In this document: positions 1-64,000 of the stretch, in pieces
How the letters are laid out: each line of letters starts with the position of its first letter
Numbering within the stretch: position 1 is the stretch's first letter
Assembly: GCA_902806065.1 (NCBI GenBank)
Contig: CADCVE010000001.1
Span: 186,001 to 250,000 of the forward strand
Length of the DNA stretch: 64,000 nt
Origin: an uncultured Rubrobacteraceae bacterium
GTDB taxonomy: Bacteria; Actinomycetota; Rubrobacteria; Rubrobacterales; Rubrobacteraceae
Direction: 5' to 3'
Program-made: the position numbers and the translations under genes
The notes under the pieces: model-generated
What the model was told of the DNA's origin: nothing
Databases searched by the model: none
What the model saw: the letters and a program-made list of their open reading frames with translations, nothing else

Positions 1-2
1 TG

Positions 3-161
3 CCCGGAACGCCGGGTGGTGGGGAAGCCTCCGCCGTTGTAGACCTCTCCGGCGGACGAACCCGACTGATACGCCCCGGCCCCGGTCTTTCCGAAGACAT
101 ATTGCTCCTATTGGATGCGGAAGGGGCTGCTCCTCGCATCTATCCTCCCTTCGCTGTTTGA
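3..161 (+). CDS. C-terminal end of a Sua5/YrdC/YwlC-type threonylcarbamoyl-AMP synthase (5' truncated by window edge)
   Basis: Frame from base 3 reads PGTPGGGEASAVVDLSGGRTRLIRPGPGLSEDILLLLDAEGAAPRIYPPFAV*; 'StvvDlsg..RliRpG' is typical of the TsaC C-terminus; lies upstream of glyA as often seen. Confidence 0.65.
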   Translation, partial: PGTPGGGEASAVVDLSGGRTRLIRPGPGLSEDILLLLDAEGAAPRIYPPFAV

Positions 162-336
162 GGGCCTTGTGCCCTCGTGTGCGCCTCCTCCGCACGGTCT
201 ACCGCCGAGATCGGTAAGACCTGCGCAAGGTGACGCTAAACTTGCTCCTGAAGCTTAAATAGCGAGGTTGCCTATCAAAGAGGGAGAGCCTCTCGTCTCT
301 GTTCTCGAAGGGAAGAGGATCTGGTGAGCTACGGCG

Positions 337-857
337 ATGTTGATGGTGGAGATGCTGCTTCTGGCGTTAGCTGCGGGCGTTACACTGGCGGCGGAAGTCG
401 CCTGTATGGGCGGGGCCTGCACCAGCACCAGGAATCAAGACTCGATCACTGGCACGGACACGCCCGATGAGATCCGTGCGCTTGGCGGAAGAGACTTTGT
501 GGATGGAAGGGGTGCCGACGAGATATGTGGCGACGGAGGCGGCGATCGTCTGTTCGGCGATAACAAGAATGACCGAGTCCTGGATGGTAACGACGAGGTC
601 TACGGCAGCATAGATGGTCTGTTCGGCTTGAGCGGCGGTGACCTCCTCGACGGTGGTCCCGATGACGACTTCATCTTCGCCCAAACTTCTCGTCCGTTGT
701 GGGCACGGACACCGTTAGAGGCGGCAAGGGGGACGATGAGATTTTCGTCGACGATGGAGCCGCAGACTCCATAAACTGCGGCGCGGGCACCGACGAAGCT
801 GTCTTTGACGCTACGCTCGATACGGTCACCGACAACTGCGAAATTCAAAACTCATAA
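337..857 (+). pseudogene. RTX / hemolysin-type calcium-binding repeat protein, frameshifted
   Basis: Signal-like N-terminus then DGRGADEICGDGGGDRLFGDNKND...GLFGLSGGDLLDGGPDDDFIFA; the other frame continues VVGTDTVRGGKGDDEIFVDDGAADSINCGAGTDEAVFDATLDTVTDNCEIQNS* to 857. Confidence 0.6.
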
Positions 858-1164
858 TAACAAAGAGCATTATATGCTAGATTGAAACACGAGACGTTCA
901 CGGCGACATTACGGCCAGCACTTCCTTCCCAGCTTAATACCGGGAGACGGCCTCTTGGAAGACCTACCACGGATAGTTTGAGGGCGTCGCGGGCAGCGTT
1001 TATACTCTGTGGACGAGCATGCGAGGGTCTGGATGCTCCGAAGCGCGAAATCTCCACCTCTACAGAGCGTGGTTGTGTACCGTAGGCGGCGAGATCGTAG
1101 GTATACTCACGACGACTTACCGCATCGTTTATGCTTTATGCTAAACCTGAATGGGAGGTAAAAA

Positions 1165-2385
1165 GTGATAGGTCCGTACACTGAGGTTGATTCAGAGGTT
1201 CAGGCGGCGCTGGATGGAGAGCTGGAGCGCCAGAGAACGACGATCGAGTTAATTGCCAGCGAAAACTTCGCGTCGCAGGCGGTGCTAGCGGCACAGGGGT
1301 CGGTACTTACGAACAAGTACGCGGAGGGCTATCCTGGCAAGCGTTATTACGGGGGCTGCGAGCAGGTCGATAAGGTCGAGGTTCTAGCCATCGAGCGGGC
1401 GAAGGAGATCTTCGGGGCGGAACACGTGAACGTGCAGCCGCACTCGGGGAGCCAGGCCAACGAGGCGGCCTACGCGGCGCTCATAGAGCCCGGAGACAAG
1501 GTCCTCTCGATGGACCTCGCGCATGGCGGGCACCTTACGCACGGGATGAGGCTCAACTTCTCGGGCCGCATGTATGACTTCGTGCACTACGGGGTGAACG
1601 ACAACGGGTACATAGACTACGATCAGGTGCGGGAGATCGCGGTGCGGGAGAGGCCGCGTATGATCATCGCCGGGGCGAGCGCCTACCCGCGTGTCATCGA
1701 GTTCGATAAGTTCCGTGAAATCTCCGACGAAGTCGGGGCGTTCTTCCTGACCGACATGGCTCACATCGCGGGTCTCGTCGCCGCGGACGTTCACCCTTCC
1801 CCGGTGCCCTACTGCGAGATGGTCACCACCACGACCCACAAGACGCTCAGGGGCGCGCGCGGAGGCATGATCCTCTGCCGCGAGGAGTTCGCCAAAAAGG
1901 TCAACAGCCGCGTCTTCCCCGGCATGCAGGGTGGCCCCCTCATGCACGCCATCGCGGGCAAGGCCGTCGCGTTCGGAGAGGCTCTAGACCCTTCATTCAA
2001 GGACTACGCGCGGAAGATAGTGAACAACGCGCGGGCTATGGCGGAGGGGCTTCTGGAGGGCGGCGTGAACCTCGTCTCCGGCGGCACGGATAACCATTTG
2101 ATGCTTGTGGACTTGCGGGGTACGGGTACCAACGGCAAGGAGCTAGAGGAGCTTCTGGACCGGGTAGGCGTGACGTGCAACAAGAACATGATCCCCAACG
2201 ACCCGGAGCCGCCGACGGTGACGAGCGGTGTCAGGCTCGGGACGGCGGCGATGACCACGCGCGGGATGGGCGAGGAAGAAATGCGTGAGATCTCCGAGAT
2301 AGTAGTCGGGGCGGTTCGCGGCGAGACCGATGGCCTGCGAGACCGGGTCACGGCGCTGACGGACGCCTACCCGCTCTATGGATGA
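1165..2385 (+). CDS. glyA: serine hydroxymethyltransferase
   Basis: Full-length SHMT ([24 protein letters not shown]); GTG start with GGGAGGT SD. Confidence 0.97.
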
Positions 2386-3025
2386 GGCCGTGCCGGAGGC
2401 GAAGAACCTCCACATCGTGGACGGGCCGCTGGCTCGTCAGAAGCTAAAGACCCTGCGCGACGAGAACACCCGTACCCCGGAGTTCCGGCAGGCGATGAAA
2501 GAACTAGCCCTGATCGTAGTCGCCGAGGCCACCCACACCATGCCGACCAACACCGTGCGCGTCAGGACTCCCCTGGTCGAGACGGAGGTGCAGGAGATCT
2601 CCGGTCCCGTCTGTCTCGTACCTGTGTTGCGGGCCGGCCTCGGGATGCTCGATGGCGCGCTCGCGCTGCTTCCTGACGCTACAGTTGGTTTCATGGGTCT
2701 GCAACGCGACGAGGAGACCGCCGAGCCCGTCGAGTATTACGTCAACCTCCCCCGCAACCTTGAGGAGTATCTGGTTCTCGTCCTGGACCCAATGCTTGCG
2801 ACCGGCGGGAGCCTTTCCGCGACCATAGGCAAGCTCAAGGAGTACGGGGCGCGTTGGATCTCCTGCCTGCATGCCGTGGCCGCGGTCCCGGGCGTCGAGC
2901 GAGTAACCGCGGAGCACCCCGACGCGAACTTCTATACCGCCGCCGTGGACCCGGAGCTAGACGAACGGGCGTTTATCGTTCCAGGGCTCGGTGACGCCGG
3001 AGACAGGTTGTATGGAACGCTTTAA
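2378..3025 (+). CDS. upp: uracil phosphoribosyltransferase
   Basis: [15 protein letters not shown] loop; [13 protein letters not shown]-terminus; overlaps glyA end. Confidence 0.96.
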
Positions 3026-3524
3026 AGACCCTGCAGTAGACACCTCAGGGGAGCACACCGCCCTGAAGAAAGCGCGTCCCTCGTGGGACGAGTATTTCAT
3101 GCGTATCGCCCACGAGGTCGCGACCCGTTCGACGTGTCCCCGATTGGCTGTCGGGGCCGTAGTAGTAAGGGACAAAAGAATACTCACGACCGGCTACAAC
3201 GGGAGCCCTTCGGGGATGCCGCACTGCGAAGACGTAGGCTGCCTGATACGGATAGTGGATGGCCGGGAGAGCTGCCAGCGTACGCTCCATGCCGAGCAGA
3301 ACGCTATCATCCAGGCAGCTTATCATGGGGTCTCGGTGCGCGATTCCGTGCTCTACTGTACGCACCAGCCCTGCCTGTTGTGTACAAAGATGATAATGAA
3401 CGCCGGCATCGAAGAAGTCCGCTACGTTGTTGGCTACCCGGACCCTCTAGCTATGCAGCTCGCCGACGATGGCGGCTTGAACGTCGTGCAACTCTGCCAC
3501 CAAGCAAGCCGAATAGAACCCTAG
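3012..3524 (+). CDS. dCMP deaminase / ComEB-like cytidine deaminase
   Basis: HAEQNAI and PCLLCTKMIMNAGI zinc motifs. Confidence 0.92.
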   Translation: MERFKDPAVDTSGEHTALKKARPSWDEYFMRIAHEVATRSTCPRLAVGAVVVRDKRILTTGYNGSPSGMPHCEDVGCLIRIVDGRESCQRTLHAEQNAIIQAAYHGVSVRDSVLYCTHQPCLLCTKMIMNAGIEEVRYVVGYPDPLAMQLADDGGLNVVQLCHQASRIEP

Positions 3525-3621
3525 CTACTGTATCTCGTGCATTGCATCAGACTTGTCGTAAGAGATTGGAACTTCTTGCTACAATTTGAACGCTAATGCA
3601 CGATACTGTATAGTTAGAGCA

Positions 3622-3849
3622 ATGCGGAACACCGATACCAATGGGAGAAACGCGGTTGGCAGCTATACCCGCCTTCTGGGGCTTGGCTTTGGGTTCCTGG
3701 TTATTCTGGGGGTCCTTGTAGTGGCCGGCCTTTTGGTGGATGGATGGCTTGGGACGCTTCCGCTTTTCCTTTTGGTTGGCGTGGCGCTTGGGTTTGCGGG
3801 GGGTCTATATTACATGTATCAGTCTCTCAGGAGCCTGGGAGGCGGATGA
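3622..3849 (+). CDS. AtpZ/AtpI-like small membrane protein
   Basis: Two predicted TM helices, GLGFGFLVILGVLVVAGLLVDGWLG...; directly upstream of ATP synthase genes. Confidence 0.7.
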   Translation: MRNTDTNGRNAVGSYTRLLGLGFGFLVILGVLVVAGLLVDGWLGTLPLFLLVGVALGFAGGLYYMYQSLRSLGGG

Positions 3850-4229
3850 GCGGGCTGTGGCGGGTGGCGGGCCGGAATGCGGTTTGGATAATAGTCTTGT
3901 CGGTACCGGCCGGTATCGTGCTCTTTCTCGTTTACGGTGAGGCTCATGCGGAGTCTTACGGTTATGGTGTTGGGGTTGGTGTTCTGAGCTTTATTTCGAT
4001 GGCGCTTACCGTCACGCTTCTGACGGATCGCTCTCGCTTTTGGCGTGTGGTCGGGGCGGTGTCTTTTATAATGCGATACGGGTTTGTGGCGGGGGCGCTA
4101 GGGGTACCCGCGTATTTGGGTCTCTGGCCGGTAGTTGCCATGTTGGGAGGGTTTGCCTGGGTTTACGTGGCGGAGAACGTAGTGCTGCTACCGAGGATGA
4201 TGAGGGTGATAGGAGAAACACGAGTTTGA
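3846..4229 (+). CDS. ATP synthase subunit I-like membrane protein
   Basis: Four hydrophobic helices, position between AtpZ-like gene and atpB. Confidence 0.6.
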   Translation: MSGLWRVAGRNAVWIIVLSVPAGIVLFLVYGEAHAESYGYGVGVGVLSFISMALTVTLLTDRSRFWRVVGAVSFIMRYGFVAGALGVPAYLGLWPVVAMLGGFAWVYVAENVVLLPRMMRVIGETRV

Positions 4230-4287
4230 AACATAGCGATGCCGGGCTTTCGGTAACCGGAAGAGTAGAACGGAGGGTAGAGGCTTG

Positions 4288-5088
4288 ATGGGTGCGCTGG
4301 CGTTTATGCAGGTAAGCCAGGAAGAGTTGAAGAAAGAGATCCTGCACACGTGGGAGACTGGCAGGGACTGGGCTATTCCGATACAGATCGGTCCGGTGGA
4401 CATCTCCATAAACAAGGCCGTGTGGTTCATGTTTTTCGGGGCGGCCGTGACGTTCTTGCTATTGTTCGTCGGTAGCAGGCTGCTCAAGTCCAGGCCGGGT
4501 GCGTACCAGGTGATCGTGGAGGAGCTCTATGGCTTCGGGCGCAACCAACTCGCCGGACAGATGACCCAGGAGGGACAGAAGTTCCTCCCCTTTACACTCT
4601 CCCTCTTCGTATTTATTCTGGTGCTCAACCTCATCGGGCTCGTTCCGGGCGCATATCCAGTAACAAGCAACATCTCATTCACCTTGGGTTTGGCTGCTTT
4701 TGCCGTCATCACCTACAACTTCGTGGGTATCAAGCGTAACGGTCTCGGGACTTACCTGAAGAGCCTCGTGCCGCCTGGCATGCCGGCGAAACCGATCATG
4801 GTCCCGTTCATGTTCTTTGTCGAAGGTCTCCAGCAGTTCATCACTCAGCCGCTCACGCTGGCGATGCGGCTCTACGCCAACATCCTGGCTGGGCACCTGA
4901 TCATCTTCGTCTTCCTCGGCCTGATCCTGTACTTCGGGGCCTTGAGCGTCGTCCCGCTACTCTCCGTGCCGATGGCGGTGGTGTTCTATGCGTTCGAGAT
5001 CTTCGTCGCGTTCATTCAGGCTTACATATTCGCTATACTCACGCAGGTTTATATAGAGTTGGCGATGAACGCGGGGGAGGATCACTAG
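4288..5088 (+). CDS. atpB: F0F1 ATP synthase subunit a
   Basis: LAMRLYANILAGHLI, FEIFVAFIQAYIFAILTQVYIELA. Confidence 0.97.
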   Translation: MGALAFMQVSQEELKKEILHTWETGRDWAIPIQIGPVDISINKAVWFMFFGAAVTFLLLFVGSRLLKSRPGAYQVIVEELYGFGRNQLAGQMTQEGQKFLPFTLSLFVFILVLNLIGLVPGAYPVTSNISFTLGLAAFAVITYNFVGIKRNGLGTYLKSLVPPGMPAKPIMVPFMFFVEGLQQFITQPLTLAMRLYANILAGHLIIFVFLGLILYFGALSVVPLLSVPMAVVFYAFEIFVAFIQAYIFAILTQVYIELAMNAGEDH

Positions 5089-5161
5089 AGAGGGTAGGGA
5101 GGCGGGCAAGATCGCCCGCGCAAAGAGTAGTCAATGAAGCGAAAGGAAGGAGTGGTAGGGT

Positions 5162-5443
5162 ATGTTGGCAGCAGCAGTTATAGAGGTGTTGAGCGTTGTG
5201 ATGGCTCTGTTTCAGGCGTCGGGGGACGTGAAGATGATCGGGGTCGGCCTGGCGGCCGGTACGGCGGTCATCGGGCCGGGAGCGGGGATGGGGTACCTCA
5301 TCGGGCAGACCATAGCGAGCATCCACCGTCAGCCGGAGGCGTTCGAGCAGACGAGAACGCTGATGTTCCTCGGCATTGGGCTGGTAGAGGCGTTCGCGTT
5401 GTACGGCATAGTCTTTGCCCTACTCATAGCTTTCGTCCTTTAG
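5162..5443 (+). CDS. atpE: F0F1 ATP synthase subunit c
   Basis: Two-helix c subunit, IGPGAGMGYLIGQTIASIHRQPE, GLVEAFALYGIVFALL. Confidence 0.97.
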   Translation: MLAAAVIEVLSVVMALFQASGDVKMIGVGLAAGTAVIGPGAGMGYLIGQTIASIHRQPEAFEQTRTLMFLGIGLVEAFALYGIVFALLIAFVL

Positions 5444-5473
5444 GCAAGAGGGGGAAAAGGGAAAGGAGAGAGT

Positions 5474-6010
5474 ATGCTTGACCCAACAGGGATCTTCGAT
5501 CTACCCAACACCAGCCTGATTTTTTGGGAGATCATAACCTTCCTGATCCTGCTCGGGCTACTTTACTGGTTCGTCTACCCGCCGATTCGGGACCAGATCC
5601 AGCAGCGCCAGCGGACCATCGAACAGTCCATAGACGAGGCGGAGAAGACGAGGAAAGAAGCCCGCGAGCTTCTTCAGGAATACCGGGAACAGATCAAGGA
5701 GGCCCGCGAAGAGGGGCGGCAGATCCGTGAAGAGGCCCGCCAGGAAGGTGAGGCCCAGCGTGAGCGGGCCAAAAAGGACGCCCGTGAAGAGGCGGACCGT
5801 ATAGTTGCCAGGGCGCGTGAAGAGATACAGCGCGAGCGGGAGTCGGCGGTGCGCGAGGTGCGCCAGGAGGTCACCGGTATGGTCATACAGGCCTCCGAGC
5901 AGATCTTGGGCCGTTCCATAGACCGCGATGAGCACGGACGTTTGATCTCCGATGCCCTAGACGAACTTGAGGCCGATGTTGCGGCGGCGGGTTCTAGAAG
6001 TGGCAGGTAA
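5474..6010 (+). CDS. atpF: F0F1 ATP synthase subunit b
   Basis: N-terminal TM then long charged helix; operon position. Confidence 0.95.
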   Translation: MLDPTGIFDLPNTSLIFWEIITFLILLGLLYWFVYPPIRDQIQQRQRTIEQSIDEAEKTRKEARELLQEYREQIKEAREEGRQIREEARQEGEAQRERAKKDAREEADRIVARAREEIQRERESAVREVRQEVTGMVIQASEQILGRSIDRDEHGRLISDALDELEADVAAAGSRSGR

Positions 6011-6013
6011 AGC

Positions 6014-6553
6014 TTGAGCGCGGTATCGACCTACGCCGAAGCGCTGTTCCGGGCCTCTCTAGAGCGTGAGGAGTTGGACGAGACACTAGAGAACTTGAAA
6101 GAGTTCGTAAACGCACTCCACGAGAGTGAGGAGCTTAGAGAGTTCTTTTATGGGCCTCAGATCCCCGAGACTCAAAAACGGCGTGCTATAGATAGCCTGA
6201 CGGAGGGGATGAGCACCTCGATAAGGAACTTCCTGAAGGTGCTTTTGGACAATGACCGGGCGGAGATTGTAGAAGAGGTCGTACCGCCTTTCGAGGATCG
6301 CGTCAGGGAGTATCAGGGTAAGGTGGAGGTCGAAGTAACGACGGCGGTAGAGCTCTCCGACGAGGAGCTCTCCGAAGTTAAGGAGCGGCTCGGTACCATC
6401 CTGGACGGCCGCGAGGTGGAACTGGAGACTCATGTAGACCCAAACCTCGTTGGAGGTGCGATCTTCAGGGTTGGCGAGAGAAGGATGGACGGTAGCGTGC
6501 GGGGGCAATTGCAGGGCCTCCGGAACAATATGCTGGAGAGAGGTGTTGCTTAG
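6014..6553 (+). CDS. atpH: F0F1 ATP synthase subunit delta
   Basis: YAEALF..., [25 protein letters not shown] start. Confidence 0.95.
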
Positions 6554-8157
6554 TGGGTAGGTTGAGGCCGGAGGAGATCTCCTCCATCTTGAAGGGCGCC
6601 ATAACGGACTACGACAACCGGGCGCGCACCGAGGAGATAGGCCAGGTACTACAGGTCGGGGACGGCATCGCCCAGGTACACGGCCTGACGAACGCGATGT
6701 ACCAGGAGATGGTCGAGTTCGAGGACAACCGCGGCGAGACGGTGACGGGTATCGTCTTGAGCCTCGAAGAGGACAACGTCGGCGTTGTCATCGTCGGTGA
6801 TGACAGGCACATCCGGGAGGGGAGCACCGTCCGGCGTACGGAGCGCTTGGCGGCCATCCCGGTTGGTAACGGTATGTTGGGCCGCGTCGTGGACGCTCTA
6901 GGCAGGCCGATGGATGGCAAAGGCGAGATCGAGGCTGAAGGCACCCGCCACGTCGAACAAATAGCGGCGGGCGTTATCGACCGCAAGGACGTCGATACAC
7001 CTTTGCAGACCGGTATCAAGGCCATAGATGCGATGGTTCCGATCGGGCGCGGACAGCGCGAGTTGATCCTCGGCGACCGCAAGCTCGGCAAGACGGTTAT
7101 CGCTATGGACACCATCATCGCTCAGCGCGATACGGGTGTGAAGTGCATCTACGTGGCTATCGCCCAGAAAGACTCTACCGTGGCAGGGCTCGTGAGCACG
7201 CTCGAAGAGTACGGGGCGATGGATTACACGGTCGTCGTCAATGCACCGGCCGCCCAGGAGGCAACGTACCACTATCTAGCGCCATACTCTGGGTGTGCCA
7301 TCGGTGAGTACTTCATGGAGCAGGGTGAGGACGCGCTGATAATCTACGATGACCTAACCAAGCACGCGAATGCCTACCGGCAGTTGATGCTTCTACTCAG
7401 GCGCCCGCCGGGACGCGAGGCGTATCCTGGAGACGTTTTCTTCCTGCACTCGCGGCTCTTGGAGCGGTCGGCCAGTCTCTCGGACAATCTCGGCGGTGGT
7501 TCCTTGACTGCACTGCCGATCGGAGAGACAAAGGGTGGGGACATCTCGTCGTACATTCCGACGAACGTCATCTCGATCACGGATGGTCAGATCTTCCTCG
7601 ACGGCGATATGTTTAACTCGGGCCAGCGTCCGGCTATCGATGTCGGCAACTCGGTGAGCCGGGTGGGCGGCGATGCCCAGATCAAGGCGATGAAGGACGT
7701 CACCGGGACGCTGAGGCTGGACTTGGCGCAGTACTTCGAGCTGCAGGCCTTCGCCCAGTTCGGGAGCGACTTGGACGCGGCTACCCAGAAGACCCTGGCC
7801 CGCGGCGAACGGACGATGAACATGCTCCAGCAGAAGGAGCACGACATCGTGCCGGTCGAGGAGCAAGTCGTTTTGATATACGCGGTCACCAGCGGTCTCG
7901 TAGATAATATTGAGGCGAACGACATCCCTGACTGGGAGCAACAGTTCCGGGACCACATGAGGAACAGCCACGAGGAGATCCTCAGCAACATTCGAGAGTC
8001 GCAGGAGTTATCCGACGAGGATGAAGACAACCTCAAGGAGGCCATCGAGAAGTTCAACGAGAGCTACGAGCCCCAGGACACCAGCATAGTCCAGATCGGG
8101 GAAGAGGACGACGAAGACCAGGACGGCTCGGACGATGAGAACCAGAACAACTCGTAG
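6553..8157 (+). CDS. atpA: F0F1 ATP synthase subunit alpha
   Basis: GDRKLGKT P-loop variant, [17 protein letters not shown]; acidic C-terminal tail [18 protein letters not shown]. Confidence 0.98.
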
Positions 8158-8172
8158 GAAGAGGGCTAGAAG

Positions 8173-10840
<2,668 letters not shown>

Positions 10841-10841
<1 letters not shown>

Positions 10842-11305
10842 TGTCCGAGGATCAGAATCAGCAAGGGGACGGGCGCCAGCTCTTCTGCCGGGTGATTACA
10901 CCGGAGAGGGTGATCTACGACGGTGAGGCGGACATGGTGATAGCGAGGATCGCCGATGGTGACATTGGCGTCCTCGTGGATCACCAGCCGATCGTCTCCA
11001 CTGTGGAGATCGGTGCGGTCCGAATCAACCAGGACGATGAGCGGCACGTCTTCGCGACCTCCGACGGCTTTTTCAAGGTCTCCGAGAACCTGGTACAAGT
11101 CCTGGTCGAGGAGGCCGTGCCCGCCGGTGAGATAGACGTGGATGAAGCGGAAAACCGAGTCGAGGAGGCCGAGAACGAGCTCTCGGAAGTATCCGAGGAC
11201 GCGGACGACGAAGGGGAGGGTGAGAGGCAGCGGAACGAGATCGAACGCCGCCGCAAGATAGGGGAGAACATGGCCCGGGTGGCACGCGAGCACGGCGAGG
11301 GATAA
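10841..11305 (+). CDS. atpC: F0F1 ATP synthase subunit epsilon
   Basis: FCRVITPERVIYDGEADMVIARIADGDIGVLVDHQP; acidic C-terminal helical region. Confidence 0.95.
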
Positions 11306-11446
11306 GGCCGGGGGAGCGGCTCTCCAAACCGTAGCGAAGATGTTGCCGCGGCGTAACCGTTTTGTTACTCACGCATAGCATATATAGCCAAGTCACTACT
11401 TGGCGTGCGTTGGGTGCGCTAGAGAAGTAACAATGCAACCGGGAGG

Positions 11447-12733
11447 ATGATCATGGAGAGGTTCTTCGTCGAAGGAGGAAGCCGGCTCTACGGGGAGGTA
11501 GAGGTCTCCGGAGCCAAGAACGCGGCCCTGAAGCTGATCGCTGCGGCCCTCCTCGCTCCGGGGCGAACCGTACTTCACAATGTCCCGCGCATAAAGGACG
11601 TGAACACTATGCTCGCCGTGCTCGACGGCTTGGGTGCGAAGAGCGAGTTTTCCGGTAATACCCTCGTTATCGACGCTTCCACTATAGACTCCTACACAGC
11701 TCCCTACGACTTGGTGCGCCAGATGCGGGCAAGCATAGTGGTGTTGGGGCCGCTGGTGGCCCGGTTTGGGGAGGCCGAAGTGTCCGCGCCGGGTGGATGT
11801 AACCTGGGTCTTCGGAAGTTCAACTTCCACCTCGACGGTTTGCGGGCGCTGGGCGCGGAGATCGAATTGGATCATGGCTTTATCGAGGCGACGGCTCCTC
11901 GCGGCTTGCGCGGGGCGGAAGTCAACTTCGACTATCCGAGCGTCACCGCGACCGAGAACGTGATGATGGCCGCCGTCCTCGCCCGGGGCACTACCATCAT
12001 CGAGAGCGGCGCCCGTGAACCGGAGGTCGTCGCTCTGGCCGACTTCCTCAGCCAGATGGGGGCCAGCATCTACGGCGCCGGGACGGGACGCATCGTTATC
12101 GAGGGCGTGGACGAGCTGCATCCTATCGAGCACACGGTTATGGGAGACCGCATAGAGGCCGGCACCTTTATTATGGCGACCGCCGCCACTGGTGGGGACG
12201 TAACTGTAAAGGGAGTGGACTCGGGCCATCTCAAGATGGAGTTGCCCAAGCTGCGGGAGATGGGCGTGAATATGAGCGAGGTCGAAAACGGTATCCGGGT
12301 GCGGGTGGATGACCCGGCGGAGCTTGGTAGCGTGGATGTCGCGACACTTCCGTTCCCCGGCTTCGCCACTGACCTGCAGGCCCAGATGATGGTACTCCTC
12401 ACCCAGACTTCCGGGGCCGGCATTATCACGGAGAACGTCTACGAGAACCGCCTGCAGGTCGCCGAGGAGTTGAACCGTTTGGACGCCGGCATAGACCTCT
12501 TCGGTGGACACCGGGCGCTGGTCAAGGGACCCAGGCAACTCTCCGGGACTATCGTACAGTCGCCGGACCTCCGGGGTGGAGCGGCTCTGGTCATGGCCGG
12601 TCTCGTCGCTGAGGGCACCACGATTGTGGACGGCGCAAAGCACATCGTACGAGGCTACGAGGGCTTCGAGGATAAGCTTACGAACCTGGGCGCCACCGTC
12701 GCTTTCGGGACAGAGTCGGTGTTGCAAAGCTAA
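11447..12733 (+). CDS. murA: UDP-N-acetylglucosamine 1-carboxyvinyltransferase
   Basis: [45 protein letters not shown]. Confidence 0.97.
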
Positions 12734-13443
12734 CGTTACGGCCTTTCCGTTATAGCTTGTCCGATCAGTAGCCTGTAATAGCCCAGCCGCCGCTCGTGAG
12801 ATAGTCTATTCTGGCAAACTGATCAGAGGGCAATCGCGAGAACCTCCGCTGCATCTCCACCGGTGTTGATCGAGGTAATCGGTGTCAATAGATCCGTTGC
12901 GGTGATCCAGCCGAAGGACATTGCTTCGAATGAGGGTTTCAGAATTGGCTACGAGCACGGCTATGAGAAGGGCTGCAGTGGTATAGACACCCAGTAGTGT
13001 AGACACCTGTGGCTCGCGCGCGACTGGCCAGCGCCTGGGACGCATACTGGTTGCATTCTTACCGCCGCCAAGATCACAGGAGCGACCGCGCAGGCTGCGA
13101 GTGCCCCATACCGCGCCGGGGTCGAGTGTGGGCGGTTCGTAAGAAGGGGAGCCCGATGGTTAGGGCCAACGCTACCCGGATAGTGCTCGTCAGGAACACG
13201 GTGAGCGAGGCTCTACCGTATGCCACCGCTGCCGGGGAGGCGTCCCGTGGCGTTCGAAGCATCTGGCTCTTTTCAGCCGGTCAGATGGTTGTTGGGTTCC
13301 GCTCACTTGTCTTTATAGTCCTGTTTGCGATCGAAATTAGTTTTGATTGCGTGATAGTTTTGCTGTTTCCTGGAGCCTTGCGGTCCTAGATGCCGAATTC
13401 GGGGAGGTTCTAGTGAGACGGGTCTGAGTACGATTGGTAGTAT

Positions 13444-14619
13444 GTGCGTATTGTTGACAGTCCCGAATTAGAAATGGAGCTCTCGATGGCGGTGTTAGCG
13501 AACAGGACCGAGGTCCTCGGGCTTACGCGGAGGCTTGTTCGTTATCATTCTTATACGCCTGGAGGGGCTGAGTCCACGATCGACTTTATCAACGGCTGGT
13601 TCGAGGCGCGGGGGCTGGAGACGCTTCGTTACAGGGGTGCGGGGCCGCACGGGGAGTTGACTTCGCTCGCGGTGCGGGTGGGTGCGGGTAGCCCCACCAT
13701 CCTCTTGCACGGGCACGTGGATGTGGTGCCTGGCGACGAGGAGCAGTTCGAGCCCTATGAAAAGGATGGGGAGCTCTCGGGCCGGGGCGTCTACGATATG
13801 AAGGGTGCTTTAGCGGCGATGATGTACGCGGTCGAGGACTTGCACGTGACGGGCTGCGACGCGACCGTGGAGTTGCTTGTCGTCCCGGACGAGGAGACGG
13901 AGTATGGAGGAGTCAAGGGGGCGGAGGTTCTGGTTCAGAACGGTCATACAGGCGACTTTCTCATTACCGGCGAGCCCACGGACTTCCACATAGGCGTGCA
14001 GGCGAAGGGGGTCCTGGACCTGCGGGTCAGCATGCGGGGGAAGAGCGCGCATGGCTCAAGTCCGTGGTTGGGCAAGAACGCGGTGTTGCTAGCTTATGAG
14101 CATTACAAGCAAGTGTTGGAGTTACCGTTCTCCAGGGCGAGGAGTGATTTCTTCCCGTATCCGAGCATCAATATGGCGCGAATTATTGGTGGGGACGTTA
14201 TCAATCGCGTGCCGGATCGCTGTACCTACGACCTCGACATCCGCTACCTGCCGGATCAGGACCCGAAGGAGATCACCCGCCAGATCCAGTCGATAGACCT
14301 CCCCGCAGAGGTGAAGGTCCTCTTTGTTCACGAGCCCACCTATGTCTCCCGCCGCGACCCGTACGTGAAGGCACTGCGCGAGGTCGCCGCGCGGCACTTC
14401 GACGGTAACCCGGTCGGCGTCGGCCGCCACGGCGCTTCCGATATCGTTTTCTTTCAACGCGCCGGTGTACCGGGCGTCGAGTTCGGTCCTGTGGGCGGCG
14501 GACACCACGGTCCGAAGGAGTTCGTCGTGGCCGATTCTCTGGAGACCTACCGGCAGATGCTCGTGCAGTTCATCCGGATCTTGGCCGCCAATGGCGAGGC
14601 CAACGGCAAGAGCAATTAA
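13444..14619 (+). CDS. M20 family metallopeptidase (ArgE/DapE-like)
   Basis: ILLHGHVDVVPGD, GRGVYDMKGALAAMMYA, VVPDEETEYGG. Confidence 0.9.
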   Translation: MRIVDSPELEMELSMAVLANRTEVLGLTRRLVRYHSYTPGGAESTIDFINGWFEARGLETLRYRGAGPHGELTSLAVRVGAGSPTILLHGHVDVVPGDEEQFEPYEKDGELSGRGVYDMKGALAAMMYAVEDLHVTGCDATVELLVVPDEETEYGGVKGAEVLVQNGHTGDFLITGEPTDFHIGVQAKGVLDLRVSMRGKSAHGSSPWLGKNAVLLAYEHYKQVLELPFSRARSDFFPYPSINMARIIGGDVINRVPDRCTYDLDIRYLPDQDPKEITRQIQSIDLPAEVKVLFVHEPTYVSRRDPYVKALREVAARHFDGNPVGVGRHGASDIVFFQRAGVPGVEFGPVGGGHHGPKEFVVADSLETYRQMLVQFIRILAANGEANGKSN

Positions 14620-14729
14620 GATGATCTTAATCAAGCTTTGCTACCGTTAGTAGCTCCTTGAAAGTTGTGTGTAGCGCAGGTATATTGCGCTTAGTTTCCT
14701 GGTAACTTCTCAAGGGAAGAAAGGTCCAT

Positions 14730-15146
14730 TTGACTCTAGCTCTATTACAAGGGGCAGCCCCGGAGATCGGGTATGGCACCTTGTACGTATACGTGGGTTT
14801 GTTTCTCTTGTTGATCGTCGGGTTCGTTGCGGCGACGCTAGTTATCGCGCGCCTCATCGCGCCTAGCCGTAGGAGTTCGCGGGCGAAGGGCCAGATCTAC
14901 GAGACCGGAGAGGTGACGGTGACCGACCCGTGGCGTCCCTTCCCGGTGCGCTACTACGTTTTCGCGCTGCTTTTTCTGATCTTCGACGTCGAAGCGGCGT
15001 TTTTGTATCCTTGGGCGGTCATCTACAACGAGTCCATCACGCAGGGGATGGGTCTGTACATGTTCGTCGAGGTAGTGATTTTCGTCTTTATCCTGGCCAC
15101 GGGCCTTGCCTATGCCTGGAAGAAGGGGGCCCTCAAATGGGTTTGA
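14730..15146 (+). CDS. nuoA: NADH-quinone oxidoreductase subunit A
   Basis: [40 protein letters not shown]. Confidence 0.96.
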
Positions 15147-15922
15147 TGCAGAAGTTCAACGAGCCCAACATTATTACCACGAGTTCGGACAAGCTCTTCA
15201 ACTGGGCCAGGAAGAATTCTTTGTGGCCGCTGCAGTTCGGGCTCGCGTGCTGCGCCATCGAGATGATGTCTACTGGCATGGCGCACAACGACCTCGACCG
15301 GTTTGGGGCGGGATTCTTTACCGCGTCGCCGCGGCAGGCGGACGTTATGATAGTTTCCGGCACCGTCTCGACGAAGATGGCCGAGCGGATGACGCGCCTC
15401 TACGAGCAGATGCCCGAGCCCAAGTGGGTCATAGCGATGGGCGCCTGCGCAATAAGCGGCGGACCGTTTCTCGATGGTTACTCTGTACTAATGGGCGCGG
15501 ACAGGGTCATTCCCGTTGATGTCTACGTGCCAGGTTGTCCGCCGAGGCCGGAGGCTTTGATATTCGGGATCATGACGTTGCAGAAGAAGATAGAGCGTGA
15601 CCAGCAGGTCGGCTACGAGAGGCAGCGCCCGGCGCTCGTCACCGACGACGGCGAGATATTAGAGTACTTGCCCGAGCGGGAGTACGGTGGTATCAGCGAG
15701 GGGAAGGCCCCGCGTTTCGAGAACATAAGTCCGCTCAGCCGCACCTACGTCTTCGAGCGCAAGGGTATGCCGCCCGCCTCGCAGACGGATGTCGGTTGGA
15801 TCCCGGCTGAGGCCAAAAAGAAGATCAAGGAACAACAAAAGGCCGCGAAAGCCGCCGCCGAGGCAGACGCCCAGAAGAACGGCTCTCCGGAGGAGCCAGC
15901 CGACGACAAGGGGACTGCCTAG
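15137..15922 (+). CDS. nuoB: NADH-quinone oxidoreductase subunit B with charged C-terminal extension
   Basis: [28 protein letters not shown]. Confidence 0.96.
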
Positions 15923-15923
15923 A

Positions 15924-16415
15924 ATGGCCGTAACGCTGCCCGAGGGAGACCTGAATAGCAGGCTGGAGAACTACCTCGACGGTTTCCGTAACCGGCACGG
16001 GCTCGAGGAAGCCGAGGTGGACGGGAACGTGGTGCGGCTCGTGGTGAAGCCGGAAGTTTTGCTGGCGGTACTGGCTACGGCGAAGGAGAGGCTAAGGATC
16101 TTGCACCTCTCGTTCATTACCGTGGTAGACCGGGTAGGGTCTTTCGAGTTGACCTACGAGCTTCTGGATCTGCGGGGCGGGCAGGTGCGGGTGAAGACGA
16201 CGGTCGAGGGCGAGGAGCCTGTAATAGACACCGTTACGGAAATTTATCCCACGGCCAACTGGCACGAGCGGGAAGCCTACGATATGTTCGGGATCGCTTT
16301 CAAGGGGCACCCGGACCTTCGGCGGCTGTACATGTGGCAGGACCACTTCGATCATCACCCGTTGTTGAAGAGCTTCGAGATCAGCACCAAGCGTACCTTT
16401 GAAGGGTTGAGGTAG
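15924..16415 (+). CDS. nuoC: NADH-quinone oxidoreductase subunit C
   Basis: [31 protein letters not shown]. Confidence 0.96.
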
Positions 16416-16417
16416 AG

Positions 16418-17608
16418 ATGCTTAGCGAAGAGCGCAGTAAAGACATAGAAACCGATGCCCTAAGCGCACCGGCAGCCGGTCGCCTGGCGAACCCGGATGT
16501 CCGGGATGAGTTCGGCCTGGAGACGCTGGACATGAGCATGGGGCCGCAGCATCCGGCGATGCACGGCTTGCTCAGGCTTATCCTGGAGCTCGACGGCGAG
16601 ACTGTGGTGCGGTGCGATCCCGTGATGGGCTATCTGCATCGGAGCAAGGAGAAGATCTCCGAGAATCGGATGTACCCGGCGGTTATCCCGATTACGGATC
16701 GCATAGATTATATGAACAACATGGCCATGGAGTACGGCTACTGTCTGGCGGTCGAGAGTCTCATGGACGTGGAGATTCCGCCGAGAGCGGACGCTATACG
16801 TGCCTTGATGAACGAGTTCAGCCGCATCATGAGTCACATCCCCTCCATAGGCTTCCTGCTTTTGGAGCTTGGGGCGTTCACCCCGATCCTGTACGCCTTC
16901 CGGGAGCGGGAGCGAATACAGACGATCATGGAGGCCGTAACCGGGGCCAGAATGATGTTCCACTACATCCGCATCGGGGGGGTCAAGGCCGACCTGCCGG
17001 AGGGTATGCCCGAGGAGATGTGGAAGTACATCGAGGGGCTGGAGGAGCGCCTCGAGCCGGATTTCGTTGATCTCATAGCGGGGAATGAGATTTTTGTCGC
17101 CCGTACACGGGGCGTGGGGAAGATGACGCAGGAGAAAGCCGTCGAGATGGGCCTGACAGGTGTGCCCTTGAGGTGTACCGGGGTTGAGTTCGACGTGCGC
17201 AAGCACTACCCCTATGGCTGGTACAAGAACCTCGACTTCGACGTAGTCACCGACGAGGCCGGTGACGTTGAGGCCTCCTACCGTTGCAGGATAGGCGAGG
17301 TCAAGCAGAGCATCCGGATGATCAAGCAGATCCTCGAGAATCTGCCCGAGGGTGAAGTTATGGGGGACACGGGCCGCCGCATCCGGCCGGACGAAGGGGA
17401 CGGCTTCGGCCGCGTCGAATCCGCGCGTGGCGAGTATGCGGTACACATCGTCTCCGATGGTACGGACACGCCGTATCGGGTACATTACCGGACTCCTTGC
17501 ACCGTAAATATGCAGCTTTTGCAGGAGATCGTGCCCGGCCATTACCTGCCGGACATCATGCCGATCATGGGCCTTATAGACCCGGTATCCGGAGCCTGGG
17601 ACAAGTAG
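16418..17608 (+). CDS. nuoD: NADH-quinone oxidoreductase subunit D
   Basis: [32 protein letters not shown]. Confidence 0.97.
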
Positions 17609-18621
17609 TGGGTACCGTACTTCAGTACCTCGACCAGGAGCCCTTCAGGTTCCTGCTCTCGGTCGGCGCCATACTGTTTCTCGTGTTGAACCTGGCGGCC
17701 GTCTTCACGATGGCCGAGCGAAAGACCTCCGCTTATATTCAGCTGCGGTATGGGCCGAACCGGGTCGGGCCGAGAGGTCTCTTGCAACCGGCGGCGGACG
17801 TCTTCAAGCTATTCTCCAAGGAGAACCTCTCGCCTAGCAGGGCGGACCTCTGGATCTTCCTGGGAGCCCCGATAGCCATGTTCATACCGGCGGCGTTAGT
17901 CTGGCTCGTCGTGCCGTTCGCGCCCAACGCGGTAATTGCGGATCTGAACGTCGCGATCGTGTTCTTTATCGCCGTAACGTCCATCGGCGCTCTGGGTTTG
18001 ATCATGGCGGGTTACGGGAGCCGGTCCACCTTCTCGCTCCTGGGCGCCATGAGGGGTGCCGCGCAGATGATCTCCTACGAGGTGCCACTGATCCTGAGCC
18101 TGCTCGGGGTCATCATGCTCTCCGGGAGCCTCTCGCTCGTGGACGTGGTCAACGCCCAGGGTGGTGGGTTCTGGCACTGGTACTTCCTGCCGCAGTTGCC
18201 GATGTTCATCGTCTTCTACATCGCGGGGATCGCGGAGGCCAGAAGGGTGCCGTTCGATCTGCCGGAGGGCGAGAGTGAGATCGTTGGTGGGTTCATGGTC
18301 GAGTACTCCGGGATGACGTGGGGACTGATACAGGCGGCCGAGTTCGCTTCCATGGGTCTTATATCGGCGATCACCGCGACGTTGTTCTTGGGGGGCTGGC
18401 AGCCGCCCATCGAGGCTTTGGACTTCGGAAACTTCAACTGGATCTGGTTCGGGCTCAAGACGGCTCTTCTCGTGTTTACTTTTCAGTGGATCCGCTGGAG
18501 CCTCCCGCGCCTCAGGATGGACCAACTCATGGATTTCGGGTGGAAGATTCTCGTGCCAATTTGCCTCATCTGGCTGTTCGTCACCGCTGGTCTGATGCTC
18601 CTGTTCCCTTCGGTATTTTAA
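17608..18621 (+). CDS. nuoH: NADH-quinone oxidoreductase subunit H
   Basis: AERKTSAYIQLRYGPNRVGPRGLLQPAADVFKLFSKE. Confidence 0.97.
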   Translation: MGTVLQYLDQEPFRFLLSVGAILFLVLNLAAVFTMAERKTSAYIQLRYGPNRVGPRGLLQPAADVFKLFSKENLSPSRADLWIFLGAPIAMFIPAALVWLVVPFAPNAVIADLNVAIVFFIAVTSIGALGLIMAGYGSRSTFSLLGAMRGAAQMISYEVPLILSLLGVIMLSGSLSLVDVVNAQGGGFWHWYFLPQLPMFIVFYIAGIAEARRVPFDLPEGESEIVGGFMVEYSGMTWGLIQAAEFASMGLISAITATLFLGGWQPPIEALDFGNFNWIWFGLKTALLVFTFQWIRWSLPRLRMDQLMDFGWKILVPICLIWLFVTAGLMLLFPSVF

Positions 18622-18641
18622 GAGTAGAAAGGTTTTTCGAG

Positions 18642-19199
18642 ATGCCCCAGCTAGGACAGGGAATTTTGAAGGGGATGGGGATTACCCTCAGGCACCTCTT
18701 CGACAGAAAGGTCACACGACAGTACCCGGAGTACAAAAAGGAGACGTTCGAGCGAAGCCGTGGGATGCTGACGGTAGATATGGACCGGTGCATCGCGTGC
18801 CTGCAGTGCATGCGCATCTGCCCTGACCATTGTATCTCCATCGAGCAGACCAAGCGTGATGCAGATGGCTCCGGGAAGGCAAAACCATATGCAATCGGGT
18901 TCGTAATCGACGACTCGCGCTGCATGTACTGCTCGCTCTGTGTCGAGGTCTGCCCGGTCAACTGCATCTACCACACCGAGGAATTCGAGGTCCAGGCTTA
19001 CAACCGCCTGGAGCTCGCAAGGCAGTTCGGCGAGCGTCCCGTAGACCCGACGATAGACCCCAAGCCCGCCGTCAAGAAGAAGAAGCCGGCTGGCAAAGCG
19101 GCCGCGGCTGGCGCAGGCAAAGGGGCCAAGGCCGCCGATGGTGAGGCCGCGCCGAAGAGGACTCCGAGGCGGGCCGCGAAGAAAGATGATGCGGCTTAA
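18642..19199 (+). CDS. nuoI: NADH-quinone oxidoreductase subunit I with Lys/Ala-rich C-terminal tail
   Basis: Two 4Fe-4S motifs CIACLQCMRICPDHC and CMYCSLCVEVCPVNC; tail KKKKPAGKAAAAGAGKGAKAADGEAAPKRTPRRAAKKDDAA. Confidence 0.95.
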   Translation: MPQLGQGILKGMGITLRHLFDRKVTRQYPEYKKETFERSRGMLTVDMDRCIACLQCMRICPDHCISIEQTKRDADGSGKAKPYAIGFVIDDSRCMYCSLCVEVCPVNCIYHTEEFEVQAYNRLELARQFGERPVDPTIDPKPAVKKKKPAGKAAAAGAGKGAKAADGEAAPKRTPRRAAKKDDAA

Positions 19200-19735
19200 T
19201 GCTGATCGCGTTTATCTTTCTGGCTTCGATGACTTTAATCTCCGCGCTCGCGGTGGTGTTGAGCCGGAACGTGGTTCATTCGGCGCTGTTTATGTCGGGG
19301 TCTTTTTTGGGGGTTGCGGGTTTCTTCGTGATGCTCAATGCTCCGGCTCTCGCAGCATTTCAGGTGCTTATCTATGTTGGGGCGGTTACGGTGGTGATCC
19401 TGTTCGGGATCATGTTTACCCAACGACCGCAGGTTCGGCGTTTCCGATTGATCATCAACCGGCAGATGTGGTCGGGGCTGTTCGTTGCGCTCGGGGTCGG
19501 AGCTTTCCTGGCGTATATCTTGAGCATTCAAGACTGGGTCGGCACCAGCCCAGGGTATGGGCCCCGGGAGACCGCGGAGTTGGGTGAGATACTGCTGGGA
19601 TTGAATGGGGCGCCGGAGATTTTCAGTCTGCTCTTCGAGGTGATCTCGGTACTTCTGCTGGTTGCGGTGGTCGCGGCAATAGTGGTCAGCCGCCGCAAGA
19701 CAGGCGAGGGGATTGACCGGGGGGTGGAGGAGTAG
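19199..19735 (+). CDS. nuoJ: NADH-quinone oxidoreductase subunit J
   Basis: Five hydrophobic helices, [26 protein letters not shown]. Confidence 0.94.
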
Positions 19736-20073
19736 TGCAGCAGTTTTTGGATTCGTTGAACGCGACCCTTCCGCTGGAGGGGTACCTCGTGGTCGGGGCT
19801 GTTATGTTCGCCATTGGAGCGTGGGGAGCGATTATTCGGCGCAATGCCGTGGTGGTGTTTATGTGCATTGAGTTGATGATAAACGCGGTCAACCTGTCGC
19901 TCGTGGCGTTCGCGGATTATTTACCGAATGCTGGCGGGGCGGGGGTAGGGTATGCGGTGCTGGTTGTTGCCGTGGCCGCAGCGGAGGTAGCGGTAGGGTT
20001 GGCGATCGCGCTGGCGGTGTATCGCTCACGCAAGACTGTAAACGTGGACGAGATCAACCTGATGAAGGGCTAG
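19735..20073 (+). CDS. nuoK: NADH-quinone oxidoreductase subunit K
   Basis: [24 protein letters not shown] ... [17 protein letters not shown]. Confidence 0.95.
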
Positions 20074-20081
20074 GGGCGTGG

Positions 20082-22061
20082 ATGACTAACAGCGTCTTTG
20101 GACAGCTACTGATCGCGGCCATCCCGGGACTCCCGGCTTTGGTCTTCCTGCTACTGGCGCTCTTCGGGCGCTACGTCAAGGAGGGCGCTCAGTTCGTCGC
20201 TATCTTCGGGGTGGCGACCTCGCTGGTGTTCTCCGTCTTCGCGCTGGGCTTCGTTACGGGTTTTCCCGCCAGCCTCTTTCCCACCGGTGGGGTGCCTATA
20301 GACTTCGCGGTCAACTGGATAAACCTCGGCGAGGGCGGCTCTTTCCAGATGGGCGTCTATATAGACGGGCTCGCGGCGGTGATGCTCGTCGTGGTGTGCT
20401 TCGTGAGCCTGATGGTGCAACTCTACTCCGGGGCGTTTATGGAGGGCGACAGCAGGTTCGCGTGGTACTTCGCAATCCTGAACCTCTTTACCGCTTCGAT
20501 GCTCGGTCTCGTCGTGGCGCCTAACTTTATCGAGCTGTATATATTCTGGGAGCTCGTCGGTCTCTGCTCGTACCTCCTGATCGGGCACTGGTTCGAGAAA
20601 CCCTCCGCGGCCAGAGCCGCGCAGAAGGCGTTCATCGTCACGCGCGTCGGAGACGCGGCGCTGTTTATCGGCATCATCATGTTTTGGAGCGCCACGGGGA
20701 CGACCTCTTACGAAGGAATCTCCGAGGCCGCGCAGGCCGGCTTTGTCGGTGGCTCACTGTTCACGGCAGCGGTAGTGCTGGTCTTTATCGGCGCGATAGG
20801 CAAAAGCGCCCAGTTCCCGTTGCACGTGTGGCTACCGGACGCAATGGAAGGTCCGACGCCGGTTAGTGCTTTGATCCACGCGGCCACGATGGTCGCGGCA
20901 GGTGTGTACCTCGTGGCGCGTACCTACGACATCTTCGTGCAGAGCCCGAGCGCCATGCTGGTGGTCGCGTACATCGGCGGCTTCACGGCACTCATGGCGG
21001 CGACGATGGCGCTGACCAAGAAGGACATAAAGCGGGTCATCGCCTATTCGACCGTCTCGCAACTCGGATACATGATGATGGCGTTGGGCATTGGAGCGTA
21101 TTCCGCGGGGATCTTCCACCTCTACAACCACGCCTTCTTCAAGGCCCTGCTGTTCCTCGGCGCGGGGAGCATTATCTATGCGATGAATAGCTACAACATG
21201 TTCGATATGGGTGGTCTGCGGCGCAGGATGCCGTTGACGTTCTGGACGATGGTAATAGCGGGGGTCTCGCTCGCGGGAATCTTCCCGCTCTCGGGGTTCT
21301 GGTCAAAGGACGCGATCGTGGTCTCGGCGTTCGCGGAGCACTACTACGTGCTGTTCGGGATGGCGTTGCTGACGGTGTTCCTGACGGCGTTCTATATCTT
21401 CCGGGCTATCTTCGTGGCGTTTATGGGAGAGCCGCGCACGGAGGCGGCGCGAGAGGCGGTGGAGTCGCCGGGGATCATGACGGGTCCGATGGTGTTGCTG
21501 GCGATCCTCGCCGTGGTGAGCGGCCTGGTTGGCACCCCGTTGGCTGACTACTTCGCCGAGGTAGTCGCGCCGAGCGAGTTCGCCACGGGGACACTCGCCA
21601 TAGAGCCGCACGAGTTCAACGTGACGATGGCGGTGGTCTCGGTGGCCGTCGCGCTCGCGGGGATCGGGCTGGCTTACGCGCTGTATGTCCCGAAGCCGGA
21701 GCGGGCGGCGGCTCTCGCACGCAGGTTCTCGCCCATCTACAAGTTCCTCGACAATGGCTGGTACTTCGACAAGCTCTACGATCGTATTTTCGTGCGGCCG
21801 GCGATGTTCTTCGGGCGTGTTGTCAGACAGTTTGATCGGCGGGCTCTCGGAGGGCTCGTCATGGGTGTCGGGAGAGGCGCTTCGGGGGCGGGGGAGAGGC
21901 TCCGACCATTGCAGGGTGGTGGGGCGCAGAACTATGCGCTGTTCATACTGGTTAGCGTCCTGGTCCTCGGGGTGATAGTCGGAGCGCAGTATGCCTTCCT
22001 GACGATCGCCCTGATCGCGACGGTCGCAATCGCCGCCGTCGCCGTGGGGTCGCGCCTATGA
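20082..22061 (+). CDS. nuoL: NADH-quinone oxidoreductase subunit L
   Basis: KSAQFPLHVWLPDAMEGPTPVSALIHAATMVAAGVYL. Confidence 0.97.
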   Translation: MTNSVFGQLLIAAIPGLPALVFLLLALFGRYVKEGAQFVAIFGVATSLVFSVFALGFVTGFPASLFPTGGVPIDFAVNWINLGEGGSFQMGVYIDGLAAVMLVVVCFVSLMVQLYSGAFMEGDSRFAWYFAILNLFTASMLGLVVAPNFIELYIFWELVGLCSYLLIGHWFEKPSAARAAQKAFIVTRVGDAALFIGIIMFWSATGTTSYEGISEAAQAGFVGGSLFTAAVVLVFIGAIGKSAQFPLHVWLPDAMEGPTPVSALIHAATMVAAGVYLVARTYDIFVQSPSAMLVVAYIGGFTALMAATMALTKKDIKRVIAYSTVSQLGYMMMALGIGAYSAGIFHLYNHAFFKALLFLGAGSIIYAMNSYNMFDMGGLRRRMPLTFWTMVIAGVSLAGIFPLSGFWSKDAIVVSAFAEHYYVLFGMALLTVFLTAFYIFRAIFVAFMGEPRTEAAREAVESPGIMTGPMVLLAILAVVSGLVGTPLADYFAEVVAPSEFATGTLAIEPHEFNVTMAVVSVAVALAGIGLAYALYVPKPERAAALARRFSPIYKFLDNGWYFDKLYDRIFVRPAMFFGRVVRQFDRRALGGLVMGVGRGASGAGERLRPLQGGGAQNYALFILVSVLVLGVIVGAQYAFLTIALIATVAIAAVAVGSRL

Positions 22062-23518
22062 TCACTACAATTACAATCTTCATCCCGCTGGCCGGTGCCA
22101 TCCTCATGCTGCTTATGAAGAACGCCGACGAGAGAACGACCCGCTACACCGCGCTCGGGGTTGCGGCGGTGCCGCTGTTGCTCTCCTTGTATATCTATCT
22201 CGCCCATGGCTCCGACCTTGGCGCGGCCTCGCTGACGCAGAGCTTCGATTGGGTCTCGTCGCTCGGTATCGGGTACCGGGTTGGGCTGGATGGTCTCGGT
22301 TTCGGGATGTTCTTTTTGTCTGCGCTTCTCACGCTTATAGCGGTGGTTGCCTCTTGGGACGTGCATACGAACTTGAGGCAGTACTATGCGATCCTCTTTA
22401 TAGCGGAGCTTGGGATGCTCGGGGTCTTCGCGGCTCAGGACCTTATTCTGTTCTACGTTTTCTTCGAGGTTACGCTGATACCGATGTACCTGCTAGTCGG
22501 TATTTGGGGCGATGAGAACCGCCGCCCGGCGGCGATCAAGTTCTTTATCTACACATTCTTCGGTAGTACGGTGATGCTCGCGGGCTTTCTGGCCCTGGGG
22601 ATTCTCTCGGGTCCGAACTTCTCCATCGAGGCGCTGAACGCGGGCGGGGGGCTCTCGCGGGCGGCCCAGATCGCTATCGCCGTGCCGATCCTCGTCGGGC
22701 TCCTTATAAAGGTGCCGGCGGTGCCGTTTCATAGCTGGCTGTTGGACGTCTACGTCTCCAGTCCGATCTCGACGAACGTGGTGCTCTCGGGCATCCTCCC
22801 GAAGCTCGGGACGTACGGCCTGATCAAGATAGCCATCCCTCTGCTCCCGCAGGGCGTCGAGCCGTTCTTGCCGTATCTGGCGGCGTTTGGGGTGCTAAAC
22901 ATCATCTACGGCGCGTTCGTGGCGTTTATGCAGACGGACCTGAAGGCGCTCGTGGCCTACTCTTCGATAGGTACGCTCGGTTTCATCCTGCTGGGTATAG
23001 CCTCCGGGAACGCGCTCGGGATCAACGGCGCGGTGATGCAGCAGGTTACGCACGGTCTCTACTCGGCGCTCCTGTTTATCCTGGTCGGTATCATCGCGAG
23101 TCGCGCCGGGACGCGCCGTATCGCGGACCTCGGTGGCCTCGCCGCCCGGATGCCGTGGGCCGGTGGTCTTCTGGCGCTAGGTGCCTTCGCGGCGATGGGG
23201 GTTCCGGGGCTCGCGGTGTTCGTGTCGGAGTTTATGAGCATCATGGGCGGATATACGGCGTTCCCGGTGCAGGGGATTCTGGCGGCTCTGGGGATTCTGC
23301 TTGGGGCGATGTATCTCTTGTACATGCTGCAGCGTGTGATCTTTGGCCCGACAAAACAGCCGGCTCTCGCGGAGGCCGCGGATGCGGGGCCGATGGAGAT
23401 GGCAGCGATAGTGCCGCTCGCCCTTCTGCTCGTGGTCCTGGGGATCTTTCCCAGCCTGCTCATAAACGTTCAACGTCCGGCCGTCGAAGTCGTTCTGGCC
23501 GCGATAGGGGGTAGCTAG
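22058..23518 (+). CDS. nuoM: NADH-quinone oxidoreductase subunit M
   Basis: KVPAVPFHSWLLDVYVSSPISTNVVLSGILPKLGTYG. Confidence 0.96.
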   Translation: MITTITIFIPLAGAILMLLMKNADERTTRYTALGVAAVPLLLSLYIYLAHGSDLGAASLTQSFDWVSSLGIGYRVGLDGLGFGMFFLSALLTLIAVVASWDVHTNLRQYYAILFIAELGMLGVFAAQDLILFYVFFEVTLIPMYLLVGIWGDENRRPAAIKFFIYTFFGSTVMLAGFLALGILSGPNFSIEALNAGGGLSRAAQIAIAVPILVGLLIKVPAVPFHSWLLDVYVSSPISTNVVLSGILPKLGTYGLIKIAIPLLPQGVEPFLPYLAAFGVLNIIYGAFVAFMQTDLKALVAYSSIGTLGFILLGIASGNALGINGAVMQQVTHGLYSALLFILVGIIASRAGTRRIADLGGLAARMPWAGGLLALGAFAAMGVPGLAVFVSEFMSIMGGYTAFPVQGILAALGILLGAMYLLYMLQRVIFGPTKQPALAEAADAGPMEMAAIVPLALLLVVLGIFPSLLINVQRPAVEVVLAAIGGS

Positions 23519-23520
23519 TA

Positions 23521-24954
23521 GTGGTTACGGCGCAGACCTTCGTCGGGCTCCTGCCCGAGATCGTGGTTTTCCTGTTCTCGATGCTGGTGCTCATGATCGG
23601 GGTCTTCAGCCCCCGCGCCACCGGGCTTACAGCAGGGCTCGCCGCTTTTGGCGCCCTGGCGACTTTCGTGACCGCGGTGGTGCTCCTTGCGGTCGGCTTC
23701 GAGGGTAGCTTCTTCGGCGACGCGTATGTGGTGGACGGCTTCGCGTTGTACTTCAAGCTGATCGTGGCGGGGTCCGCGTTCTTTACGGTGCTGGCAGCAT
23801 CCCGCTGGTCGGGGCGAACCGGCGACGCTCCCGAGTACCTGACCCTTATCCTCTCGGTCGCCGTGGGCGCCATGCTACTAGTCTCGATGCGAGACCTGTT
23901 CGGCGTCTTCGTCGCGATAGAGCTTGCGACGATACCGTCGTACGCGCTGGTCGCCTTTGACCGGACGCGCCGCGAGAGCGCCGAGGGCGGGATGAAGTAC
24001 CTGCTGACCGGCATGATCGCCTCTTCCATCCTGCTCTACGGGATCGTCCTGATTTACGGCATCTCCGGCTCCGCGGAGCTGGCGGATATATCTCGCACTT
24101 TCACCGGCCAGCTCTCGCCGGTAGCTCTTCTGGGTATGGTCTTGCTGATCTCGGGTTTCGCCTTCAAGGTCTCGGCGGCGCCGTTCCACTTCTGGACCCC
24201 TGACGCCTATCAGGGCGCCCCGACGAGCGCCGCCGCGTTTCTCTCCGTGGCCCCGAAGGCGGCGATCTTCGCGGTGCTGCTACGCATCTTCCTCGAAGGC
24301 ATGCCCGAGGCCGCGCCTTCATGGACGGCGGTGGCGGCGGTGCTGGCTATCGTGACGATGTTTATTGGCAACCTGTTCGCTCTGAGGCAGAGCAACGTGC
24401 GTAGGATGTTGGCGTATAGCTCGGTTGCGCACTCCGGGTATATCCTCGTGGCGTTCGCGGCTCTGCAGGGTGGAGGGGTAGAGCGAGGGGTTCAGGCCGT
24501 CCTGATCTACTCGGCCGCCTACGCGCTGATGAACCTCGGCGCGTTCTTCGTGATAGACCTCGTCGGCGAGGAGGCGAAGAGCTACAACGGCCTCTTCAAG
24601 ACGAGGCCCGGTGTCGCACTCAGCATGGCTATCTTCATGGCCGCGCTCGTAGGTATCCCACCTCTAAGCGGGTTCTGGGGGAAAGCCTGGATCATCCTCG
24701 CGGGCGCCCAGTCCGGGTCGATCCTCACCTACGTGGCCGTCGGCGCCCTGGTTATCAACAGCGTCCTCTCCGTTCCATACTACTTCGGCATCCTCCGCAA
24801 CATGGCCTTCGAGGAGCCGGTGAAGGGCGTGGAGGAGCCGACAGGCACGGGAGCCGTCAAGCTCTCCGTCTACATCCTCGCGATAGCCACGACCCTCTTC
24901 CTGTTCTTTATCGGCCCGCTCTCCGCCCTGGCGGGAGCCTCGGGGTTGCTGTAG
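23521..24954 (+). CDS. nuoN: NADH-quinone oxidoreductase subunit N
   Basis: KVSAAPFHFWTPDAYQGAPTSAAAFLSVAPKAA. Confidence 0.96.
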   Translation: MVTAQTFVGLLPEIVVFLFSMLVLMIGVFSPRATGLTAGLAAFGALATFVTAVVLLAVGFEGSFFGDAYVVDGFALYFKLIVAGSAFFTVLAASRWSGRTGDAPEYLTLILSVAVGAMLLVSMRDLFGVFVAIELATIPSYALVAFDRTRRESAEGGMKYLLTGMIASSILLYGIVLIYGISGSAELADISRTFTGQLSPVALLGMVLLISGFAFKVSAAPFHFWTPDAYQGAPTSAAAFLSVAPKAAIFAVLLRIFLEGMPEAAPSWTAVAAVLAIVTMFIGNLFALRQSNVRRMLAYSSVAHSGYILVAFAALQGGGVERGVQAVLIYSAAYALMNLGAFFVIDLVGEEAKSYNGLFKTRPGVALSMAIFMAALVGIPPLSGFWGKAWIILAGAQSGSILTYVAVGALVINSVLSVPYYFGILRNMAFEEPVKGVEEPTGTGAVKLSVYILAIATTLFLFFIGPLSALAGASGLL

Positions 24955-25065
24955 GCACGTCGCCTCTGTCTCCCTTTTCGCGGCGATAGGCACCGACCCA
25001 TGCTAGCCTTCTTGCAGGCGTGAGTTCTCCGGAGAAGAGCGGGGTCACACAAAGGAGGAAGAGAT

Positions 25066-25293
25066 ATGGGGTTTATCAAGGTATCCAGTACGCGTGGAGA
25101 CTACGTACTGGTTAACCTGGCGCAGGTCGTCTGGTCCACGGTGGATAATAACGGGGCTGGCGGAGTCAGTAGGATGACGCTGCACATGGCAGACGGCGCG
25201 ACGTTCTCGCTAAAAGACGCCGAAGCGGAACTCGCGCTAACGGCGTTGGAGCAGAGCCTGGGGGAGTTGCCGGGCGCTCCCGGTTTACCGTAG
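25066..25293 (+). CDS. conserved small hypothetical protein
   Basis: GGAGG SD upstream of ATG; 75 aa MGFIKVSSTRGDYVLVNLAQVVWSTV... Confidence 0.5.
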   Translation: MGFIKVSSTRGDYVLVNLAQVVWSTVDNNGAGGVSRMTLHMADGATFSLKDAEAELALTALEQSLGELPGAPGLP

Positions 25294-25585
25294 GGTTACC
25301 TCTCGAACGGTCTATCTTGCAGACTGACCGGCAGTTCGGATGCTACAGGAGTTCCCCGGTGGGGGAGGAATGGGAAAAGGAAGTGACCTCGCCGGGGAAC
25401 GGGAAGAACAGCACGATCTACTATAGCCGCCGATCCCAGCAGGGTCTTTGGACACGGGGAGGAAAATCCGCCGGTAGGTGTGGGCCGGCTTTGTCCGTTG
25501 TTTCAGGAGACGAGGGATGCGACGGGACGTTTTGCATGGCTGGTAGTTGCTGGTAAGATAAGAGAGTCGCTTCTCGGCGGCGCTT

Positions 25586-25660
25586 GGTGATCGTAGCTCA
25601 GTAGGCAGAGCATCGGGTTGTGGTCCCGAAGGTCGCGGGTTCGAGCCCCGTCGGTCACCC
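25586..25660 (+). tRNA. tRNA-His (GTG)
   Basis: Acceptor GGTGATC/GGTCACC, anticodon loop TTGTGGT, T-arm GCGGGTTCGAGCCCCGT. Confidence 0.93.
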
Positions 25661-25682
25661 TATGATTTGCAGGATAAATACG

Positions 25683-25708
25683 AAGCCCGGCGCTTAGGCC
25701 GGGTCTTT
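25683..25708 (+). terminator. Rho-independent-like terminator after tRNA-His
   Basis: cccggc-gcttag-gccggg followed by tcttt. Confidence 0.55.
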
Positions 25709-25800
25709 CTGACACCACGCTGACACCACCGGTGACGGCGGTCCTCCAGCGGGTTTCTAGTAGCGCTCACTCAGAAGTTCTTTATTAGGGGTGATTTCTC

Positions 25801-27282
25801 GTGGTCGAGATGCGGTGGGAGAGAGATATGGAAGAAGCGATGGAACTCATCCATCGCATACAGACTGCTCACGGCGGCAGACTCGCAGAGAGCGAAGCAC
25901 GTGAGGAGCTTGGCCCTTGGGTGACTGACGCTGCCAAGAGAGCGGAGCGGCTCTCTTGGCTGGCGATCAAGGGATCGCCAGCGGTCCTGATGGTTACCTA
26001 CGGGGGACGTAAGGCGCTCGACGCGGCTCTTGCGAGTAAGAACGCCGTTCCCCCGCCGCACTGGTTGGGTGGCGCGCTTGTTCCCGTTCGCAGTCCGACC
26101 GGGCCGGTGCTGCTGCCCGGACCCATCAAGTCTTACGAAGAGGCGCAGAAGAGAGCCTTGGAGGAGGGTATTCTCACCCAAGAGGACATAGACCGCATCG
26201 CACGCTCGCCGAGGAGGGAAGATCAACCTGGAGAGCCGGAAGAATACCGTCCGCTGTACGAGTCGACGTTCCCCGGTAGACGCTGGTTTATGATCGCCCC
26301 CGCATACACAGAGCAGCATCCGTTGGGTGGCGGTAAGCTAGACCCTGCGGGCTATGAAGGTGCTTATCAAGTGACGGCTACACTTACCCGCCGCGGCTCC
26401 CCCAACATCCCCTACGTCTACGTGTCAGATCCGAACATGATGGAAGGCGACTCCCATCTCCGGTTACCCGAATTGACGGGAGAAGGCGGCGCCGTAGGAG
26501 TGCTGTCTATCGTGCACACCTCTTATGAAGACGCAGACACCGCGTTCGAGCTCGTGCCCAACCGACAGGGTAGGTTAGGCAAGATACGTACTGTGCTTAG
26601 GGCGGAGAGCGTAGGAGATGCCCACGAGAAGGCGTATCGTCTCCTGAACCCCTTTTTGTGTGACCTCTCCTACAGGTACGATATCCCAATCGAGGTCCTG
26701 CAGATGAACGTTGCCGAGTTGGCGACCCTGACTGTGGGCGGTGTGAAGGATGACGACTTTCACGAGAAGACGTTCGATCACGAGCAGTTTCTGGGAGACG
26801 GTCTGAATTACGGAGAGTTGACCCATTACGAGTTCTTCACCCGTCTCTACAGGGAGGGGGTCAACTCGTCAAGTGTGGATTACGGATTCTTGTGCTTCTA
26901 CCGCGTTGCAGAGGGGATCATCAAGCTACGCCGCAAGACGATCATCGAGCAGGAAGGCAAATCGCCAAACGAGGTTAGCGGCCCCAGCGTGGTTTCGGAG
27001 GTGGTGGAAGGAGATGAAGCGTCCGAAGCATTTCCGGCGGATATGCTGGGCGAGTCCGTGTGGACCGCGTTCAAGGGCCTTGAAGACGATCGTACCAAGG
27101 TGGCTCACGCTTTCTTCCATAGCGAAGATCCCTTGGAAGGTCACGCCGACATAATCTCCGACCGGCTCGAAGCCGAGGAGCAGGCGGGAATTCGGCGTGC
27201 TCAAGCGCGGTTCATCGCCCGTCGCCTTATGAAATCTATGTACTTCTACTCCAACGAATCTGCGGAAGGTTCAGAGAAGTAG
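25801..27282 (+). CDS. Uncharacterised protein, HEPN-like C-terminal region (possibly MauJ-like)
   Basis: 493-aa ORF; C-terminal ...FLCFYRVAEGIIKLRR...DDRTKVAHAFF contains an Rx4H motif in a helical context; sole cargo between the 43-bp repeats. Confidence 0.6.
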   Translation: MVEMRWERDMEEAMELIHRIQTAHGGRLAESEAREELGPWVTDAAKRAERLSWLAIKGSPAVLMVTYGGRKALDAALASKNAVPPPHWLGGALVPVRSPTGPVLLPGPIKSYEEAQKRALEEGILTQEDIDRIARSPRREDQPGEPEEYRPLYESTFPGRRWFMIAPAYTEQHPLGGGKLDPAGYEGAYQVTATLTRRGSPNIPYVYVSDPNMMEGDSHLRLPELTGEGGAVGVLSIVHTSYEDADTAFELVPNRQGRLGKIRTVLRAESVGDAHEKAYRLLNPFLCDLSYRYDIPIEVLQMNVAELATLTVGGVKDDDFHEKTFDHEQFLGDGLNYGELTHYEFFTRLYREGVNSSSVDYGFLCFYRVAEGIIKLRRKTIIEQEGKSPNEVSGPSVVSEVVEGDEASEAFPADMLGESVWTAFKGLEDDRTKVAHAFFHSEDPLEGHADIISDRLEAEEQAGIRRAQARFIARRLMKSMYFYSNESAEGSEK

Positions 27283-27292
27283 TGACTATATC

Positions 27293-27466
27293 CTAGCCAA
27301 ACGCCTCTACTAAGCCGTCCACGGCGTCGCCGCCTATGCCCTCCATGAGGTGCGAGTATGTGTCCATCGTCTGCGTGATCGAGGAGTGCCCGAGTAGCGA
27401 CTGGACGATCTTCGATGCTGGTGAAGTTTGAAGAAGACCGTGGCGAACCTATGGCGGGGACTGTGT
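27293..27466 (-). pseudogene. Tyrosine recombinase/integrase C-terminal remnant (frameshifted)
   Basis: Reverse strand reads NPHSPRHRFATVFFKLHQHR(-1 bp)KIVQSLLGHSSITQTMDTYSHLMEGIGGDAVDGLVEAFG*. Confidence 0.8.
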
Positions 27467-27509
27467 GGGTTGTGGTCCCGAAGGTCGCGGGTTCGAGCCC
27501 CGTCGGTCA
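27467..27509 (+). repeat. Partial tRNA-His 3' half (att-like copy 2)
   Basis: 43 bp identical to 25615-25657; no tRNA 5' half present. Confidence 0.85.
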
Positions 27510-27774
27510 TCCTCCTGTTTGCAAGAGAAACGCGGCAACCGCCTCTCGTGCTTCCAGACTGTGGCAGCAGTAGGACAGCAGTGGGATTGCGAGAGGTTGG
27601 TTTACGCACGCTAACTACGGCGTCTGTGGTGGGGCAAGCAGCGAGGCGAGGTGTAGACGTACCAGGCGCGTGAATGCTTGCTCCAAGGACCTTCGCGGGA
27701 AGATAACCGAGGCTGTAGGGCGTGGGACGGACAAGGGTGAGGCCGCTCGCTCCACCTGCCTGGGTGATAGAGAA

Positions 27775-27806
27775 CGGGGCCGTCTCCTTGCCCGGAGACG
27801 GCCCCG
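27775..27806 (-). terminator. Strong hairpin downstream of the NlpC/P60 gene
   Basis: cggggccgtctcc-ttgccc-ggagacggccccg, 13-bp perfect stem. Confidence 0.65.
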
Positions 27807-27832
27807 CGTTGGCTTCGAGCTTCGAGTTTGCG

Positions 27833-28594
27833 CTAGAACATTATTGGATCGACCGCTGCCGGATCAACCGCCACCGGGTCAACCAAAGCCGGGTCAACCA
27901 AAGCCGGGTCGACCAAAACTGGGTCGACCAGAGCCGGGTCAACCAAAGCTGGGTCGACCAAAGCTGGGTCGACCGCTACCGGGTCGAGCACGATCGTATC
28001 GGTCAACGCCGGATCGACCAACGTCGGGTCGATCACTGTTTCGTCGAGCATCGGCTGATCGAGCACCGCTGGATCTATCGCTGCCGAGTCTTCCAACACT
28101 GGCTCGACCGCCGCCGGGTCAGACGCCCCGCCATAGGGGTTCGCGAAGCCAATCGGGGTACCGACCAGGTCCATGGGATAGTACCCGACCACCTGATCCA
28201 CCTCGTTGGCCATGACGACTGTGTTGTCGCCCACGTACATCCCAACGCCGTCCGGGTAGACCACCACGTCGCCGGGAACGGGCGTGTCGCGGGTAGGGTA
28301 TGCGCTCAAATACGCCAGGTGGTCCCAGGGTGCGTTGGCATCGACGCCTGCACTCCTCAGGGCATGGCGGACCAGACCGGTGCAACTGAACGAGCCGCCC
28401 CCGTCGGTACCCCACCCGTAGGGCATGCCCACCTGCCCCGTCGCCGCAGCCAGAGCGTCGCTTGCTGAGCCTCCACCGGTAGCATCACCCTGTTGTAAGC
28501 CTCCCCCTGTCTTGGCGCTCGCCAAGATCGTGACCGAGAGGATAGCAGCAATTATTAGACCTAGAAGCAGGATCGGGTTAACCCTTCGAGGCAT
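27833..28594 (-). CDS. NlpC/P60-like exported protein with C-terminal [VIL]DPxx 5-residue tandem repeats
   Basis: ATG at 28594 with upstream GGAG; signal/TM MPRRVNPILLLGLIIAAILSVTILASA; domain GMPYGWGTDGGGSFSCTGLVRHAL...PGDVVVY; then ~19 five-residue units. Confidence 0.8.
   Translation of the reverse strand: MPRRVNPILLLGLIIAAILSVTILASAKTGGGLQQGDATGGGSASDALAAATGQVGMPYGWGTDGGGSFSCTGLVRHALRSAGVDANAPWDHLAYLSAYPTRDTPVPGDVVVYPDGVGMYVGDNTVVMANEVDQVVGYYPMDLVGTPIGFANPYGGASDPAAVEPVLEDSAAIDPAVLDQPMLDETVIDPTLVDPALTDTIVLDPVAVDPALVDPALVDPALVDPVLVDPALVDPALVDPVAVDPAAVDPIMF
27843..28122. repeat. 15-bp tandem repeat array encoding (VDPAL)n
   Basis: Consensus ccgggtcgaccaaag; near-identical units at the low-coordinate end, degenerate toward 28.1 kb. 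Confidence 0.9.
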
Positions 28595-28918
28595 AGCTTT
28601 CGGGCTCCTTCTGATAGCTCGTATTTGGCTTTCCACGGGGGATCTCTCCGAGTCCCCCCTCCTATGGCTGCGCACTGTAGGGAACGCGCTGGTGATGCGC
28701 AATGCCCCTTTTGCCGCAACAAAGCGGCCAAGGGGTCACAAAAGGCTTATCTAAAGGAAATGTTGTTTCCTTAGCGACACGTTGTCTTAATAAAAATTAA
28801 CATTGGTAACCTCTCGGCAAGGCCTGTTGGCCGATTTCTCGCCATCCTCAGATCTCCGGCCCTCGACTGCGAGGGCTAAGGACAGGCAATAGGAAGAGAG
28901 CCTATACAAATGCTTCGT

Positions 28919-29182
28919 CTAACCACCGACTGCGTCTCCGCCGGTGCCTTCCAGCAGGTGCGAGTACGTGACCATCGTCTGCGTGATGGACGCATGGACC
29001 AGGAGAGAATGAGCGATCTTCGGATGCTGGCAATGGTTGAAGAGGGCTGTGGCGAACGTTCGGCGGAGACTGTGGAAGTTGAAGCCCTGATCCCCAAGAT
29101 CCACACCAATACTGCAATCGGGCAACGATGACCAGCCTCGTTGCTGTGCTTGAGGACGGCATAACTCATGGGCAACAGGCAC
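28919..29182 (-). pseudogene. Second tyrosine recombinase C-terminal remnant
   Basis: FNFHSLRRTFATALFNHCQHPKIAHSLLVHASITQTMVTYSHLLEGTGGDAVGG*. Confidence 0.8.
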
Positions 29183-29406
29183 TTCGCCGAGAGTATCAGC
29201 GGCAAAGCTCCGCTAAAGAGGCTGCAACTGGAGTTGGTAGCCTCAAGGGGAGCATTCTTTACGTGCTGTTTAGCCTTGATCTCCGGGAAATGATCGCGGG
29301 CGCGGGCGAAACGGGGTGCGGGGAAGAAGTTTAATTGGGTGGGAGGTACACGAAAGCCTCGTAGCATCGTTAAATGTTCGTTAAAACCATGTAAACTCTT
29401 CGCGCT

Positions 29407-31440
29407 TTGTCTTCTAATACAGCAACAAGGGTGGGATTACTAGGCCTCCCGGAGGCGCTTTTGAGCCGTCGGGATTGGGTTTACCTGCTCAGTCTTCTGA
29501 TCCCTTTCGTGGTCTACAACCTGTTGCTGAAGGCTCTAGTCCTGTCTTCACGAAACGTCGATACTACCGGGGGGTTTACCGTTTCGACTACCCGCCTCCT
29601 GGCATACGCGATGTGGTCGGATGTATTCTTCGTTCTGGGGTACGTATTGCTCTGGATCGGGCTTTTCGCTATCGTGCGCACAGGTGCTTTACGTTGGGGC
29701 GTGCTGGTTCTCTTCCATGCCACCGCGATACTCGTGGTGGCGCTCAAGACGATCGCCTACCAGTACATCCAGGTAACCGGCACCACGCTCGACTATACGA
29801 TCATTGCTTTATGGCTCCCCAGGGCCGATGAGATCGGGCCGATGCTCGTACAGGGGATTTCATCCTCGGCTTGGGTGATTCTCTTGGTTGCCCTCTCCTA
29901 CGCGGCTTTGGGTCCCTGGCTTATAACGCGCTTCATCGTCCGATGGCGAGGGTGGCCGAGTACAACGCCCTCGACCGGGAGCCCCATGAGTACTCCTGTT
30001 TTTAGCTCCTTTGTGCTGTGTCTGCTGGCGTTCGGATTCGGTTTGCTATCGCTCCAAGAGGGCTTCAACCCGTACGACGAGTATCTCCGGCTCACAGGCC
30101 AGGAGTCGGAGGCGATCCTGCATATCCATAGACCGTTGGTTAGGGATCCGGTCGTCAACGTGGCGGTTAGCGCGGCTGAGGAGTTGCGGCGCGGGGCATC
30201 ACAGGACGCTGCTTCCTACGCGACCGTCGCGGACTCGCCGCCGGCAAGTCTCGTGCCCACGGGGTCCGAGCAGCGCAACGTCGTTATGGTCTTTCTCGAG
30301 TCAACACGCTCACAGTCAGTGACGCCTTACGTTCAGAGCCTGGCCACAACGCCCTTCTTGAATGAGCTGGCTAAGAACAGCCTACTCGCGGAGCGGGCTT
30401 ACGGGAGCGTGCCTTTTACCTCTAAGGCGAACGTCGCGGTTAACTGCGGTATCTTTCCGAACCCCGTGCAGATCTCTTATGGTCTTGCGCCCGAGGCCGG
30501 CCCGGGCGGCATACCCGCCAGGTGCCTACCCGACCTTCTGAAAGACCAGGGCTACGCCAGCGCTTACTTCACGACATCGGAGAAGGATTTCGAGGATTTC
30601 GGAGACCTCGTAGCCAACTTCGGATACGAGGAACTCCACTCATACGAGACCATGGACAAACAGGAGTACGTGAACTTGCGCGGTATGGGTCTCTCCGGCG
30701 ACGAGGCTATGTTAAAGCCGAGCGAGGAGTGGCTAACGAAGCAGAAAGAGTCGGGTACGCCTTTCATGGCCACTTACCTGACTGCCGTCACCCACTACCC
30801 ATATATGGTGCCAGAAGGTTACGAGCAGGAGAGGTTCGCCGAGGATGAGGATCTCAACCGCTATCTGAACTCCATCCGGCTCCAGGACATATTTCTGGAG
30901 AGTCTCTTCGATCATTACAAGGATCTCGATCTTTACGACGATACGGTCTTCGTCATCCTCGCGGATCATGGCGAGGGCTTCGGCGAGCACGGCATCTACA
31001 CGCACGGCAACATACCCTACGAAGAGGGTCTGAAGATACCCATGATCGTCCACGATCCCCAGCGGTTCGAGAATGGCGAGCGCGTCGAGGCCCCGGTGAA
31101 CCAGCTGGACACCCTCCCGACCATAGCGGACCTGTTGGGCTACGAGATCGACGGCGGAGCGTATCAGGGCAGCTCGATCCTCAGCCCACAGCTACCCGAA
31201 GATCGCTCGCTAAAGTTCAGCTGCTGGGCCGCGGAAGAATGCCTGGTGAGCCTCCAGGGTACCGAGAAGTACATCTACTTTTACGACAACCGGCCAGACC
31301 AGCTCTTCGACCTATCCGAAGACCCGCTAGAGCAGAACGACCTGGCGGCCGAGCGCCAAGAAGACGTGGAGGAGAGACGCAATGAGCTTCTCGAATGGCG
31401 GTCTAGAATCGACGCTACGTATAGGGGACCGCAGAGGTAG
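29407..31440 (+). CDS. LTA synthase / alkaline-phosphatase-superfamily sulfatase-like membrane protein
   Basis: N-terminal multi-TM region, then VVMVFLESTRSQSVTPY, ILADHGEGFGEHGIYTHGN, YQGSSIL. Confidence 0.88.
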   Translation: MSSNTATRVGLLGLPEALLSRRDWVYLLSLLIPFVVYNLLLKALVLSSRNVDTTGGFTVSTTRLLAYAMWSDVFFVLGYVLLWIGLFAIVRTGALRWGVLVLFHATAILVVALKTIAYQYIQVTGTTLDYTIIALWLPRADEIGPMLVQGISSSAWVILLVALSYAALGPWLITRFIVRWRGWPSTTPSTGSPMSTPVFSSFVLCLLAFGFGLLSLQEGFNPYDEYLRLTGQESEAILHIHRPLVRDPVVNVAVSAAEELRRGASQDAASYATVADSPPASLVPTGSEQRNVVMVFLESTRSQSVTPYVQSLATTPFLNELAKNSLLAERAYGSVPFTSKANVAVNCGIFPNPVQISYGLAPEAGPGGIPARCLPDLLKDQGYASAYFTTSEKDFEDFGDLVANFGYEELHSYETMDKQEYVNLRGMGLSGDEAMLKPSEEWLTKQKESGTPFMATYLTAVTHYPYMVPEGYEQERFAEDEDLNRYLNSIRLQDIFLESLFDHYKDLDLYDDTVFVILADHGEGFGEHGIYTHGNIPYEEGLKIPMIVHDPQRFENGERVEAPVNQLDTLPTIADLLGYEIDGGAYQGSSILSPQLPEDRSLKFSCWAAEECLVSLQGTEKYIYFYDNRPDQLFDLSEDPLEQNDLAAERQEDVEERRNELLEWRSRIDATYRGPQR

Positions 31441-31521
31441 GAGTACACAACACACGGCAACGCTCTCGCGTCCTTCGCTCTAACGGAGACTAGTAGTCGG
31501 CTATAATCCCAGCGGTTCCCG

Positions 31522-31569
31522 TCGGCTTGTGCTCCCGAAGGTCGCGAGTTCAAGACCCGCCGGTCACCC
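31522..31569 (+). repeat. Degenerate tRNA-His 3' half (att-like copy 3)
   Basis: Matches 25613-25660 at 42 of 48 aligned bases by eye. Confidence 0.65.
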
Positions 31570-31689
31570 TTCGTGGCGGTTTCCCTCCTTCACCCGTGTC
31601 TCTCTTCCGCTTACGCCCTTAGCGTACGGGTACGTGTAGCGAGGGGCGGCCGTTATACGGCTGTTATAATTCCCTCAGAAATTTGGCGA

Positions 31690-31770
31690 GCGAGAGTGGT
31701 GGAATGGTAGACACGCTAGATTTAGGATCTAGTGCCTTCGGGCGTGCGGGTTCAAGTCCCGCCTCTCGCA
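31690..31770 (+). tRNA. tRNA-Leu (TAG)
   Basis: Acceptor GCGAGAG/CTCTCGC, anticodon loop TTTAGGA, variable arm TGCCTTCGGGCG. Confidence 0.92.
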
Positions 31771-31807
31771 CATCGCCTGCGGGGTCGGTCGAGAAGAGTT
31801 GGGGTGT

Positions 31808-33268
31808 ATGACGGCGAACGTTACGAAGCTTGAGGATAACAAGATTCTCATCGAGGTCGAGGTCTCTCCCGAGGCGGTCCAGAAGGGCGTCGAGGCGAAG
31901 GCCCGGGAGCTTGGCAAACAGGTCAAGGTACCGGGGTTCAGACAGGGCAAGGCGCCCCGGCGTGTGATCGAGAACCGTGTGGGCCGCGACTATCTCTATA
32001 TGGAGGCGCTGCAGGACAGCCTGCCGGCGTGGTACTCGGCGGCGGTCGTCGAGAACGACCTCAGACCGATAGATGCTCCGAAGATCGACTTCGACGGGAC
32101 TCTGGACGAGGAGGAGGGCTTCAAGTTCTCCGCAACCGTCGAGGTTCGTCCCGAGGCGACCCTGGGAGAGTACAAGGGTGTCGAGGCGCCGAAGCGCGAG
32201 GTAGAGATCGACGACGAGAACGTCCAGGGCGCCCTGAAGGAGTTCCAGGACCAGTTCGCGACGCTAGCGGCAGTCGAGGACCGGCCGGTTCAGGAGGGCG
32301 ATTTCGTGATCCTGGATTACAAGGGCGAAGGGCTATCCGGGGGGGCGGTCGAAGGGGCCGAGGCCGAAGACTACATGATGGAAGTCGGTGGTGGAGAGCT
32401 TCTCCCGGAGTTCGAGCAGAACATCGTTGGGATGAGTGCTGGGGAGCGCAAGCAGTTCGGGGTTACATTCCCGTTGGACTACGAGGAGGAGTCGCTGCGG
32501 GGGCAGGCCGTCTTGTTCAGGGTACACGTCAAGGAGGTCAAGGAGAGGGAGTTACCTCCTCTGGACGACGAGTTCGCCAAGGAGGCGAGTGAGTTCGAGA
32601 CGATGGAGGAGTTCCGGGCCGCCGTTAGGGGGCAGTTGGAGGAGTCGCTGGGGCAGCGGGTGGAGGCTGAGTTCCGGGGGCGCGTGCTCGACGAGCTTGC
32701 TCGGAGGACAGAGGTCACGGTGCCGGGCGTGATGGTCAATGAGAAGGCGGAGGAGATGGCCGACGCTTTCGAGAGGAGCGTTCGGGCGCAGGGTATAGAG
32801 CCGGAGCAGTATTACCAGCTCGCCGGTTCGACCCGTGAAGAGGTCAAAGAGCGCATCCGGGACGACGCCGCGGACACTGTGAAGAAGGAACTCATCCTGG
32901 ACGCGGTCGCGGTGGCGGAGGGCATCAAGGCTGATGAGCATGAGGTGATGCATCAGATAGAGCACCTCGCACAGGATACGGACCGCTCGCCCAAGGAGAT
33001 CGCCGCGACCATGCGCAGGAACGGGACCTATGTACTCCTCGAAGAGGAGATCGTCCGATCTCAGGCGCTCGACTTCCTCGTCCAGAACGCCGTCCCCGTA
33101 CCGATGCCCGAAGAAGAGATGGAAGAACAGGGCGAAGCGGCCGAGACCGAAGAGGACGATGTCGTTCCGGGCGCTGGGGAAGCCGCGCCCGAGGCCGGTG
33201 AGGCTCGGGTAGAGGCGTCGGTACAGGCTGGCGAGGGCGCAACACAGATAGACAACAGAGAGGAATAG
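31808..33268 (+). CDS. tig: Trigger factor with acidic C-terminal extension
   Basis: [25 protein letters not shown] and C-terminal domains. Confidence 0.95.
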
Positions 33269-33272
33269 CGTT

Positions 33273-33872
33273 ATGAACTATGATCCGCAAGCTGTAATAC
33301 CTTACGTGATCGAGCAGAGTCCGCGTGGAGAGCGGGCGATGGATATTTACTCCCGGCTCTTGAAGGACCGTATCATCTTCCTCGGTACGCCGGTGGATGA
33401 CCAGGTCGCGAACGCTATTATGGCTCAACTCTTGCACCTTGAGAGCGAGGACCCCGAGCAGGACATAAACATTTACATCAACTCTCCCGGCGGGAGTGTT
33501 ACGGCGGGGTTGGCGATCTACGACACGATGCGGTTCGTGAAGCCGGATATCGTAACGACGGCGCTCGGGATGGCTGCCTCGATGGGGGCGTTTTTGCTAG
33601 CAGCCGGCACCAAGGGAAAGCGCAACTCGTTGCCGAACACCCGGATACTGTTGCATCAGCCGAGCATCGGGGGGCTTGCCGGGCAGGCGTCAGACGTGCA
33701 GATACATGCCGAGGAGCTCATAAGGACCAAGAGGCGCCTCAATGAGATCCTGGTCGAGAACACCGGTCAGCCGTACGAGAAGATCGAGCGCGACACCGAC
33801 CGCGACTACATAATGGGGCCGGAAGAGGGCATAGAGTACGGCGTTATAGACAACATCGTCCGCCAGCACTAG
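33273..33872 (+). CDS. clpP: ATP-dependent Clp protease proteolytic subunit
   Basis: [42 protein letters not shown]. Confidence 0.97.
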
Positions 33873-33923
33873 TTAGCCAGCGGCGACCGTAGTGGAAACA
33901 GTAGCCAAGGAGGCCGTAGAGTC

Positions 33924-35189
33924 ATGAGGGACCCATCGGACCAGTTGCAGTGTTCTTTCTGTGGGAAGAGCCAGCGCCAGGTCAGGAAGCTCATAGCCGG
34001 CCCCGGCGTATATATCTGCGACGAGTGCATAGAGCTGTGCAACGAGATCATCGACGAGGAGTTCTCGGGACCCGAGGTCCTCAAGGATGACGACCTCCCC
34101 AAGCCGCGGGAGATCAACCGCATCCTCAACGAGTACGTTATCGGCCAGGAGGAGGCGAAGAAGGTCCTCGCGGTAGCGGTCTACAACCACTACAAGCGCA
34201 TCAGCATGGCTCCGGACTCCGCGGATAGCACCGAGCTTCAGAAGTCCAACATCCTCCTTCTGGGGCCGACCGGCTCGGGCAAGACGCTGCTCGCCCAGAC
34301 GCTCGCCAGAATTCTCAACGTACCTTTCGCTATAGCGGATGCCACGGCGCTCACCGAGGCTGGCTACGTGGGCGAGGACGTCGAGAACATCCTGCTCAAG
34401 CTCATCCAGGCCGCCGACTTCGACGTAAAGAAGGCCGAGACCGGGATCATCTATATAGACGAGATCGACAAGATCGCGCGTAAATCGGATAACCCTTCTA
34501 TTACCCGCGACGTCTCGGGCGAGGGCGTCCAGCAGGCGCTACTCAAGATACTCGAAGGCACGGTAGCGAGCGTCCCGCCGCAGGGCGGACGCAAGCATCC
34601 GCACCAGGACTTCCTGCAGATAAACACCAAGAATGTTCTGTTTATTTGCGGCGGTGCGTTCGGTGGGCTGGATGAGGTTATCCGGCAGAGGATCGGCAAG
34701 AAGAGCATCGGATTCGGGAGCGACGTGGACCAGCGCCTCAAGGACGAGTCCGACGAGATGCTGCTGCATGTCCAGCCCGAGGATCTCCTGAAGTACGGTC
34801 TCATCCCCGAGTTCGTGGGGCGCCTGCCGGTGATCTCCACCTTGAGGACGCTCGCCGAGGAGGACCTCATACGCATCCTTACCGAACCAAAGAACGCTCT
34901 GGTCAGACAGTACCGGCAGTTCTTCCGCTACGACAAGGTAGACCTCACGTTCTCGGACGAGGCGCTCAAGGCGGTCGCGGAGCTTGCCCTGGAGCGGGGG
35001 ACCGGCGCGCGGGGACTCCGGAGCATCCTGGAGACGGCGCTCCTGCCAACCATGTACGACCTGCCGAGCCGGTCGGACGTCACCAAGTGCGTCGTGGACG
35101 CCGACACGGTGCGCGACGGGGTGCAGCCCACCTTGGTGACCGCCACGGGCCGCTCCAAGTACGCCTCGTACGACGAAGAGACGGCGTAG
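33924..35189 (+). CDS. clpX: Clp protease ATP-binding subunit ClpX
   Basis: [30 protein letters not shown] zinc finger, [15 protein letters not shown]. Confidence 0.98.
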
Positions 35190-35204
35190 AAGCCTAAGTC
35201 ACCC

Positions 35205-37763
35205 TTGAGTCAGGCGGAGATTCCGAAGACATACGACCCGAAGGCCGTGGAGGCCCGGATCTACGAGGAGTGGGAGCGTTCGGGGGCTTTCGAGGCCGAA
35301 CCGAACCCCGAGAAGGAACCCTACTGCATCGTGCTGCCCCCACCGAACGTGACGGGGGCGCTGCACATGGGCCACGCGCTGAACGGTGCCATTCAGGACA
35401 CGCTAACCCGCCGCGCCCGGATGAAGGGCTACGAGGCCCTGTGGCTCCCCGGGGTGGACCACGCCTCCATCGCGCTCCAGAACGTCGTCGAGCGCAAGCT
35501 CCTGCGCGAAGAGGGCAAGACCAAGTGGGACGTCGGGCGGGAGAGGTTCGTCGAGCTGTGCCGCGAGTTCGCCGAAAACTCGCGTTCCCAGATCCTCGGC
35601 CAGCTCAAGCGGCTCGGCGCTTCGGTCGACTGGCGTCGCCTACGCTACACCATGGACGAGGGGTACGTTGACGCCGTCCTCACGGCGTTCGTGGAGCTAT
35701 ACAACGCGGGCCTCATCTACCGCGGCAACCGCATCACCAACTGGTGCCCCCGCGACCGCTCCGCCATAAGCGACCTGGAGGTCAACTACGAAGAAGTAGA
35801 CGGGAAACTCTACGGCGTTCGCTACCCGTTCGCTGACGGCAAAGGTCCCGGGCCGGACGGCAACGACTACGCCGAGGTCAACACGACGCGAGCCGAGACC
35901 CTCCTTGGAGATGTGGCTCTCGTTGTGAACCCGGACGACGAGCGGTACAAGGGGCTCGTCGGGCGGAGGGTGATGGTGCCGTTCGTGGAGCGCGAGGTCG
36001 AAGTGCTCGCTGACTCTTATGTAGACCCGGAGTTCGGGACGGGTGTACTCAAGGTTACGCCGGCCCACGACCCGAACGACTTCGAGATCGGACAGAGGTA
36101 CGGTCTTTCGGCGGTTAACGTCCTCAACCCGGACGGTACGATCAACGAGAACGGTGGTCCCTTCGAGGGGATGACGCGCGAGGAGGCCAGGACGGCGCTC
36201 GTGGGGCGTCTCGACGAGGAGGGGCTACTCGGGGAGGTCAGGGAGTACAGGCATCGGGTCGGGCATTGTGACAGGTGCGGGGCTGTAATAGAGCCGTGGC
36301 TTTCCGAGCAGTGGTGGGTCTCGATGAGGGAGCTTGCGGAGCCCGCTATAGCGGCTTTGAAGAGCGGGGAGATCACTGTTTACCCCGACTCGTGGCGGCG
36401 GGAGACGATACGCTGGCTCGAAAACTTGCAGGACTGGAACGTAAGCCGGCAGTTGTGGTGGGGCCATCGTATTCCGGTGTGGTACGGGCCGGATGGGGAG
36501 GTCGTCGCCGCCAAGGAATCGCCGGGTGAGGGCTATGAGCAGGACAGGGACGTGCTCGATACGTGGTTCTCTTCGGCGCTGTGGCCGTTCGCTACTTTGG
36601 GCTGGCCGGAGGAGACAGAGGATCTCTCGTACTTCTACCCAACCAGTCTGCTCTCGACGGCACGTGAGATCATGTACCTGTGGGTGGCGCGTATGATCAT
36701 GACGGGCTTGCGTTTCCGGGGTGAGGTCCCCTTCAAAAAGGTGAACGTCCACTCCATAGTCCTCGCCGAGGACGGGACGAAGATGAGCAAGTCCAAGGGC
36801 AACACCATAAACCCGCTTGCCCTCTTCGACGAGTACGGCACCGACGCGGTGCGCTTCGGGCTCCTTTACCAGTCCTCGACCCAGGACTTCTCCTACTCCT
36901 ACGAGCGGGCGGCTCTGGGGCGCGGGTTCGTCACCAAGCTGTGGAATATGGCCCGCTTCGTCTCCGGATACTCTGCGGAGGCCCCCGACGGGTCGCCTAC
37001 GGAGGCGTCGGCTTCAGACCGTTGGATCCTCGCTTCCTTGAACGAAACGACCCGCGAGTACGACCGGCTTCTGGAGGAGTGTGAGTTCTCCGAGGCGATG
37101 CGCCTCGTCTACGACCTTGCCTGGCACAAGTTCGCCGATTGGTACGTAGAGATCGCAAAGCTCGCGCCCACGACGGAGACGCCGCGCATCCTGTACGAAG
37201 TCTTCGGGGGGATTCTGCGCCTCCTGCACCCGGTCATGCCGTTCGCCACGGAGGAGATGTACTGGGTGCTGGGCGGAGAGGGGCTGCTCGTGAGGCAGGA
37301 GTTCCCGCGGTTCGAGCCCGCGCTCGAGGACGCGGAGGCGGAGCGAGTGCTGGAGCGGACGCGACTCGCGGTCTCGGCGGTGCGATCTTTCCGGGCTGAG
37401 TCCAAGGTCGGGGGAGAGCTTTCCGGGAGGGTGCCGGAGGAGGTGGACTTTACTGTTTTCTCGGCCCTGGCGGGAGTGCGGGATATCGGAGATTCGGACG
37501 GGTCTTTTGTCGCGACGCTACCCGCGGGGGACGTGGTGGTGGAGTTGGCCCTCTCGGAGGAGATGAGGCTAGAGGAGATCGAGCGTTTGCGCACGGAGAT
37601 CAAACGCGTAGAGGGCGAGGTAAATCGCTCCAACGGCAAACTCTCCAACGAGAAGTTCGTCGAACGGGCGCCCGGTGACGTCGTCGCCGCGGAGCGGGAG
37701 AAGCTAGACCGTAACACCAGGCTTCTCCAGACACTCGAAGCCCGTCTCCACGAGTACTTGTAA
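35205..37763 (+). CDS. valS: valyl-tRNA synthetase
   Basis: PPPNVTGALHMGHAL, KMSKSKGNTINP. Confidence 0.97.
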   Translation: MSQAEIPKTYDPKAVEARIYEEWERSGAFEAEPNPEKEPYCIVLPPPNVTGALHMGHALNGAIQDTLTRRARMKGYEALWLPGVDHASIALQNVVERKLLREEGKTKWDVGRERFVELCREFAENSRSQILGQLKRLGASVDWRRLRYTMDEGYVDAVLTAFVELYNAGLIYRGNRITNWCPRDRSAISDLEVNYEEVDGKLYGVRYPFADGKGPGPDGNDYAEVNTTRAETLLGDVALVVNPDDERYKGLVGRRVMVPFVEREVEVLADSYVDPEFGTGVLKVTPAHDPNDFEIGQRYGLSAVNVLNPDGTINENGGPFEGMTREEARTALVGRLDEEGLLGEVREYRHRVGHCDRCGAVIEPWLSEQWWVSMRELAEPAIAALKSGEITVYPDSWRRETIRWLENLQDWNVSRQLWWGHRIPVWYGPDGEVVAAKESPGEGYEQDRDVLDTWFSSALWPFATLGWPEETEDLSYFYPTSLLSTAREIMYLWVARMIMTGLRFRGEVPFKKVNVHSIVLAEDGTKMSKSKGNTINPLALFDEYGTDAVRFGLLYQSSTQDFSYSYERAALGRGFVTKLWNMARFVSGYSAEAPDGSPTEASASDRWILASLNETTREYDRLLEECEFSEAMRLVYDLAWHKFADWYVEIAKLAPTTETPRILYEVFGGILRLLHPVMPFATEEMYWVLGGEGLLVRQEFPRFEPALEDAEAERVLERTRLAVSAVRSFRAESKVGGELSGRVPEEVDFTVFSALAGVRDIGDSDGSFVATLPAGDVVVELALSEEMRLEEIERLRTEIKRVEGEVNRSNGKLSNEKFVERAPGDVVAAEREKLDRNTRLLQTLEARLHEYL

Positions 37764-37772
37764 CAGGCTCTC

Positions 37773-39035
37773 GTGGACTCCACGACCCTCTACCCCCCTT
37801 CTTACGAAGCCGTCTGCGCGGAACTGGACCATCGCCGCCGCGTCGCCCTGGGCTTCGAGCGTATCGAAGCGCTTTTGAAGCTATTAGACAACCCGCAACA
37901 CTGCATGAGGGCCGTTCAGGTAGTCGGTACCAACGGCAAGGGCACGACCGCTATCGCCCTCGCCAGCGCCCTTGAAGCAGCAGGACAACCCGCCGGGGTA
38001 TACCTCTCGCCGCACGTCCTGCACTACACCGAGCGGATGATACTCCGCAGCGGCTACGTCTCGGAAGAGGAATTCGCCGCCGTGATGGGCAGGGTTTTGA
38101 AGTTGGCCGATGCCAACGAGGTCCCCGCAACCCAGTTCGAGCTACTCACTGCAGGCGCGCTTGCGATGTTTCGCGACGCGAGGCTTGAGTGGGCAGTGCT
38201 GGAGGCGGGGCTCGGTGCCCGCTACGATGCGACGTCCGCGGCGAAGGCCGAAGCGGTAGTGTTGACGAATGTCGGCCTGGATCATATGGAGTACCTTGGC
38301 GAGACGGTCGAGGAGATAGCAGAGGAGAAGCTGGCGAGCCTCCAGCCGGGATCTGTCCTCATACTCGGCACCGACGATCCCCGCGTGGTCAAAGTCGCTC
38401 GGGACACCGCGGAAAGGATAGGCGCCCACATTGTAGCGCATGAAGGGACTGCGGAGTCCGGCCGAACAGGGCACGTGCCTTACCTGATACGCAACGAGGG
38501 TCTCGGGCTGCGGGCTGCGGAGGTATTGTTGGGACGGACTTTGCGGTTGGAGGAGCGAAGGATGGCGTTAGCGGCGGCGCGGGTGGCGCGGCCTCCGGGG
38601 CGGTTCGAGGTGCATGAGTTCGGTGGGGTGCCGGTGATCGTGGACGGCGGGCATAACCCGGAGGGGCTAGAGGCCGCGCTCGGGGCGGTGCGGGCGGAGT
38701 ATGGGGATCGTCCTTTAGGAGTGGTGTTCGGCGCCTTGAAGGATAAAGACGTCGGAAGTATGCTGGGCGTCGTTGGTAGAGAGGCCCAGGATCTCGTGCT
38801 CACCCGTCCAGGCAGCCACGATGGGCGGGATTTGGACCCGGAGCGGCTTTGTGAGGAGTATGATCCGCAGGATGTTACAGGAAGGAGAGCGCGGGTGGTG
38901 ATCGATGCGGGCGACGCCGTACGCCTGGCCGTGCGAGAGATGGGTAAGGTCGGCGGGGTCGTTCTGGTGACCGGGTCTCTATACACGGGGGGTGGCGTAC
39001 TGGAGTGGTTGCGTGGCAGCGGTAGCCTTGGGTAG
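37773..39035 (+). CDS. folC: bifunctional folylpolyglutamate synthase/dihydrofolate synthase
   Basis: VVGTNGKGTTAIALASAL, DGGHNPEGLEAAL. Confidence 0.95.
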   Translation: MDSTTLYPPSYEAVCAELDHRRRVALGFERIEALLKLLDNPQHCMRAVQVVGTNGKGTTAIALASALEAAGQPAGVYLSPHVLHYTERMILRSGYVSEEEFAAVMGRVLKLADANEVPATQFELLTAGALAMFRDARLEWAVLEAGLGARYDATSAAKAEAVVLTNVGLDHMEYLGETVEEIAEEKLASLQPGSVLILGTDDPRVVKVARDTAERIGAHIVAHEGTAESGRTGHVPYLIRNEGLGLRAAEVLLGRTLRLEERRMALAAARVARPPGRFEVHEFGGVPVIVDGGHNPEGLEAALGAVRAEYGDRPLGVVFGALKDKDVGSMLGVVGREAQDLVLTRPGSHDGRDLDPERLCEEYDPQDVTGRRARVVIDAGDAVRLAVREMGKVGGVVLVTGSLYTGGGVLEWLRGSGSLG

Positions 39036-39126
39036 AGGAGCCTTGAAGCTCGTAGGGCTCCTCGTCGCGGTCGCGGTCGCGTTCTTCGTCCTTGGTTACT
39101 TCGCCGTCTTGAGGTTCATAACGTGA
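39013..39126 (+). CDS. Candidate 37-aa single-pass membrane small protein
   Basis: GTG...TGA ORF MAAVALGRGALKLVGLLVAVAVAFFVLGYFAVLRFIT overlapping folC 3' end and the next gene's GTG start; below the ORF-track size cut-off. Confidence 0.45.
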   Translation: MAAVALGRGALKLVGLLVAVAVAFFVLGYFAVLRFIT

Positions 39127-39626
39127 GAGCTCTTGGTTTGGGTGCGTTTGTGTTGCAGGAGGGGCCGGATCCCTTTGAGGCAGTAAGCGAGCTTCTAGAG
39201 AGTCCGTACCTGACTATCGGGTTCCGGGTCGTGGCGCTGTTCTTCGTGGTATTGTGGCTCGCGCTCGCTTACTGGACCTTCGCCGATGCCGGGCGACGGG
39301 GGAGCGCGAAGTTCTTCTGGGGAATAGTAGCTCTCATCTTCCCGTTTCTCGGGACTTTGATCTACTTGATAGTCCGCCCTCCGGAATACGAGCTCGATTC
39401 CCGCGAGCGCGAGTTGGAGTTGGCCGTATTGGAGAGGGAGCTAAAGCAACGGGTCAACCTGTGCCCGAACTGCCGCAACGTGATTGAAAAGGATTATCTC
39501 CTCTGCCCGGAGTGCGGATGGGACCTCAAGAAACCCTGCGTAACCTGTGGCAAACCTCTGGACCTCAACTGGAAGACCTGCCCATACTGCGCCACGATGC
39601 AGAGCACAAAAAACATCAATTGGTAG
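39123..39626 (+). CDS. Membrane protein with C-terminal double zinc ribbon
   Basis: TM helices, then CPNCRNVIEKDYLLCPECGWDLKKPCVTCGKPLDLNWKTCPYC. Confidence 0.8.
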   Translation: MRALGLGAFVLQEGPDPFEAVSELLESPYLTIGFRVVALFFVVLWLALAYWTFADAGRRGSAKFFWGIVALIFPFLGTLIYLIVRPPEYELDSRERELELAVLERELKQRVNLCPNCRNVIEKDYLLCPECGWDLKKPCVTCGKPLDLNWKTCPYCATMQSTKNINW

Positions 39627-39635
39627 GAGGATAGA

Positions 39636-40037
39636 ATGGAACAAACACTCGTGTTGGTCAAAGGTGACGGCGTAAAGCGGCGCTTGGTCGGGGAGATCAT
39701 ACGCCGCATTGAGGCGAAGAGCCTCGACATCCACACGATGCAGCTCATGGACGTGAGCCGGGAGCTGGCCCAAGAGCACTACGCCGAACACCGTGAGAAG
39801 CCCTTCTTCGAAGAGCTGGTGGAGTTCATCACTACGACCCCCGTCGTCGCCATGCGCATAGAGGGCGAGGGCGCTATCCAGGTAATGCGTCGCCTCATGG
39901 GCTCCACCAATCCCGCCGAAGCCGCCCCCGGCACCATTCGCGGCGACCTCGCCCTCAGCCTACCGGACAACCTCGTCCACGGCTCCGACTCCCCTGAAAG
40001 CGCCGAGCGCGAGCTCAAGCTCTTCTTCGGCGGCTAG
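39636..40037 (+). CDS. ndk: nucleoside diphosphate kinase
   Basis: [42 protein letters not shown]. Confidence 0.95.
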
Positions 40038-40043
40038 AAGAAA

Positions 40044-40619
40044 ATGAGGTTCGTCCTCGCCTCCGAATCGGCCCGACGCGTGGATCTCCTGCGGATGACC
40101 GGCTACGACTTCGAGGTCCGCAAGAGTGGCTTCCCCGAGGTCGTCCTCGATGACCCGGGAGAGACCGTCGAGGCCAACGCCCGCGGCAAGGCTCTGGCCG
40201 TTGCGTCCACGCTACCGGGAGAGATCGTTCTTGCGGCCGACACTATCGTCTACTTGCCGGATCTTCCCTCGGCAGAGGCCACGCTCGGGCAGGCGAAGAA
40301 CAAGGCCGACGCGCGCCGCATGATCGATCTCATCAAGGGCCGCGTCCATGAGGTGTACTCGGGCGTGGCCGTGTCACGTAACGAGGAAGTCTTCACGCGA
40401 AGCCTGATGACCCGGGTACGGTTGCGGGATCTCGCGGAGGCCGAAGTATCGGCTTACGTCGAGCTCGGGGAGGGTATTGGCAAGGCCGGGGGTTACGCGA
40501 TTCAGGGGAAGGCGGCGCTTTTCGTGGAGAGGATCGAAGGTGATTACACCAACGTAGTCGGCCTCCCGCTCGCGCTCACGAGCCGTATGCTGGAGAGCTA
40601 CGGGGTGCGCTGGTACTGA
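40044..40619 (+). CDS. maf: Maf-family nucleotide pyrophosphatase
   Basis: [56 protein letters not shown]. Confidence 0.93.
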
Positions 40620-40620
40620 G

Positions 40621-41316
40621 GTGGAGACGTCGGGGCGCCGCCGGTATACGATCAAGCAACTCGCCCCGGAGTTGAGACCACGCGAGCGATTGCTAGCCGC
40701 CGGCCCTTCAGCTCTCTCGGACGGAGAACTCCTGGGACTACTCTTCGGCATCGGGACCCACGAGAAGACGGCGGTGGAGCTTGCGGGAGAGGTGATCAGC
40801 GAAGCCGGCGGCCTGCACGGACTATATGACGTCTCCGTCCACGAGCTTACTAAAGTCAAGGGAATCGGTGAAGCAAAGGCGTGCATAATACTGGCGGCGG
40901 TAGAGTTGGGGCGGAGGATCGGGCAGGTTCGCAACCCCGGACGGCCCGTGATATCATCGCCCGCGGACGTGGATAGGCTCTTGAGGGGGCGTATAGCCAA
41001 CCTCGACCGGGAGAATTTTGTCGTCGTATTGCTCAATACCAAGAACGAGGTGATCGAGACCTCTACAGTCTCGGTAGGCACGCTCTCTGCTTCTCTAGTC
41101 CATCCTCGGGAGGTATTCAAACCGGCCGTTCGGGCGAGTGCGGCGAGCGTCATACTCGCGCACAACCACCCGAGTGGCAAGGTCGAGCCGAGCAAGGAGG
41201 ATCGCGAGGTCACGCGAAGGCTCGGAGAGGCCGCTGCAATCTTGGGTATAGAGGTGTTGGACCATATAATTGTGGGTGACGGTCACTTTAGTTTGAAAGA
41301 ACACGGGATGCTCTAG
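40621..41316 (+). CDS. radC: RadC family JAB-domain protein
   Basis: RPRERLLAAGPSALSDGELL, ILAHNHPSGKVEPSKED. Confidence 0.94.
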   Translation: METSGRRRYTIKQLAPELRPRERLLAAGPSALSDGELLGLLFGIGTHEKTAVELAGEVISEAGGLHGLYDVSVHELTKVKGIGEAKACIILAAVELGRRIGQVRNPGRPVISSPADVDRLLRGRIANLDRENFVVVLLNTKNEVIETSTVSVGTLSASLVHPREVFKPAVRASAASVILAHNHPSGKVEPSKEDREVTRRLGEAAAILGIEVLDHIIVGDGHFSLKEHGML

Positions 41317-41367
41317 CTCACCGGTGCGTGGGCTGTGGAGATGTCGGCTGAACGGATGGGGTAAGAG

Positions 41368-42396
41368 ATGCTTGGAGGGCTGTTCGGGAGGGACGTTGCT
41401 ATAGATCTCGGCACTGCGAACACGTTGGTGTTCGTGAAGGGGCAGGGGATCGTTTTATCGGAGCCCTCGGTGGTTGCTATCGACAACAAGACGGATAAGG
41501 TCGTCGCCGTGGGTAGTACGGCGAAGAGGATGCTCGGCCGCACGCCGGGTAATATCGTCGCCCTGCGGCCGCTGAAGGATGGGGTGATAGCGGACTTCGA
41601 GGTGACGGAGAAGATGCTCTCGTACTTCATTCGCAAGGCACAGCCGCGACGCATGGCTTTCAAGTCTCTGATCGGGCCGAGGGTCGTGGTCTGCGTCCCC
41701 AGCGGGGTCACGGGAGTGGAGCTTCGGGCGGTAAAAGAGGCGACCGAGTCGGCGGGGGCACGGCAGGCATATACGGTCGAGGAGCCTCTGGCGGCGGCGA
41801 TTGGGGCGGGGCTGCCGGTGAATGAGGCGCAAGGTTCCATGATCGTGGACATCGGCGGCGGGACGAGCGAGGTCGCGGTGATCTCGCTCGGCGGCATCGT
41901 GACGAAGTCGTCTATCAGGATAGCCGGAGACGATATAGACGACGCCATCACGACCTACATCCAGAAGGAGTACAAGCTCGCTATAGGTACTCAGACCGCC
42001 GAGCAGTTGAAGATAGAGTTGGGTAGCGCCTTCAAACTGGAGGGTGAGGAGTCGGCGGAGATCCGGGGCCGAGACCTGGTTGCGGGGCTTCCGAAGACGA
42101 TCGTTATTACGAGCGAGGAGGTGCGGGAGGCCATAAGCGTACCGGTCGACGCGATCGTGGCGGCGGTACGTGATACTCTGGACCGAACGCCGCCGGAACT
42201 CGCCTCGGATATTATGGACCGGGGGATGGTGCTTGCGGGGGGCGGTGCTCTCTTGCGGCTTATCGACGAGCGCTTGCGGCGGGAGACGCAGATACCTGTG
42301 CATGTGGCGGACGAGCCTTTGATGTGTGTGGCGATAGGCAGCGGGCGGTGCCTCGAAGAGCTCGAATACTACCGCAGCGCCCTCTCCTCCTCTTAG
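41368..42396 (+). CDS. mreB: rod shape-determining protein MreB
   Basis: [44 protein letters not shown]. Confidence 0.97.
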
Positions 42397-42403
42397 GAAA
42401 GTC

Positions 42404-43306
42404 TTGGGAAACCGGAAGCCCAACACCGCGAGTACCCTGGCTGCTTTTATCGTCCTGTGCGTGACGAGCCTCGTCTTGTTTACGGTGTATGTGAAAGAGG
42501 GAGATTCCGGACCCCTACACACCGTACAACTGGGGGCCGCGGAGGTGTTGAGGCCTGTACGGGGGTTGTTCGGGTTCGCTACCTCACCATTGTCCGCGGC
42601 TAGTGAGAGGGTCGAGGGTGTCCTGGACGCGAGCGAGGTAAAGGAGCTCGAGGAGAAGGCACTCGAGTACGAGGAAGGGGCCGCGGAGGCGGCGCGCTTG
42701 AGGCAGGAGAACGAGAGGCTGCGCGCGCTGCTGGATGGGGAGCAGGCGTCGTTTAAGTATAGTCCCCTGGCGCAGGTAGTAGCTCCCGTGGGCGGCCAGC
42801 TCACAAGGCGGGTGGTTATCAACGTAGGTGCGAACGATGGCGTCGAGCCGGAGCAGCCGGTCGTCGTCGGTAATCGCACCCTCGTCGGCCGTACAACAGA
42901 GCGGGTAACCCCGAACACTGCCGAGGTGTTGCTGATCAACGACCAGAACTTCGCGGCTGGGGTTAGGATCGTGCCTCCATTAGACCTGGAGGATGAGCCG
43001 GACGAGGACTCCACGCCGGCGCCGGACCTGGAAGGGGACTCTCACGGGGAGGGTCTACTCAGGACTAACTGGGAGGGTTACCTCGGGGTGGACTACGTAG
43101 ACCTGAGCGCCGAGGCCGAGCAGGGGGACTTCGTGGTCACGAGCGGGCGCGCTGGGGAGCGGGAACTCCTCTTCCCGCCGGGGCTCCTAGTGGGAACGAT
43201 CGAGTCGGTAAACTCGCAGGACATCAGCCAGTACAAGAACATCGTTGCAACGCCCGCCGTAAAGATAGACGACCTTCAGGAGGTGCGGGTGATCCTCGAT
43301 CGGTAG
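42404..43306 (+). CDS. mreC: rod shape-determining protein MreC
   Basis: Position after mreB; N-terminal TM, coiled-coil, LAQVVAPVGGQLTRRVVINVGANDGVEPEQPVV. Confidence 0.92.
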   Translation: MGNRKPNTASTLAAFIVLCVTSLVLFTVYVKEGDSGPLHTVQLGAAEVLRPVRGLFGFATSPLSAASERVEGVLDASEVKELEEKALEYEEGAAEAARLRQENERLRALLDGEQASFKYSPLAQVVAPVGGQLTRRVVINVGANDGVEPEQPVVVGNRTLVGRTTERVTPNTAEVLLINDQNFAAGVRIVPPLDLEDEPDEDSTPAPDLEGDSHGEGLLRTNWEGYLGVDYVDLSAEAEQGDFVVTSGRAGERELLFPPGLLVGTIESVNSQDISQYKNIVATPAVKIDDLQEVRVILDR

Positions 43307-43327
43307 TAGCAGGGCGCCGGTGAGGTC

Positions 43328-43846
43328 GTGTTAGGAGGTGTACAGACACACATAGCGCGAGCGGCGCTCCTGGTAGCGCTCGCGGCGCTTCTGGAGGTCG
43401 CCCTGTCGCCGCTCCTGACTTTCGGATGGGTGGGACCCAGGTTCCTTATTATCGGGGTGGTCCTGGCCGTTATGGGACTGCGCGAGCTGCAGGCGTTGCT
43501 CCTGGGCTTCTTCGGCGGCGTGCTTACGGACGCCCTGAGCGGCGGGCTCTTCGGGGTGGCCGCCCTCGGAGGAGTTCTGGCGGCGGCGATCTCGCTGCGC
43601 ATAGAGTACACGCGCCGCAAGGGTGAGATGCGCCTCTTCGTGGCGCAGTCGACCGCGGCGTCGGTCGCGATATATGATCTCATCGGCCTACTCGCCCCGC
43701 TCCTCGCCGGTCAGGGAGGCCCGTCTATCACAGGCTACCTCGTTGGCGGCATGATCCCCGATGTGCTGCTGAATACTTTGCTGGCCTATCTAGCGAGCGG
43801 CTTTATACTAAGTCTGATAACAACGAAAGAAGAGAGATGGACCTGA
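43328..43846 (+). CDS. mreD: rod shape-determining protein MreD
   Basis: Multi-TM 172 aa in operon context. Confidence 0.85.
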   Translation: MLGGVQTHIARAALLVALAALLEVALSPLLTFGWVGPRFLIIGVVLAVMGLRELQALLLGFFGGVLTDALSGGLFGVAALGGVLAAAISLRIEYTRRKGEMRLFVAQSTAASVAIYDLIGLLAPLLAGQGGPSITGYLVGGMIPDVLLNTLLAYLASGFILSLITTKEERWT

Positions 43847-44967
43847 GTAGGAGCAAACCAATAGGCGGCGGTACGGCTATTGGGCCTCTACAGAGGCTCG
43901 GGGCGGTCGACCCGATCCTGCTCGTGACCTCGCTGGCGCTTACCGGCTTTGGCATCCTCGCGGTGTATGTCGCAGGCTCCGACGATGGGCAAGGCTACGC
44001 CGTGAACCAGACTCTAGGTTTCGTCGTGGGGCTGATCGGAGCGGTGCCACTGGCCCTTATAGATTACCGTCGGCTGCGCGGATACCTGCCTTTTATCTAC
44101 GGTCTCACCATCGTCATGTTGCTGGCGGTGACGGTCGTAGGCGTCAGCGCCAAGGGCGCGCAGCGTTGGATAGACATCGGTCCCGTGCAGGTCCAGCCCT
44201 CGGAGTTCGCCAAGCTCCTGGTGGTCGTGGTGCTCGCCGGGTACTTCTCCGAGCATCGTCTGGGGGACAACACGACTTTTTTGAAGGCAATGGGCATCTT
44301 GAGCCTACCGGCGCTCCTGGTCTTCGCGCAGCCAGACCTTGGGACTGCGCTCGTGTTCGGGGCCGTTTTCTTCGTGATGGCGTTTGTCGGTGGGGCGAAG
44401 CTTTACCAGATCGGCGCCCTCGTGGCGGCGGCGGTCATACTCGCCGTGCTCTCGGTACAGCTTGGGATACTGGAGGACTACCAGCTCGCGCGCCTTACGG
44501 CGTTTATGGACCCCACGGGAGTTACCGATGAGGGCTACCAGGTCTTCCAGTCCAAGATCGCCATAGGTTCCGGCGGCGTTACCGGCAAGGGTCTCGAAGC
44601 GACCACGCTCGCGAACCTGGGTTTCCTGCCCGAGGACCACACCGACTTTATCTTCTCCAACCTGGCCGAGAGGACCGGCTTCGTCGGCGGGTTGCTGCTG
44701 CTTGGGCTTTTCTTTGTTCTTGTGTGGCGCATGCTGCACGTTGCGACCGTCTCCAGCGATCGCTTCGGTGTCCTCATCGCCGTTGGTATCGCTACTATCT
44801 TCCTCTTCCACGTATTCGTTAACATCGGGATGACGATGGGGCTTATGCCGGTTACCGGCATCCCGCTGCCGTTTATTAGCTACGGGCGGAGTAACCTGGT
44901 GGTCAGCGTGATCGCTCTCGGACTGCTACAGAGTATCGCCATACGCTCGAAGAAGAAGGACGCCTGA
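43837..44967 (+). CDS. rodA: SEDS-family RodA
   Basis: QRWIDIGPVQVQPSEFAKL, DHTDFIFSNLAERTGFVGG, GIPLPFISYGRSNL. Confidence 0.95.
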   Translation: MDLSRSKPIGGGTAIGPLQRLGAVDPILLVTSLALTGFGILAVYVAGSDDGQGYAVNQTLGFVVGLIGAVPLALIDYRRLRGYLPFIYGLTIVMLLAVTVVGVSAKGAQRWIDIGPVQVQPSEFAKLLVVVVLAGYFSEHRLGDNTTFLKAMGILSLPALLVFAQPDLGTALVFGAVFFVMAFVGGAKLYQIGALVAAAVILAVLSVQLGILEDYQLARLTAFMDPTGVTDEGYQVFQSKIAIGSGGVTGKGLEATTLANLGFLPEDHTDFIFSNLAERTGFVGGLLLLGLFFVLVWRMLHVATVSSDRFGVLIAVGIATIFLFHVFVNIGMTMGLMPVTGIPLPFISYGRSNLVVSVIALGLLQSIAIRSKKKDA

Positions 44968-45085
44968 ACCTGCTCCAGCCGCAAGTCCTCCCGTCGACTT
45001 GGACCGCGCAAGCTTCGTTGGGTAGAATCATTGACTTCGGACTGCCCGGGTTCTGAAAGATTCGATGTATAGGAAGAGAGGTTCG

Positions 45086-46663
45086 ATGAAGGTCACATCG
45101 CTCGGTCACGCTGGTCTGTTTATCGAGACACGATACGGAAGCATCCTCTGCGACCCGTGGTTCAACCCGGCGTACTTCGCCTCCTGGTTCCCCTTCCCGA
45201 GCAACGAGGACCTGGACTTCGAGCAGTTCCGTCATCCGGACTATCTGTATCTCTCGCATCTGCACAAGGACCACTTCGACGCTCGCTGGCTGCAGGATCA
45301 CGTCTCCAAAGAGACGATCGTTCTTCTGCCGGACTTCCCGCTGGATTTCATGGAGCGAGAGCTACGCGGGCTCGGCTTCGACAGCTTCGTACACACAAAG
45401 AACTTCGAGACCGTGGACCTCGACGGACTGCGCGTGACCATCTCATCGCTTGTCGCCCCCACCGACGGTCCCCTAGGAGACTCCGGCTTGATCGTGGACG
45501 ACGGGGAGACACGCATCTTCAACCAGAACGACTCGCGTCCGGTGGACGTCGACACCCTGTTGGACTTCGGCCCCTACGACGCGCACTTCTTACAGTTCTC
45601 CGGCGCTATCTGGTATCCAATGGTCTACGATATGCCGGAGAAGGCGAAGCAGGCCCTCGGCAAAAAGAAGCGCGCCAACCAGATGTCCCGCGCTCTAAGC
45701 TACGCGCGGCAGGTCGGCGCGGCCTATGTCTTTCCCACGGCCGGGCCGCCGTGCTTCCTTGACGACGACCTCTACCACTTCAACGACTTCGGCTGCGACG
45801 AGTCGAACATCTTTCCTGACCAGACCGTGTTCCTGGAGTTCATGCAGGAGCAGGGGGCGGAGAATGGCCGCCTTACCATACCCGGCAGCGTTGTCGAGTT
45901 TGAAAGGGGCGAGTGTCGCGTCGAGCACTGCATACCGGAAGAAGAGGTACGGGCCATCTTCGCGGACAAGCGGGGTTATCTAGAGGAGTACAAGGCCCGC
46001 AAGCAGCCGGAGATAGATGAGATCAAGGCTAGTCTACCGCGGGGGCAGGTAGATATCCTCGCGGAGTTGCGCGAGTGGTTCGAGCCTTTGCTGGAGCAGG
46101 CCGATATGAACTGCGTCGGGGTCAACGGACGGGTGCTGCTCGACCTCGAGGATCAAAGAGTGGTCCTCGATTTCCAGAACCGCCGGGTATACGAGCCTGT
46201 TGGTTCAAACGAGGATGAGGCTTTCGACTATCGCTTCCGGATCGACCCGGCGTTGGTCGAGCATCAGATCGTGAACCACGAGGAGGATTGGATCAACGGC
46301 CTGTTCCTGTCGTGTCGGTTCGAGGCGAAGCGTAAGGGCGCCTACAACGAATACGTCTACAACTTCTTCAAGGTTCTCTCCCCCGAGCGCCTGGCCTACT
46401 CCGAGGAGTACTACGCCCAGTCCGCGCCGGTGCGCCAGCTCTGGGAGTGCTCCGGTTTCATGGTCCAGCGCAGTTGCCCCCACCTCAAAGCCGACCTGAC
46501 CCGCTTTGGAGAGGCCAAGGACGGCATACTGACTTGCATGATGCACGGCTGGCAGTTCGACCTCGCCACCGGCCGCTGTCTCACCTCCGACGACGTGCGA
46601 ATCTACGCGCAGCCCATAGCCGAGACAGTTGGCGAAGAGACAGCCTCGACCTCCCAACACTAG
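45086..46663 (+). CDS. Metallo-beta-lactamase fold protein fused to a C-terminal Rieske [2Fe-2S] domain
   Basis: SHLHKDHFD (HxHxDH-type) and CPHLKADLTRFGEAKDGILTCMMHGWQFDLATG (CxH...CxxH). Confidence 0.88.
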   Translation: MKVTSLGHAGLFIETRYGSILCDPWFNPAYFASWFPFPSNEDLDFEQFRHPDYLYLSHLHKDHFDARWLQDHVSKETIVLLPDFPLDFMERELRGLGFDSFVHTKNFETVDLDGLRVTISSLVAPTDGPLGDSGLIVDDGETRIFNQNDSRPVDVDTLLDFGPYDAHFLQFSGAIWYPMVYDMPEKAKQALGKKKRANQMSRALSYARQVGAAYVFPTAGPPCFLDDDLYHFNDFGCDESNIFPDQTVFLEFMQEQGAENGRLTIPGSVVEFERGECRVEHCIPEEEVRAIFADKRGYLEEYKARKQPEIDEIKASLPRGQVDILAELREWFEPLLEQADMNCVGVNGRVLLDLEDQRVVLDFQNRRVYEPVGSNEDEAFDYRFRIDPALVEHQIVNHEEDWINGLFLSCRFEAKRKGAYNEYVYNFFKVLSPERLAYSEEYYAQSAPVRQLWECSGFMVQRSCPHLKADLTRFGEAKDGILTCMMHGWQFDLATGRCLTSDDVRIYAQPIAETVGEETASTSQH

Positions 46664-46676
46664 CGAAAGGGATAGC

Positions 46677-47450
46677 ATGAAGAACAGGGTAGAGAGCGAG
46701 ACACGCGAGAGCGGCGCCAACTGGACGCTCTACTCCGCCCGGGGCGTGGAGTACGTAGCGCCGGAGCCCGAACCAGAAGGCGCTCAAATCTGGTTCTTCA
46801 CCAGGCGCGGCGGCGTCTCCAAGGCGCCGTTCGACTCTCTCAACATCTCCACCGCGGTCCCTGACGAGCCCGAAGCTGTTTTCGAGAACCGCGACAGAAT
46901 TCGTACCGCGATGGACGGTCGTGATTCGGCCTGGATACGCCAGGTCGCGGGCGATGGTGTCGCGTGGGTCAGGGAAACAGGGCTCGCCGGGGAGGCCGAC
47001 GCCCTGGTGACGGAGGAGGAAGGCTTCGCGTTGGTTGTCGCCATCGCCGACTGCGTTCCCGTGGCGCTCGTGGGTGGTGAAGCCAGGACTGTGGGAATGG
47101 TTCACTCTGGCTGGCGCGGCACGATAGCTGAGATCTCCGCGAAGGCTGCCCGGGAGATGGGAGATACAGGCGCGTTGCGGGCTTATATCGGGCCTTGCAT
47201 ACGGCAGTGCTGCTACGAAGTCTCCGAGGAGCTTGCGGAGAGGTTCGCCGGGAGGTTCGGACCAGAGGTGGTGGAAGGCCGGTACCTCTCGTTGCCGGAT
47301 GCGATCCGCCAGAACCTCGAAGAGGCCGGGGTTGGTGAAGTGCATGACCTCGGGCTTTGTACTGGGTGCCGCCCAGACCTGTTCTTCTGTCACCGCAAGC
47401 AGGGGCCGAGAACGGGACGAAACCTGGCGGCTGTGGCGCGGTTGTCGTAG
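46677..47450 (+). CDS. pgeF: Multicopper polyphenol oxidase / YfiH family (purine nucleoside phosphorylase LACC1-like)
   Basis: FTRRGGVSKAPFDSLNIS, ADCVPVAL, GMVHSGWRGTIAEI, IGPCIRQCCYEV. Confidence 0.93.
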   Translation: MKNRVESETRESGANWTLYSARGVEYVAPEPEPEGAQIWFFTRRGGVSKAPFDSLNISTAVPDEPEAVFENRDRIRTAMDGRDSAWIRQVAGDGVAWVRETGLAGEADALVTEEEGFALVVAIADCVPVALVGGEARTVGMVHSGWRGTIAEISAKAAREMGDTGALRAYIGPCIRQCCYEVSEELAERFAGRFGPEVVEGRYLSLPDAIRQNLEEAGVGEVHDLGLCTGCRPDLFFCHRKQGPRTGRNLAAVARLS

Positions 47451-47588
47451 CTTGAGCAGGTCCTGGGGGTTCCTGGTTAGTGGTCGGGAGGGGCTCCGGC
47501 GGGTATACTAGGCGATCAGGGATCTCGATGCGCTGCTTTGTTTTCGGGCGCGCGGGTCTGGTTTTAGAGAACAACGAGGAGCTTTGGT

Positions 47589-47876
47589 ATGTTTGCAGTA
47601 ATGAAGGTCGGTGGCAAGCAGTATAGGGTTGGAAGAGACACGGAGCTCGTCGTGGACCATCTGGCCGGTGAGATCGGGGACTCGGTCGAGCTTCCGGTTA
47701 GCTTTACGGCTGATGGAGATGATGTGGACCTGTCCGGCGGTACCGCGAGGGTGGAGATCCTCGAACACTTGAAGGGCAAGAAGATCCACATCTACAAGTA
47801 CACGCCGAAGAAGAACAGCAGAAAGAAGACCGGGCACCGCCAGTCGCGGACCCGCATCAAGGTAGTGGAGGTATAG
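47589..47876 (+). CDS. rplU: 50S ribosomal protein L21
   Basis: MFAVMKVGGKQYRV..., KKIHIYKYTPKKNSRKKTGHRQ. Confidence 0.96.
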   Translation: MFAVMKVGGKQYRVGRDTELVVDHLAGEIGDSVELPVSFTADGDDVDLSGGTARVEILEHLKGKKIHIYKYTPKKNSRKKTGHRQSRTRIKVVEV

Positions 47877-47879
47877 CGG

Positions 47880-48173
47880 ATGGCTCATAAAAAGGGTGGC
47901 GGCTCTTCGAGGAACGGTCGCAATACCGAGGGTAAGAGGCTCGGTGTAAAGACTTACGGTGGAGAGGTTATTACGGCGGGGAGCATCATCGTCCGCCAGC
48001 GCGGCACGAAGGTCCACCCAGGGCTGAACGTCGGCAAGGGCTCTGATGACACCCTTTTCGCAAGGGTCTCGGGGCAGGTGAAGTTCGCCAAGTCCCGTGG
48101 CCGGAGCGTCGCTCACGTCATAGCTCCCGACGGGGTAGTCCCGGAGGGGGCTCCGATAGGGACTACGATCTGA
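47880..48173 (+). CDS. rpmA: 50S ribosomal protein L27
   Basis: [29 protein letters not shown]. Confidence 0.97.
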
Positions 48174-48204
48174 ACGCGATTCTGGTAGGGGGCTTCTAGC
48201 TCCG

Positions 48205-49461
48205 TTGCAGTTCGTAGATGAAGCCCGGTTCGTGGTTCGCGCGGGGCGCGGCGGGGACGGGAGCGTCTCCTTTAACCGGGAGAAATACAAGCCGCGCGGT
48301 GGTCCGGACGGCGGCCGCGGTGGTGACGGCGGGTCGGTGATCTTCCGCGCCACCGAAGACCTTCAGACCCTCGAACCCTACGCCCACCGCAAGCTGATCA
48401 AAGCGGAACGCGGTCGCCACGGCTCCGGTAACAACCGCGCTGGCGAGAAGGCCGCCGACGTCGTCGTAGACGTACCCATAGGAACACTTATTCACGACGA
48501 AGATGGTTTGCTCGCCGACCTCTCGGAACCCGGCGCGCAGTTCGTCGCGGCGCGGGGCGGGAGCGGCGGGCGGGGCAACGGCTCCTTTGCAACCTCGACG
48601 CGGCAGACGCCGGCCTTCAGGGAGAAGGGCCTGCCTGGCGAGGAGCGGGAAGTCCGGCTGGAGCTTCGGGTGCTCTCGGACGTGGGTCTCGTCGGCCTCC
48701 CGAACGCGGGAAAGTCCTCGCTGCTCGCACGCCTGAGCGCCGCCCGGCCGAAGGTTGGTGATTACCCGTTCACGACGCTTACGCCGGCGCTCGGCGTGGT
48801 CGATGAGAAGACTTACCGCGATGCGTTCGTCGTCGCGGACATCCCCGGCCTCATCTCCGGCGCGAGCCAGGGCCGGGGGCTCGGGAACCGCTTCTTGAGG
48901 CACGTAGCAAGGGCGCGCCTGCTCGCGCTCGTCCTAGACGCCTCTGAAGACCCTGAAGGGGCGGAGGGCACCCTACGCGCCGAGCTCTACGCTGCCGGAC
49001 TCGCGGAGAGGCCGCTGATCGTGGTCTTGAACAAGATGGATATCCTGGATGAGGAGTTGCGAGAGTACCTCTCGGAGACTTTCCCGGGGGCTGTCCAGGT
49101 CTCTGCGCTCTCCGGTGAAGGTGTGGTCCAGTTACGGGACCTCTTCGAGGAGCGGTTACGGGAGTTGGGTGAGCGGGAGAGGGTGGAGACGGGTGGGGAC
49201 GGTCCTAGCTCTACGGAGTACCGCATATTCCGGCCGACGTGGAGGGGATTGCGCGTCGAGAAGACTAGTGATGGGGTGTACGTGGTCTACGGGGAGGAGG
49301 TGGAGCGTATGGCGCTCCGGACGGATTGGGAGAATCCCGAGGGTGTGGCGAACTTCACGCGGGAGTTGGAGAGGAAAGGTGTCGTGGCGGCGCTCAGGCG
49401 GGCCGGTGCGGAGGCTGGGGATGAGGTCCGGATCGGGGAGGTAGAGTTCGATTTTCAGTAA
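48205..49461 (+). CDS. obg: GTPase Obg/CgtA
   Basis: FVDEARFVVRAGRGGDGSVSFNREKYKPRGGPDGGRGGDGG, GLPNAGKSSLLARLSAARPKVGDYPFTTL. Confidence 0.97.
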   Translation: MQFVDEARFVVRAGRGGDGSVSFNREKYKPRGGPDGGRGGDGGSVIFRATEDLQTLEPYAHRKLIKAERGRHGSGNNRAGEKAADVVVDVPIGTLIHDEDGLLADLSEPGAQFVAARGGSGGRGNGSFATSTRQTPAFREKGLPGEEREVRLELRVLSDVGLVGLPNAGKSSLLARLSAARPKVGDYPFTTLTPALGVVDEKTYRDAFVVADIPGLISGASQGRGLGNRFLRHVARARLLALVLDASEDPEGAEGTLRAELYAAGLAERPLIVVLNKMDILDEELREYLSETFPGAVQVSALSGEGVVQLRDLFEERLRELGERERVETGGDGPSSTEYRIFRPTWRGLRVEKTSDGVYVVYGEEVERMALRTDWENPEGVANFTRELERKGVVAALRRAGAEAGDEVRIGEVEFDFQ

Positions 49462-49482
49462 GGTTGACGAGAGGGGTGGGAG

Positions 49483-50148
49483 ATGAGCCGGATGGGGATA
49501 TTTGGGGGGACCTTCGATCCCATACATCAGGGACATATGATCATCGCGGAGCAAGTCGCCGAAGCCTTGAATCTGGCTTGCGTGATCTTCGTCCCCGGTG
49601 GCGTCCCGCCGCATAAAACGGTCTCCAGCGTCAAAGCCAGCCCAGCGGATCGCCTCGAAATGGTACAGGCCGCCGTCAGGGGTAACGATAAGTTCGATGT
49701 CGACCGCGTGGAGGTAGACGCTGGGAGGCCGATGCACAGCGTCGAGACGGTCCCTCTTATCAAGGAGCGCAGGGGGGAGCCGGGTGACGAGTGGTTCTTC
49801 GTCACCGGCGCTGATGAGGTCTCGAACCTCCTCTCCTGGAAGGACCCCGACAGGCTACTGGAGGAGGCCGCGATGGTAGCGGCGACGAGGCCCGGCTACG
49901 ATATCTCCGATTTGAAGCATCTAGAGGAAGTGTTGGATAACTTCGATAGGATCATCCCCGTTCAATGCACGCGGGTGGATATCTCGGCCACCGGGATACG
50001 GAGGATGCTGGCCAAGGGGGAGAGCGTGCGGTATCTGGTGCCGGACGGGGTATACGAGACCATACACGACAGGAGGTTATACGGTGCGCGAAAAGATGGA
50101 GAGCAAGCGAGACAGGAGGAACGTTTGAGTTGGAGGCAGAAAGCGTGA
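49483..50148 (+). CDS. nadD: nicotinate-nucleotide adenylyltransferase
   Basis: GIFGGTFDPIHQGHMIIAEQVAEAL. Confidence 0.95.
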   Translation: MSRMGIFGGTFDPIHQGHMIIAEQVAEALNLACVIFVPGGVPPHKTVSSVKASPADRLEMVQAAVRGNDKFDVDRVEVDAGRPMHSVETVPLIKERRGEPGDEWFFVTGADEVSNLLSWKDPDRLLEEAAMVAATRPGYDISDLKHLEEVLDNFDRIIPVQCTRVDISATGIRRMLAKGESVRYLVPDGVYETIHDRRLYGARKDGEQARQEERLSWRQKA

Positions 50149-50570
50149 ACCGCGACGGGGAGTTCGTGATGAGACGGCAGCAAGTAGACGAGGTGCAGCA
50201 TAGCGAAGAGGCCCTCCGGGGACATGAGATCACCCGCCACATGGCGGAGACAGCGGCCCGGGCGGCAACCGGTATGTTTGCCAGAGACGTGGTCATCATA
50301 GATCTGAGGGAACTCGTCTCCTACACGGACTACTTCATTGTGGCGAGCGCCGAGACCGATCGCCAGACGCGCCGCATTGTCGAGGAGGTCCTGGACAAGA
50401 TGAGGGAGCAAGGCTACAGGCCGCGCACGCGACGCGTCGATGAGGGGTCAGCCTGGATCAGCCTGGACTTCCTCGACATCGTAGTCCACGTCTTCACCGA
50501 CGAAGCCCGCGACTATTACCGCCTGGAATCGCTGTGGCGCGGTGCTCCTCAAGAACACTGGGAGGATTAG
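50145..50570 (+). CDS. rsfS: ribosome silencing factor
   Basis: DVVIIDLRELVSYTDYFIVASAETDRQTRRIVEEVLDKM, ISLDFLDIVVHVF. Confidence 0.94.
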   Translation: MNRDGEFVMRRQQVDEVQHSEEALRGHEITRHMAETAARAATGMFARDVVIIDLRELVSYTDYFIVASAETDRQTRRIVEEVLDKMREQGYRPRTRRVDEGSAWISLDFLDIVVHVFTDEARDYYRLESLWRGAPQEHWED

Positions 50571-50654
50571 CGAAGCGCGAGACGGTACACCAACCGGCGC
50601 GCTTCGTAACACGTTGACACAAGTCCCTTCCGTGCCTATACTCTGGAAGCTTTT

Positions 50655-50730
50655 GGGGCCGTAGCTCAGCTGGGAGAGCGCCGCGCTGGCAGCGCGGAGG
50701 TCAGGGGTTCGATCCCCCTCGGCTCCACCA
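50655..50730 (+). tRNA. tRNA-Ala (GGC)
   Basis: GGGGCCG...CGGCTCC acceptor, anticodon loop CTGGCAG, CCA encoded. Confidence 0.94.
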
Positions 50731-50760
50731 TGATAGTCACGGGTTTGTGGGGAACCTGGA

Positions 50761-51171
50761 GTGTCTCAAGAGTTCGAAACTACCAGGAAGCGTCGGGAGG
50801 CCCCCCGGGACTCTACGCGTGGCTTCTTCGCGCGTTACAAACCACAGATTACAATATGCGCCCTCGTTGTGCTCGTGCTCGCCGGGGGCGCATACTACTC
50901 GTCGCGGGCCTCTGAGTCGGCTCCACAAACCGTTTACAGTACCTCCCTCGACGAAGCCAAGAACGAGGCGCAGACTCCGCTCCTCGTAAACATCAACACT
51001 GCCGAAGCCAAGGACCTCGACGAGCTACCCGGAGTTGGTCCTTCCACCGCAGAGAACATCATCGAGCACCGCCGCCACAGTGGCAAGTTCAAGTCGGTGG
51101 ACGATCTGGAGGACGTCAAGGGGATAGGTCCCAAGACGCTCGAAAAGATAAAGCCTTTTGCAACGAAGTGA
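50761..51171 (+). CDS. comEA: ComEA-like helix-hairpin-helix DNA-binding protein
   Basis: VNINTAEAKDLDELPGVGPSTAENIIEHRRHSGKFKSVDDLEDVKGIGPKTLEKIKPF. Confidence 0.92.
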   Translation: MSQEFETTRKRREAPRDSTRGFFARYKPQITICALVVLVLAGGAYYSSRASESAPQTVYSTSLDEAKNEAQTPLLVNINTAEAKDLDELPGVGPSTAENIIEHRRHSGKFKSVDDLEDVKGIGPKTLEKIKPFATK

Positions 51172-52162
51172 GACGGCGGGCCAGGTCCGGGGGCAAGACC
51201 TCAGGCTGGACCTGCGTCCACCGGTGCGCCTGGATTTTTGGGCGCTGCTCCTCGCGGTGGGTATCGTCGCGGGTACAGTCGCGCCGCCGCTGGGCGTAGC
51301 GCTTCTCCTGGCGAGCTTCATCATCTGTGCCGGTGTGGCGGTTCGCAAAGATCTTGTTGCGAATGAGTGGCGGACTATGGCTCTACTTGGCCCGTTGTTT
51401 GTGGCGGGCGGAGTCGGGATAGCTTTTCTGCATGCGACTGCCTTCGATCCTCTGCTCGAGTTCGCGGCGATAGAGCCAGGCGAGGTCGTGGTGGTGGGCA
51501 ATGTTGTCTCCCCTCCAGTCCCGACGAAGGTAGGACAGCGGGCCGACGTGCGGATCGAGCATCTGTGGTACGAGGATAAAGAGGTCCTGCGTGGTGGTGG
51601 CATTCAGGTCTACGCGAACGACATGCGCGCCGGAGTGGGGGACCGGGTGCAGCTAAACGGAGATCTCAAACGCCCCGAGACGAAAGAGGAGGGCTTCGAT
51701 TATGGCCGGTACTTGCAGACGCGGGGTATCTCGGGCGTGGTCTACGCGAAGGGCGTGTGGCCTGCGGACGAGGAGCGGGGCTGGGTCGGGGAGGTCCACC
51801 GGCGGACGGATGCGGCGTTAGGCAACGGCTTGAGGCCCCGCGAGCAGGCCGTCGTGCGGGGGATGGTGCTCGGGGATTCTTCGCGCTTACCGGAGGAGGT
51901 TGAGGAGGCGTTCCAAAGAAGGGGCATCACCCACGTTCTGGCTATTTCGGGTCAGCACGTCGCGGTGCTGGCGGCCATGATCTTCGTGGTCTTGCGCCTA
52001 TTCGCCGTGCCGATGCTCTTCCGCAACCCGGCCACGCTCGGCCTCATGTGGCTGTACATCTTCATCGCGGGAGCGCCGCCGTCGGCACTCCGAGCCGGCG
52101 TCGTCGCGACCTTTGTCCTCGCCGCCCCGCTCTTCGGTCGACAGCTCTCGCCTGTGCATTAG
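51158..52162 (+). pseudogene. comEC: ComEC truncated after the start of the competence domain
   Basis: GITHVLAISGQHVAVLAAMIF is ComEC-typical; reading ends at 334 aa, no C-terminal part found; a repeat abuts the stop. Confidence 0.8.
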
Positions 52163-52170
52163 TCACTCTT

Positions 52171-52268
52171 ACAACACGCCCAAGATCGGCTTCTCCGCCA
52201 TGTTGGGCGAGGAGACGGAGGTCGAGATCGCCCTAGCCTAGCGGTTGTACGGTTGTGCCCTGCACACT
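52171..52268 (+). repeat. Decayed repeat copy A (3' end of a coding element, NTPKIGFSAMLGEETEVEIALA*)
   Basis: Shares encoded tail and 3' flank pattern with copies at 56.7 and 61.3 kb. Confidence 0.6.
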
Positions 52269-52466
52269 GAATCGTATGCCGCAGCCTATCAACTTCAACC
52301 CGCGAGGGGCATACCTTCCTAGGACATGGAAGGCGTGGGCTGCAACGGGCGGGGGCAGTTCGACACTATAAACAGACTGAAGAAACAGCACAATGGGCTA
52401 TGATGGATCGGTTGGTTTGCAGGTAGTAGTGGATGACGTGTCCGCAATAGGGAAGGTAGCAGCACG

Positions 52467-52865
52467 GTGATCACGCTAGAAGAAGCTAAAGGAATCGTCT
52501 CTGCCGCTGAGCAAAAGGCCCAGCAGATGGGCCAGCCGATGAACATAGCCGTGATGGACGCCGGAAGGAACCTCGTAGCCTTCCACCGGATGGATGGGGC
52601 CTGGGTGGCGAGCATCGACATCGCCATTGACAAGGCTTTCACCTCGGCTGGCAGGGGGCTCACCACGAGAGAGATCGGCGAGATGGCGCAGCCGGGCCAG
52701 CCCCTTTTCGGCATCAACACCACGAACGGCGGCCGGATCGTCATCTTCGCCGGCGGCGTCCCGCTGATGCGTGATGGCGAGGTGGTAGGCGCGGTAGGAG
52801 TGAGCGGAGGCACGCCGGACGAGGACCACGAGGTGGCAGAGGCCGGCGTCGCTACATTTGGCTAA
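52467..52865 (+). CDS. GlcG/HbpS family heme-binding-like protein
   Basis: NIAVMDAGRNLVAFHRMDGAWVASIDIAIDKAFT, GVSGGTPDEDHEVAEAG. Confidence 0.9.
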   Translation: MITLEEAKGIVSAAEQKAQQMGQPMNIAVMDAGRNLVAFHRMDGAWVASIDIAIDKAFTSAGRGLTTREIGEMAQPGQPLFGINTTNGGRIVIFAGGVPLMRDGEVVGAVGVSGGTPDEDHEVAEAGVATFG

Positions 52866-52968
52866 CGCTTGTACAAGTACCGCCCGAGAGGTCAACCTAC
52901 CGGAAACCTACAGGGACCAAAAGCCGCCACGGCGCGATTCTTTGGGCGGGAAGTAGCGCTACGTGCGG

Positions 52969-53005
52969 GGGCGCGCCGCCTCACAGGCTGAGAGGCGGCG
53001 CGCCC
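52969..53005. terminator. Hairpin between convergent genes (possible bidirectional terminator)
   Basis: gggcgcgccgcctc-acaggctga-gaggcggcgcgccc, perfect 14-bp stem; no clear T-tract. Confidence 0.5.
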
Positions 53006-53091
53006 GGCTTCGAGAGCCGATCCGTAACCAGCTGGTGAGGGTGCACCTCCGGCTCAAAGGGTACAGGGTCATCGCTCCAAGACCTCTCCTA

Positions 53092-53823
53092 CTACACGTC
53101 GCGGAACGCGACGAACGAGTCGTACTCTTCGCCCTCCATGCTTCGCGGTGCGAGCTCCGCTGTGAGCCCGACCTCGTGGAAGAGGCGCAGCCATGTCGCG
53201 CGCGGGAAAAGACCTTCACGGTGCACGTCGTGGGCCGAGCGCATGGTACCGTCCGGTTCGCGTAATAGGAACGCGTAGTGTGTCTCGATGGTGGTCTCGC
53301 CAGCCTCCGGTGGCAGCGTCCACTGCAAGTAGCGGGCCCGCCGACCGCTTACATCCTCGCCGCCGCCTTGCTCGGTGTCTTCCCGGAACGTTTCGGCCGT
53401 CGCGTCCGGCGCCACAAGTGTGACGCCGCCTGGCACGAGGTGCGTAGCCACGGTCGTAAGTGCCGCGCGCAGATCATCCTCGGTGATCATGTACATCACT
53501 GCATCGTGAACGAATACCGCATCAAAGGTGCGGCCGAGCCGGACGCTCCTCATGTCGCCTGAGGCGTGCTCGCACTCGGGGTTGAGTTCACGGCTAAGGT
53601 TTCGCATACCGTCCGCGGGCTCGACGAGGGTCATGGCGAAGTGGCGCTTCATGTGCGAGGCGTTGTTGCCGCCACCGCTGCCGAGTTCGAGCACCTCGTT
53701 GACGGGAGGACGGGCCGCGTTTCGGATCATATCAACGTAGAGCGCCGCTTCCTCGGCGTACTCTGCGGGCGGCGAGATGACCGGCCACCAGTCGGAGAGG
53801 GCACCGTACATCTGTTCGGTCAC
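53092..53823 (-). CDS. SAM-dependent methyltransferase
   Basis: VNEVLELGSGGGNNASHMKRHF, FDAVFVHDAVMYM; GTG start with GGAGGT SD at 53823. Confidence 0.87.
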   Translation of the reverse strand: MTEQMYGALSDWWPVISPPAEYAEEAALYVDMIRNAARPPVNEVLELGSGGGNNASHMKRHFAMTLVEPADGMRNLSRELNPECEHASGDMRSVRLGRTFDAVFVHDAVMYMITEDDLRAALTTVATHLVPGGVTLVAPDATAETFREDTEQGGGEDVSGRRARYLQWTLPPEAGETTIETHYAFLLREPDGTMRSAHDVHREGLFPRATWLRLFHEVGLTAELAPRSMEGEEYDSFVAFRDV

Positions 53824-53947
53824 TAATACCTCCTTATGGTTTCTTTCGGTAACTAATACCTCCCGCCAGCCGCTCTGCTCCCAGCCCCAAGCCACGAGCT
53901 ACGCGGCGATGCGCCCTTTGCCACGACGTTGTTTCTGCCGGGAGGCC

Positions 53948-54400
53948 TCACAACCCGGCTCTCGCCTCCCAGTCGTACATAACCTTGCGCCTGATCTCCC
54001 GGAAGTTCATCACCTCAAGCCTCACCCCGTCGGGATCCTCGAAGAACGTCGCGTAGTAGTCCGGGGCGTACTCCGGGTAGTAGCGAGGCTCGGTGACTCC
54101 GATCCCCGCAGTCTGTAGCTCCCCGGCAGCCCGGGCGACCGCCACCTCGTCGGCGACGCGGAAGCAGAAGTGATGCAGCCCCGGCGCGTAGGGGTCGTGG
54201 TTGGGGGTACCCTCCTTGGCAGGTCTCAATGAGTATGCGAAGTGGCGGTTGTAGTAGACGACGTGAGGATCTTCGCTTATGGCAACCTCACTCTTGCGAA
54301 ACCCGAGCACGTCCATAACGCGATCATAGAATTCCTCGGACACCCTGAGGTCCCGGACTGCAACGAAGATGTGATCGATGCCAATTACCTCAACCGTCAT
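53948..54400 (-). CDS. VOC (glyoxalase/bleomycin-resistance) family protein
   Basis: IDHIFVAVRDLRVSEEFYDRVMDVLGF, YYATFFEDPDGVRLEVMNF. Confidence 0.88.
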   Translation of the reverse strand: MTVEVIGIDHIFVAVRDLRVSEEFYDRVMDVLGFRKSEVAISEDPHVVYYNRHFAYSLRPAKEGTPNHDPYAPGLHHFCFRVADEVAVARAAGELQTAGIGVTEPRYYPEYAPDYYATFFEDPDGVRLEVMNFREIRRKVMYDWEARAGL

Positions 54401-54472
54401 GAGGCTCCTCTCTCCCGACGCCGCTCTTCGCCGGCTGCGGCGATGCTTCCCCGTCCGATGCTATCATTGACG

Positions 54473-54494
54473 AAAGAGACTGTAGGATCTCTTT
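54473..54494. terminator. Possible terminator hairpin
   Basis: aaagaga-ctgtagga-tctcttt with T run. Confidence 0.4.
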
Positions 54495-54757
54495 TCCTTA
54501 ATCGCCCTCCGGCAGGTGGTGGCCTAACAGGCCGCGTTACATCTCCTAGTGGGCGTACACCTTGCTAAGACTCGTTCCCGCCCGGGCGAGCCGGAGCGGT
54601 ACCGGAGCCGGAGGGGATAGCTCGGGATCTACGGCACCTAGCGGTAGCCGATCGCTTCGAGCCGCTGGCCCAGCTACACCCGTCGGGCGAGGTAGTAGGT
54701 GCCCAGGCCGACCCGCCCTACGGCGACCGTGCGGACGCCCCGGCGCTCGAAGCCGCG

Positions 54758-55321
54758 CTACAGCAACCCTCGTGGGGTGAAGAACGGGGTCCGATCACCA
54801 TAGGAGGAGGCGTTGACGACGCAGCCTTCGGGCCTGAGGAGGGCCACCACTCTGTCGAAGAACGGCGGCATGTTGAGCATCGTGATCAGGTCGAATCCCT
54901 CTTCCTCCTCAAAGCTCGCGATGTCGGCCACAAGGAAACACACTCGGCTGCTCAGGTCCGCCGCCCTGGCGCTTGCCTGCGCGACCATCTCCCCAGAAAC
55001 GTCTATCCCGACGACCTCGGCGTCCGGGTAGCGATCGGCCAGCTCGAGGGCCGCCGCGCCCGTGCCGGTGCCGATGTCGAGGATTCGGACCGGCCTGGCT
55101 GGGAGCCGATCGAGCGCGGCCTGCAGCGGCATCAGGTATTCGGCTGAGTCCGAGCGGACACGCTCGTCCCAGCCGGCCGCGACCGAGTCGAAGAACATCC
55201 GCACCGGTCCACGGAAGAGCCGCCAGCTCCAGGGAAAGCGGGCGACCGCGGAGTTGACCGCTCGGCCGAGGGCGCGGATCAGCGGACCCGGCCCGCTCCG
55301 GGCACCGGGCTCCGCCGTCAT
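54758..55321 (-). CDS. class I SAM-dependent methyltransferase
   Basis: VRILDIGTGTGAAALELADRYPDAEVVGIDVSGEM. Confidence 0.87.
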   Translation of the reverse strand: MTAEPGARSGPGPLIRALGRAVNSAVARFPWSWRLFRGPVRMFFDSVAAGWDERVRSDSAEYLMPLQAALDRLPARPVRILDIGTGTGAAALELADRYPDAEVVGIDVSGEMVAQASARAADLSSRVCFLVADIASFEEEEGFDLITMLNMPPFFDRVVALLRPEGCVVNASSYGDRTPFFTPRGLL

Positions 55322-55953
55322 GTTCCGGCTCCGTTCACGCCGAGGGCGCAGACCACCGCCGCGGGCTTCAACCTCATGGTCTCCAGCCGCACTTCGGTGA
55401 ACCTCGCTCGGATAAGGGCCACTGCGATATCGCGCCCCATGGCGGCAGACGTCTCGTCCGTGGCGCCCGGCCCCCGCGGCTGATAGACCACGGCGATCAG
55501 GCCGCCGGGCCGCAGCAGACGGCGGAGCTCCGCGAGGCGCGTGACGGGCTCACTCCAGAACATATTCGTGTTAACGGTCAGGATCTTGTCGAACAGCGCG
55601 TCGAAGGCGGGCAGCTCGTCGACGGTGCCGAGCCGCAGGTCAACCACTCCGCGCCGGAGGCCGTCGGCATTGCGCCTCCTCGCCCGGCGCAGCATCAGCT
55701 CTGAGTGATCGATACCGCACACATACCCCTCCGCCGCGATGCGGCTGAGTTCCCGTATCGCGATGCCCGGACCGAAGCCGAGCTCTAACACTCGATCGTC
55801 ACTCCGCACATCGAGCAGGGAGACTGCCCACGTGTTCCGTCTGCGGTTCGAAGGGCGGTGTGCCATGAGCAGGCCCGCTGCGCGGCCCCGCAAGCCGGTC
55901 GGGCGCCCGAACTGGGCGCGGATGGCGTCGATCGCTCTCTGTCTCAACTGCAT
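55318..55953 (-). CDS. class I SAM-dependent methyltransferase
   Basis: DRVLELGFGPGIAIRELSRIAAEGYVCGIDHSELML; ATG at 55953 with AAGGAGGT SD; overlaps the downstream methyltransferase by 4 bp. Confidence 0.87.
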   Translation of the reverse strand: MQLRQRAIDAIRAQFGRPTGLRGRAAGLLMAHRPSNRRRNTWAVSLLDVRSDDRVLELGFGPGIAIRELSRIAAEGYVCGIDHSELMLRRARRRNADGLRRGVVDLRLGTVDELPAFDALFDKILTVNTNMFWSEPVTRLAELRRLLRPGGLIAVVYQPRGPGATDETSAAMGRDIAVALIRARFTEVRLETMRLKPAAVVCALGVNGAGT

Positions 55954-55993
55954 TCGCTTGACCTCCTTGACCTCTCGTCGTCGCGTGTGGATA

Positions 55994-56024
55994 AATGTAC
56001 AAGTTGAAGCGCACTTCAAGTCAA
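55994..56024 (-). promoter_or_regulatory. MerR-type promoter/operator with 19-bp spacer
   Basis: Minus strand TTGACT-N19-TACATT with dyad TTGAAG-N4-CTTCAA (56004-56019) inside the spacer, between a merR-family gene and a divergent methyltransferase. Confidence 0.65.
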
Positions 56025-56034
56025 GGGGACGCTC

Positions 56035-56448
56035 ATGCTGGAGAACGGCCTGATACCGATTGGAGGACTGGCTCGCCGCACCGGAGTGGCGACTTCGGCG
56101 CTCCGTTACTACGAACGGATTGGCCTACTGTCTCCCGCCGAGCGTGTTGGCCAACGGAGGCATTACCCGCCCTCGAGCGCGGAGCGCGTCGCGCTAATTC
56201 GCCTCTGCCAGGACGCCGGGTTCACGCTCGCAGAGATCGGTCAGCTGCTCGATGGCTGGAGCCGGGCCTGGGGTCGCTTGGCCGAGCGCAAGATCGCAGA
56301 GCTCGACGCCCGTATCGCGGACGCCCAGCGGGCGAAGAAGCTGATCACGCACGCGCTCGAATGTCCCCATCGTGACCTTTTCGCCTGCCCCAATTTCCGC
56401 TCCGCGCTCGAGGCTCACCTCGAGCATCCCGGTAGCCCGCACCGGTAG
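56035..56448 (+). CDS. MerR family transcriptional regulator
   Basis: IPIGGLARRTGVATSALRYYERIGLLSPAERVGQRRHYPPSSAERVALIRLCQDAGFTLAEI. Confidence 0.92.
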   Translation: MLENGLIPIGGLARRTGVATSALRYYERIGLLSPAERVGQRRHYPPSSAERVALIRLCQDAGFTLAEIGQLLDGWSRAWGRLAERKIAELDARIADAQRAKKLITHALECPHRDLFACPNFRSALEAHLEHPGSPHR

Positions 56449-56598
56449 CAGGCGGCTTCGGGGCGACGCACTGAAGGGTAGCGACAACGCGCTTCCGCTC
56501 TCGCGTCCTAGCGAGCATCTTTGCGATACGCGCATCAATCACACAACAGTACGGTGTTTCGGTAGGCAGATGCGAGACCAATTGCTCATGCAGTCCAG

Positions 56599-56620
56599 CT
56601 ACTCGCCCCGGGGCGAGTAG
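56599..56620. repeat. Perfect 22-bp palindrome
   Basis: ctactcgccccggggcgagtag. Confidence 0.85.
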
Positions 56621-56670
56621 TGTTCCCGGTGAAGCCGGGAGATGGTGGCTATGTTCCCCTCGCCTACGAA

Positions 56671-56820
56671 CTGACAACGCCCCGAAGGGCCGCTTCTCCG
56701 CCACGGTGGGAGAGGAGCCAGAGGTCGAGGTGGAGCTAGTCTAGTGGCAGGGCGCTTCGCCCTGCTCACTGGCCTGTGAGCAGTTGTGGGGCTTCTCGGA
56801 AGCGTGTAGCACGTTAGCTT
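56671..56820 (+). repeat. Decayed repeat copy B (TDNAPKGRFSATVGEEPEVEVELV*)
   Basis: Homologous to copies A and C in coding tail and in 3' flank (gcttcgccctgctcac; gtggggcttctcggaagcgtgtag). Confidence 0.6.
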
Positions 56821-56918
56821 AGGATACTGTTTCGAAGTGTGCCGCCTGCTTCGCAGAAGAGCCAAGCACAGCGCACCCGAGTAGCGAGGAAAGCCGTAAT
56901 GTGGGGCACCTTCACCCT

Positions 56919-57527
56919 TCAGAGCCAGCCTTTCTTTTCAGCGAGGCGCGCCGCCTCCACCCGGTTGCGCGTCCCGAGCTTCTTGATCGCCATGGAGAGG
57001 TAGTTGCGTACGGTGCCTTTGGAGAGGTGCAGTTTAGCCGCCACGTCCCCTATCGTCGCTCCGTCCGCGGACGCGAAGAGCACGTCGCGTTCCCGGTCGG
57101 TGAGGGGGTTGCCGACCTCGCTGAGGGCCGACGCGGCCAGGGCGGGATCTACCATCCACTCCCCTTCCACCACCCGGCGGATGGCGATGGCTAGTTTGGA
57201 AGCCGGGGCATCCTTAAGCAGGAAGCCCCGAGCGCCGCTCTCCATCGCCCGCTTGAGGTAGCCTGCGCGCCCAAACGTGGTCAGAATGATCACGCGGCAT
57301 GAAGGAAGACAATCCCCCAGCTCTGCCGCGGCACCAAGCCCGTCCCCGCCCGGCATCTCGATATCCAGGAGCGCCACGTCCGGCAGGGCGGCTAGGGCGG
57401 CTGGGAGGACCTCGTCCCCACGCGACACCTCAGCGACGATCTCGATGTCTTCCTCCAGCGAAAGCAGGGCGGACAAGGCCCCGCGAACCATCGCCTGGTC
57501 CTCGGCTAGGAGGACGCGGATAGTCAA
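56919..57527 (-). CDS. LuxR/NarL-family response regulator
   Basis: VALLDIEMPGGDGLGAAAEL receiver; NPLTDRERDVLFASADGATIGDVAAKLHLSKGTVRNYLSMAIKKLG HTH. Confidence 0.93.
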   Translation of the reverse strand: MTIRVLLAEDQAMVRGALSALLSLEEDIEIVAEVSRGDEVLPAALAALPDVALLDIEMPGGDGLGAAAELGDCLPSCRVIILTTFGRAGYLKRAMESGARGFLLKDAPASKLAIAIRRVVEGEWMVDPALAASALSEVGNPLTDRERDVLFASADGATIGDVAAKLHLSKGTVRNYLSMAIKKLGTRNRVEAARLAEKKGWL

Positions 57528-58837
57528 CGCCCGTCCTCGCGTACGCCGCTTTCTCGGAGTGGCAGACTCACGCGCAGTCTAAAGCCCCCGCCTGGGAGCG
57601 GACCCGCTTGGAAACTCGCTCCGGCGAACCCAGCGACGCGCTCAGAGAGGCCGGAGAGGCCGCTGCCCCCAGCCGAACCTTCGGTGCCAGACCCAGCTGT
57701 CCCATCTCGGGACGGGAAGAGACCGCGCCCGTCGTCGCTTACCGCAGCGCGGACCTCCCCAGCCTCTCCATTTTCGCCGTCTTGGCGCGCGAGCTGGATG
57801 TCGCAGTGGCGCGCACGGCTGTGGCGGATCACATTCGTCGCCCCTTCGCGCACCGTCCAGGCCAGCATGGCCTCCATCGACTTCGGCAGCAGGCCGACGG
57901 AGTTCTCGATTCGGCAGTCGATGCCGGCGGCTTCGAGCATCTCCCTGGCCCCGATAAGCTCCTCGCCAAGGTTCGCCTGTCGGTAGCCTGAGACCGCCTC
58001 GCGCACTTCGCGCAGCGCCCCGCGCGCGATGTCCTGGATGTCGCGGACCTCCGCAACGGCCCTGTGCGTCTCCGAAGCGTCGGGCAGGAGTCGGTCGGCC
58101 AACTCGCTCTTGAGCGAGATCGAGGAGAGGCTGTGGCCGAGCAGGTCGTGCAGGTCTCGTGCGAAGCGCAAACGCTCCTTGGCTACCGCCTCGGCCACCG
58201 CCAACTGCGCGATCTCTCTTCGTGCCGCTTGCAGCTCGCGGACCGTTGTCACAAGCCGGCTCACGGCGATCATGCCGATCCCGAGCAACGGGAAAGGGAC
58301 AATGTTGGTCCAGGCCGTCGCGAGTGTGTCCCATCCCACCTGGACCGCGTAGACCACGCCCACCACGACTGTGGTAGCGGAGACCATCCAGGCCGCTTTG
58401 CGCGTGGGGAGCGTTACCGCCGCTGCTATCACGACGTACATAAAGCGGTAGGGGATACCTCTTCCGTACGCGAGCTCGATGTACAGTGCGAGGACCGCCA
58501 TAGCCAGGAGCAGACCGATCCGAACCCGCAGTTCCCGGGGCGTCAAGCCGGCCGTGGGAAACGGGTAGCGAAGCATAAGCCAGAGGAAGAACGAGATGAA
58601 GGCCGCCAGCGAAGTCAGCAACGCCAGCCACTGGAGCGGGGAGAGATCGGTGGTCTGTAGCACCTGAATCACGAAACCAACAGGAAACAGCAGCCAGACC
58701 GCCGTAAAAAGTAGCCACCCGAAGGGGAGCAGCTTGTGCCGCGAGGTGTCGACGATCCCTGTAGAATCGCTGCTGACGGAGCTCGTAGGTTGTTCGCTAT
58801 CCGCTGACTGCGCCATCGTAGTCGGTTCCTGTGTCAA
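57524..58837 (-). CDS. Sensor histidine kinase (HisKA_3 / DesK-like)
   Basis: ERLRFARDLHDLLGHSLSSISLKSELADRLL, REGATNVIRHSRA, VSDDGRGLF. Confidence 0.92.
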   Translation of the reverse strand: MTQEPTTMAQSADSEQPTSSVSSDSTGIVDTSRHKLLPFGWLLFTAVWLLFPVGFVIQVLQTTDLSPLQWLALLTSLAAFISFFLWLMLRYPFPTAGLTPRELRVRIGLLLAMAVLALYIELAYGRGIPYRFMYVVIAAAVTLPTRKAAWMVSATTVVVGVVYAVQVGWDTLATAWTNIVPFPLLGIGMIAVSRLVTTVRELQAARREIAQLAVAEAVAKERLRFARDLHDLLGHSLSSISLKSELADRLLPDASETHRAVAEVRDIQDIARGALREVREAVSGYRQANLGEELIGAREMLEAAGIDCRIENSVGLLPKSMEAMLAWTVREGATNVIRHSRARHCDIQLARQDGENGEAGEVRAAVSDDGRGLFPSRDGTAGSGTEGSAGGSGLSGLSERVAGFAGASFQAGPLPGGGFRLRVSLPLRESGVREDGR

Positions 58838-58885
58838 GCTAACACTACGAGTATACGCGGCAGCGCGTCTTCAGACCGCGTAACC

Positions 58886-59707
58886 TCACGTCACGTCCCG
58901 CCTTTGTAGCGCGACGCTGGCTATCAGGACGAAGACGACGGCGTAGGCTACGAGCACGATCGTCGCTTGAGTACCGTCCACGGCGGTGTTCACTCCCGGC
59001 GCGTCGCTTCTTCCGCCTAGCGCCGAGACGAGTGACCCCGCGTTCACCCCGGGTAGTCCTACTTGCAGCGTATCTGCGAAGTCGAGAAGTGCCGCAGCTA
59101 CGTTAACGATCAAGTTCTCTATGCCCAGAATCCATACTACCCCGAGCCCGATAGGCATCGCCATCCCCTTGAACAAGAACGCGAGCATCGCGCCGAGCAG
59201 GCACCACGTCATGAGGATAAGCCAGCCCGAGGCGACTCCCCGCGCCAACTCGGACAGGGAAGGCCAGGCAATAGAATTCGACAGGCTCGTAGCTATCGTA
59301 TAGCTCGTAAGGGCACCAAGAGCGAAGATGGAGAGCACGATCGCGAGCACGGCAACTGCGAGCACGAGCAGCTCGCCCGCGAAGAAGGTCAGCCGGCGGG
59401 GACGTTGGATCAGCATGGTTTTCAGCGTCCCAAAGCTGTACTCGCTGCCGACCGAGAGCACACCTAAAGTAAGCGCGAGGGCGCCAGCAAATAAGGGGAA
59501 TCCCCCGATGGAGTTCGAGATCAGGTACTCCGGCATCGTGCTAGCCAGGATCTGCTCCGCTGCCCTCTCGTTGTCCGCGCTCAGGTAACCCGCGTAGGGC
59601 ACAAGGTAGTTGAATATCTGACTAAGGACCAGCGCTACGAGCAGCAGCCCCCACGCCGCGGGCCTCTTGTAGAGTTTCAACATCCCCGCCGAGAAACTAG
59701 CCAACAT
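58886..59707 (-). CDS. ABC transporter permease
   Basis: Six hydrophobic segments; FPLFAGALALTLGVLSVGSEYSFGTLKTMLIQRPRR. Confidence 0.85.
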   Translation of the reverse strand: MLASFSAGMLKLYKRPAAWGLLLVALVLSQIFNYLVPYAGYLSADNERAAEQILASTMPEYLISNSIGGFPLFAGALALTLGVLSVGSEYSFGTLKTMLIQRPRRLTFFAGELLVLAVAVLAIVLSIFALGALTSYTIATSLSNSIAWPSLSELARGVASGWLILMTWCLLGAMLAFLFKGMAMPIGLGVVWILGIENLIVNVAAALLDFADTLQVGLPGVNAGSLVSALGGRSDAPGVNTAVDGTQATIVLVAYAVVFVLIASVALQRRDVT

Positions 59708-60620
59708 GGCTCTCGCCTTTCTGGTCTGTCATCTCAAGGAATACTTCCTCAAGCGTGCCCTCTACGGGGCGCAGTTCGGTCACCTCAACCCCAGCGTCCA
59801 CCAGCTCCCGATTGATCCGCCCGGCGGTCACCGGGTCCACGTTTAGGCGGAGTGTGCCGTTCAGTACCTCCACCCGCTCTGCGCCGAGCAGTTGTTCAGC
59901 ACTTTGGCGGGCGTGATCCAACGGCTTTGCCCCTACTAGGAGTGCCCCCTTACCGCGCAGTTTCTCCACCGTGCTCTCGGCGATCAGGCGTCCGCCGGAG
60001 ATGATGCCGACGCGGTCGCAGATCTGCTCGATCTCGCCGAGCAGATGGCTGGAGAGGAGCACCGTACGCTCGCCCGATCCCAGCCTGCGGATGAGATCTC
60101 GCATGTCCGCCATCCCGGCCGGGTCCAATCCGTTCGTCGGCTCATCAAGGATCAGTAGCTCCGGATCCTTTAGGAGCGCTGCAGCCACTCCGAGGCGCTG
60201 CTTCATGCCCAAAGAGTACGTCGCGAACTTGTCGCGAGCCCTGTGTGTTAGACCTACTAATCGGAGCACCTCTTCGATCCGTCTCTTCGGAACGCTCGCA
60301 TAACGGGCGACCACACGCAGGTTGTCCATTCCGGACAGGTAGGGGTAGAAGGCAGGCGACTCGACGAGTGCACCGACGCGTACCAGGCTTTCCGGATGCC
60401 CCGGCGAACGGCCCAACACGGTTGCCTTCCCCGAGGTGGGACGGATGAGCCCGAGCAGCATGCGCATGCACGTTGTCTTCCCCGCGCCGTTGGGACCAAG
60501 GAAACCATAGACCTCGCCCCTGCGTACCGTGAGACTTACTCGATCCACAGCCAAGATGCGCGAACCGTACCTCTTGGTGAGGTTCCTCGTCTCGACCAGC
60601 ACGCCTTCACTGTTCATCAT
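59697..60620 (-). CDS. ABC transporter ATP-binding protein
   Basis: GFLGPNGAGKTTCMRMLLGL, YSLGMKQRLGVAAALLKDPELLILDEPTNGLDP. Confidence 0.94.
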   Translation of the reverse strand: MMNSEGVLVETRNLTKRYGSRILAVDRVSLTVRRGEVYGFLGPNGAGKTTCMRMLLGLIRPTSGKATVLGRSPGHPESLVRVGALVESPAFYPYLSGMDNLRVVARYASVPKRRIEEVLRLVGLTHRARDKFATYSLGMKQRLGVAAALLKDPELLILDEPTNGLDPAGMADMRDLIRRLGSGERTVLLSSHLLGEIEQICDRVGIISGGRLIAESTVEKLRGKGALLVGAKPLDHARQSAEQLLGAERVEVLNGTLRLNVDPVTAGRINRELVDAGVEVTELRPVEGTLEEVFLEMTDQKGESHVG

Positions 60621-60688
60621 GCCTCCTTGCTCCCGCACGTGAGCGGGGACCTTCAACACGTCGCGCAGTAAATACCATCATGACTTCC

Positions 60689-61111
60689 TCATGACCGGGC
60701 CCGGTAGTTCTGACTAACGGCGACGATCCCGGTGATGACAACGACGATGACTGCCAGAAACTGGACCCAGGCGCCGATGAACACGCCCAACTGGCTCGGC
60801 TCAAGTAGGCTGAACACCGCGCCGCTAGCAAAGAACCCGACCAGTAGAAATAGGCCCACCACCACGCCGACGACCGGTATCCACCTCCACGGTGCGAAGG
60901 CAACCAGAGCGGCCGCCACCAAAAGGATGACGAGACCTGGCGGGACCGTCGGAACGTCAACCCCAGAAACGATCTGGATTACAAATCCAGCAGCCGCGAC
61001 AAGGAGGGCAGTCACCGTGAGCTGGCTTGCCCGGATCAACAAACTTCGCTGCTTAATCACTATTCTCCTATCCATATAGTCAGCGGCCCTGCAAAGAAGC
61101 CGATACTTCAT
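60689..61111 (-). CDS. Hypothetical membrane protein
   Basis: Four predicted TM segments. Confidence 0.6.
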   Translation of the reverse strand: MKYRLLCRAADYMDRRIVIKQRSLLIRASQLTVTALLVAAAGFVIQIVSGVDVPTVPPGLVILLVAAALVAFAPWRWIPVVGVVVGLFLLVGFFASGAVFSLLEPSQLGVFIGAWVQFLAVIVVVITGIVAVSQNYRARS

Positions 61112-61321
61112 CGGTTCTCTTGCCCACGAGTGTAGGGGCGCACTGTAAAGACTGGTAGTGAAGATCGTCGTGGATTCGGCATGACAAATGTCACAGGATG
61201 AGCCCTAGCTCAATCTTGCGTCCACGTTCAGTCGTCGCCGGCCCTGGCTAGGAGCCGGAGGTCGAGCTGGCGCTGGTGCAGCGGTCGGACGCTCGTGATC
61301 TCCCCTCTGCACTGTATGAAC

Positions 61322-61500
61322 GGACAACACCCCGAAGGTCCGCTTCTCCGCCACACTTCTCCGCTACGCTGGGCCAGGAGCCGGTAGTCGAGGTAGCGCT
61401 AGTCTAGCCGTTACACGTTTGCGCCCTGCTCACGGAACTGGCTGCAAGGGGTGTTTTGCGAACTTAGAGTGTAGGGGGTTCTCCGAAGCTGACATACCCC
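61322..61500 (+). repeat. Decayed repeat copy C (frame-disrupted; ..NTPKVRFSAT / HFSATLGQEPVVEVALV*)
   Basis: Shares cttctccgccac..., ggccaggagccggtagtcgaggtagcgctagtctag and gcgccctgctcac with copies A/B; partial tandem unit at about 61240-61292. Confidence 0.6.
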
Positions 61501-61867
61501 GGTCCTGTCCTCCGTAGAGCAGACATGCTGCTGTTGTTCTGGGTCGTCTGACCGGGGCCGGGCGAACTGCTTCCGGTGTAGCAGGCAGACTAGGACACAA
61601 ACCCCGTTACACTGGAGTGTCACGAGGTTGGCGGTAGTCTGCGGCGGTCTCCGCGTTCAGGCTGGTACTCGTGCCAAACTAGCCGCGAGCGCGACGTTGT
61701 GGCATCCTTCCCGTCTCACGGACTCACGGCGAGGGGGGAAGGTGGGCCGCGGCGAACACCGGAGAATCAAGCCGACCGATGCCTAGTAGCTCTTGCTCCC
61801 GCTTTTTTCGTGGCCGGAGCATCGGAACTCTGCTTCAGCCACGACTGGCAAGAATATCCGGCTCGGG

Positions 61868-61894
61868 TGTCACATCCGATTTGTGGCCGGTGTC
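61868..61894 (+). promoter_or_regulatory. Candidate ECF41-type promoter
   Basis: TGTCACA-N16-TGTC upstream of the CMD-ECF41 pair; recalled ECF41 consensus TGTCACA-N16/17-CGTC. Confidence 0.5.
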
Positions 61895-61924
61895 TCTATG
61901 CTGAGAGCAACTAGAGGAGAAATC

Positions 61925-62503
61925 ATGGTCAGCAGTACCCGGATCCCGAAGGCAGAGTTGACCGGCATCTACGGCGCGATGGTCAAGCGGATGTCCCGCA
62001 AGATGCTCGGCGACGTGGCCGAGCCGGTCGAGGTGGCGTGGCACAACCGTAAGGTGCTGAACTTCAGCTTCAGCATCGGTCGCAAGGCCCAGAAGTGGGA
62101 CCAGTGCGACGAGAACCTGAAGTCGTTTGCCCACATGGCGGTGGCCAGCTTGGTCGGCTGCAGTTTTTGCCTGGACCTCGGCTACTTCCAAGCCTATAAC
62201 GAGGGACTAGACGTGACCAAGGCGCGTGAGGTACCCCGGTGGCGTGAGTCCGACGTCTTCACGCCGCTGGAGCGGGACGTCATGGAGTACGCCGAGGCGA
62301 TGACGCAGACCCCGCCGACGGTCACTGACGAACTGTCGGCCAGGCTGCTGGAGGCGCTCGGCCCGGCCGCGCTGGTGGAGCTGACCATGTTCACTGCGCT
62401 GGCGAACCTGTATACCCGCTCCAACACTGCGATTGGCATTGAGTCGCAGGAGTTTTCGGCGGCATGTGACTTGAAGCCGCTCGCCGTAGCTTCGACGACA
62501 TGA
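61925..62503 (+). CDS. Carboxymuconolactone decarboxylase / AhpD-like protein
   Basis: SLVGCSFCLDLGYFQAYNEG (CxxC), ECF41-partner context. Confidence 0.88.
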   Translation: MVSSTRIPKAELTGIYGAMVKRMSRKMLGDVAEPVEVAWHNRKVLNFSFSIGRKAQKWDQCDENLKSFAHMAVASLVGCSFCLDLGYFQAYNEGLDVTKAREVPRWRESDVFTPLERDVMEYAEAMTQTPPTVTDELSARLLEALGPAALVELTMFTALANLYTRSNTAIGIESQEFSAACDLKPLAVASTT

Positions 62504-63369
62504 CCGACGACCCGTTCGTCACCCATCGCAGCCTGCTCTTCACTGTCGCCTACGAGATGCTCGGCTCGGCCGCCGACGCTGAGGACGTGGTCCAGGAGAC
62601 TTGGCTGCGGTGGGTCGACGTCGACCGCGCCGAGGTGCGGGCCCCGCGAGCCTACCTGGTGCGGATCGTCACCCGGCAGGCGCTCAACCGGCTGCGGACG
62701 CTGGCGCGGCGGCGCGAGGAGTACGTCGGGGAGTGGCTGCCCGAGCCACTGCTCACCAGTCCCGACGTGGCCGAGGACGTCGAGTTCGCCGAGAGCGTCT
62801 CGATCGCGATGCTAACCGTGCTGGAGACCCTCGCGCCTGCCGAACGGGCGGTCTTCGTCCTGCGCGAGGTCTTCGACCTGCCTTACGCCGACATCTCCGC
62901 AGCGGTCGACAAGACGCCGGCAGCGGTCAGGCAGATCGCTCACCGGGCCCGGGAGCACGTGGCCGCGCGGCGGCCACGGATACAGGTCGATCGTGCCGAG
63001 CACCAGCAGGTGGTCGATCGGTTCCTGGCGGCGCTGCGGACCGGTGATCTCCAGGTGCTACTCGACGTGCTCGCACCCGACGTGGTGCTTGTCGCGGACG
63101 GTGGCGGCGAGGTGGCCGCTGCCCGGCGTCCGATGGTGGGCAGGGACCGGGTGGCGACCCTCCTCTCCCGCTTCAAGACGGTCGCGCCGGGTGCGGTGGT
63201 CGGCACTGTGTGGATGAACGGTGCGCCCGCCGGCCGAATTGACCTCGCTGGCGAGCTCAACACGGCGGTCAGCCTGGTGGTCACGGCCGGCCGGATCACC
63301 CGCATCTACGCGATCCGCAACCCGCACAAGCTCGCTCGACTGGACGAAGAGGTCACGCTCAGCCGCTAA
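62500..63369 (+). CDS. ECF41-type sigma factor with C-terminal SnoaL-like domain
   Basis: Sigma2/sigma4 regions, GEWLPEPLL linker motif, C-terminal SnoaL-like domain with IRNPHKLARL. Confidence 0.9.
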   Translation: MTDDPFVTHRSLLFTVAYEMLGSAADAEDVVQETWLRWVDVDRAEVRAPRAYLVRIVTRQALNRLRTLARRREEYVGEWLPEPLLTSPDVAEDVEFAESVSIAMLTVLETLAPAERAVFVLREVFDLPYADISAAVDKTPAAVRQIAHRAREHVAARRPRIQVDRAEHQQVVDRFLAALRTGDLQVLLDVLAPDVVLVADGGGEVAAARRPMVGRDRVATLLSRFKTVAPGAVVGTVWMNGAPAGRIDLAGELNTAVSLVVTAGRITRIYAIRNPHKLARLDEEVTLSR

Positions 63370-63413
63370 CTGCCGTCGCTGCCGACCCGGCCGGTCCGGG
63401 GGCGGCATACCCA

Positions 63414-63941
63414 GTGCCGGTCCGCTGTTGCACCACCGTCAACGGGTACGGTGCAGTGGCGAACTCCGGTGCGACGTGGTATATCGCGAAGGTGACCAGC
63501 AGACCCGCCGCAGCGCATCACCTGCGCAACCTCGCGCGACTGCGCCGCGTTCGCGACCGGATCGACCGGGAGTACGCGCAGCCGCTGGACGTCGAGGCAC
63601 TCGCCCGCAGCGCGCACATGTCGGCCGGGCACCTCAGCCGCCAATTCCGACTCGCCTATGGCGAGTCGCCGTACGCCTATCTGATGACGCGGCGCATCGA
63701 GCGCGCGATGGCGCTGCTGCGTCGTGGCGACCTCAGCGTCACCGAGATCTGCTTCGCGGTCGGCTGCTCGTCGATGGGCACCTTCAGCAGTCGCTTCACC
63801 GAACTCGTCGGTGTGCCGCCCAGCGTCTATCGGCGCCGGGCGGCGCGCTCCACGGCGGGGATGCCGTCCTGCGTGGCGAAACAAGTGACCAGACCGGTCA
63901 GGAATCGAGAAGTGCCGGCCCCCGAGCCGCACGTAGAATGA
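63414..63941 (+). CDS. AraC family transcriptional regulator
   Basis: LARSAHMSAGHLSRQFRLAYGESPYAYLMTRRIERAMALL ... CSSMGTFSSRFTELVGVPPSVYRR. Confidence 0.92.
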   Translation: MPVRCCTTVNGYGAVANSGATWYIAKVTSRPAAAHHLRNLARLRRVRDRIDREYAQPLDVEALARSAHMSAGHLSRQFRLAYGESPYAYLMTRRIERAMALLRRGDLSVTEICFAVGCSSMGTFSSRFTELVGVPPSVYRRRAARSTAGMPSCVAKQVTRPVRNREVPAPEPHVE

Positions 63942-63979
63942 CTGCCATGGACACCATTCGAGAGAGGAGAATGATTGCC

Positions 63980-64000
63980 ATGGACATCAAGATTCACGCC
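63980..64000 (+). CDS. 5' end of a CDS cut by the window edge (MDIKIHA...)
   Basis: ATG preceded by gagaggagaatgattgcc; VOC-family protein is plausible by context only. Confidence 0.4.

Follow-up and report, generated by a model that had tools for sequence, protein, structure and literature searches.

We find that the gene at 25,801 to 27,282 of the window (the whole stretch of 64,000 nucleotides of an uncultured Rubrobacteraceae bacterium that was analysed) probably encodes a self-contained HEPN-type RNase effector of phage defence or abortive infection, carried as the cargo of a degraded tRNA-His element. We put the probability of this reading, in which RNase activity and phage protection are predicted properties, at about 0.6. 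It is favoured because the protein keeps the HEPN active-site pair and because its homologues often lie beside anti-phage genes. HEPN RNase defence effectors are themselves of a known kind; what is new here is the re-reading of the MauJ family, to which the protein belongs. The gene and the parts of its product are as follows.

25801..27282, + strand: gene of the MauJ-family HEPN-like protein, 493 aa, GTG start, intact
25801..26277, + strand: residues 1-159, lineage-specific N-terminal region, common to the window protein and the L012 relative only
26278..26754, + strand: residues about 160-318 (~160-330), beta-rich middle domain, family-wide (alignment A3 and model)
26824..27267, + strand: residues about 342-489, MauJ/HEPN-like helical domain (PF17419; C-terminal AlphaFold model with pLDDT 83.3 and pTM 0.79)
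27091..27108, + strand: R431-x4-H436, predicted catalytic dyad, the sole two invariant columns in 16 homologues

The first-pass annotation had described this ORF as the only intact CDS between two 43-bp repeats, and so it proved to be, since every other ORF of at least 50 aa between the repeats either overlaps it or is an antisense shadow. Its nearest relative, in genome G036 (L012 6310-7773), is 63% identical. For this one pair dN/dS is about 0.22 at a dS of 1.28, and in the C-terminal part it is 0.16, a value that is only rough because dS there is 2.0; as judged from these substitutions, the ORF is under purifying selection. A promoter scan gave no sigma-70-like promoter upstream of the gene. 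The resemblance to MauJ-annotated proteins, which the annotation had noted, was upheld by Pfam, where residues 348-437 match PF17419 (MauJ) with 31.6 bits against a gathering cut-off of 28. This was the single Pfam match at E-values up to 10, with neither ApeA_NTD1 nor HEPN_Apea among the matches, and the PADLOC, NCBIfam and PHROGs models did not match the protein. The annotation had also left some 350 N-terminal residues without a recognised family. This stands for residues 1-159, which are lineage-specific, but not for residues ~160-330, which are no orphan but a beta-rich domain found throughout the family. Residues 1-159 are helical and, by eye only, winged-helix-like; the model is not confident there (N-terminal pLDDT of 25-55 in the whole-protein model, with which a fold search is meaningless). 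The middle domain (residues about 160-318) is possibly a sensor.

The C-terminal domain carries the string RTKVAH, in which an Rx4-6H signature of HEPN nucleases had been seen. The motif is indeed an Rx4H at residues 431-436. Both R431 and H436 are invariant in alignment A3 (11 sequences), and they form the only invariant columns in alignment A4, which holds 16 diverged C-terminal domains from Rubrobacter-like genomes, Acidobacteria, Chloroflexi and others (at least 3 phyla). The modelled domain is a helical bundle. Its third helix spans domain residues 95-103 and finishes at H436, with the pair, R98 and H103 in domain numbering, in its last part; in HEPN proteins the rule is an Rx4-6H at the end of helix 3 (PMC3710099).

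When the C-terminal model was compared with PDB folds, MtlR came at rank 1 and HepT/HEPN-MNT structures at ranks 2, 3, 5 and 12, with no E-value below 1. Fold searches overall returned no significant match (best E about 1, TM about 0.35), and the same was true of the search against BFVD. Aligned to the HEPN domain of ApeA by hhalign, the domain has helix 2 and the R/H pair in register, with a score of 14.6 that falls within the shuffled range (maximum 16.9). A PDB sequence search gave nothing meaningful; one match, FGD6 at E 1.4, aligned an R-x4-H and was taken as chance. The structure check that had been proposed thus came out well for where the two residues sit, at the close of helix 3 in a confident model, but did not return a HEPN fold with significance. 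Because no fold or profile score is significant, the assignment is made on motif, position and rank, and on these we hold the C-terminal domain to be very probably HEPN.

The gene lies in an island between two tRNA genes, with the following features.

25587..25660, + strand: tRNA-His (gtg), host gene of the integration site
25615..25657, + strand: att copy 1, 3' part of tRNA-His, exact 43-bp match to 27467-27509
25710..25729, + strand: direct repeat TGACACCAC-GC-TGACACCAC with an 11-bp period, between tRNA and gene, candidate arm-type sites of the integrase
27293..27448, - strand: C-terminal stump 1 of a tyrosine integrase, convergent with the gene, its DNA similar to the G032 integrase
27467..27509, + strand: att copy 2, exact
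28919..29182, - strand: C-terminal stump 2 of a tyrosine integrase, resembling both stump 1 and the G032 integrase
31524..31566, + strand: att copy 3, degraded 3' end of tRNA-His matching at 37 of 43 positions, some 120 bp ahead of tRNA-Leu, the spacing of the empty site
31690..31771, + strand: tRNA-Leu (tag), far flank of the island

The sibling genomes G030, G031 and G033 show the empty site, with tRNA-His and tRNA-Leu only 137-152 bp apart, compared with 6 kb in the window; a trigger-factor-like gene follows the tRNA pair in G031 and G033. The third, degraded copy of the tRNA-His 3' end lies about where the native 3' end is expected, and because of this copy the entire stretch of 25.66-31.57 kb is taken to be insertion. 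It consists of at least two stacked parts, one with the ORF and stump 1, the other with an NlpC/P60 gene, stump 2 and an LTA-synthase-like gene. Both landmarks that the first-pass annotation had given for the island are exact: the 43-bp repeat is identical at 25615-25657, inside tRNA-His, and at 27467-27509, and the gene does end 10 bp before an integrase stump, whose stop codon is at 27293-27295. The minus-strand translation following the ORF ends in ...SKIVQSLLGHSSITQTMDTYSHLMEGIGGDAVDGLVEAFG-stop, as a tyrosine integrase does, and about 51 C-terminal codons are kept in this stump, with GHSS and DTYSH motifs. In the sibling genome G032 an intact tyrosine integrase of 384 aa, convergent in the same way, comes immediately after tRNA-His. 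Both window stumps match its C-terminus at the DNA level and, relative to G032, the window ORF sits in the short spacer that separates the tRNA from the integrase stop codon.

The other genes at this site have features of their own. The NlpC/P60 protein (27833-28702, - strand) has a C-terminal run of five-residue VDPAL-like repeats, encoded by 15-bp DNA repeats, 14 copies in register. The LTA-synthase-like gene follows tRNA-His in the window (29407-31566), where it directly precedes the degraded tRNA-His copy, and stands before tRNA-His in G038 (L064 1838-4047), a placement that hints at rearrangement or tRNA duplication, not simple stacking. The tRNA-His/tRNA-Leu gap of G038, a sibling genome (L064 3974-7989), holds unrelated cargo beside an integrase remnant, namely ORFs of 561 aa and 216 aa without a family match. 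The 216-aa one contains RNGLDH, an Rx4H-like string; this may be another HEPN-like cargo, or else a disrupted gene.

A further family member, in G031 (L014 1579-2814), also follows a tRNA 3' fragment and converges with an integrase, here 42 bp away. An Rfam search with the fragment found nothing, and it was placed instead by a 55-bp match, 96% identical, to DNA of the same genome that overlaps the complete tRNA-Val(tac). Between tRNA and gene, both islands have the direct repeat TGACACCA-n3-TGACACCAC (in the second island at L014 1503-1522). It occurs once in the window, where 0.00 occurrences are expected, and among the retrieved loci it is present in these two islands only. We infer from their sequence and placement that these direct repeats may be arm sites of the integrase.

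At an E-value of 1e-5, five of the 40 genomes from the family have a homologue, as do five of the 398 from the phylum, and PF17419 is present in about 1% of Actinomycetota genomes and of the sampled Acidobacteria and Chloroflexi genomes; the distribution is rare and patchy. With the queries used, no relatives turned up in IMG/VR, GenBank phages or PLSDB plasmids, except for mau operons on plasmids, and this is therefore not a common phage or plasmid gene. An adjacent integrase is absent for most homologues. The homologues fall into deep subfamilies that share the beta-rich middle and the helical C-terminal parts and differ in their N-termini: long and helical in the window protein and its G036 relative, short and HTH-like by eye in L014, L015 and L016, with a SEC-C zinc motif in L013 and L020 (Pfam) and in L019, L021 and L022 (by eye), and without any extra N-terminus in L023. 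An uncharacterised protein of ~411 aa (L020 8501-9736; L022 253-1494) is a conserved upstream partner of the SEC-C MauJ genes in Acidobacteria, and its L020 copy has no Pfam, PADLOC or NCBIfam match. The G036 genome has two MauJ-family genes of different subfamilies (L016 5127-6380; L012 6310-7773). The second of these, the 63% relative, is flanked by a dnaX-like gene on one side and a YbaB-recR-like pair on the other (names by eye); directly after it, at L012 5854-6248 (- strand), come an ORF that resembles ribbon-helix-helix antitoxins and a PIN-like remnant, both identified by eye.

The neighbourhoods of the homologues are rich in defence genes. An ApeA-type HEPN gene lies directly downstream of the MauJ homologue of L013. 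The neighbours at L023 are PDC-M30A, an integrase-like gene, a methylase that is fused to an Mrr-like domain, and DarT and DarG, which a transposase separates; those at L020 are TerY, PP2C and STK_OB (TerY-P) with another integrase-like gene. Shedu SduA is found at L026, a type III methylase with a weak type III REase match at L066, and a PIN gene at L019. At L065 an MNT-like PDC-S09 nucleotidyltransferase gene (5050-5430) lies 52 bp upstream of the MauJ homologue, an arrangement that resembles a HEPN/MNT pair with MauJ in the place of the toxin.

To put numbers on this, PADLOC families at 1e-15 amount to 44 in 87 neighbour ORFs (a count that leaves out two methylases) versus 7 in 87 control ORFs from 12 arbitrary regions of the same genomes, which span 115 kb versus 153 kb for the neighbours, with some loci short. 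The control matches (SspH, mad, DpdF and the like) were judged by hand to be generic. Six of the 14 homologue loci contain a named defence system, as does none of the 12 controls, which corresponds to a one-sided exact probability near 0.01 in this small, hand-classified sample. The homologues hence adjoin defence genes and integrases, as a defence reading had led the annotation to expect. They are also not confined to metabolic operons, the outcome it had named as contrary, and only one derived clade with a lost active site is found in methylamine operons. Next to the window gene itself no other defence gene was noticed, and the ORF list of the window holds no antitoxin-sized partner or MNT nucleotidyltransferase beside it.

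In Paracoccus denitrificans, mauJ sits between the amicyanin gene and mauG. In the five mau-operon MauJ proteins examined the His is replaced by A, Q, G, G and G (A versus P at this column reflects a one-column shift between two alignments), and the Arg is lost in three of the five. They form one clade with support of 100/99. Both R and H are kept in the window protein and in all other non-mau homologues spanning the site, including L066, the nearest row to the mau clade, which lies beside type III RM genes and whose placement is tentative because of its long branch. This pattern fits a loss of the active site in mau MauJ after recruitment to metabolism, parallel to the active-site loss of MtlR in a metabolic operon (PMC3710099). 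Because all five examined mau-operon proteins have lost the His, the family name misleads. The window gene lies outside any mau operon, between tRNA-His and an integrase stump; with no mau neighbours and with its active site kept, it is ruled out as a methylamine gene. The mau-operon clade does show that some family members serve a non-defence role. Among the papers searched, none connects MauJ or PF17419 with HEPN or with defence and none on the function of mau MauJ was found; the HEPN survey of 2013 (PMC3710099) mentions neither methylamine nor mau in its main text.

These data allow the defence reading to be weighed against others. The gene might be a HEPN gene that serves the mobile element, as an addiction or stabilisation module or as a regulator of integration near the arm sites. 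Its position between candidate arm-type repeats and the 3' end of an integrase gene, seen in two islands, agrees with such a role, as do the L065 homologue, which follows an MNT-like gene directly in the manner of HEPN/MNT pairs, and the helical N-termini of the tRNA-linked subfamilies, HTH-like by eye. However, the window gene has no antitoxin-sized partner next to it, it has stayed intact under apparent purifying selection though the integrase is dead, and most homologues have no neighbouring integrase; we consider service to the element unlikely.

It appears more unlikely still that the protein is an RNA-binding regulator of a non-catalytic or housekeeping type, a role that has been proposed for MtlR and is implied for the mau-operon MauJ. 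The name-giving protein lies in the mau operon and has lost its catalytic residues, and the fold-search ranking is headed by MtlR, itself a HEPN protein encoded in a metabolic operon, but R and H are both kept in the window protein and in the other non-mau homologues spanning the site, the neighbours are as a rule no metabolic operons, and the distribution is patchy. Lastly, the domain could be a helical bundle unrelated to HEPN, in which the Rx4H has another role. Such a bundle would match no HEPN protein significantly in fold or profile, and this is what the searches gave; the sole two invariant residues nevertheless fit the HEPN motif in both spacing and helix position, and HEPN structures crowd the top fold-search ranks, which makes this the least probable of the readings.

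HEPN RNases cut RNA in a metal-independent manner. As a defence effector, the window protein would have its C-terminal HEPN domain held silent by the N-terminal and beta-rich middle domains until a phage cue, the predicted trigger, is sensed. Two HEPN domains would then pair, presumably by dimerisation, and R431 and H436 would cut the predicted target, RNA, without a metal. Translation would stop, and the infected cell would consequently release no phage.

For the family as a whole, we see about an even chance that MauJ is an unrecognised HEPN family whose members each act as a stand-alone RNase defence system of one gene, whose N-termini can be swapped (SEC-C, HTH-like, none) and which has spread among Rubrobacter relatives on minimal tRNA islands, gene and integrase pointing at each other, and that mau MauJ is an exapted descendant whose active site was lost. 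If this is true, a family filed under methylamine metabolism consists mainly of mobile defence RNases that current defence catalogues miss, and the origin of mau MauJ from a HEPN protein gone dead, as in the case of MtlR, becomes testable. Islands of this type, with one cargo gene set against an integrase, would give defence genes a minimal means of transport.

Among known systems, the HEPN abortive-infection family ApeA (ApeA_NTD1 and HEPN_Apea) shares with the window protein a beta-rich N-terminal domain followed by a C-terminal HEPN-type domain with Rx4H, but there is no significant sequence similarity, no ApeA Pfam match, and the N-terminal domain is of another family. The HepT toxin of HEPN/MNT toxin-antitoxin pairs (PDB 6m6w, 8xeh) is an Rx4H HEPN bundle, as is predicted for the window protein; HepT, however, is short, acts on its own as a toxin and has an MNT antitoxin, whereas the window protein has 493 aa and no MNT neighbour, the adjacent MNT of these type VII systems being present at L065 only. 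MtlR, the HEPN protein of the mannitol operon and the first-ranked fold, has the HEPN bundle that is predicted here, but the window protein retains the motif and is located outside a metabolic operon. With MauJ of the mau operon (PF17419; Paracoccus, Methylobacterium) it has in common the Pfam domain, above the gathering score, and the order of a beta-rich part and then a helical domain; it differs in keeping R and H, in its extra N-terminal region and in its residence in an integrase island.
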